Shown here one piece after another: positions 1 through 34,526 of a stretch of 34,526 nucleotides of DNA. The position numbers were made by a program, and so were the translations under genes. Each line of letters starts with the position of its first letter. Position 1 is the stretch's first letter. The DNA comes from Desulfovibrionaceae bacterium (lineage in GTDB: Bacteria > Desulfobacterota > Desulfovibrionia > Desulfovibrionales > Desulfovibrionaceae): positions 1-34,526 of the forward strand of contig JAVHLG010000042.1 of NCBI GenBank assembly GCA_031082225.1. Direction: 5' to 3'. The notes under the pieces are model-generated. The model was not told the DNA's origin. It saw only the letters and a list, made by a program, of their open reading frames with translations, and did not search any database.

Positions 1-34
1 GTCCGGAACACACCAGACCACGAGAGGAGGCCCC

Positions 35-340
35 ATGTCCGCTGAATCCGCCAGACACATCGACGAGGCCGCATTTCGAAAACTGGTCCGCGCCAAGTGG
101 ACCATCTCCCTGATTCTGACCGCGCTGATCCTGTGCATCTACTTCGGCTTCATCCTGGTTCTGGCCTTTTCCCGGGACGTGCTGACGGCCAAGATCGGCG
201 TCCACATGACCCTGGGCCTGCCCGTGGGCCTCGGCGTGATCCTCGCGGCCTGCCTGCTGACCGGCATCTACGTGTTCTGGGCCAACCGGACCTACGACGC
301 CTCGGTACGCGACATCATCCGCTCCATGAGAAGGAAATAA
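35..340 (+). CDS. DUF485 inner-membrane protein, partner of ActP
   Basis: This is a 101-residue protein of the DUF485 family (E. coli YjcH type), usually encoded directly upstream of the acetate permease ActP. A polar N-terminus is followed by two hydrophobic helices at about residues 24-47 and 59-84, and a basic C-terminal tail. The family-like features seen are the Tyr-Phe-Gly-Phe segment in helix 1 and the YVFWAN motif after helix 2. The ATG at 35 is preceded by GAGAGGAGG at good spacing. Only 4 bp separate it from the symporter, so the two are almost certainly co-transcribed. The molecular role of DUF485 proteins is not established; a helper role for the symporter is inferred from conserved linkage. 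Confidence 0.9.
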
Positions 341-344
341 GCCC

Positions 345-1892
345 ATGACCGACTTCACTTCGACCCTTGGCAAGCCCAATGCCGTGTCCATCGCGTTTTT
401 CTTTCTTTTCGTGGCCGCCACCCTGGTCATCACCTATTTCGCGGCCAAAAAAAGCAAGTCGGCCTCCCAGTTCTATGCCGCCGGCCGCAGCGTCACCGGC
501 CTGCAAAACGGCCTGGCCCTGGCCGGCGACTACATGAGCGCGGCCTCCTTTTTAGGCATCGCGGGGCTGGTGGCGCTTAAGGGCTACGACGGCCTCATCT
601 ATTCCATCGGCTTTCTGGTGGGCTGGCCCATCATCATGTTCCTCATCGCCGAGCCCCTGCGCAACCTGGGCAAATACACCTTCGCCGACGTGGTGGCCTA
701 CCGCCTGTCCCAGAAGCCCATCCGGGTGGCGGCCTCGTGCGGGTCGCTGATGACCGTGGCCTTCTACCTCATCGCCCAGATGGTGGGCTCGGGGTCTTTG
801 GTGCAGCTCATGTTCGGGCTGCCCTATGAGGCGGCGGTGGTGGTGGTGGGCGCGATCATGATCGCCTATGTGCTTTTCGGGGGCATGCTGGCCACCACCT
901 GGGTGCAGATCATCAAGGCCGTCCTGCTTTTGGGCGGCGCGTCGGTGATCGTGTTCATGGTCCTGGCCAAATACGGCTTCGACCCCTCGAACCTGTTCGC
1001 GGCCGCCGCTGAAAAATACGGCGACAAGGTGCTTTCGCCCGGCGGGCTGGTGGCCAACCCCTGGGACGCCCTGTCCCTTGGCATCGCGCTGATGTTCGGC
1101 ACGGCCGGGCTGCCGCACATCCTCATGCGCTTCTACACCGTGCCCGACGCCAAGGCGGCGCGAAAATCCGTGTTTTACGCCACGGGTTTTATTTCGTACT
1201 TCTACATCCTGACGTTTATTATCGGCTTCGGAGCCATGGTCATCGTCAGCCAGGAGGTGGTGACCACCTTCGACAAGGGCGGCAACATGGCCGCGCTGCT
1301 CCTGGCCGAGGTCACGGGAGGCACCATGTTCCTGGGATTCATCGCCGCCGTGGCCTTCGCCACCATCCTGGCCGTGGTGGCCGGGCTGACCCTGGCCGGG
1401 GCCTCCACCTTCTCCCACGACCTGTACGTCAACGTCTTCAAATCCGGTAAGGCCACGGAGGAGGACGAGGTGAAGATGGCCAAGCGGGGCACGATCTTCC
1501 TGGGAATCCTGGCCGTGCTCCTGGGCATCGCCTTCAAGGGGCAAAACGTGGCCTTCATGGTCGGCCTGGCCTTCGCCATCGCGGCCAGCGCCAACTTCCC
1601 GGCCCTGCTCATGTCCATCCTGTGGCGACGCTTCAGCACCCTCGGAGCGACCATGAGCATCTACACCGGTTCTGTCCTGGCCGTGGGGCTTATCATCATC
1701 AGTCCCACGGTGTGGGTGGACGTGCTGGGCAACGCGCAGGCCATCTTCCCCTGGAAAAACCCGGCACTGATCTCGCTTCCCGCGGCCTTTTTCGCCGGGT
1801 GGCTGGGGTCGGTTCTTCGGCCCGAGCCCGACGCCGAGGAAAAGTACGAGCAGCAGAAAATCCGCAACTATCTGGGCATGGGCGCCGAATGA
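345..1892 (+). CDS. actP: Acetate/cation symporter, solute:sodium symporter family
   Basis: This 515-residue polytopic inner-membrane protein belongs to the SSS family, ActP branch, and probably drives Na+-coupled uptake of acetate and related short carboxylates. Seen: about 13 hydrophobic segments; an early [20 protein letters not shown] stretch typical of ActP in the first substrate/ion-binding helix; and a helix around residues 340-356 reading [18 protein letters not shown]. Length is slightly under E. coli ActP (549). The start has AGAAGG upstream. It is followed 7 bp later by a DUF294 nucleotidyltransferase, a recurrent arrangement. The exact substrate (acetate, pyruvate or lactate) cannot be set from sequence, but the DUF485 neighbour favours acetate. 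Confidence 0.93.
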
Positions 1893-1899
1893 GGACGGG

Positions 1900-3030
1900 A
1901 TGAGGACGGACGGGCCACCTCCCCCCGACGATCCGGCCGATGCGCTGCACCAGGCCGCACGGCTTCTGGCCCGGGAGGGGCATGATCCGGGGCCTCTGCC
2001 GGAGGCCATCGCCAGGGCGGAGAGCATCTCCGCCCTGGCCGTCCTTTTCGCAGACCTGCGCCGCATGGCCCTGTGCGGCGTGGATGCGGGCATCGCCTCC
2101 CAAACCCTGGGACGGCTCATAAGCCAGGCCAGCGACCATATCCTGGCCCGGGCGGCCGGGATCGTCGCAGGCGGCATGGACCGGCCGCCCCGGGATTTCT
2201 GCCTGATGGCCCTTGGCAGCGAAGGCCGCCGGGAACAGTTTTTCGCCACGGACCAGGACAACGGCCTGATCCTGGCAGAAAACAGCGCCCAGGACGGCAG
2301 GGAAGGGTCCTCCGTGGCCGCCTTTTGCCGGGACTTCATCGCGGCGCTCACGGCCATCGGCTTTCCGCCGTGCGAAAACCGGGTGATGATCGACAATCCC
2401 GACTGGCGAAAGAGGCTCGAGGATTGGAAGGAGACCGTGGACGACGTGGTGCGGGAGCCGGACGGCCCGGGCATCCTGGTGCTGTCGCTTCTGGCCGACG
2501 CCCGGACCATAACCGGCGACGCGGCCCTGTGCCACGGGCTGGCGGCGCATCTGCGCAGGCGGGTGGCGGATTCGCCCGTGACCCTTGGCTACATGGCCCG
2601 GGAGGCCCTGCGCTTTCCGCCGCCGCTGGGCTTTTTCAACACGCTTGCGGTGGAGCGGTCCGGCCCGGACAAGGGCGGACTGGATATCAAAAAGAGAGGG
2701 ATTTTCGCCCTGGTCCAGGGTCTGCGCACCCTGGCCCTGGAACAGCGCCTCCTGGTCGTCGGCACGTCCGAACGGCTGACCGCCCTGACCGAGGCAGGGA
2801 TCTTTTCCCGGCCCCTGGCCGAGCGCCTGCACGGGGCCTACGAGGCGCTGCAGACGTTGCGGGTCCGCTTCCAGGCACAGGCCATCCGCCAGGGCAAAAC
2901 GCCGCGCAACACGATATTCCCGGACGACCTGGACGACCTGGAACGCGACCGCCTCAAGGACGGCCTGCGCGCCGTGGCCGAATTCCAGGAACTGGTGTAC
3001 GCCCGCTACGGGCTGCATCTGTTTCCGTAA
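1900..3030 (+). CDS. DUF294-type putative nucleotidyltransferase
   Basis: A 376-residue cytoplasmic protein with the GlnD-like nucleotidyltransferase signature: GSEGRRE at residues 106-112 followed by TDQDN at 117-121, whose Asp residues would bind metal. The C-terminal half matches the helical DUF294 C-terminal region. Most relatives carry an N-terminal cyclic-nucleotide or CBS-pair module; here only about 95 residues of helical sequence precede the catalytic part, so this is the short CBS-less version. It starts 7 bp after actP, so it is probably in the same operon. By analogy with GlnD it may modify a partner protein in response to carbon or nitrogen status, but no target is known. The ATG at 1900 is chosen because GAGGACGGG lies just upstream. 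Confidence 0.8.
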   Translation: MRTDGPPPPDDPADALHQAARLLAREGHDPGPLPEAIARAESISALAVLFADLRRMALCGVDAGIASQTLGRLISQASDHILARAAGIVAGGMDRPPRDFCLMALGSEGRREQFFATDQDNGLILAENSAQDGREGSSVAAFCRDFIAALTAIGFPPCENRVMIDNPDWRKRLEDWKETVDDVVREPDGPGILVLSLLADARTITGDAALCHGLAAHLRRRVADSPVTLGYMAREALRFPPPLGFFNTLAVERSGPDKGGLDIKKRGIFALVQGLRTLALEQRLLVVGTSERLTALTEAGIFSRPLAERLHGAYEALQTLRVRFQAQAIRQGKTPRNTIFPDDLDDLERDRLKDGLRAVAEFQELVYARYGLHLFP

Positions 3031-3149
3031 GCGGCGGGCTCTGTGCCCCGCCCGCATCCCGTCATTCTTTCAAAGCCGTCCCTTTGCGCCTTCCCAGGCG
3101 GCGCTTCCGGGTCCGCTGCCCTGTTTCATCAGAAGGCGGGCCGGGAGGA

Positions 3150-5246
3150 TCAGCCGAATCGCCCGGGCAACTTCGGACGTTGATCCGTGGCGACCGCACG
3201 CTGCCGTCTGCCGCCTCCCCCCTGCATGTCGTCGATGAGGCGGCGCAAAATCTGCGTCTGCTCGGTCAACCCGGTCAGGGCCTCGGCGGATTGATGCAAG
3301 GCGTCGGCCGTCTGGGCGGAGATACGGCTGATGTCCATGACGCTGCGGTTGATTTCCTCCGTCGTGGCGGACTGTTCCTCAGAGGCCGTGGCGATGGAGC
3401 GCACCTGATCCGTGGTCTGGACCACGAGGTCCACGATGGACTCCAAGGCGCGGCCGGACTGCCCGGCAAGCCCCGTGGCGTCGTCAATGCGCCGCACCGC
3501 CTGATCCACATTGTCGATGTTTTTGCTCGTGCCCTGCTGGATGCCGACGATGGCGTCGCCGACCTCCTTGGTGGCGGCCATGGTCTTTTCCGCGAGCTTT
3601 CTGACCTCGTCGGCCACCACGGCGAAACCGCGCCCGGCATCCCCGGCCCTGGCCGCCTCGATGGCGGCATTGAGCGCCAACAGATTGGTCTGGTCGGCAA
3701 TGTCGGAAATCACGTTCATGATCTGGCCGATGCCCTGGGCCTGCTGCCCCAACCGGGTCATATCCTCTTTGAGTTGCAGGGCGGTCGTCTGGACGTCGCC
3801 GATGCTGCGGATGACCTGGGCCACGACGCTCGACCCCTCGTCCGCCTTTTGCCGGGCGTCGGCAGCGGTGTTGGCGGCCTGGGCCGCATTTTGGGCCACC
3901 TCGATGACCGTGGCGTTCATCTCCTCCATGGCCGTGGCGGTCTCGGCCACCCGGCTCGACTGCTCCTGGGAACCCTGGCTGGATTGCTCGATCTGGCCGG
4001 AAATGGACTGGGACGCGGCGGTGACGGCGTCGACGACGCCTTCCAGTTGCTCGGCCGCCTGAAGCATCCCCTCCTCCCTGGCATTTTCCGCCTGTTCCCG
4101 GGCCTTTTCCGCCTCGGCCATGGCCACAGTGGCCTTTTCGGACGCGGCAGCGGCCACCCGGCCCTTTTCCTCGGCCTCGCCGATCTTGGCCTTGAGGTTG
4201 CCCACCATCTTGGCCATGGCCCGTTGCAGGCGGCCGATCTCGTCCTTGCGGTCGACGTCCAGGGGGGCGTCCAGATCGCCATCGGCAATGCACGTGGACA
4301 CGCCGACCAGGTCGCCGATGGGACGAAGCACGTTGATGGACAGGATGATCAAAATGCCGACAGCCAAAACCACGGCCTGCCCGGCCGACATGGAAAGGAT
4401 CAGCACACCGAGGCTGCGGGCGTCGGCAAAGGCCGCGTCCTTGTTGACCACCATGCCGATGATCCAGCCGGTGAGCCTGGATTTCTCAAAAATGATCAGT
4501 TCCTCACCTCCTTGCGACACGACATCAAGGCTGCCGCTTTGCTGGGAGGCGATTTTCCCGCCGTAGTCCGTCTCCTTGAGGATGTTGAACTTGCCGATCA
4601 ATGTGCTGTCATGGTGGGCCAGAACCAGGCCGTCAGGGGCCAGCACAAAGGCATACCCGGCAGGGGTGTCCAGGGGTTTGACGAAGTCGTCCGTGAAGAC
4701 CCCGATCTTGACGCCCGCAGCGAGGATGCCGACAATCTTGCCGCCGTCGCGCACCGGGGAGGCGATGACGAAGACGGCCTCCCCGCTGTCCACGCTGAAA
4801 AGCGGATTGGATATGAAATTCTGCCCCGCTATGGCTTTTTGATAATATTCCCGTTTTTCCAGATTGGCGCCAATGAGTTTGACGTTGGTGCTGCTGACCA
4901 CGACGCCCTGGGTATTGACGAACAAAATGCTGTCGAACGTGGGATGGCGGGAGGCGCTGTCCTTGAGGAGCGCCACGGCGCGCTCCACCGCCCCGGGATC
5001 GTGTGCGCCTGCGGTCAGGGCCTTGGCCAGTTCGTCGGTTTTGGAAAGGGTGATGATTTCGCTTTGCGCCCCGTCCACCCAGAGCTCCACGGCGGACAGC
5101 AGGGAGATTGCCGAACTTTTTGCCTTCTCAACGGCCAGCGAGGATAATGACCTGGTGCTGCGCTGGTAGGTCAGCCACGTCGAGACGGACATGCCGATAA
5201 TGATCAGGGCCAGTGTGGGAAGGATGAATTTCATCTTGAGGGTCAT
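3150..5246 (-). CDS. Methyl-accepting chemotaxis protein with periplasmic Cache sensor
   Basis: A 698-residue transmembrane chemoreceptor. Seen: TM1 at about residues 7-26; a periplasmic region of about 250 residues with dCache-like features ([14 protein letters not shown] around 107-120 and [17 protein letters not shown] around 197-213, the paired PAS-like strands); TM2 at about 280-304; HAMP at about 305-357; a charged coiled coil; and the signalling domain with its conserved hairpin tip ([20 protein letters not shown], then [18 protein letters not shown]) at about 513-556. dCache receptors usually bind amino acids or organic acids; the ligand here is unknown. There is no C-terminal CheR-docking pentapeptide. 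It is a single gene, convergent with the DUF294 gene. The ATG at 5246 has TAGGG upstream; an in-frame ATG at 5234 is an alternative. Confidence 0.92.
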
Positions 5247-5946
5247 GGCGTATCCCTACAGGCAAGGAGTTGGTATAAGAACGACGAACAACCTCCAAAT
5301 TGCACAAAGTATAACATGCATGTCAAGACAACAGCCTATACGGCAAGAAAAAAACATTCCACACATATTTCATTACGGTCAGCACGAATCCCTCTTGTGC
5401 ATGGAAATATCTCTCTTCCGCCATGGCGGTCGCCATGCCCGGAAAAAGACTCGCCATACCGACGATGTTGAATTTCAAATTCACGACAGAGGGAGAGACC
5501 ATTCAGGATGGTGAGACAAGAGGGAAGGTCAATTGGCCAGATCCTTCATCGTCTTCAGAGAAAGCCGACACGGTGGCAACAGCCATACATACCGCCGTCC
5601 CGAGGCCGCAGCCGTCCCGGGGAGAGTGAAAAGACGTCACAGAAACCGAAAAAACACGGCCGACACGCCAAAAAGCGGCCCCCTCGCCCTGTCCCCTGCG
5701 TTCCGTCGGCCGCCGGGAAGCGCCTGCGCCAACCACGGCCCCGGGCCGAGCCCCCGAAATCCGTATCGGCCAATGGCAGGGCAAACTCGCTGCCCGCCGC
5801 CTTTTTCCCGGAAACACCCTGCCGCCTGTTTCCGTGGAAAAAAACTCGTGTGATTTTCAACACATACACATGTGCTTCGTTTGGCCGAAAGCAGCATTTT
5901 CAAGCCATTGCCGAGGAGCCACGACCACAAGCCACGACCCGGCTCT
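5247..5946. other. 700-bp non-coding stretch between the chemoreceptor and the Mla operon
   Basis: No convincing gene: open frames here are overlapping, proline/arginine-rich and lack start signals. Bases 5270-5480 are noticeably AT-richer than the surroundings and should hold the chemoreceptor promoter. Read on the minus strand there is a TTGACA closely followed by a perfect ACATGCATGT palindrome (5314-5323) and TATACT. The TTGACA-to-TATACT spacing is far too short for a classical promoter, so this may be an operator-like site. Bases 5900-5946 contain a repeated GTCGTGGCT element flanked by GAGCC/GGCTC, a weak hairpin downstream of the Mla operon. Confidence 0.5.
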
Positions 5947-6618
5947 TTAGGGAACGCGGCGCGAGGGCTTGTGCAGCCCCGCCGCTTCAGCCAGCCCGGC
6001 GGCGATGTCCCGGGCCAGGGCCGCCGCCAGCCGACTCTGGGCGTCCGCCAGGGCGGCGTACTCCGGCCCCTGGACCGCCTCGGTCAACTGCGAGGACCGC
6101 CACAGCATCACCTCGCCCCGGGCATCAAGCACCGCCCAGTCGGCCCGAAGCACGGCCTGGCCGCCAAGCGTCCCGTCGAAACGCCGCACCTGGATGGTCA
6201 CCTGCCGCTCGGGACGCATCCCCGAGGGCCAGGGGGAGGAGACCAAAGGCCCGGCGCAGACCATGCCCGACAGGTTCTCCATGAGGATGCGCTCGAAATT
6301 GTTGCGCACCGGCTCGATCCACTGATCAAACTCGGCCAGGTGCATGACCGTGCCCTGGCCCGTGGTCACGATCTGGCTGCGGTCCAGGTAGGCCGGGAAC
6401 TCCACCGGCCCGATCCCAAGCGACGGGCAGGCGCCTGCGTTGGCAGGGGGCGCCCCCGCCCCCTCCACGGCGGCCGGGATGGCGGTCAGGGAATAGAACC
6501 GGGTGGGGGGGCTTTTGCCGCATCCGGCCACGAGCACAACCGCCGCCAGGATCGCCCAAAGGGGGGCCGGCCGGGCCAAGGCGGCCGGGCCGCCGCACTG
6601 TGTCTGCCTGTGGGACAT
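5947..6618 (-). CDS. ABC-type transport auxiliary lipoprotein (PqiC-like)
   Basis: A 223-residue lipoprotein. The signal sequence has a hydrophobic core at about residues 18-31 and a lipobox VAGC with the acylated Cys at residue 33. The mature part resembles the ABC-transport auxiliary component family (PF03886; PqiC/YmbA-like): a TRFYSLTA strand near the start of the mature protein, GIGPVEFPAYLDRSQIVT in the middle, and a helical C-terminus. Such lipoproteins act at the outer membrane with MCE proteins in lipid transport. It is the last gene of the Mla operon, starting 3 bp after mlaD, and takes the place usually held by MlaC/MlaB-type components in E. coli. Confidence 0.82.
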   Translation of the reverse strand: MSHRQTQCGGPAALARPAPLWAILAAVVLVAGCGKSPPTRFYSLTAIPAAVEGAGAPPANAGACPSLGIGPVEFPAYLDRSQIVTTGQGTVMHLAEFDQWIEPVRNNFERILMENLSGMVCAGPLVSSPWPSGMRPERQVTIQVRRFDGTLGGQAVLRADWAVLDARGEVMLWRSSQLTEAVQGPEYAALADAQSRLAAALARDIAAGLAEAAGLHKPSRRVP

Positions 6619-6621
6619 GGT

Positions 6622-7641
6622 CTATCTCCTCGGTCCTTTTCCCTGGATAAGCGCCTCGGGATGCCGCTCCAGATAATCGGCCAGCGCCCGCAGGGACCGG
6701 GCGGCGGTGGCTATCTCGCGCAGGGCGGCGTTCAAATCGGTCACCGTGGGAGAATCGCCCCGGGTGAGCTTCTGGATGGAGGCCAGGGCCGCCGATCCCT
6801 CCTTGAGGGTGGTGTCCAGCATGGCCAGGGTCTTCCCGGCCGTCGTGGACAGCCCGGCCGTGCGCTGGTTTAAGTCCCTGGCCAGTTCGGTATAGCTTTG
6901 GATGGCGATGTCCAGGTTCTCGGCCAGGGGATCGACCTTGCCCCGGAGGTTGCGCAGAAGCTCGTTGCCGGAGTCCAGGGTCTTGTCCAGCTTGACCGGC
7001 AGGGCCTGGATTTCCGGGGAATTGACCAGCTTGTCGATGCCGGTCACCGTGGCCGTGAGCCTGTCCACCAGGGTCTCCAGGGGCAGCTTGGTCAGGGTCT
7101 GGGTCAGCTTCTCGAAGGCCGAGGGCACGGTGGGTATCTCGGGCAGCGTGCTGTCGCCCACCAGCTTCACCGCTGTGTCGGGCATGATGTCCAGGGCCAC
7201 GGCCAGTTGCCCGGTGACGAAGCTCTGGGTGACGAGTTGGGCCCGAAGGCCCCGCTGCACCAGCTTGTTCACAAGCTCGTGGGCATTTTCCTGGCTGGCC
7301 TGGAGCAGGCTCTCGTCTTTGGACGCTTTGGAGCTCTTGTTCACGGTCATGCGCACCCTGCCGCCCTCGATCTCCACCACCACCGGAATATAGAAATGCA
7401 GATCGCCCGCGTCGGCGTCGATGCTGATCCCCGTCACCTGGCCGATGGGCACGCCGCGAAACAGCACGGGGGCTCCCACCTGCAGGCCGCTCACCGAATT
7501 CTCGAAGAACATGATGAATTGGAACTTCGGGGTGAAAAACATGCCCGATCCGAACACGATGACCGCGCCCACGCCAAGGGCCACGGCCCCCAGGACAAAG
7601 GCCCCGATCATGCTTTTTTTGACTTTGCTGGCCACGACCAT
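6622..7641 (-). CDS. mlaD: MlaD-family MCE domain protein
   Basis: A 339-residue MCE protein: an N-terminal membrane anchor (about residues 10-31), an MCE domain (about 38-120, including FFENSVSGLQVGAPVLFRGV and PIGQVTGI), then a long helical periplasmic region with TolC-like heptads. MlaD proteins form hexameric rings that pass phospholipids between the inner-membrane ABC transporter and periplasmic or outer-membrane partners. The frame stays open upstream to 7785, but the start at 7641 is chosen because CGGAGA lies just upstream, the anchor begins immediately, and the longer form would overlap the ATPase gene. It is 26 bp downstream of the ATPase and 3 bp upstream of the lipoprotein gene. 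Confidence 0.9.
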   Translation of the reverse strand: MVVASKVKKSMIGAFVLGAVALGVGAVIVFGSGMFFTPKFQFIMFFENSVSGLQVGAPVLFRGVPIGQVTGISIDADAGDLHFYIPVVVEIEGGRVRMTVNKSSKASKDESLLQASQENAHELVNKLVQRGLRAQLVTQSFVTGQLAVALDIMPDTAVKLVGDSTLPEIPTVPSAFEKLTQTLTKLPLETLVDRLTATVTGIDKLVNSPEIQALPVKLDKTLDSGNELLRNLRGKVDPLAENLDIAIQSYTELARDLNQRTAGLSTTAGKTLAMLDTTLKEGSAALASIQKLTRGDSPTVTDLNAALREIATAARSLRALADYLERHPEALIQGKGPRR

Positions 7642-7667
7642 GTTCTCCGTTTGATGTGCCGGGACGG

Positions 7668-8429
7668 CTACTTTTCGCCCCTGGTCAGAAAATGCCGCAG
7701 GTTGGCGTCGGTGGTGTTTTGCAAAAGCTCCTTGGGATCCCCGCTGGCGGTCATGGTCCGGGTCTCCACGTCGAGGAACACGCAATTGTTGCCAATGGCG
7801 AAAATGCTGGCCAGCTCATGGGTGACCACCACGATGGTGGCGTGCAGGCTGTCGCGGATCTCCAGGATCAGTTCGTCCAGAAGGTGGGCGCTGACCGGAT
7901 CGAGCCCGGCCGAGGGCTCGTCGAAAAACAGGATGTCCGGATCAAGGGCCATGGCCCGGGCCAGTCCGGCCCGTTTGACCATGCCGCCGCTGATTTCCGA
8001 AGGATAGAAGTCCTCGAAGCCGGCCAGCCCCACCAGGGCGAGTTTGAGCGAGGCCAGCTCGCGAATCTCCTTGGCGGGCAGCCTGGTGTATTGCTGCAGG
8101 GGCATGGCGATGTTCTCGGCCAGGGTCATGGAGCTGAAAAGCGCCCCGCGCTGGTAGAGGATGCCCGTTTTGCGCAGGATGGCGTCGCGGCTGTCCTCGT
8201 CGACCTCCCACAGGCTGCCCTCCTGGTAGAGAACCTGCCCCTTGGCGGGTTCCTTGAGGCCCACCAAGACCCGCAGAAGCGTGCTCTTGCCGCAGCCGCT
8301 GCCGCCCATGACGATGAAGATGTCCCCGCGCCGGATGGTGAAATCCAGGTCGCGCATGATGACGAAATCGCCATAGGACATGTCCAGGTTCTTCACCGTG
8401 ATGCGCGGCGGGGCTGCGTCCATGACCAT
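7668..8429 (-). CDS. mlaF: MlaF-like ABC transporter ATP-binding protein
   Basis: A 253-residue cytoplasmic ATPase energising MlaE-driven lipid transport. Seen: Walker A GGSGCGKST at residues 42-50, Q-loop region around LYQRGALF (91-98), signature ISGGM at 146-150 (the MlaF-type variant followed by VKRAGLARA), Walker B ILFFDE at 166-171, D-loop SAGLDP and the H-switch in VVTHEL near residue 200. The start could be either of two in-frame ATGs, 8429 or 8423; AAGG upstream fits 8423 slightly better in spacing. It lies between the permease and mlaD genes with short gaps, the usual order for this operon. Confidence 0.93.
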   Translation of the reverse strand: MVMDAAPPRITVKNLDMSYGDFVIMRDLDFTIRRGDIFIVMGGSGCGKSTLLRVLVGLKEPAKGQVLYQEGSLWEVDEDSRDAILRKTGILYQRGALFSSMTLAENIAMPLQQYTRLPAKEIRELASLKLALVGLAGFEDFYPSEISGGMVKRAGLARAMALDPDILFFDEPSAGLDPVSAHLLDELILEIRDSLHATIVVVTHELASIFAIGNNCVFLDVETRTMTASGDPKELLQNTTDANLRHFLTRGEK

Positions 8430-8475
8430 GGGCCTTTTTCCCGTCTCCCGTCCTGGCGTCGTCCCCGTCCGGGGG

Positions 8476-9630
8476 TCAGATGCCGAGAATGTTGCACACC
8501 ACGGTGATGATGGCCGTGGCGATGATGATGGCCAGGATGCTGGTGACCACGGCCGAGGTGGCGGCCTGGCCCACGGCCAGGGCGCTGCGGCCGCAACGCA
8601 TGCCCCGGTAGCACCCGGCCAGGGCCACCAGCACCCCGAAAACCGTGCTGTGCACCAGCCCGATCCAGAAATTGGCCAGGGGCACGGACTGCCAGGTGTT
8701 GGAGAAATATTGCACGGGATTGATGCCCAGCATCAGCGACCCCACGATGAACCCGCCCAAAACGCCCATCAGGTCGGCGTAGATGCATAAAAGGGGCATC
8801 ATCAGCACCAGGGCGATCAGGCGCGGCAGAACCAGAAACTCCGTGGGCGAGAACCCGAAGGTGCGCAGGGCGTCGATCTCCTCGTTGACCTGCATGGTGC
8901 CAAGCTCGGCGGCGTAGGCCGCGCCCGTGCGTCCGGCCATGATGATGCCGGTCATGATCGCCCCCATGACCCGGACCATGGCGATGCCCACGATGGTGGA
9001 GACGTAGATCTGGGCCCCGAACTGCTGGAGCTGGATGGCCCCCACAAAGGCCAGGATCAGCCCCACCAGGAGGCTGATGAGCGACACGATGGGCAGGGCG
9101 TCCAGCCCGGCCTGCTTGATGAGCAACGCCAGTTGCGAACGCTGGAAAACGGCCCGGCCGCGCAGGAGATTGCCGCAGGCCAGGGTCACTTCCCCCAGAA
9201 ATTCCAGAAGATTGCCCACCGCCTGGCCGATGCCCAGGGCCACCTCGCCCACCCGTTCCAGGAAGGATTCGGCAGTCTCCTTCTTGGCCGCGCCCTTGCG
9301 CTCCGGCACCTTGACCGCCAAGTCCATCAGGCTGCCCGCGCCCTCCGGCAGTCCCGAGGTGTCCACGGCCACCCCGGCCGCCTCGGCCAGGCGCATGATC
9401 CGCAGGCAAAAGGCCAGAAGCCTGCTGTCCCAGCCCGTCACCCCGGCGGCTTCAAAGGTCAGGGAGGCAGGTTTTTCGCTGCCCTGCAAGGCCGCAGCCA
9501 CCGCCTGGACATCCGGGATCGTGGCCCCCATGCGCCAGTCCCCGGCCAGGGCCACGCGCACCGCCCCGCCGTCGCGGGTCACGGCGCAGGCGGCCAGGGG
9601 CGGCGTCTGGGATATCGGTTTTTTGGTCAT
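8476..9630 (-). CDS. mlaE: MlaE-family permease with N-terminal STAS domain
   Basis: A 384-residue permease fused to a STAS-like domain. Residues about 15-110 are soluble and resemble STAS/MlaB (VRVALAGDWRMGATIPDVQA, then LTFEAAGVTGWDSRLLAFCL), while about 140-384 are the MlaE domain with five or six helices, including the family-typical GAIMTGIIMAGRTGAAYAAE and GTMQVNEEIDALRTFG. In E. coli, MlaB is a separate STAS protein binding MlaF; here it appears built in, which explains the absence of a separate mlaB. It is first in the operon; the ATG at 9630 has no strong Shine-Dalgarno, so its exact start is less certain than its identity. Confidence 0.92.
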   Translation of the reverse strand: MTKKPISQTPPLAACAVTRDGGAVRVALAGDWRMGATIPDVQAVAAALQGSEKPASLTFEAAGVTGWDSRLLAFCLRIMRLAEAAGVAVDTSGLPEGAGSLMDLAVKVPERKGAAKKETAESFLERVGEVALGIGQAVGNLLEFLGEVTLACGNLLRGRAVFQRSQLALLIKQAGLDALPIVSLISLLVGLILAFVGAIQLQQFGAQIYVSTIVGIAMVRVMGAIMTGIIMAGRTGAAYAAELGTMQVNEEIDALRTFGFSPTEFLVLPRLIALVLMMPLLCIYADLMGVLGGFIVGSLMLGINPVQYFSNTWQSVPLANFWIGLVHSTVFGVLVALAGCYRGMRCGRSALAVGQAATSAVVTSILAIIIATAIITVVCNILGI

Positions 9631-10086
9631 GGCTGTGGTTCACACGGTTCGGCAAGGTCGCGACGACCCTTCAATGAGATGTCGTCTTTGTCAAGAAGAA
9701 CCCCGCCACCACCAAAGCGCCCGTCGGGAACCGGGCGGTTTTTCCCCGCGCGCACGACCATGTTCATGCACAGGGGCGGCCAGCCGGGCCTGTTTGAACT
9801 TTGCCCCGCGCCTGCGGCCTTATTTTCATCCCTTCATCATGAAAGCGCCATCATTTTCACCGTATGGTACGTAGGTGTCGGATGGGCCACAACCGTGCAG
9901 CCGTTCTCTGTCCCTTGCCGCCTCCACCGGCTGACGGACCTGTCACCGGGACAGGAAATGGACGTTTCGCCTCGACGTCATGGGAAATATGGGGCAGTGT
10001 CGGCGTCATCGTCTGCAAAACAGTCTCCGGACGGCCCTTGCGGCGTTTTGGCCGCCCCATTTTCCGCTTCCAAAGGAGAACACCGC
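9631..10086. other. Divergent intergenic region between mlaE and the Nif11-like gene
   Basis: Holds the start signals for two divergent transcripts. No gene is supported: the long plus-strand frame crossing it is an extension of the small downstream gene without start signals. No strong promoter boxes were recognised. The only clear element is AAAGGAGAAC at about 10073-10082, the ribosome binding site of the gene at 10087. Confidence 0.5.
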
Positions 10087-10269
10087 ATGAGTCAGGACGA
10101 CATAGACCGCCTCTTGGCCTATCTTCGCGAGCACCCCGAGGAAATGCAACGGGTTCATGCCATGCTGGCCCGGGAAATCGTGGCCTTTGCAGCCATGAAG
10201 GGCTTCGAGATCACCGAAGAGGAACTCAAGGCCAGGCAGGCCTTGATGCACCTGATCAACGGCACCTAG
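10087..10269 (+). CDS. Small Nif11-like domain protein
   Basis: A 60-residue protein starting at an ATG preceded by AAAGGAGAAC at ideal spacing. It looks like a Nif11 domain: an amphipathic N-terminal helix (DDIDRLLAYLREHPEEMQ), a central helix (AREIVAFAAMKGF) and the GFEITEEELKA segment typical of that family. Nif11 domains occur as free small proteins near nif genes and as leader peptides of ribosomally made peptide natural products (NHLP). Here the protein ends about 10 residues after the domain, with no Gly-Gly cleavage site or Cys/Ser/Thr-rich core, and no modification enzyme is in the window. A role as a stand-alone small protein is more likely than a peptide precursor. The assignment is by pattern only. 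Confidence 0.68.
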   Translation: MSQDDIDRLLAYLREHPEEMQRVHAMLAREIVAFAAMKGFEITEEELKARQALMHLINGT

Positions 10270-10481
10270 TGCGGCGTCCACAAAAAAGCCTGCATGTATT
10301 TTTGTGAAAAAAGATTATAATTCAAGGTATTGCCTCCTGGCAAACCATAACGGAACGTAGCAAATGCAACACGAGCCACGTCGCCCGGACACGGTTTCCG
10401 CCGACACGATTTGAACCAGCAGCCCGCCGCGAGCGGACGGGAAGACCTCTTTTCCCCGCCCCGCGCCGCCTAAGGAGCCTC

Positions 10482-11942
10482 ATGTCGCTGCCCTTTTTCA
10501 CCGAGATCGACGGCTACACCCTGTTCCTGCTTGTGTCTTCCCTGGGGATCGCCCTGTCCTTCGAATTCGTCAACGGCTTCCACGACACGGCCAACGCCGT
10601 GGCCACGGTCATCTACACCAAGTCCCTGCGGGCGCGCACGGCCGTGGTGCTCTCGGGCGTCTGCAACTTTGTGGGCGTGCACATCGGCGGCATCGCCGTG
10701 GCCTATTCCATCGTGCACCTGCTTCCCGTGGACCTGCTGGTGGCCGTGAACACCGACCTTGGACTGTCCATGGTCTTCGCCCTGCTGGTGTCGGCCATCC
10801 TGTGGAACTTCGGCACCTGGTACCTGGGGCTTCCGGCCTCGAGCTCCCATACCCTTATCGGCTCCATCCTGGGAGTTGGGCTGGCCAACGCCTTTCGCGA
10901 GGGTCTGCCCCTGGAGGCCGGGGTCAACTGGAGCAAGGCCGCCGAGGTGGGGCTGTCGCTGTTCCTTTCCCCGGTCATCGGTTTCGTGTGCGCTGGGGGC
11001 TTGCTTCTTCTGCTGTCGAAATTTCTCCACGCCTCCATCATCAACCAACCGCCCACGGGCGACAAACCGCCGCCCTGGCCCATGCGCACGGCCCTCATCG
11101 TCTCCGGGCTGGGGGTGAGCGTGGCCCACGGATCAAACGACGGCCAGAAGGGCGTGGGCCTGATCATGCTCATCCTCATCGGCATCCTGCCCGGGGCCTA
11201 TGCCTTAAACCTCGACACCGACGCCAAGGACATCGCCGCCGTGAAATACGCCGCCGGGCAACTCACGGACTATTTCAACGCCCACCGCCAGGAAATCGGC
11301 AAGGGACTGGTCGACGGCGACCTGTACCGTCCCGTGACCCGGCCGGGGGGACCCGTGGACTGCGACATCACCCAGGCCGTGGATGCGGCCCAGGCCCTGC
11401 AACTGCGTCTGGCCGGAATCGCCTCCCTGTCCGAACTGCCCGAGGAGGCCCGCTGGGAGACCCGCACCAACATCCTGTGTCTGGACGACGCCGCCGCAGA
11501 CATGCAGCTTCTGCCGGACACGCCCCTGGCCGACATCAAACACCTGGAAGACTGGCGCACGGCCCTGCGCGGCCCCACGGAATACGCCCCGGACTGGGTG
11601 CTTCTGGCCGTGTCCCTGTCCCTGGGCATCGGCACCATGGTGGGCTGGAAGCGCATCGTGGTGACCATCGGCGAACGCATCGGCAAGACCCGGCTGACCT
11701 ACGGCCAGGGCTGCGCGGCCCAGGTGGTGGCCATGGGCACCATCGGGCTGGCGGATTTCGCGGGATTGCCCGTGTCCACCACCCACGTCCTGTCCTCGGG
11801 GGTGGCCGGGACCATGGCCGCCGGGAAATCCGGCCTCCAGATGCGCACCCTGCGCTCCATCGCCCTGGCCTGGGTGCTGACCCTGCCGGCGGCCATGGTC
11901 CTTGGGGCCGGACTGTTCTTTCTCTTCGCAGCCATGGGCTAG
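10482..11942 (+). CDS. pit: PiT-family inorganic phosphate transporter
   Basis: A 486-residue inner-membrane phosphate permease of the PHO4/PiT family, importing metal-phosphate coupled to H+ or Na+. Both inverted-repeat signatures are visible: GFHDTANAVATVIYTK near residues 32-47 and, in the second half, GLPVSTTHVLSSGVAGTM near residues 428-445. VAHGSNDGQKGVGLIML (about 210-226) is a PitA-type feature. A hydrophilic loop of about 130 residues (roughly 245-375) separates the halves, as in PitA of E. coli. RBS TAAGGAGCC precedes the ATG. No PhoU-like regulator gene is adjacent, unlike many pit operons. Confidence 0.92.
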   Translation: MSLPFFTEIDGYTLFLLVSSLGIALSFEFVNGFHDTANAVATVIYTKSLRARTAVVLSGVCNFVGVHIGGIAVAYSIVHLLPVDLLVAVNTDLGLSMVFALLVSAILWNFGTWYLGLPASSSHTLIGSILGVGLANAFREGLPLEAGVNWSKAAEVGLSLFLSPVIGFVCAGGLLLLLSKFLHASIINQPPTGDKPPPWPMRTALIVSGLGVSVAHGSNDGQKGVGLIMLILIGILPGAYALNLDTDAKDIAAVKYAAGQLTDYFNAHRQEIGKGLVDGDLYRPVTRPGGPVDCDITQAVDAAQALQLRLAGIASLSELPEEARWETRTNILCLDDAAADMQLLPDTPLADIKHLEDWRTALRGPTEYAPDWVLLAVSLSLGIGTMVGWKRIVVTIGERIGKTRLTYGQGCAAQVVAMGTIGLADFAGLPVSTTHVLSSGVAGTMAAGKSGLQMRTLRSIALAWVLTLPAAMVLGAGLFFLFAAMG

Positions 11943-12208
11943 CGGCCGGGGACGGCCTGGCGTTGCGTGGCCACCGGCATGTTCCCGGGGCCGACCGGGA
12001 GGCCGGAACCTACGGCGGCAGTCAGGCCTGGGATTCTCCGGGCAGCCAGGACGGACGCTTCGCCGCGCTCAGGCCGGGATCGGCCCATGGTCCGCAGGGG
12101 GCCCGGCCTCCACTTCCCCCTTTTCGACCAGCCCGGTTGTGATATAGGCTCGGTCTCCATGCACACGACACCCGGCCCGCACCAAAGCGACATGCCGCAC
12201 GGCATCCC

Positions 12209-12850
12209 ATGCGACTGACCGCCCGCAAGGCCCAGCCATGGGTCTCCGCGGTGCTCATCGGCCTTTTGCTCGTGCATCCCTTCGTGTCCGCGCGCATCGG
12301 GGCCTTTCTTTTCGTTTTGGCCTCCCTGGGGGCGCTCTCTCTTTCCATCACCCACCGGGACCGCAAACTGCGCATCTATTTCTACGTGGCCAGCGCCCTG
12401 CTTTTGTGGTCCGTCTTCTGGAACGTACATGAAGGCACGCACCGGATATTCGTCTATCTTCTGTGCACTTCAACCTATTTTCTCTTCATTTTTATTGTCA
12501 TAAACGACTTACTGCGGTCAAAGGAGGTCACCAAAAACGAAATCTTTGCCCTCATCAACTGCTATCTCATCGCAGGTACCGTTTTCTCCTTCATTTATGA
12601 ACTTTCATACTTTTTAGACCCTGCCTCGCTTTCATTCCAAACAGGATCAATCGGAAATCACAGCGTTTTTCTTTACTTCAGCTTCACCACCATCACCACC
12701 CTCGGCTATGGCGACATCGTCCCCGTTGCGCCCTTTATACGCCATATCGCCATTTTGGAGGCCATTTTCGGCCAGTTCTACATCGCCATCGTGGTGGCCT
12801 TCATCCTGAGCCGCTACATCCAGCACCGCAACACATCGCCCCCGGCCTGA
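12209..12850 (+). CDS. Potassium channel protein (2TM pore, Ion_trans_2)
   Basis: A 213-residue membrane protein with the K+ selectivity filter TLGYGD at residues about 164-169 inside the pore-helix context SFTTITTLGYGDIVPV, followed by a final helix at about 179-201. Four or five further hydrophobic segments precede the pore (about 12-30, 32-48, 57-75, 81-101, 115-135), so it is a compact channel without an obvious arginine-rich voltage sensor or a C-terminal RCK domain. It would conduct K+ passively through the inner membrane. The ATG at 12209 has no clear Shine-Dalgarno. The gene stands alone, 266 bp after pit. Confidence 0.85.
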   Translation: MRLTARKAQPWVSAVLIGLLLVHPFVSARIGAFLFVLASLGALSLSITHRDRKLRIYFYVASALLLWSVFWNVHEGTHRIFVYLLCTSTYFLFIFIVINDLLRSKEVTKNEIFALINCYLIAGTVFSFIYELSYFLDPASLSFQTGSIGNHSVFLYFSFTTITTLGYGDIVPVAPFIRHIAILEAIFGQFYIAIVVAFILSRYIQHRNTSPPA

Positions 12851-12888
12851 CCGTCAAAGGCGGCGCGGATGCAGACACTGCAAGACGC

Positions 12889-13113
12889 CTAGAAATATTC
12901 AAACATTATGCGTCCAAGAAGTGTTTCCGTCTCTTTCACGTCGCAGTATGGCAGCCCAAGCAAATCATCAAGATCATCTTGATCCATCTCGACGGATTCT
13001 TCCCTTGTCTCACCATTCTTTAAAGTGAGTCTTAATTTGACTTGGTGCTTTCCACCGCCAATTGGCGTGTGTTCTAAAATATAAATTCCATCTGATGAAA
13101 TTTGGTATTTCAT
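12889..13113 (-). CDS. Hypothetical small acidic protein
   Basis: A 74-residue protein I do not recognise. The N-terminal half looks like beta strands (MKYQISSDGIYILEH, KHQVKLRLTLKNGE); the C-terminal half is acidic and helical (ESVEMDQDDLDDLLG), ending in aromatic residues. The start at 13113 is chosen over an upstream in-frame GTG-like extension because GGTGAGG lies directly before it. Base composition is clearly more AT-rich than neighbouring genes, suggesting acquisition. It is convergent with the K+ channel gene and lies upstream of another unknown AT-rich gene on the same strand. Confidence 0.6.
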   Translation of the reverse strand: MKYQISSDGIYILEHTPIGGGKHQVKLRLTLKNGETREESVEMDQDDLDDLLGLPYCDVKETETLLGRIMFEYF

Positions 13114-13416
13114 GATCCTCACCTTAGACAATAGCGACACCATGTTGGTCTCGCATTGCTTGTTTCACACTGTCAATTTGGAGACAAACTTTCTGACAGT
13201 CTGTATCGCCATTGACGTGGCATGCATCCTGATCCGCGACATCCTGAACCACAACGCACCGTACCGGCCGCTCGTCCCAGGCGGCACATGGCGCATGCAA
13301 CCCTGCGCTGACGGGTCTGAACAACCTGGAATCCGTCGACCGCTCAAACAACGCCCACCCATCGCATGCGGCCAGGTGGACTCGTAATTTGAATTTCAAA
13401 AGAGAACGCCATCGGA
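13114..13416. other. Intergenic region in the AT-richer islet
   Basis: About 300 bp with no supported gene. Frames on both strands overlap each other, begin at non-ATG codons without a ribosome binding site and have compositions typical of shadow frames. On the minus strand a TTGACA occurs at about 13175-13180, but no good -10 box follows at 16-18 bp, so I do not call a promoter. Confidence 0.4.
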
Positions 13417-14127
13417 TCAGGCAACATTCCTGTTGCTTTCCTTTATGCCGACACTCGCCAATTCGATTCTTTCAATGGTAAACGCGATGACGATGCATGC
13501 GAGCACGACACACAACGTGATGAAGACAGAATCGTGGCTGTCAGATTGTAGATTTTTTTGCATGATGGTGATTCCTTTATGAAAACTCGCCACGCTCCCC
13601 ACAAAGAAAAGTACCGGAAGAACCTGCGCAATCTGGTATATTCTTCCGAATTTCTTGAGATTTTTCTTTTCTGTAAAAAATTCAATCAGACTCGATATGT
13701 TGTCTTTCGGGATATGCGTCGTTGCATAGTGAAACCAGAGATATTGGTTACACCACCCGGAATAATTTATGATATGCCAGGCCATATTGATCAACAACCC
13801 TGCCAATCCGACAGCAAGATAGATATATCCTGTGACAATTGCGTTCGCATCTGCCTTCATGCACAATTCAACAAACGCTGTCACAAGAAACCCATCGATA
13901 ATGATAAATCCTGTATACCTGCTCCAGACAAGGGAAGCCTCCTGCATGGCGAATGCTGAATCAGCCTGATACATCGAAAAAGCCAGCTTATTATCTTCCA
14001 TTTTTTTTACTTCATTTTCAGGCTGAATCAGTTTCTTCCGGGAATCGCAGATTATCATCAAAATCATAAACACCACGGCGCACAACAAAAGAAACACCGA
14101 AATGTTAAAGATCACATTCATCGCCAT
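13417..14127 (-). CDS. Hypothetical multi-pass membrane protein
   Basis: A 236-residue protein of unknown function, AT-rich relative to the rest of the window. Predicted helices by hydrophobicity: about 5-27, 72-92, 96-118, 165-183 and 200-220. A short charged cytoplasmic stretch after TM1 contains an Arg/Lys-rich segment followed by an acidic linker, and a Trp/His/Tyr-rich motif (NMAWHIINYSGWCNQYLWFH) follows TM3. Two adjacent in-frame ATGs (14127 and 14121) compete; the G-run upstream is better spaced for 14121. A near-consensus sigma70 promoter about 60 bp upstream supports real expression. No family name can be justified. Confidence 0.65.
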   Translation of the reverse strand: MAMNVIFNISVFLLLCAVVFMILMIICDSRKKLIQPENEVKKMEDNKLAFSMYQADSAFAMQEASLVWSRYTGFIIIDGFLVTAFVELCMKADANAIVTGYIYLAVGLAGLLINMAWHIINYSGWCNQYLWFHYATTHIPKDNISSLIEFFTEKKNLKKFGRIYQIAQVLPVLFFVGSVASFHKGITIMQKNLQSDSHDSVFITLCVVLACIVIAFTIERIELASVGIKESNRNVA

Positions 14128-14506
14128 CCCCCCCTGTCTTCATGCGTCCGTCCAGCTATATCGTTTAGCATTATTTAATTAGATAAATTTATATATACTG
14201 GCGCGACAAATGTCAACCCCGCCCCGAGGTCATTTCGGCCGAAAAGTAACGGCGACGTCCCGCGTATCCCGTCTGAGACGCGTGATCAGCAGGCAATATC
14301 AGGAGGGAAAATCGACCGGCGACGACATATCCGGCCGGTCACGCCGCCTTCAGATGGAAGGATAAAAATATGTCATCTGTTACATGTATACAAATATAAA
14401 TCCATGCGCCGTTTCGTCGCCACCGGCTTGCGCCGACAAGGGCGTCCCGGCGGCCGCAGTTATCCCGGCGCTCCCAGGGAACGCATGTTGCGACACGTCG
14501 GGGGCG
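14128..14506. other. AT-rich intergenic region upstream of the membrane protein gene
   Basis: Bases 14155-14216 are strongly AT-rich and contain the promoter listed separately. Further right there is a 7-bp inverted repeat, GACCGGC (14314-14320) with GCCGGTC (14334-14340), without a T-tract. An AGGAGGG motif near 14301 is not followed by a start codon at useful distance. No gene is seen. Confidence 0.45.
14188..14216 (-). promoter_or_regulatory. Sigma70-type promoter for the 13417-14127 gene
   Basis: On the minus strand, TTGACA (14211-14216) is followed after exactly 17 bp by TATAAA (14188-14193). It lies in an AT-rich stretch and would give a leader of about 50-60 nt before the ATG. The -35 box is a perfect consensus match and the -10 box differs at one position. 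Confidence 0.7.
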
Positions 14507-15544
14507 TTACGGCTCAGTCGCCCCTGCCATCCCCCGCACCAACCCAAAACACCCGGCCAGCATCATGTCCCCGCCGGGGCAGGGAAAAACCGCATCATGC
14601 CCGCGCAAAAGCCCGCGCCGGGGGCCGATGATGAACGTCTGCCGGAATCCCCTGGCCTCCGGCGGCAGCGGCAGCGTCATGCACCCATGCCCGCCCGCGT
14701 CGAAGACCGCATCCAGCGTCAGCCCGCCGCGTCGGAAAAGCTCCAGATCCTCCCACACCGCCGCAGGCTCCCGGATGCCCTGGTGCTGCTCGTAGATACC
14801 GAAGATGCGGCCGCCAAACACCAGCGCCCCCAGGATGTGGCTGTTGCCCATATTAAGGATCACCGCCCCGGCCTCGTCGCAGGCCGCGGCCACGTCCGGA
14901 TCGTAGAGCGCCCCCAGGACCGCGGCCGAGGCCGTATCCGCCGTCAATCCGCCGCCGATGCAGTCCCGCAGGGCCTTTAAGCGGGTGAGCATCACCGGCG
15001 GCGTCTCGTAAACCAACGCCTCGGGCCGCCCGTCTGCCTCGGCCAGGAACGTCTCCCACAACGAAAACCGGCTGCGGCGGTTGCTGACCCCGGGGGCGAA
15101 CCCGTGGTCCTGGGCCGCCGCCGCCACATGGTCCGGCATGGGCAGCCCGGCCGCGCCCAGAAACGCCCGCCAGAACCCCGGATCGTAGTCGGCCAGGGCC
15201 ACGGCCGCGTGACCCTTGGGACAGTCATCCGTCAGTTCGATGCCCATTTTCGCAAGGCGCGTCATGTCGTCGCCCAGCGAAAAGGCCGCCGCAGGCGTGC
15301 AGGACACGGCCCGTCCGGCGCCCAGGTGGGCCGAGACGGCGCGGGTGAAGCCGCCGCCCATGTTGGTGCCGAAAAGATGGATGTCCCGCCCGGCCGCCGT
15401 CAGTTCGCGGATTTTGCCCGCCACCATGCGGGCCGGGGACGGCAGCACGAACTTGGGGCAGTTTTCGGGGTCAAGGGAGGGATCGTAATACAGGACGTCC
15501 TGGGTGCCCGAACCGATGTCCAGGCACAGGGTGGTACGGCTCAT
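14507..15544 (-). CDS. DUF1786 family protein (putative ASKHA-type ATPase)
   Basis: A 345-residue soluble protein matching DUF1786, often annotated as a putative pyruvate-formate-lyase-activating-like protein although it lacks a radical-SAM cluster. The N-terminus LCLDIGSGTQDVLYYD resembles the phosphate-1 loop of the actin/Hsp70/sugar-kinase fold. Further glycine-rich segments are LFGTNMGGGFTRAVSAHLGAG (residues about 57-77, split here only by function: LFGTNMGGG, then AVSAHLGAG) and AVILNMGNSHILGALVFGG near 220-240. The actual activity is unknown. It is divergent from gcvH with 257 bp between the start codons, so it may share regulatory DNA with the glycine cleavage operon. Confidence 0.78.
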   Translation of the reverse strand: MSRTTLCLDIGSGTQDVLYYDPSLDPENCPKFVLPSPARMVAGKIRELTAAGRDIHLFGTNMGGGFTRAVSAHLGAGRAVSCTPAAAFSLGDDMTRLAKMGIELTDDCPKGHAAVALADYDPGFWRAFLGAAGLPMPDHVAAAAQDHGFAPGVSNRRSRFSLWETFLAEADGRPEALVYETPPVMLTRLKALRDCIGGGLTADTASAAVLGALYDPDVAAACDEAGAVILNMGNSHILGALVFGGRIFGIYEQHQGIREPAAVWEDLELFRRGGLTLDAVFDAGGHGCMTLPLPPEARGFRQTFIIGPRRGLLRGHDAVFPCPGGDMMLAGCFGLVRGMAGATEP

Positions 15545-15801
15545 GTGCGCTCCATGCGGCTGTGGTGTGTCGAAAATGATACAGGCGTGCTGTATCCCCG
15601 CCGGGCTGTTTGGTCCAGAGGTGCGGCGGCGGCCCGAATCCCGGCTGCGGCCGGAAATGACGATCCGGCGTATCGCCGCTCGCTGCCGCGATCAACCATG
15701 AGACGAAGGCCAGGATACCCCTTGCCCCCCGGCCCACAATGGGTTTACATCGCCTTTCGGCGCGACGTTCCCCGCGCCAACTCTTGCTTTGGAGGAACCC
15801 C

Positions 15802-16179
15802 ATGATTCCCAAGGATCTGTTATATTCCAAAAGCCACGAATGGGCCAAGATCGAGGGCGGCGTCGCCGTGGTGGGCATCACCCACTTCGCCCAGGAGCAG
15901 CTCGGCGACATCACCTATGTGGATCTGCCCCAGGTCGGCGCTGTGTTCGAGGCCGGACAGGAGATGGGCTCCATCGAGTCGGTCAAGGCCGCCAGCGAAC
16001 TGTACTGCCCCGTGTCCGGCGAGGTGCTCGAGGTCAATCCCGAGCTTGACGCCGCCCCGGAAAAGGTCAACGCCGACCCCTACGGCGAGGGCTGGATGAT
16101 CAAGATCAAGGTCACCGACGAGCCCATCGACCTCATGTCGCCCGAGGAATACGCGGAAATCGCCCAGGCCGAACACTGA
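15802..16179 (+). CDS. gcvH: Glycine cleavage system H protein
   Basis: A 125-residue lipoyl carrier. The lipoylated lysine is K62 in [15 protein letters not shown], the family hallmark, and the N-terminal [13 protein letters not shown] and central [17 protein letters not shown] segments are typical. H protein shuttles the aminomethyl group from the P protein to T protein and is reoxidised by dihydrolipoyl dehydrogenase. The start at 15802 is fixed by GGAGG ten bases upstream; the frame is open further upstream without signals. It is the first gene of a compact four-gene operon. Weak promoter-like boxes (TTGCCC at 15722, TTACAT at 15745) lie about 55 bp upstream. No glycine riboswitch was recognised in the leader. 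Confidence 0.96.
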
Positions 16180-16192
16180 TCCGGAGCGTCCC

Positions 16193-17527
16193 ATGCCCTA
16201 CATTCCCCACACCCCGGACGAGGTCCGGGAGATGCTCGACGTGATCGGCGCCGCGAGCATCGACGAGCTTTTCGCCGAGATTCCCGCCGAACTGCGCCCC
16301 AAAAGCTTCGACGTCCCCCCAGGGCTCACGGAAATGGAGGTCCGGCGGCGGCTGGAGCGGCTGGCCGCGAAAAACCGCACGGACATGTCCAGCTTCCTGG
16401 GCGGCGGCTTCTACGACCATTACGTGCCCTCGGCCGCGGACATGCTGCTGGCCCGGGGGGAATTCTACACCGCCTACACCCCCTATCAGCCCGAGGCCTC
16501 CCAGGGCACGCTCCAGGCCATCTTCGAATACCAGACGGCGGTCGCCCGCCTGTTTGAGATGGAGTGCGCCAACGCGGGCGTCTACGACGGCGGCACCGCC
16601 CTGTACGAGGCGGTGATGATGGCCGTACGCCACACCCGGCGCAAAAAGGTGGTGGTCAGCGAGGCCGTCAATCCCATCTACCGCATCGTCCTGGCCACCT
16701 ACACCAAGAACCTGCGCCTGACCCTGGTCACCGTGCCCCACATGCGCGGCAGCGACGACATGGCCGCCCTGACCCAGGCCGTGGACGCCGAAACGGCCGC
16801 CGTGGTGGTGCAAAATCCCAACTTCTTCGGGACCATCCAGGATTTCACCAGCCTTTTTTCCACAGCCCGGGACCAGGGCGCGGTGTCCATCCTGTCCGGC
16901 TATCCGGTGCTGCAAACCGTGCTCAAGACCCCCGGGGCCATGGGCGCGGACATCGCCACGGCCGAAGGCCAGAGCCTGGGGCTGCCCCTGTCGTTTGGCG
17001 GCCCGTACTTGGGCATCATGACCTGCCGCAAGGCGTTGGTGCGCCAGATGCCCGGCCGCATCGCCGGGCGCACTGCCGACGCCTCGGGCCGCACGGGCTA
17101 CGTGCTGACCCTGCAGGCCCGGGAGCAGCACATCCGCCGCCAGAAGGCCACCTCCAACATCTGTTCCAACCAGGCCCTGTGCGCCCTGCGCGCCCTGGTC
17201 AACCTGTGTCTGACCGGCGAGGAGGGCCTCACCCGCCAGGCCGCCCTGTCCATCGAAAACGCCCACTACGCGGCCATGCGCCTGTGCTGCATCCCGGAAA
17301 TCACCCTGCTCAACCGCGATCTGCCCTACGGCAACGAGTTCACGGCCGTTTTCCCCATCAATGCGAAAAAGATCGTCCGGGCCCTGGCGGACGAGGGGAT
17401 CGTGGCCGGATTTCCGCTCGGACGCTACTATCCGGGCCTGGAGAACGCCCTTTTGGTGTGTTGCACGGAAAAACACGGCCGCGACGAGATCGACCGGCTG
17501 GCCAGGAAGGTGGAGAAGGCCTTATGA
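16193..17527 (+). CDS. gcvPA: Glycine dehydrogenase (decarboxylating) subunit 1
   Basis: A 444-residue N-terminal subunit of the two-subunit P protein, which decarboxylates glycine and loads the aminomethyl group onto GcvH. The opening YIPHTPDEVREMLDVIGAAS and the GGGFYDHYVPSA and YTPYQPEASQGTLQAIFEYQ stretches are diagnostic of GcvPA. It does not carry the PLP lysine, which is on GcvPB. It begins 13 bp after gcvH (GGAGCG upstream) and its stop overlaps the gcvPB start (ATGA), indicating translational coupling. Length matches the family (about 440-450). Confidence 0.96.
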   Translation: MPYIPHTPDEVREMLDVIGAASIDELFAEIPAELRPKSFDVPPGLTEMEVRRRLERLAAKNRTDMSSFLGGGFYDHYVPSAADMLLARGEFYTAYTPYQPEASQGTLQAIFEYQTAVARLFEMECANAGVYDGGTALYEAVMMAVRHTRRKKVVVSEAVNPIYRIVLATYTKNLRLTLVTVPHMRGSDDMAALTQAVDAETAAVVVQNPNFFGTIQDFTSLFSTARDQGAVSILSGYPVLQTVLKTPGAMGADIATAEGQSLGLPLSFGGPYLGIMTCRKALVRQMPGRIAGRTADASGRTGYVLTLQAREQHIRRQKATSNICSNQALCALRALVNLCLTGEEGLTRQAALSIENAHYAAMRLCCIPEITLLNRDLPYGNEFTAVFPINAKKIVRALADEGIVAGFPLGRYYPGLENALLVCCTEKHGRDEIDRLARKVEKAL

Positions 17528-18972
17528 GCACCGTTTTCGCCAAATCCGTTCCCGGACGCGAGGGCGTCTGGCCTGAAAAACCCCGCACCGAGCCTGTGGA
17601 TTTCATCCCCGAAGGGCTTTTGCGCGGCCGGGACGCCAATCTGCCGTCCCTGTCCGAGCTTGACGTGGTGCGCCATTTCACCCGGCTGTCGTCGAAAAAC
17701 TACGGTGTAGACTCCAATTTCTATCCGCTTGGCTCCTGCACCATGAAGTACAACCCCAAGTTCACCGAGGAGGTGGCCGCCCTGCCCGGGTTTTCCCGGC
17801 TGCACCCCCTGGCCCCGCAGCTTCCCGGCGGCGGCGACATGGTGCCCGGCGCGCTCGAGGTCATGTACGAGACCGAGCAACTCCTGTGCCAGATCACGGG
17901 CATGGCCGCGTTCACCCTGCATCCCATGGCCGGGGCCCACGGCGAACTCACGGGCGCGCTCATGATGGCCGCCTACCACGCCGACAAGGGCCACGCCAAG
18001 ACCAAGATCATCTGCCCCGACTCGGCCCACGGCACCAACCCGGCCTCGGCCGCCATCGCCGGATACGAGGTGGTGAGCATCGCCTCCAAGGACGGCATCA
18101 TCGACCCCGAGGCCCTGGCCGCCGTGCTCGACGACCAGGTGGCGGGGGTGATGATGACCGTGCCCAACACCCTCGGACTTTTCGAGCGCCATCTGCCGCG
18201 CATCGTGGAACTGTGCCGCGCAGCGGACGCCCTGCTCTACTACGACGGCGCGAACCTAAACGCCATCCTGGGCAAGCTGCGGGTGGGCGACGCCGGGTTC
18301 GACGTGGTGCACTTAAACCTGCACAAGACCTTCGGCACCCCCCACGGCGGCGGCGGCCCGGGCTCCGGGCCGGTTGGCGTCTCCGAACGGCTCATTCCCT
18401 ATCTGCCCATCTCCCGGGTCTTTAAGGACGAGGCCGGGCGTTTCAGCCTGCGTTACGACTATCCCAAGTCCATCGGCTACGTGGCCCCCTTCTACGGCAA
18501 CTTCGGGGTCATGCTCAAAGCCTACGCCTACATCCTGCGCCTGGGCGGCGAGGGATTGACCCGCGTCTCGGAAAACGCCGTCCTGGCCGCCAACTACCTG
18601 CGAAAGCGCCTGGACGACCTTCTCGACGTGCCGTTTGACCGCACCTGCATGCACGAGTTCGTGGCCTCGGCCGAACGCCAGGGCAAAAACGGCGTGCATG
18701 CCCTGGACATCGCCAAGGCCCTGCTCGACCGGGGCTACCACGCCCCCACGATCTACTTCCCGCTCATCGTCAAGGAGGCCATCATGATCGAGCCCACCGA
18801 GACCGAGAGCAAGGACACCCTGGACGCCTTCGTGACCGATCTGCGCGAGATACTGGCCCTGGCCGAGACCAATCCGGCCGCCATCACCGCCGCGCCCGTG
18901 ACCCTGCCCGTGGGACGTCTGGACGAGACCCGCGCCGCCCGGGCCATGGAGATCACCGATGACCTCGGCTGA
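17524..18972 (+). CDS. gcvPB: Glycine dehydrogenase (decarboxylating) subunit 2
   Basis: A 482-residue PLP-bearing subunit of glycine decarboxylase. The PLP-binding lysine is K268 in HLNLHKTFGTPHGGGGPG, followed by the glycine-rich loop. YPLGSCTMKYNPK (around residues 69-81) and HPMAGAHGELTGALMMAAYH are further signature stretches. It starts inside the gcvPA stop codon and its own end overlaps the lpd start by 14 bp. With gcvPA, gcvH and lpd this forms three of the four glycine cleavage activities in one transcript. Confidence 0.96.
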   Translation: MSTVFAKSVPGREGVWPEKPRTEPVDFIPEGLLRGRDANLPSLSELDVVRHFTRLSSKNYGVDSNFYPLGSCTMKYNPKFTEEVAALPGFSRLHPLAPQLPGGGDMVPGALEVMYETEQLLCQITGMAAFTLHPMAGAHGELTGALMMAAYHADKGHAKTKIICPDSAHGTNPASAAIAGYEVVSIASKDGIIDPEALAAVLDDQVAGVMMTVPNTLGLFERHLPRIVELCRAADALLYYDGANLNAILGKLRVGDAGFDVVHLNLHKTFGTPHGGGGPGSGPVGVSERLIPYLPISRVFKDEAGRFSLRYDYPKSIGYVAPFYGNFGVMLKAYAYILRLGGEGLTRVSENAVLAANYLRKRLDDLLDVPFDRTCMHEFVASAERQGKNGVHALDIAKALLDRGYHAPTIYFPLIVKEAIMIEPTETESKDTLDAFVTDLREILALAETNPAAITAAPVTLPVGRLDETRAARAMEITDDLG

Positions 18973-20344
18973 TCCGGCCGATCTGCTCATCATCGGCGGC
19001 GGCCCGGCCGGGACCGATGCGGCCCTGGCCGCGGCCGCCCTCGGCCTGCAAACCGTGCTCGTGGAGGCCGCCGAACTCGGCGGAACCTGCCTCAACCGGG
19101 GCTGCATCCCCACCAAGGTGCTGCTCGGGGCCACGGACGCCACGGACGAACTGGCCGCCCAAAGCCGCCTCAAACTCGCCGAGGGCCGCATTACCTACTC
19201 CCTGGCGGCGCTGCAAACCCGCAAGGACCGCCTCATCTCAGGAACCCGCACCGCCCTGGCCCAAGCCCTGGCCAAGGCCGGGGTCCGCCTCGAGACCGGA
19301 CGCGTCACCCGCCTTTCCCCGGGCTCGGCCCGCATCGACACCCCAAACGGCCCCCACAGCGTGCCCTTTTGCCTGTGCATCCTGGCCACGGGGTCTCGCC
19401 CGGCCGTCTATCCGTCCATGGCCCCGGACGGCCGCGCCGTGCTCGACTCCACGGCCCTTTTGGGCCTCACCCAGGTTCCCGAAAGCCTGATCATCGTCGG
19501 GGCCGGGGCCATCGGGCTGGAATTCGCCGACATCTTCCACCGCCTGGGGGCGCGCGTCATCCTCCTCGAAGGGGCCGAGCGCATCGCCCCGGCCGAAGAC
19601 CCCGACGTGTCCAAGGTGCTCACCCAGACGCTTTCCCGCAAGGGCTGCGTGGTCCGGGCCGGGGTGCGGGTCGCAAACCTGGCCACCGTGGACGGCCACG
19701 CCGTGCTGACGCTGGACACCGGCGAGGACATCCACGCCGAAAAGGCCCTGGTGGCCGTGGGCCGCTTCCCCAATTCCGACATCCCGGGCCTGGCCGACCT
19801 GGGGGTGCGGTTTTTAGGCGACGGCCAAAGCCGGGCCTGGATCGACGTCAACGACCACCTCCTGGCCGCCCCGGGCATCTACGCCGTGGGCGACGTCAAC
19901 GGCCGCACGCTTTTGGCCCATGCCGCGGCGCATCAGGCCTGCTACGCCGTGCGCCACGCCGCCGGAAAAACCGCCGAGGCCTACGCCCCCGGGGCCATCC
20001 CGGGCTGCATCTACGGCAACCCCGAGACCCTGCGCGTGGGCCGTTTGTCCCGCGAACTCAGCACGCTCGGTCTCGAACCCGAAGTCTCCGAGGTCCAACT
20101 GGCCGCCAACCCCATGGCCCAGGCCCATGCCGCCACGGCCGGATTCGTGCGCGTGGTCTGGCTTGACGGCCGCGTGGCGGGCGTTACGGCCGTTGGGCGC
20201 GGCGTGGCCGCCATGGGAACCCTGGCCACGCTCATGGTCAACCAGGGCTTTACCCGCGACGATGCCGAAAAAACCATCTTCCCCCACCCAGGCCTCGATG
20301 AATCCCTGCGCGCCGCGCTGTTGGCGGGCAGGAAGAAGGGGTAA
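18959..20344 (+). CDS. lpd: Dihydrolipoyl dehydrogenase
   Basis: A 461-residue FAD disulfide oxidoreductase (L protein) that reoxidises dihydrolipoyl-GcvH with NAD+. Seen: FAD-binding GGGPAGTDAALAAA near the N-terminus, the redox-active pair Cys44/Cys49 in GGTCLNRGCIPTK, the NAD-binding GAGAIGLEFADIF near residues 182-194, the second FAD motif GIYAVGDVNG, and the C-terminal catalytic His443/Glu448 in HPGLDE. The start overlaps gcvPB by 14 bp. Placement in the operon indicates a dedicated glycine-cleavage L protein rather than the pyruvate or 2-oxoglutarate dehydrogenase one. Confidence 0.95.
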   Translation: MTSADPADLLIIGGGPAGTDAALAAAALGLQTVLVEAAELGGTCLNRGCIPTKVLLGATDATDELAAQSRLKLAEGRITYSLAALQTRKDRLISGTRTALAQALAKAGVRLETGRVTRLSPGSARIDTPNGPHSVPFCLCILATGSRPAVYPSMAPDGRAVLDSTALLGLTQVPESLIIVGAGAIGLEFADIFHRLGARVILLEGAERIAPAEDPDVSKVLTQTLSRKGCVVRAGVRVANLATVDGHAVLTLDTGEDIHAEKALVAVGRFPNSDIPGLADLGVRFLGDGQSRAWIDVNDHLLAAPGIYAVGDVNGRTLLAHAAAHQACYAVRHAAGKTAEAYAPGAIPGCIYGNPETLRVGRLSRELSTLGLEPEVSEVQLAANPMAQAHAATAGFVRVVWLDGRVAGVTAVGRGVAAMGTLATLMVNQGFTRDDAEKTIFPHPGLDESLRAALLAGRKKG

Positions 20345-20364
20345 GGGGGAGGAGGGGGAGGAAA

Positions 20365-20387
20365 GGCTGCTGACAGTGTCAGCAGCC
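20365..20387 (+). terminator. Perfect hairpin after the glycine cleavage operon
   Basis: GGCTGCTGAC, a 3-nt loop AGT, then GTCAGCAGCC: a perfect 10-bp stem starting 20 bp after the lpd stop. No T-run follows (CGAAAATTACG), so it may be a 3'-end stabiliser or a factor-dependent stop rather than a classical intrinsic terminator. Confidence 0.45.
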
Positions 20388-20405
20388 CGAAAATTACGAG
20401 CAGGT

Positions 20406-20545
20406 CGCGGCTTGGCCGCGCCGTAAGCGAGTTATTTTCGTGCCTCTCCGCCCGGCGGCTTGGCCGCCGCTGGCGGCGCAAAGCCCCGCCAGGGGCTTTG
20501 TCATCAATGACTGACGGGGGAAACTTCTTGAAAGAAGTTTCCCCC
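20406..20545. repeat. Block of consecutive stem-loops (BIME-like intergenic repeat)
   Basis: Four successive inverted repeats within 140 bp: CGCGG/CCGCG (20406-20420), GGCGGC/GCCGCC (20454-20468), AAAGCCCC/GGGGCTTT (20480-20499), and the long palindrome GGGGGAAACTTCTT, GA, AAGAAGTTTCCCCC (20516-20545, 14-bp arms). The last is followed by a C-rich run and TTCAAGAACTTTCAA, a partial echo of the arm. The arrangement resembles multi-hairpin intergenic repeats dispersed in GC-rich genomes; dispersal cannot be shown from this window because no second copy occurs here. Confidence 0.6.
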
Positions 20546-20773
20546 CGCGCCCCCCTTCAAGAACTTTCAATGGGGGCGGCATGGCTGGGCGCGAGGAAGG
20601 GAAACCGTTTGGGCACCCGTTTCCGGAAAGTGGTGAGATGCGCTTTTTTTGCCCCGGATGTGAACGATTCTTCCGCCATGCCAGCCGATGATTCCGCCAT
20701 GCCGACCAGCGGTTCCGCCGTCGCCTGCGGCGCACAGCCCGGGCTTGAAAAACAGGGACTCTGGCGTCCCCGG

Positions 20774-20795
20774 GGAAGGGAAACCTTCCTTTTTT
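20774..20795 (+). terminator. Intrinsic terminator upstream of maf
   Basis: GGAAGG, loop GAAA, CCTTCC, then six T: a textbook rho-independent terminator on the plus strand, preceded by a second small hairpin (GGGAC/GTCCC at about 20756-20771). It ends only 37 bp before the maf start, so it either ends upstream transcription or acts as an attenuator in a maf leader. Confidence 0.72.
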
Positions 20796-20832
20796 ATGCT
20801 CCCGTAACGGCAAAGAAAGAAGGACGACTGTG

Positions 20833-21396
20833 ATGAAACGCCCCCTGATCCTGGCCTCGACCTCGCCGCGTCGCAAAGAGTTGCTGGAACTGGCGGGCCT
20901 GGATTTCAAGGTCATGCCCAGCCACGCCCTGGAGCCGCTGCCGGACGAGAGCGAATCTCCAGAAGAATATGCCCAGGCCATGGCCCGCATCAAGGCCGTG
21001 GAGGTGTCCGGCAGACACCCGGACGCGGTGGTGCTCGGCGCGGATTCGGTCGTGGTGGTGGATGACGACATCCTGGGAAAGCCGGTGGATGAGGCCGACG
21101 CACAGCGCATGCTGGGCATGCTGTCCGGCAGGACGCACCGCGTGGTGACGGGGGTGTGCGTGGTCATGCCAGGACGCGAGGACCGGATGTTTTTCGTGTC
21201 TACCGATGTCACCATGGCCGAGATTTCGCCCCAGGCCGCAAAGGCCTATGTGGCCACCGGCGAACCCATGGACAAGGCAGGGGCTTACGCCGTCCAGGGC
21301 CGCGCCGCCTGCTTCGTCACCAGGATAAACGGGTCGTATACCAATGTGGTGGGGTTGCCGCTGGCGGAGGTGGTGGAAGCCCTCAAAGCCCAGTAA
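20833..21396 (+). CDS. maf: Maf family nucleoside triphosphate pyrophosphatase
   Basis: A 187-residue cytoplasmic house-cleaning enzyme hydrolysing non-canonical or dTTP/UTP-type nucleotides to monophosphate and pyrophosphate. Seen: N-terminal ASTSPRRKELLELAGL (the Maf signature with the S-x-R-R-x-x-L-L core), VLGADSVVVVDDDILGKP with the catalytic Asp, TGVCV in the central sheet, and KAGAYAVQGRAACFV near the C-terminus, the QG motif common in YhdE-type dTTP/UTP pyrophosphatases. AGAAGGA precedes; a GTG three bases upstream of the ATG at 20833 is an alternative start. Confidence 0.92.
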   Translation: MKRPLILASTSPRRKELLELAGLDFKVMPSHALEPLPDESESPEEYAQAMARIKAVEVSGRHPDAVVLGADSVVVVDDDILGKPVDEADAQRMLGMLSGRTHRVVTGVCVVMPGREDRMFFVSTDVTMAEISPQAAKAYVATGEPMDKAGAYAVQGRAACFVTRINGSYTNVVGLPLAEVVEALKAQ

Positions 21397-21579
21397 CAAG
21401 AAAGGCGGGAGGTCGTTCACCCCGCCCGCATGTCCGCCCTCCCGGCCCGTACCCCTGCCGCCCATTGCGCCCTCGCCGCCTCTCGCCTATTCTCGGCCTT
21501 TCGCCTGAAACCGCACCGACGGGCTAGCCTCGTCCTGGCCGCCCCTCCCCGCACGATCCAGCCCCAAAAGGTGGTCCCC

Positions 21580-22356
21580 ATGTCCGACGCCCCCGCAATC
21601 GACCTTGCCCGCCACGACGCCGTGGCCGTCATTTCCCTGCGCCGCCCCGAGCGCCGCAACGCCGTCAACGCCGCCATGGCCGGAGAGCTTCGCCGGGCGC
21701 TGGCCGACATCGGCGCGGACCCGACCGTGCGGGTGGCGATATTGACCGGCGACGCAGCCTGTTTCTGCGCCGGGATGGACCTTGCGGCCTTTCTGGACGG
21801 CCAGGGGCAGGAGACCAACTCCGGGCCGGGACGCTTTGCCGGGGTGGCCGCCCACACCCTGGACATCCCCCTGCTGGCCGCCGTGGAGGGCCCCGTCCTG
21901 GCTGGCGGATTTGAGATGGCCCTGGCCTGCGACATGATCGTGGCTGGCCAGGACGCCTTTTTCGGGCTGCCGGAGGTGCGGGTGGGGCTTTTTCCCGCTG
22001 CGGGCGGCGCTTTCCGCCTCATGCGCGCCCTGCCCCCCAATCTGGCCATGGAGATGCTGTGCGCCGCAAAACGTCTCTCCGCCGCCGAGGCGCACCGCTT
22101 CGGCCTGGTCAACCGGCTGGTCCCGGCCGGAACGGCGCTGGCGGCCGCCCTGGATCTGGCCCGGGAGATCGCGGCCATGGCCCCGCTTGGGGTGCGCGCC
22201 GCGCTGCGGCTGGCCCGGGCCGCCCGCGACGCCGACGCGGATCGGCTGTGGGCCGAAAACGACGTCCTGTGGGCGAAAATTTCCGCCTCGGCCGACGCGG
22301 CGGAAGGCCCACGCGCCTTTCTCGAAAAGCGGCCGCCCGTATGGACAGGGGCGTAG
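21580..22356 (+). CDS. Enoyl-CoA hydratase/isomerase family protein
   Basis: A 258-residue crotonase-fold protein. The oxyanion-hole stretches FCAGMDLAAF (62-71) and EGPVLAGGFEMALACD (103-118) are present, and both glutamates used by true hydratases are conserved (E112 in GGFE and E132 in LPEVRVG). The enzyme should therefore be able to hydrate an enoyl-CoA, though the physiological substrate is unknown. The start at 21580 is chosen because AAAGGTGG lies just upstream; the frame extends to 21430 in a low-complexity leader without signals. No fatty-acid or CoA-ligase genes are adjacent. Confidence 0.88.
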   Translation: MSDAPAIDLARHDAVAVISLRRPERRNAVNAAMAGELRRALADIGADPTVRVAILTGDAACFCAGMDLAAFLDGQGQETNSGPGRFAGVAAHTLDIPLLAAVEGPVLAGGFEMALACDMIVAGQDAFFGLPEVRVGLFPAAGGAFRLMRALPPNLAMEMLCAAKRLSAAEAHRFGLVNRLVPAGTALAAALDLAREIAAMAPLGVRAALRLARAARDADADRLWAENDVLWAKISASADAAEGPRAFLEKRPPVWTGA

Positions 22357-22506
22357 TCGCAGGGCCGCCGGTTTCGTCGACGCCGCTGGCACCACGACTG
22401 CGCGTGTTCCGTGGACCGGGCGCATCCCTGGCGCGTTTGCAGGGAAATCCGGTTCACCGCGACGCCGAGTCGCTGCTTATGAGGGAGTCATGTCTCCCCG
22501 ACCTTC

Positions 22507-22609
22507 GCCATGCTTCAGCGCCATGTTTCTGCGCCATGCTTCAGCGCCATGTTTCTGCGCCATGCGACCGTGCCGTGCGTCTGCGCCATGCGTCGCGCCA
22601 TGCGTCTGC
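22507..22609. repeat. 13-bp tandem repeat, eight units
   Basis: Eight consecutive units beginning GCCATG or GCCGTG: GCCATGCTTCAGC and GCCATGTTTCTGC alternate twice exactly (so also a 26-bp unit repeated perfectly), then GCCATGCGACCGT, GCCGTGCGTCTGC, a 12-bp GCCATGCGTCGC and GCCATGCGTCTGC. It sits in the 319-bp gap between two convergent genes (enoyl-CoA hydratase and glyA), which otherwise shows no gene. Confidence 0.85.
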
Positions 22610-22675
22610 GCCGGACGGGGCAGACCGGGCGGACGCCCCTCCGCGCCCGCCCGGCCTGTGCACTATCTCGGAAGG

Positions 22676-23938
22676 TTATGCGTCCAGCCCCGGCACCGGG
22701 AAGAGACGGCAGACATCCGCAACACGTCCCCGTATGTCCGCCCGTAGCGCCGCATCATCGGGACTGGCCAGCACGTCGGCCATCCAACCGGCCAGTTGCG
22801 CCATCTCCGGCTCCTTCATGCCCCGGGCCGTGGCCGCCGGGGTGCCCACCCGGATGCCCGAGGGCCGAAGCGGCGGGTTCGGATCGTCCGGGATGATCTG
22901 CTTGTTGGTGGTGATGCCCGCCGCGTCCAGAAGCTCTTCCGCCGTCCGGCCGTTGAGCCCGAAGCTTTGCTGCGTGTTCACCACCAGCATGTGGTTGTCC
23001 GTGCCGCCGGTCACCAGCGCCGCGCCACGCTGGTTGAACGTGGCCGCCATGGCCCTGGCGTTGGCCAGCACCTGGGCGGCGTAGTCCGCGAATTCGGGTT
23101 GCAGGGCCTTGCCCAGCGTCACGGCGATGCCCGCGATGACGTTCATGTGCGGGCCGCCCTGAAGTCCCGGAAAGACCGACTTGTCGATGGCCGCCGCGAT
23201 GTCCTTGCGGCACAGGATCATGCCGCCGCGCGGACCGCGAAGGGACTTGTGCGAGGTGGTGGTCATGACGTCGAAGCCGAAATCCAGGGGGTTTCGCATC
23301 ACGTTCCCGGCCACAAGCCCGGCATAGTGCGAGGCGTCGCACATGGTGTACGCCCCCACCTCGTCGGCCACGGCCTTGAATGCCGCATAGTCCAGGTCGC
23401 GCGGATAGGAGGTGTAGCCGCACAAGACCAGCCTCGGCCGGTGCTGCCGGGCCAGTTCCCGCACCGCGTCCATGTCGATGGCCCCTGTGGCCGGATCGGT
23501 CTTGTAGCGCACGAAGGTGAAAAGCCGCCCCATGTGCGACACGGGCGCGCCATGCGTCAGATGCCCGCCATGCGACAGGTCCATGGCCAGGATGGTGTCG
23601 CCGGGGTTGAGCAGCCCCAGGTACACGGCCTGGTTCATGGGCGAACCGGACAGGGGCTGCACGTTGGCGTGTTCGCTGCGAAACACGCGGCAGGCGCGCT
23701 GCCGGGCCAGGTTTTCCACCTGGTCCGTGAACTCCTGGCCGCCGTAGTAGCGCCGCCCGGGATAGCCTTCGGAATACTTGTTGGTGAAGACGCTGCCGAG
23801 CACGGCCAGCACCTCGGGATAGGTGTAGTTTTCGGACGGGATCAGTTCGATGCCGAGCCGCTGCCGGTTTTCCTCGCCGGTCAGGGTGGCGAATACTTCG
23901 GGGTCGGTGGCGGAAAGCTGGTCTCGCAGGGCGCGCAT
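22676..23938 (-). CDS. glyA: Serine hydroxymethyltransferase (divergent type)
   Basis: A 420-residue PLP enzyme interconverting serine and glycine with THF as one-carbon carrier. PLP lysine K231 lies in TTTSHKSLRGPRGG; active-site residues Tyr55, Glu57, Arg63 and Tyr65 fall in NKYSEGYPGRRYYGG, and the PLP-ring Asp/His pair in CDASHYAGLV. It differs from the common bacterial form: ELIPSENYTYPEV, LSGSPMNQAVYLGLL and DASHYAG replace the usual ELIASEN, SGAQAN and D-A-H-V-A-G versions, so it may be a second SHMT type in this genome. The start at 23938 follows AAGGAGGAG. A ZTP/ZMP riboswitch and a sigma70 promoter precede it. Its first ~80 codons are repeated at 26965-27205. Confidence 0.94.
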   Translation of the reverse strand: MRALRDQLSATDPEVFATLTGEENRQRLGIELIPSENYTYPEVLAVLGSVFTNKYSEGYPGRRYYGGQEFTDQVENLARQRACRVFRSEHANVQPLSGSPMNQAVYLGLLNPGDTILAMDLSHGGHLTHGAPVSHMGRLFTFVRYKTDPATGAIDMDAVRELARQHRPRLVLCGYTSYPRDLDYAAFKAVADEVGAYTMCDASHYAGLVAGNVMRNPLDFGFDVMTTTSHKSLRGPRGGMILCRKDIAAAIDKSVFPGLQGGPHMNVIAGIAVTLGKALQPEFADYAAQVLANARAMAATFNQRGAALVTGGTDNHMLVVNTQQSFGLNGRTAEELLDAAGITTNKQIIPDDPNPPLRPSGIRVGTPAATARGMKEPEMAQLAGWMADVLASPDDAALRADIRGRVADVCRLFPVPGLDA

Positions 23939-23980
23939 GGGCTCCTCCTTGACAGGAAGGTTGGCGTCGGGTGCGACGCA

Positions 23981-24053
23981 GCCCAGGCGAGCGGCATGAA
24001 GAGGTTTCGCGCTTCCCCGTGGTGGCCCACGTTTCTCGCCAGTCACGCGAAAC
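23981..24053 (-). promoter_or_regulatory. ZTP/ZMP riboswitch controlling glyA
   Basis: The minus-strand RNA reads P1 GTTTCGCG, then TGACTGGCGAG, a hairpin CGTGGGCCACCACG, GGGGAAG, and the P1 partner CGCGAAAC; after a short linker comes GCCGCTCGCCTGGGC. This is the conserved two-part architecture of the ZTP (pfl) riboswitch class: CGUGACUGGCG, ...CGGGGAGCG, and CCGCCUGGGC. The class senses ZMP/ZTP, signalling 10-formyl-THF shortage, and commonly controls purine and folate genes including glyA. Between aptamer and ATG there is GCGTC/GACGC, and CCTTC that can pair with GGAGG of the Shine-Dalgarno, suggesting translational control (inference). Recognition is from memory of the consensus; a covariance-model search would confirm. 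Confidence 0.88.
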
Positions 24054-24075
24054 GGTTGTGTGAGAGGCAGTGCCC

Positions 24076-24104
24076 ATGTAGACCGGGGAGGGGCGGGGCG
24101 TCAA
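24076..24104 (-). promoter_or_regulatory. Sigma70-like promoter of glyA
   Basis: Minus strand TTGACG (24099-24104), 17-bp spacer, CTACAT (24076-24081). Transcription would begin near 24069, about 15 nt before the riboswitch P1 stem. The same boxes with one change are kept in the duplicated copy. Confidence 0.6.
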
Positions 24105-24340
24105 GGGTGCGGCGGCAGCGCGCTTCCGCACCGGCAGCCATGGGGTGACAACCGTATCCCCAGGGTTGCGCGCGCCGATCCACCGCCCTTTCGGCTGGCC
24201 CCCATGCCCAAAGCATCGAGAATATTCACCGGCTGCCGCCGCCCCAGGCCGGACAGCACCCAACCCGCGTTCATCACCCGTCGAGTCGCCGCATTGAACG
24301 TGAGGCCGCAAAAAAACCGCAGCGTCTGTACTCCTTCCTG

Positions 24341-26548
24341 TCAATAATGGCAGACCGGCGTGTCGCCGCACGTCTCATGGACGCAGGTATACGGACTCCC
24401 GTTGTTATAGAAATACCACTCCCCTATCCTGCCTGTTTTGTCATCGCAATACATGCCAGATATCTCCAGCGTCCCATCCAAAAGATACGACTTGTACGCG
24501 CCCGTCAACTCGCCATCCGTGTAGTGGCGTTCAACCCATGGATTCCCGTTCTCCCACCACCATTTGAAACTTCCGTGATAAACGTCTCCCTTGTACTCGA
24601 TATGCGACGCCTTCTTGAAGTTTTCATGCCAGGTGATGACAAGCTCCCGTTCCCCGGTTGCGACATCATAGCAATATGCCGATATCGGCTTTGAGCTGTC
24701 GTCGTTATCGTATCTCTCTTCAGCGACAATAAATCCAAGTGTAGGATGCTTCCAGGTCCGTATGCTCCCCACATATTGCATCGGCCACCTGGGCGGCACG
24801 TCCAGGCAATACTGCGGTTCGCCGTCCAGCCGGATCTGGACCGTGGCCAGATGCGCCGTCCGGTAGGGATAGGACGTGTCGCCGTTGCTGGCCACGGCGA
24901 TGACCGCATCCCCCTGGCCCACGCTGAAATGCAGCGGTTCTCCCGGCGTGATGACGCCCAGGCGCGTATAGCCCGCGCCCGAGGAAATCTTGTACAGCGC
25001 ATAACTGATGTTGTCGGCCTCTTTGGCCACAGCGGCCCACTTCGTGTCGCCGGACTCCAGATGGTTGAACATGACCCTCCAGATCCGTCCCGAAAACGGC
25101 TCGATGCTGTCGGAAAATATGCCGTATGGCTGGTAGCCGTCGGTTGGGGTCTTGAGATACTTGGTGATGCTGCTCGGCAAGGCTGGCCAGGCGGAATAGG
25201 CCGTGGTCTTCGAAGCGGCTTTCTCCAAAAAATTTATCCACTTGGACGATGTCGTGGTCATGCCCCCCTCGGTTTCGATGAGCGCGCCCAGGTCGGACAG
25301 CCCGGAAGTTCCCGTTCCCTGGGCCTGGATGTTGCGCCACAGGTCGTAGACGAACACGTCACTGCCACGCGCGTCGCGCAGATAGCGCAAAAACCCCGAC
25401 GCCCAATATCCAAGATTCTGGATGCCGGTATGCCCCCCCCCGGTCGCCAGCCCATACTGGTAATCCGGGAGGGTGTTGAGAAACACCTGCGAGACGTAGG
25501 TGGACGACCCCAGCATCACCCCCTCGAACCACACCGACGAGGCCTCGGACAGGAGAAGGAAATGCGGCGTGGCCAAAGGATGACGCAGGGCCAGGGCGGA
25601 CCTCGGGTTGTAGAGATTCTGGATGATGTGGAAGTATTCGTGTCCGATCGTCGCCTTGAGGCGCTCCAGGTGTTCCGGCGTGCAGATTTCCACGTTGATG
25701 TTCATGTACTGCCCGCCCTTGCCCGAGAGCGGCACGCCCACCTCGCCGTCGATCTCGCCCATGCCCCGCTCCACGGTGATGTTCACCGGGTTTCGCAGGC
25801 CGGTGGTGGCAAACCCCATGTCCGCCAGTTTCGCATAGGCGGATTCCGCAAAATTGAGGATCTGCTGCGGGATGTCTTCCGGATGGGCTGCTATCGAGGC
25901 CGGATAATACAGGCGGAAATGGTCGCTGCGCAGTGTCTCGAAACCGGTGATGCGCCAAAAGGTGGCCTCACGCCGGGTGGCGACGTCGAGCGGCGCGTCT
26001 TGCCTGCGATTGGCCGCCGGCAGCGATTCGCTGTCGTTTGGGCCGATGTCGACGTAGAGCATCCCGGAAACCACCCGGCCCATGACCAGGGTCGGCCGGA
26101 CGTCGCTTCGATCACTGCCGACAATCAGGTTGTCGGCCAAGGCCACAGGTATTTCCCGGTCCAGACCTCCGACGAAACCAAGGCAGAGTGTCAGTGGTCG
26201 GTTCCAGCCTTGCGCCTCCACCCGGAGCGTCCAGACCAGGGATTGGCGGTTGCCCAGGTAGTCGGGGTCAACCTGTCGGCCGGAAAGCGCGACCTGGGTT
26301 GCCGATGCAAATCCCCCAGCCGGAACGGTCACCGATACCTCGCCCACGGCCAGGACGCCGCCAGCGGAACCAATAGCGGCGCGTGCCGAGGGACTTGCCG
26401 CCGCAACGACCGCTGGAATCATCAAGAGCAGAACATCACCCTCCGCCTCAGTCTGGGCAAAAGCGTTATTGCAACACATGGAATGTGCGCCTATGAAATA
26501 CAACACGAAAACCAGTACGAAGACATGACGATCTTTATTTGGCATCAT
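24341..26548 (-). CDS. Secreted putative zinc metallopeptidase with MORN-like C-terminal repeats
   Basis: A 735-residue exported protein I cannot assign to a named family. Seen: a signal peptide (hydrophobic core about residues 9-20, likely cleavage after AFA at about 32); a beta-rich N-terminal part with a ZU5-like stretch (GGVLAVGEVSVTVPAGGFAS, about 63-82); a central domain with HEYFH (303-307) preceded by TIG, and LLSEASSVWFEG (332-343) offering a third glutamate ligand, as in gluzincin peptidases; and C-terminal MORN/YwqK-like motifs (GSFKWWWENGNP, TGAYKSYLLDGTL, GRIGEWYFYNNGSP). The start is set at tandem ATGs 26548/26545, downstream of CGGGGA; a GTG at 26581 also fits. It lies between the two copies of the glyA 5' segment and is less GC-rich than its neighbours. 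Confidence 0.8.
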   Translation of the reverse strand: MMPNKDRHVFVLVFVLYFIGAHSMCCNNAFAQTEAEGDVLLLMIPAVVAAASPSARAAIGSAGGVLAVGEVSVTVPAGGFASATQVALSGRQVDPDYLGNRQSLVWTLRVEAQGWNRPLTLCLGFVGGLDREIPVALADNLIVGSDRSDVRPTLVMGRVVSGMLYVDIGPNDSESLPAANRRQDAPLDVATRREATFWRITGFETLRSDHFRLYYPASIAAHPEDIPQQILNFAESAYAKLADMGFATTGLRNPVNITVERGMGEIDGEVGVPLSGKGGQYMNINVEICTPEHLERLKATIGHEYFHIIQNLYNPRSALALRHPLATPHFLLLSEASSVWFEGVMLGSSTYVSQVFLNTLPDYQYGLATGGGHTGIQNLGYWASGFLRYLRDARGSDVFVYDLWRNIQAQGTGTSGLSDLGALIETEGGMTTTSSKWINFLEKAASKTTAYSAWPALPSSITKYLKTPTDGYQPYGIFSDSIEPFSGRIWRVMFNHLESGDTKWAAVAKEADNISYALYKISSGAGYTRLGVITPGEPLHFSVGQGDAVIAVASNGDTSYPYRTAHLATVQIRLDGEPQYCLDVPPRWPMQYVGSIRTWKHPTLGFIVAEERYDNDDSSKPISAYCYDVATGERELVITWHENFKKASHIEYKGDVYHGSFKWWWENGNPWVERHYTDGELTGAYKSYLLDGTLEISGMYCDDKTGRIGEWYFYNNGSPYTCVHETCGDTPVCHY

Positions 26549-26881
26549 GCTTTTCCCCGGCAACCATATCTTAAGAATCACAATTTAAAAATATCCTGGC
26601 CAAATCTCATATGCCATCAGAACTCACGACGTCTCTCCGTCATGACATTCTTTCGTTATGCAACGGTGCCAATTTGTTCTCTCAATCATTCAGCATCATT
26701 AAATAGAACCACCGCATACGGGATATGAGACATTTTTCCGAACAAAGGATAGTCATCCTTATGAGAGAAATAGAACATGCCATAGAGTCTCGTCAAGCGC
26801 CAATCTCCCCATGGTGATACCTGCACCGTTTGATCCATATTTTTCCTAAGAACACCAAAGGTTATACACGTATGGTGGAGG
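26549..26881. other. AT-rich intergenic region upstream of the secreted protein gene
   Basis: About 330 bp of AT-rich sequence with no gene on either strand. It should carry the promoter of the 24341-26548 gene, but no hexamer pair at proper spacing was convincing. It abuts the degenerated end of the truncated glyA copy. Confidence 0.45.
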
Positions 26882-27205
26882 TCATGAAGATCTTAGCAAT
26901 GCGATTGTTCCGCTCCAGGATACAAAGACCAACGGGATTTTCATGCGGCCGGGGACGGTGAAAACATTTCCTGCCGGGTGCTCCACCGTCTCTGTGCATT
27001 TCTGGCCGCCGTAGTCGCGCCGCCCGGGATGGCCTTCGGAATACTTGTTGGTGAAGACGCTGCCGAGCACGGCCAGCACCTCGGGATAGGTGTAGTTTTC
27101 GGACGGGATCAGTTCGATGCCCAGCCGCTGCCGGGTTTCCTCGCCGGTCAGGGTGGCGGACACTTCGGGGTCGGTGGCGGAAAGCAGGTCTCGCAGGGCG
27201 CGCAT
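26882..27205 (-). pseudogene. Truncated glyA copy (5' fragment)
   Basis: A 107-codon frame starting with the same ATG context and AAGGAGGAG as glyA. Codons 1-67 match SHMT residues 1-67 with five substitutions (Q7L, F16S, N24T, Y59H, Y64D). Homology then fades (E69K, F70C, D72E, Q73T, N76H) and ends by about residue 85, after which the frame runs into unrelated sequence and stops at 26882. It lacks the PLP lysine and nearly all of the enzyme, so it cannot be an SHMT. It keeps a promoter and a mutated riboswitch upstream, so it could still be transcribed. Confidence 0.88.
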
Positions 27206-27247
27206 GGGCTCCTCCTTGTCAGGAAGGTTGGCGTCGGGTGCGACGCA

Positions 27248-27320
27248 GCCCAGGCGAGCGGCATGAAGAGGTTTCGCGCTTCCCCGTGGTGGCCCACGTT
27301 TCTCGCCAGTCAGGCGAAAC
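27248..27320 (-). promoter_or_regulatory. Second ZTP/ZMP riboswitch copy, with a mutated P1 base
   Basis: Identical to the glyA aptamer except that the conserved CGTGACTGG reads CCTGACTGG (the base at 27313). This breaks the innermost G-C pair of P1, next to the ligand-binding core. The 3' domain GCCGCTCGCCTGGGC is intact. Function is therefore doubtful. Confidence 0.8.
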
Positions 27321-27342
27321 AAGTATATGAGAGGCAGCGCCC

Positions 27343-27371
27343 ATGTAGACCGGGGAGGGGCGGGGCATCAA
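27343..27371 (-). promoter_or_regulatory. Promoter copy upstream of the truncated glyA
   Basis: TTGATG (27366-27371), 17 bp, CTACAT (27343-27348); the -35 box carries one change relative to the glyA promoter. It may still be active. Confidence 0.45.
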
Positions 27372-27448
27372 GGGGAGGGGTGCGCCTTGATCATATCCCG
27401 GGACGCTGTCGCACTCCGGCACGACGACCGACCTTTCCCAGCGAAGCC

Positions 27449-28411
27449 CTACCGGCTGCGAAGCCAATCAAGCGCATATCGCTGTGCCTTGTAGGCATCG
27501 GGGGCTGTCCAGAAACCGATGTGCGACGCCTTGTCGATCCACAGCAGTTGCGCATCGGCAATGGCCCCATGGGCATATTCTGCATCACGCGGCGGCACGT
27601 CGTTATCCGCGTCGCCGTGAATGATCAATGTCGGGCAGCGGATGGCATCCAGCGGCAGCCTGTCTATCGCCGCACCAAGGGCGATATCGTTTTCCGCCCC
27701 GGACTTTCGTTCTTCAAACCGGGAACTCATGGTCTGGAATATGGCATCGAAAACCGCAAATTTGTTTTCGTCGGCAAGGATCTCCTTGACGCGCGTTCCG
27801 ATCTCATGCTTGGCAAGCGTGCTTTCCGTCTGCAACAAGCTTTTGACGACGGATGCCGGAAAGTGCTTGAAAAAAAATCCCAGCAGCCATTGCCCGGATC
27901 TGCTGAGATACATCCACTCCTCAATGGCGTTGATGTCGTCCCCCTTGGCATACCGCATGCTTATGCCGTCGATCACCACCAGGGCCGTGACTTTCCCGGG
28001 GTGGCGCTGGGCCAGTTGATAGCTCGCCGGGCCGCCGCCGGAAGCGCCGACCACGATGGCGTCCGGGATATGCAGGGCCTCCAGCAGGACGGCCATAAAA
28101 TCGCCCTGCTCTTCAGCCGTCTTGCCAACATGCAGCGGCGTCCCGAGATATCCCGGCCGCGACGGCGCGACGATCCGATATCCGTTGATCCGGAACAGCT
28201 CGCCCAGCACCAGCGCCTGATCGTAGCCGCCTGGTCCGCCGTGCCCCAGCAGGACAACCGGCCCCTCTCCGCGCGTGGCGTATTCCACCTGTCCGAGCGC
28301 CGTATCAATACGCGTGGACGGATAAGCCAGGCATGCCCGCAAGGCCCGCGCCGTGACGAGTTGCTCGTCTCCCAGGGACTCTTTGAGATCTCGCGAAAAA
28401 AGAACCGACAT
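27449..28411 (-). CDS. Alpha/beta hydrolase
   Basis: A 320-residue alpha/beta-fold hydrolase. Seen: oxyanion region LLGHGGPGGYDQ (54-65), nucleophile elbow GASGGG with Ser124, acid in HGDADNDVP (265-273) and catalytic His297 in ASHIGFW. It may be exported or cytoplasmic; no signal peptide is evident in the chosen form. The start at 28411 follows AAGGAGCGGAG; the longer frame to 28504 lacks signals. The substrate is unknown (esterase, lipase or proline iminopeptidase-like are all possible). It is downstream of the histidine kinase gene by 361 bp and not obviously in its operon. Confidence 0.87.
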   Translation of the reverse strand: MSVLFSRDLKESLGDEQLVTARALRACLAYPSTRIDTALGQVEYATRGEGPVVLLGHGGPGGYDQALVLGELFRINGYRIVAPSRPGYLGTPLHVGKTAEEQGDFMAVLLEALHIPDAIVVGASGGGPASYQLAQRHPGKVTALVVIDGISMRYAKGDDINAIEEWMYLSRSGQWLLGFFFKHFPASVVKSLLQTESTLAKHEIGTRVKEILADENKFAVFDAIFQTMSSRFEERKSGAENDIALGAAIDRLPLDAIRCPTLIIHGDADNDVPPRDAEYAHGAIADAQLLWIDKASHIGFWTAPDAYKAQRYALDWLRSR

Positions 28412-28504
28412 CTCCGCTCCTTGTGGTTTGCTGCAGCCGGAAACCGGGGCAAACGTCGCGCCGCAACGGCGCTCATACCCCCAAGGCTGTCCAACTATCC
28501 CCAT

Positions 28505-28690
28505 TTTGTCAACGCCGAACGGCTCCCTTGGCCCCCAGGTGACCGGTCAATTCGTGTGCTATCTAAATCGGTCATTTCCATTTGTCATTGACACGCCGAA
28601 CGGCTCACTTGCCCATGCTCCGGATGAACGGTCGATTCGTGTACTGCCTCATTCGGTCATCTTTCCTTGCCATGGCCGCACGGCACACTC
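28505..28690. repeat. Degenerate ~83-bp tandem repeat, possibly an IS21-family end remnant
   Basis: Two adjacent imperfect copies and the start of a third. CGCCGAACGGCTC begins at 28513 and 28594, with GGCCGCACGGCAC near 28674; GGTCAATTCGTGTGCT and GGTCGATTCGTGTACT at 28545 and 28630; ATCGGTCAT and TTCGGTCAT follow in each. On the minus strand this gives repeated AATGACCGA..., GACCG..., and GTCAATGACA blocks, reminiscent of the multiple terminal repeats at ends of IS21-type elements. No transposase is present. The repeat is seen; the IS origin is inference. The rest of the 28412-28772 gap shows no gene. Confidence 0.5.
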
Positions 28691-28772
28691 CCACGATCCG
28701 AGTCTGCAAACGACCTTTGCGGCGCAGCCAAAAGCCCTGTCCCAGAACCCAGCTCCGACCCCACTCCATCAA

Positions 28773-29900
28773 TCATCGCCCGGCCTCAGCGCCGACGGCC
28801 GTTGGCGCTTCGGCGTCTTCGCCCGCCGCCGCCGGAAAGGCCACGACCACCGTGGTTCCCTTTTCCGGAACCGACGCCACCTTGACAAACCCGTGGTTCG
28901 CCTCGAGGATTTCCCTGGCGAAGGACAGTCCCAGTCCGGCGGAATAGGCCTTGGTGCTGAAACACGGCTCGAAAATTTTCGGCAAGATCGCCGCCGGAAT
29001 GCCCTTGCCCGCATCCGCTATGCGGAAGGTCGCCATGTCTCCCTCACGCCCGGCTGCGACCTCGACCACACCGCCTTTGGGCGAGGCCTCGATGGCGTTC
29101 GTTACTATCTCGCCGAGACCGACCAGCACGCTCTCCAGGTCGGCCCGCAGCCAGACCTCTTCCGGACCCGGGGAGACATGCAGGCGCACCCGGGCCACCT
29201 CGGCCTTGTCCCGGCCGTTTTGTTCCAGTCCGGCCAGAACGTCGGCGGCGGAAAATCGATGCATGAGATACGGCACATCATGCTTGACCTTCAAAATGCC
29301 GTCGATCAACCCCTCAAGCTTGTGCGACTCCTCAACGATGATCTGCAGTCGCGAGGAGACAGGCTCGTCCTTGTCACACTTGCGAAGCAGCGATTTCGCA
29401 AAGTTGGCGATGGTAAAAAGCGGATTGCGCGTTTCATGGGCCAGGGTGGCGGCCATCCGGTCGGATATGACGTGCCGTTCCAGCAAGATAGCCTGATCCC
29501 GGCTCCTTTTGATCTCGTCGAGCGCCTCGGAAAGTTTTGCGTTGGCCTGACGGAGCAACAAAAATCCTTTTTCCACAAACGAATAATACAGGGTCACAGC
29601 GGAAATAAAGACAAAGGTGATGGTATTGATGGCCCCGCTCACCGGACTGATGGACTCCCATATTTCCCTGTGCCCCGTGTTCACAAGAATATCGCGCACG
29701 ATATGCCCAACCCCGCGACCCACGGAAAATGCCGTCAGGGCCAAGGTGAGCATATAGATGTACGACCACAGAAGTTCTCGCGGCTCCCGGCGCATCAACC
29801 TGTGCGCATACCGGGTTGCGGCAAAGGACAGAACGATCATCATTGCCGACCCGAAAAAATCGACAAGATAGACGGGCAGTACGGGAAGCGGCAGGTTCAT
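28773..29900 (-). CDS. Membrane-bound sensor histidine kinase
   Basis: A 375-residue sensor kinase. The N-terminal sensor part has three hydrophobic helices (about 8-29, 44-62, 88-109), followed by a coiled linker (about 115-142). The phosphoacceptor is His155 in LAHETRNPL; the ATPase domain shows the N-box GEIVTNAIEAS, G1 DAGKGIP, and G2 SAGLGLSFAREI. No extracytoplasmic sensing domain is evident, so it may sense through its membrane helices or the co-encoded membrane protein. The start at 29900 follows AAGGAGCG and overlaps the stop of the upstream gene (ATGA). No response regulator gene is in the window. Confidence 0.92.
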   Translation of the reverse strand: MNLPLPVLPVYLVDFFGSAMMIVLSFAATRYAHRLMRREPRELLWSYIYMLTLALTAFSVGRGVGHIVRDILVNTGHREIWESISPVSGAINTITFVFISAVTLYYSFVEKGFLLLRQANAKLSEALDEIKRSRDQAILLERHVISDRMAATLAHETRNPLFTIANFAKSLLRKCDKDEPVSSRLQIIVEESHKLEGLIDGILKVKHDVPYLMHRFSAADVLAGLEQNGRDKAEVARVRLHVSPGPEEVWLRADLESVLVGLGEIVTNAIEASPKGGVVEVAAGREGDMATFRIADAGKGIPAAILPKIFEPCFSTKAYSAGLGLSFAREILEANHGFVKVASVPEKGTTVVVAFPAAAGEDAEAPTAVGAEAGR

Positions 29901-30433
29901 GGGCGCTCCTTGCAAAAGGCCCGAAGCCCCAGGAGGAAGAACAGCATGGCTGGAACCGCGATCAGATGGTCAAGCTTGCAGGCGTAATAAAGCAGCGCCT
30001 GCCAGGCCGGGGCCGCGACCAGAACCCGGTCCCAGGGATTCGTCCCTCCGGCAAAGGCCGGCGAGGGCATGAGTTCCTCCAGCCAATGCCCCAGGAAGGC
30101 CACGGCATTCCACGCGGCAAACAGCAGGCAGGATGCGGCGATGTATTTCCAGCCCCGGGACGTCCATTCCACATGACGCCTGAGGCGGAAATACAGCACC
30201 ACCATCGCCAGAAGAAACAGCAGATGTCCGAACTGGTGGGAATACAGGCCCTCGGCCCCGCCATGCGTCTGGATCGCCAGGGCCTCCTGCGGGGCGTAAA
30301 GAGCCAGGACCACGAACAGCGCCAGCCACATGCCTCCGGACAGGCCGCCCCGCGCCGGGGCCCATCCGCGCCGCGAACACCCGCCGCTGCCGCGCAATCC
30401 GCCGCCCCTGTGGCCATCCGATGGAAAGGCCAT
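29897..30433 (-). CDS. Hypothetical membrane protein coupled to the histidine kinase
   Basis: A 178-residue unrecognised membrane protein with a basic, glycine-rich N-terminus and about four hydrophobic helices (about 34-53, 68-82, 94-115, 158-173). A His-containing stretch at the start of the second helix (YSHQFGHLLFLLAM) and another before the loop (FLGHWLEELM) could bind metal or haem, but this is speculative. Its stop overlaps the kinase start, so the pair is translationally coupled; it may be an accessory sensor subunit. The start at 30433 follows GGAGGAGG. Confidence 0.78.
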   Translation of the reverse strand: MAFPSDGHRGGGLRGSGGCSRRGWAPARGGLSGGMWLALFVVLALYAPQEALAIQTHGGAEGLYSHQFGHLLFLLAMVVLYFRLRRHVEWTSRGWKYIAASCLLFAAWNAVAFLGHWLEELMPSPAFAGGTNPWDRVLVAAPAWQALLYYACKLDHLIAVPAMLFFLLGLRAFCKERP

Positions 30434-30499
30434 AGTCTCGACCTCCTCCAGGTTCCTCCATACTGGCTGCCAAAGCTACGCCGTTTTATGGGTTGCAAC

Positions 30500-30528
30500 A
30501 ATACAAAATCCCATCTATCGAAGCGCAA
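30500..30528 (-). promoter_or_regulatory. Candidate promoter of the membrane protein-kinase operon
   Basis: Minus strand TTGCGC (30523-30528), 17-bp spacer, TGTATT (30500-30505), 67 bp upstream of the start codon. Three and four of six positions match sigma70 consensus. The rest of the 30434-30774 gap shows no gene, only this site and the pal terminator. Confidence 0.4.
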
Positions 30529-30716
30529 GATGATTTTCCGGCGCAACCACCACACGCATTTCGCACCCCCTTCTCCCGAGTGCCGCACAAGGCCCCAGGC
30601 GTACCCCCCGTCCCCTCTCGTCTCTGTGCCCATGGAGCAGCCCAGGGACCACGAGCCGGGAGCGGCCCTGGCAAGCCGAGACAACCGCCCCTCGGCAGCG
30701 ATCCCCACAAACGGCA

Positions 30717-30749
30717 AAACGCCGCCCGGCAGAGACCGGACGGCGTTTT
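30717..30749 (-). terminator. Rho-independent terminator after pal
   Basis: On the minus strand: CGCCGTCCGG, loop TCTCTG, CCGGGCGGCG, then TTTT. The 14-bp arms (with the A/T flanks) have one mismatch. It lies 26 bp after the pal stop and ends the tol-pal transcript; the symmetric flanks make it potentially bidirectional. Confidence 0.82.
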
Positions 30750-30774
30750 GAGCGAAAACCGTTGAAACGGCGTA

Positions 30775-31287
30775 TTACAGCGTGCCGCGAAATTCGTCGC
30801 GACGGTTCTTGGCCCAGGCGGACTCGCCGTGACCCGGATCCAGGGGACGCTCCTTGCCGTAGCTCACGGTGGAGATGCGGCTGGCCTCGACGCCCAGGTT
30901 GACCAGGTACTGGGCGGAAGCCTGGGCGCGGCGTTCACCCAGGGCCAGGTTGTACTCGGCGGTGCCCCGCTCGTCGCAGTGGCCCTCGACGACCAGCTTG
31001 ACCTGCGGGTACTTGCGCAGCACCTCGACCTTGCGGGTCAGAATCTGCCGGGCCTCGGGGGTCAGGGACGAGCTGTCGAAGGCGAAATAGACCATCTGGG
31101 ACAGCTCGGTGTTGGCCTGGCCGAGCATCTCGCGCAACTGACGCTCTTTCTCCAGGCGCTGCCTCTCCTGCTCCTCCCAGCTGGCGTCCGCGCCGTCGCC
31201 GGGACCGGCGGCCTTCTTGGCGCAACCCGCGCCCAGAAGGGACACCATCAACACCACCAAAAACAGACTGACGATCCTTCCTCTCAT
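30775..31287 (-). CDS. pal: Peptidoglycan-associated lipoprotein
   Basis: A 170-residue outer-membrane lipoprotein. The signal peptide ends with lipobox LGAGC (Cys22); a charged helical linker follows (about 40-60), then an OmpA-like domain (about 63-168) with FAFDSSSLTPEA, VVEGHCDERGTAEYN and LGERRAQASAQYL, the peptidoglycan-binding core with the key Asp and Arg residues. Pal links the outer membrane to peptidoglycan and is remodelled by TolB/TolA. The start at 31287 follows GAGGAGAGAA; the frame upstream is not used. It is separated from tolB by 264 bp. Confidence 0.95.
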   Translation of the reverse strand: MRGRIVSLFLVVLMVSLLGAGCAKKAAGPGDGADASWEEQERQRLEKERQLREMLGQANTELSQMVYFAFDSSSLTPEARQILTRKVEVLRKYPQVKLVVEGHCDERGTAEYNLALGERRAQASAQYLVNLGVEASRISTVSYGKERPLDPGHGESAWAKNRRDEFRGTL

Positions 31288-31551
31288 GGTTCTCTCCTCC
31301 TCAAGATTTCCGCATGCAAAACAGGCTGACGGGCAACACGCCTGCCACCCGTGCGGCTTTACAATGATTTCCAGCACCCTGCCCGATGGGCGGAAGACTG
31401 TTTACGCCTTCCGCCAGGAATTGCAACTCCTTCTTATCGCACAGGCTCTTTGGCGTAATCACATGCCGCAGCACTGTTTTTCCCTGATGCAGGTGATCCT
31501 TGTTGCAGCATGGTACGCCCTCGCGCATCACACGCCAATGTACCGGCCTTC

Positions 31552-32874
31552 CTATTTCCCCGGTAAAGGCCCCCAGGAGGGCATCCTGGCCGGGCCGTCT
31601 CCAGTGGGCACCATGACCGGTTGTGTGCCGTGCCGGGTGGTGATGTAGATCTTGGACGCCCCGCCCCGGGTGGAGGCAAAGGCGATGAAATAGCCGTCCG
31701 GCGCAAAGGACGGATTTTCGTCCGAGCCCCCGCCCGAGGTGACCTGCTGTTCGGCCCCGGTGGCGATGTCGAGGACGAACACCTTCTGGCCGCCGCCGGT
31801 CTGGCGGGTGAAGGCCACCAGGGTTCCGTCCGGGCTCATGCTGGGGTTGGTGTTGTAGCCGAATTTGGTGAGGCGTCGGGTGGAGCCTGAACCCATGTCG
31901 CGCAGATAGATGTTGGGGCTGCCGGACTCGTCCGAGACGTAGGCCATGAGCCGCCCGGTCCTGTCGAAGCTGGGCGAGACCGCGATGCCGTTGGTCTTGA
32001 CCGTGGGCGTGGTGGGCTGGAAGGCCGAATTCAGGATATAGATGGCCGATTCGCTGCGCAGATTCAGGGCCACGGCGATCTGTCCGTTGGGCAGGAAACG
32101 GGGGCTGACCACGCTGGTGCAGGGCAGGGTGTGCACCGCGGGCTTGCCGCCGCCGGACCACACGCCCAGGTAGTGGGACCGGGAACCGATGAGGGTGAAG
32201 GCGATCTTGCCGCCGTCAAAGGACCAGGAGGGGCTGATGGCCATGCCCAGATCCCCGTAGCTGGTAATTCTGGTCAGGCCGCGCCCCATGGGCCGCACCA
32301 CCCAGATGTCGCTGCTTTTGGGGCCGTTTGGCTTGGAAAAGGCCAGTTGCGAATTGAAAAAACCGCCCTGCCCGGTGAGCTTGAGCATAAGCTCCATGCA
32401 GAACCGGTCGGCGATGTCCGGGAGCTGGGCGTCGGTGACGGCATCGAAGCCCTTGCCCACGAGAATTTTCTGGGAATAGACCTCGAAGGCCCGAAGCTCC
32501 ACGTTGCCGAGGTTGCCGCCCGGGGTCCAGTTGGAGGTGACCAGGATGTCGACGCGGGCCAGTCCGAAGGGCTTGAAATCGATCTGATCGGCCTGGGGGC
32601 CGGATATCTGCCCGAGCACCTGGGATTGGGGGACCACCTGCAAAAAGGGCATGAAGGCCAGGTTTTTATTGATGAGATCCTGGAGCTTGCTGGACGCGGC
32701 GTCCTGGCCGCCCCCGGCGAAGGGCTGGGACAGGACAAGATTCATCCTGGCCTGGCCGGGGCCCTGAATGTTCACGGTCAGGGAATCCTGGGCCATGGCG
32801 TACCGGACGGGGGCGAAAAGGGATGCGGCGAATAACGCCGCCATCAGGGCAAAAACAGAGAGAATACGGCTCAT
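31552..32874 (-). CDS. tolB: Tol-Pal system beta-propeller protein TolB
   Basis: A 440-residue periplasmic protein: signal peptide with cleavage after AMA (about residue 28), an N-terminal alpha/beta domain (about 30-170), and a six-bladed propeller (about 180-435) with repeats such as SFDGGKIAFTL, SPSFDRTGRLMAYVS, SPDGTLVAFTR and APDGYFIAFAS. TolB carries Pal-binding and TolA-binding activity. The start at 32874 overlaps the stop of a 39-codon upstream frame (ATGA), which suggests translational coupling, as the GGGA upstream is a weak ribosome binding site. A gene-free 264-bp stretch follows before pal. Confidence 0.95.
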   Translation of the reverse strand: MSRILSVFALMAALFAASLFAPVRYAMAQDSLTVNIQGPGQARMNLVLSQPFAGGGQDAASSKLQDLINKNLAFMPFLQVVPQSQVLGQISGPQADQIDFKPFGLARVDILVTSNWTPGGNLGNVELRAFEVYSQKILVGKGFDAVTDAQLPDIADRFCMELMLKLTGQGGFFNSQLAFSKPNGPKSSDIWVVRPMGRGLTRITSYGDLGMAISPSWSFDGGKIAFTLIGSRSHYLGVWSGGGKPAVHTLPCTSVVSPRFLPNGQIAVALNLRSESAIYILNSAFQPTTPTVKTNGIAVSPSFDRTGRLMAYVSDESGSPNIYLRDMGSGSTRRLTKFGYNTNPSMSPDGTLVAFTRQTGGGQKVFVLDIATGAEQQVTSGGGSDENPSFAPDGYFIAFASTRGGASKIYITTRHGTQPVMVPTGDGPARMPSWGPLPGK

Positions 32875-32990
32875 TGTCGAATGTCCCGTGCGTTGAAGGT
32901 GAGTTGCAGGACGCTTACGTTCCGGGGGGCGCAAAGCGCCATGGCCGTCGCCGCCGCGACAAGAACGATACCGCTTCGCATGGCCGTCAT
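32871..32990 (-). pseudogene. 39-codon remnant: TolA2-type signal peptide joined to a TolA C-terminal tail
   Basis: A frame of 39 residues. Its first 22 residues match the signal peptide of the 32987-33715 protein (MTAMRSGIVLVA, then ATAMALCAP); the last 15 (SVLQLTFNARDIRQ region) match the C-terminal strand of TolA (SVLNVNFSPSDVAR). So it looks like another copy of the duplicated gene with everything between signal peptide and final strand deleted. Its ATG overlaps the stop of the preceding gene and its stop overlaps the tolB ATG, both as ATGA, so it may persist to couple tolB translation. Too short for the usual gene callers. Confidence 0.75.
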
Positions 32991-33179
32991 CGGGCGACAT
33001 CGCTCGGGCTGAAGTTCACATTCAGGACGCTTAAGCTCGGCAAGGGCGGCGGCGGCAGGGCCTCGGCCGCCTTCACGGCGTTGAGCACGGACGTGTCATA
33101 CGCGGGCATGCCGGACGACTGCACCAACACATATTTGAGTATACGGCCATCCTTGCCGATATGCAATTCCACCACGGCC
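32922..33179. repeat. Near-identical direct repeat in the tolA region, copy 1
   Basis: 258 bp matching 33647-33904 at a constant offset of 725 bp with only a handful of differences. It spans the end of one TolA C-terminal domain, the ATGA junction and the signal-peptide start of the next frame. Confidence 0.93.
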
Positions 33180-33715
33180 CCCTGCTTGCCGCCAGCGTCT
33201 TTGCTCGAAAACCGCCAGTTCTTCTTGATGATCATCGTGACGATATGGGCGTAGACCTGAAGCGTGGCTCCGCCGCCGCCCCCGCCGGGTCCGGTTTCGC
33301 CTTGTCCGCCGCCGCTGCCTGTGGAACGCTTCAGGGCGGCAAGCTCCCTGGCCAGGGCCTCTGAGGAACCCGCTTGCACCGACGAGGTTTCGGCCGGGGC
33401 CGCCCCCGCCGTTGAGGCCCGGGCCTTGGCCTGTTTCAAGGCCTCGGCCATGACGTCCTTGGCGCTCGGCTTTTCCGGGTCGCTTTTTGCGGCGTCGGCT
33501 TGGTTCTGCGGCACGTCACCGGGCTTGGCGCCATGATCGCCGGGCCTTTCCAGGGCGTTTCCCTGGGCTTCGGACCAGAACGGTTCCAGGGTGATGACCA
33601 AGGGCGTGGCCCCGCCACCGGGCGCGTCGTCGGCCGCCAGGGTCCGGCCCGGGGCGCAAAGCGCCATGGCCGTCACCACCGCGACAAGAACGATACCGCT
33701 TCGCATGGCCGTCAT
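32987..33715 (-). CDS. Exported TolA C-terminal domain protein (duplicate)
   Basis: A 242-residue protein: signal peptide (MTAMRSGIVLVAVVTAMALC, cleavage near LAA at about 28), an Ala/Lys/Glu linker with AKDVMAEALKQAKARA, a glycine-rich hinge, and a TolA/TonB C-terminal domain (about 148-242: TLQVYAHIVTMIIKKNWRF, AVVELHIGKDGRILKYVLVQ, ALPPPPLPSLSVLNVNF). The last ~60 residues are almost identical to TolA. Unlike TolA it has no membrane anchor or long Pro/Lys spacer, so it is predicted to be a soluble periplasmic TolA-III. It starts within the tolA stop codon. It could compete with TolA for TolB/Pal or act as an alternate partner; function is inferred only. Confidence 0.88.
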   Translation of the reverse strand: MTAMRSGIVLVAVVTAMALCAPGRTLAADDAPGGGATPLVITLEPFWSEAQGNALERPGDHGAKPGDVPQNQADAAKSDPEKPSAKDVMAEALKQAKARASTAGAAPAETSSVQAGSSEALARELAALKRSTGSGGGQGETGPGGGGGGATLQVYAHIVTMIIKKNWRFSSKDAGGKQGAVVELHIGKDGRILKYVLVQSSGMPAYDTSVLNAVKAAEALPPPPLPSLSVLNVNFSPSDVAR

Positions 33716-33904
33716 CGGGCGACATCGCTCGGGCTGAAGTTCACATTCAGAACGCTTAAGCTCGGCAAGGGCGGCGGCGGCAGGGCCTCGGTCGCCCTCA
33801 CGGCGTTGAGCACGGACGTGTCATACGCGGGCATGCCGGACGACTGCACCAACACATATTTGAGTATACGGCCATCCTTGCCGATATGCAATTCCACCAC
33901 GGCC
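33647..33904. repeat. Near-identical direct repeat in the tolA region, copy 2
   Basis: Partner of 32922-33179. Beyond 33904 the two copies drop to protein-level similarity, then DNA similarity returns over the VYADIV/VYAHIV strand (about 33961-34000 versus 33243-33280), a patchy pattern. Confidence 0.93.
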
Positions 33905-34526
33905 AGCAGATTGTCCCGCGTCTGGGCGAACCGCCAATTTTCCTTAATGATCTTCTTGACGATATCGGCATAGACCTGAAGCGTGGCCCCGCCGCCTCCC
34001 CCGCCGCCACCGCCGCCGCCGGGTCCGCTCCCGCCTTGTCCGCCGCCGCCGCCGCTCACGGAACGTTTCAAGGCGGCGAGTTCCCGGGACATGGCGTCGG
34101 AGGAACCGGACGGCCCCGAGGCAGACCCGCTTGAGGCCTGGCCGGACTTGGCGGCCTGGGCCTGGGCCTGTTTGAGGGCCTCGGCCATGACGTCCTTGGC
34201 GCTCGGCGCGGCGGGGGCGGCCTTCTTGGCGTCGGCCTGGGCCTGTTTCAGGGCCTCGGCCATGACGTCCCGGGGATCGGGCTTCTTGGCCTCGGGCTGG
34301 GGCTTGGCGTCCGCGACCTTGGGCGGTTCCGGCGGCTTGGGCTTGTCCTCGGCCTTTTTGGGGGGCTCTTTTTTCGCGTCTTCCTTGGGGATGGGCGCGG
34401 CCTGGGGCTCCGGCTTGGGCTCCGGCTTGGGTTCGGGCTTGGGTTCGGGCGGCCTGGGCGGCTCGGGCGGCCGCGCCGCCACGGGTTCGGGCGGCTGGGG
34501 CCTGGCCTGGATGGGCGCGGCGTCGG
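33712..34526 (-). CDS. tolA: TolA (partial; N-terminus beyond the right edge)
   Basis: The frame is open to the window end, so at least 271 codons of TolA are visible and the membrane anchor is missing. Seen: a Pro/Glu/Lys spacer (repeated PKPE units), Ala-rich helices with a DVMAEALKQAQA element occurring twice, a glycine run of about 20 residues as a hinge, and the C-terminal TolA/TonB domain (TLQVYADIVKKIIKENWRF ... SVLNVNF). TolA transmits proton-motive force from TolQR to Pal at the outer membrane. Its stop overlaps the start of the duplicate gene (ATGA). tolQ and tolR are expected further right. Confidence 0.9.
   Translation of the reverse strand, partial: DAAPIQARPQPPEPVAARPPEPPRPPEPKPEPKPEPKPEPQAAPIPKEDAKKEPPKKAEDKPKPPEPPKVADAKPQPEAKKPDPRDVMAEALKQAQADAKKAAPAAPSAKDVMAEALKQAQAQAAKSGQASSGSASGPSGSSDAMSRELAALKRSVSGGGGGQGGSGPGGGGGGGGGGGATLQVYADIVKKIIKENWRFAQTRDNLLAVVELHIGKDGRILKYVLVQSSGMPAYDTSVLNAVRATEALPPPPLPSLSVLNVNFSPSDVAR

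Follow-up and report, generated by a model that had tools for sequence, protein, structure and literature searches.

A gene for a predicted exported TolA domain III between tolA and tolB in the Desulfovibrionaceae, a possible brake on Tol–Pal

TolA is the rod of the Tol–Pal system that transmits force to the outer membrane. Free TolA domain III (TolA-III) is a laboratory disturber of the envelope, TonB proteins are anchored, and soluble decoy or short receptors restrain signalling. The gene order of the Tol–Pal system is described as highly conserved (PMC7391070, PMC12204202), and the binding of TolB to TolA-III takes place by addition of a strand (PMC4339652, PMC7391070). An engineered counterpart of what is described here is the fusion of a signal peptide to TolAIII in E. 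coli, i.e. the pTA3Y of Wan & Baneyx 1998 as cited in PMC6195910; the latter states that such a fusion serves to release periplasmic protein, and that free TolA-III is active there. No description of a natural exported TolA-III operon gene was found in the open literature searched.

The window, i.e. the whole stretch of DNA analysed, comprises 34,526 nucleotides of contig JAVHLG010000042.1 from a Desulfovibrionaceae bacterium. On its minus strand the operon order is tolA, a 242-codon gene for an apparently exported TolA-III protein (henceforth the satellite), a 39-codon remnant, tolB and pal. Of tolA, the 3′ part (linker and domain III, 33712..34526) is present, the gene being split solely because the contig ends within its linker; the remainder comes after tolQ and tolR at the end of C105, another contig of this genome, whose final 13 bases are identical to the start of the window contig, in frame. 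TolA's own domain III lies at 33715..33987 (PF13103, E 6.7e-18). The satellite gene (32987..33715) begins with a putative signal peptide of 27 residues ending in TLA (33635..33715, read by eye) and finishes with a TolA-III domain (32990..33268) recognised by fold and by PF13103 (C-terminal TonB_2/TolA-III; E 3.7e-17), so that the separate exported protein with the TolA C-terminal domain reported after tolA in the preliminary description is borne out. The ATGA overlaps said there to join the genes are likewise read from the sequence at all three junctions (tolA/satellite, satellite/remnant and remnant/tolB). The remnant ORF occupies 32871..32990 and tolB 31552..32874, with its start placed at ATGAGCCGT (32874), overlapping the remnant stop; tolB was assigned with TIGR02800 (E 3.4e-78, 263.5 bits, under its cut-off of 343.15) and adjoins pal, which codes for an OmpA-like lipoprotein (30775..31287; PF00691, E 1.7e-23; start picked by eye). 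A search of the locus with Rfam gave no match.

PF06519, the Pfam model for TolA, gave no hit on the satellite at E 0.01 and found nothing as a probe of the window's own genome, and therefore a family-built profile (A1) was used. Both PF13103 and TIGR01352 exceeded their cut-offs in the window satellite as well as in six proteins of relatives. NCBIfam tolA_full (cut-off 59.45 bits) is a weak test, since not only the satellite (52.5) but also the contig-cut window TolA (50.8) falls under its cut-off and two two-domain proteins (see below) lie over it (71.0 and 66.2). In a structure search with the satellite model (mean pLDDT 64 overall, domain blocks mostly 77–94), the top PDB matches were TolA-III (1lr0, E 1.6e-5; 2x9a_B, TM 0.80 over the target), and the TolA-III structures 3qdr and 6s3w have the same fold. 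Searching structures by sequence alone gave HasB as best match (0.003), while a profile search found TolA-III. A signal peptide was recognised by eye and hydrophobic-core score in 57/60 satellite ORFs of relatives, the starts having been picked by a rule that probably set some too early (L104, L110, L116, L130, L134). The N-terminal membrane anchor with its S..H motif, which we take to be the TolA-I contact with TolQ, is absent from the window satellite. This motif occurs in 116/118 TolA ORFs versus 3/60 satellite ORFs of relatives, and in these three it lies upstream of the likely start or the start is doubtful, none being a clear TolA-I. Judged by their sequences, the satellites have no anchor of the sort through which TolA is coupled to TolQR, and the window's gene, with its predicted signal peptide, its TolA-III and its place between tolA and tolB, belongs to the proposed group of exported TolA-III satellites.

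The domains of TolA and satellite are 84% identical. About 240 bp of DNA, running from 33894 to 33655, recur 725 bp downstream (32930..33169) with 93–100% identity in each of eight 30-bp blocks. The tract runs across the stop codon into the signal peptide of the following ORF: copy 1 (33655..33894) takes in the C-terminal ~57 codons of TolA, the stop and the start of the satellite signal peptide, and copy 2 the C-terminal part of the satellite, the stop and the remnant signal peptide. The remnant, treated in the preliminary description as part of an amplification of the domain, is there and is ATGA-joined, but it contains no TolA domain, only a signal-peptide start joined to a tail, the final ~16 residues of a TolA whose C-terminus is of the type found in the congeners. 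From this tail into tolB, 74/80 nt equal the tolA/tolB junction of G002, a congener without the duplicate, and 57/70 nt match that of congener G001. The satellite signal peptide resembles that of the G001 tolB to some degree (0/300 shuffles as good) and that of its own tolB less (10/300).

We looked for an extra TolA-C gene between tolA and tolB in related genomes, as the preliminary description had proposed, the family being defined as Desulfovibrionaceae by matched records. At least one satellite was found in 56/124 resolvable tolA–tolB intervals, a sample partly picked for the presence of satellites, and a one-off duplication is thereby ruled out. Both congeners of the window are without the gene, as are most congeners in other genera that have single-domain forms. 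Two TolA-III domains were detected in 47/60 extracted satellite ORFs. A cysteine pair present in 50/50 first domains of this two-domain form, 1/132 TolA and 0/50 second domains suggests that the first domain is specialised. With a single origin on the tree and a spread over five genera, the two-domain form looks old, and substitution rates (dN/dS 0.10–0.50 in 19 hand-picked pairs, <=0.36 in 17 of them) support its maintenance under purifying selection. Neither the recurrence across the family nor the conserved two-domain form could be known from the window alone. The proteins with two domains are diverged from TolA, and their binding partner may be a different one. One putative satellite, in G194 (L168), looks spurious, with no signal peptide and a PF13103 score of 21.6 bits against a cut-off of 22, and was left out of the counts; the first tree places it with the second domains, and for this reason these need two changes there.

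In three relatives, comparison of the copies shows the birth step, a tandem duplication from tolA into the signal peptide of the next gene, and the "tandem amplification" initially proposed fits this origin. In G163 one alignment of 394 columns matches TolA-III, stop, spacer and satellite signal peptide with the end of the satellite and the signal peptide of tolB (0/500 shuffles as good), and in G060 a comparison of the same kind gives ~237 columns (0/500). In G088, where a two-domain satellite follows, its signal peptide is the closest match to that of the single-domain satellite (z 12.6, 0/500), versus z 5.2 for the tolB signal peptide. The copy is clear in these three single-domain loci only, and weak or absent in G019, G021, G191, G071, G073, G199, G003 and G140; for the window satellite, where the trace is weak, we infer the same origin. 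On a second tree of 80 of the 251 domain rows (the third satellite of G019 left out as a long branch), the label "single" requires 11 changes, 9 of them forced by starred branches, and one change was obtained in 0% of 200 bootstrap trees. Single-domain forms, including that of the window, mostly group with their own TolA; those of G003 and G017 sit on long branches apart from theirs. The tree supports several separate origins of single-domain satellites in the family. The number of apparent origins could be too high owing to gene conversion with TolA.

The window satellite and TolA differ in their linkers by dN 0.193 and dS 0.493, versus dN 0.014 and dS 0.021 in the C-part. Identities of satellites to their own TolA (N-part/C-part) are 65/96 in the window, 62/91 and 59/86 in G019 and 34/98 in G191; among 11 TolA–TolA pairs the C-part is ahead by 11 points at most. 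Little or no such excess is seen in G021 (41/42), G060 (75/77), G088 (85/85) and G199 (43/37), and also in G071 (69/79), G003 (17/30), G017 (24/34) and G140 (38/53).

We propose that the satellite is a periplasmic TolB binder uncoupled from the motor, born by one-step duplication and restraining Tol–Pal, a reading to which we give a probability of roughly 0.4. A tandem duplication that begins within tolA and extends into the codons for the following gene's signal peptide yields a signal peptide plus TolA-III in one step, and the 242-codon gene would place in the periplasm a domain III free of the inner-membrane anchor by which TolQR pulls TolA. The protein would probably be translated from the tol-pal mRNA, coupled through the ATGA overlaps, and, since the end of its domain III is nearly identical to that of TolA, would be expected to bind TolB at the N-terminal strand. 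As it is presumably not coupled to the motor, it could compete with TolA for TolB and restrain the mobilisation of Pal, and such a built-in brake might determine how stable the outer membrane is or how many vesicles are released. The anatomy first described and the notion of a free TolA-III occurring in nature are supported, with such genes present in relatives, and the regulatory (competitor) version fits the predicted anatomy. A broader version is tentative and held below even odds: a recurrent motor-uncoupled Tol–Pal inhibitor, whose TolB-binding end recombination keeps matched to TolA and which in one lineage became a fixed, two-domain, cysteine-paired sixth component. A paper on D. fairfieldensis vesicles reports that TolB is raised in them (PMC9818291), and no satellite was met in the passages searched.

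The single-domain satellites could instead be short-lived, nearly neutral by-products of tandem duplication that is frequent in this operon, with only the two-domain form put to use. The sporadic distribution (68/124 intervals with none), the decay of the second copy in the window to 39 codons and a dN/dS of 0.98 in the sole single-domain pair compared between species (G071/G073) fit this. We consider it somewhat unlikely: the window ORF is intact, its linker dN/dS against TolA is ~0.39 (few codons), and the dS between the paralogues (0.49–0.63, again from few codons) is not below that of tolB to the nearest congener (0.32) and is near that of the tolA linker to the same congener (0.535). Besides, E. 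coli seldom has a second close copy of the domain, with 5378 places in 5375 genomes (near matches only).

A further step down in probability is a positive adaptor that, independently of the motor, links TolB, Pal or other envelope proteins presenting a strand. The prevalence of two domains, which would make such forms bivalent, and the near-confinement of the cysteine pair to first domains speak for it; yet the window protein has a single domain, and the partner is still hypothetical.

A decoy against phages or bacteriocins that take TolA-III as receptor seems to us improbable. The site of TolA-III that TolB occupies is also the one bound by phage G3p and colicin N (PMC4339652), and an arms race would be in keeping with repeated birth and with exchange of the end that binds partners. 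On the other side, a decoy that also bound TolB should cost the host, and a search for Zot gave no hit in the window's genome and hits in 7/288 genomes of the family; these all passed the family cut-off, yet they were partial and lay in frames of 725–801 residues that we judged not to be filamentous-phage genes. Five satellite proteins compared with PADLOC models and PHROGs gave 0/5 matches. The decoy suggested at the outset finds no support in these searches, and its filamentous-phage form was dropped as leading idea on the Zot result. Least probable by far is an assembly or chimera artefact, a danger flagged from the start and suggested by a contig end inside tolA and a long, GC-rich repeat: it is unlikely because the repeats differ at many sites and sit inside the contig, C105 joins in frame over 13 bp, and a similar layout is seen in genomes of one or two contigs (G088, G140, G017), G088 and G140 being single-contig.

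A natural TolA-III operon gene that apparently arose repeatedly and was conserved in one case would be an additional component or regulator of a core envelope machine, and the tuning by the cell of Pal mobilisation and vesicle release would become testable. Duplication into a neighbour's signal peptide is also a simple route from a membrane-anchored to an exported domain. Compared with TolA itself, the satellite has the fold of domain III, the same operon and, in the window, a near-identical C-terminal end; TolA is anchored with the S..H motif, whereas the satellite has a signal peptide instead and is a separate gene. Constructs of the pTA3Y type likewise combine a signal peptide with TolA-III free in the periplasm, as predicted for the satellite, but they are artificial and overproduced, whereas the satellite is natural, lies in the operon and has a linker homologous to that of TolA. 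With proteins carrying a TonB C-terminal domain (PF13103, PF03544, TIGR01352) the satellites share matches to PF13103 and TIGR01352; they differ in following tolA, and the best fold match of the window model is TolA-III. Soluble decoy or short receptors offer an analogy, with no homology, in that there too a ligand-binding part appears to be duplicated minus the signalling part.

The window comprises the entire contig C87 of a genome assembled in 150 contigs, and its right end carries, on the minus strand, the 3' part of tolA, an ORF of 242 codons, an ORF of 39 codons, tolB and pal. An ATGA overlap can be read at all three junctions between tolA and tolB. Sequence and domain searches thus bear out the layout given in the preliminary description, i.e. 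TolA, an exported protein with the same domain and a 39-codon remnant, joined by ATGA overlaps ahead of tolB. The first part of tolA is found at the end of another contig, C105, after tolQ and tolR. Given that the last 13 bases of C105 are the first 13 of C87 on the minus strand, and that the reading frame is continuous across the join, the contig break falls in the tolA linker, outside the repeats. Elsewhere in the window, the ORF at 28773-29915 (minus strand) resembles, by eye, a membrane sensor histidine kinase.

The 242-residue protein begins with a signal-peptide-like segment that, by reading, ends in TLA, followed by about 50 residues of no known kind, a linker homologous to that of TolA, a glycine run and TolA-III; its sequence lacks a TolA-type anchor. 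We refer to such genes between tolA and tolB as satellites. In an AlphaFold2 model of the window satellite confidence lies mainly in the TolA-III domain. Among PDB entries, this model is matched best by TolA-III from P. aeruginosa and E. coli, some of it solved in complex with phage G3p, colicin A or the TolB peptide; TonB and HasB domains were among the further matches.

Extra TolA-C genes between tolA and tolB, which the preliminary description proposed to look for in related genomes, are indeed present there. A first search covered 59 relatives, 54 with a match among the matches listed; in 288 family genomes, 268 had a match with TolB and 271 with the domain profile, again among the matches listed. 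From these, 148 stretches of 143 genomes were fetched, plus 8 picked for having extra matches; the census sample is non-random (G300 and G133 were left out and G194 was set aside as spurious). Both tolA and tolB were visible in 124 intervals, window included: nothing was detected between them in 68, while 43 held an exported gene with two TolA-III domains, 11 single-domain genes and 2 both kinds. Besides these, in 3 stretches a two-domain gene was seen and tolA lay off the contig, in 7 tolA and a two-domain gene were seen with tolB off the stretch, and 20 more were left unclassed. Among the 60 of 348 genomes that lie outside the family, where a profile built from family members has lower sensitivity, three had extra matches, all of them on separate contigs or 70 kb or more apart. 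G082, G086 and G124 each carry a further TolA-III-like frame, single and distant from tolA, with lengths of 166-213 residues.

Two-domain satellites were found in genus g52 (40, plus 2 accompanied by a single-domain gene) and in g53, g55, g7 and g4. Both domains were detected in 47 of the 60 extracted satellite ORFs; three of the 40 g52 genes, with one domain detected, were assigned by likeness. A tree of 80/251 rows contains one clade of first domains (98/86) and one of second domains (97/69). Among 19 pairs hand-chosen as near relatives, dN/dS was 0.10-0.50, and at most 0.36 in 17. A C-x12-20-C pair is present in 50/50 first domains and 0/50 second domains, and in 1/132 TolA domains and 1/19 single-satellite rows; it could possibly form a disulfide. 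Two anchor-less genes, L033:4099-4824 and L190:2921-3670, score 71.0 and 66.2 bits against the NCBI TolA equivalog cut-off of 59.45, and may therefore carry a TolA annotation. In two g52 genomes of 1.4-1.6 Mb, G137 (L125) and G131 (L137), no two-domain gene was detected between tolA and tolB; G131 has a TolA-III match on a different contig. A split tol-pal locus is seen in g53 and g55: in L186-L190 and L179-L180, tolA and the two-domain gene lie together, with tolB outside the stretch that was fetched, and 15 g53 genomes have no TolA-III on the stretch around tolB.

Satellites with a single domain are carried by the window, G019 (three), G021, G163, G191, G060, G071, G073, G088, G140, G199, G003 and G017. 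The third of G019 (L031:5590-6096, before tolB) is an exported TonB_2 gene that has diverged strongly. Mapped on the 80-row tree, the label 'single' undergoes 11 changes, of which 9 are forced by starred branches, and none of the bootstrap trees gave it one origin; an earlier tree (151/241 rows) had 9 changes, 7 forced. Domain trees had only 95 alignment columns available. The number of births is uncertain because of long branches (the G003 satellite joins that of G199, and that of G017 falls beside the two-domain clade) and because gene conversion with TolA would likewise bring a satellite next to its TolA on the tree.

At three loci the birth of a satellite can be read directly. In G163, a 394-column alignment (0/500 shuffles) pairs the segment TolA-III–stop–spacer–signal peptide with a counterpart that runs from satellite-III through stop and spacer to the tolB signal peptide, and in G060 the corresponding alignment covers about 237 columns (0/500), with an identical TAGCCATGAAACGCCACG junction. 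For the extra G088 satellite, the signal peptide is closer to that of the following gene, which is a two-domain satellite (z 12.6, 0/500), than to that of tolB (z 5.2, 0/300). These comparisons show a tandem duplication, from inside tolA to inside the signal peptide of the following gene, as the source of an exported TolA-III. This single step frees the domain together with the next gene's signal peptide, whichever gene that is, and keeps the junction. The window shows such a trace weakly (z 2.3 against its own tolB, 10/300 shuffles as good; z 2.3 against tolB of the congener G002 and z 4.3, 0/300, against that of G001), and it was weak or absent in G019, G021, G191, G071, G073, G199, G003 and G140. 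In G001 and G002 tolB directly follows tolA. The 39-codon ORF starts with a copy of the satellite signal peptide, its end resembles that of TolA in the congeners, and 74 of 80 nt from this tail into tolB agree with the G002 tolA/tolB junction. A third copy with its middle deleted explains this ORF.

Likeness between TolA and the window satellite is uneven along their length. Identity per 30-bp block is 93-100% over the domain's last ~57 codons, the stop codon and the ~20 codons that open the signal peptide, a tract that recurs at a 725-bp period; blocks upstream are 47-87% identical. Values of dN and dS are 0.193 and 0.493 in the linker, 0.298 and 0.632 in the first part of the domain, and 0.014 and 0.021 in its last part (2 non-synonymous and 1 synonymous change). 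Between the window and G002, dS is 0.32 in tolB, 0.535 in the tolA linker and 0.74-0.91 in the domain parts (dN about 0.21). By this dS comparison of short stretches, the age of the duplication is similar to that of the split from G002, or greater. The domain end of the satellite was homogenised with TolA recently, again judging from short stretches. The window's TolA-III (33715-33987) differs from that of G002 by a dN of about 0.21, against 0.06-0.08 between G001 and G002; either faster change or replacement by satellite sequence might account for the extra divergence.

A matched C-terminal end is seen in other satellites too. Identity to the host TolA is 86-98% in the C-part and 34-65% in the N-part for the window, G019 and G191; N-part/C-part values are 51/74 in G073 and 75/92 in G163. 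The difference is little or moderate in G021, G060, G088, G199, G003, G017, G140 and G071. Among 11 TolA-TolA control pairs the C-part led by at most 11 points, and in one the N-part was ahead by 21. In genus g48, the G071 and G073 satellites end like the TolA of satellite-less congeners, and their own TolA ends otherwise. According to PMC4339652 and PMC7391070, TolB, G3p and colicin N bind a strand of E. coli TolA-III, which, in our mapping from E. coli, would fall in the satellites' C-part.

The S..H anchor motif is present in 116/118 TolA ORFs against 3/60 satellite ORFs, two of these matches preceding the probable start and one belonging to an ORF whose start is doubtful. A hydrophobic N-terminal core is found in 57/60 satellite ORFs, and a lipobox-like LTSC in that of G140, so some satellites may be lipoproteins. 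Among four candidate functions, the satellite as a tuning competitor of TolA was ranked first; next came satellites as a by-product, then as an adaptor, with a decoy the least favoured. No gene for an exported TolA-III lying between tolA and tolB was mentioned in the available portions of open-licence main texts (including PMC12204202, PMC7391070, PMC4339652, PMC6195910 and PMC9818291). E. coli has a close copy of the domain in 5375 of 5426 genomes, at 5378 places and at most two per genome, i.e. it is single. The tuning competitor was placed first because an anchor-less TolA-III, free to bind TolB yet unpulled, would compete with TolA; because TolAIII with a signal peptide is, according to PMC6195910, a tool to release periplasmic protein from E. 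coli; and because a FEMS review (PMC7391070) suggests that TolB contacts with Pal or TolA could regulate vesicle release.
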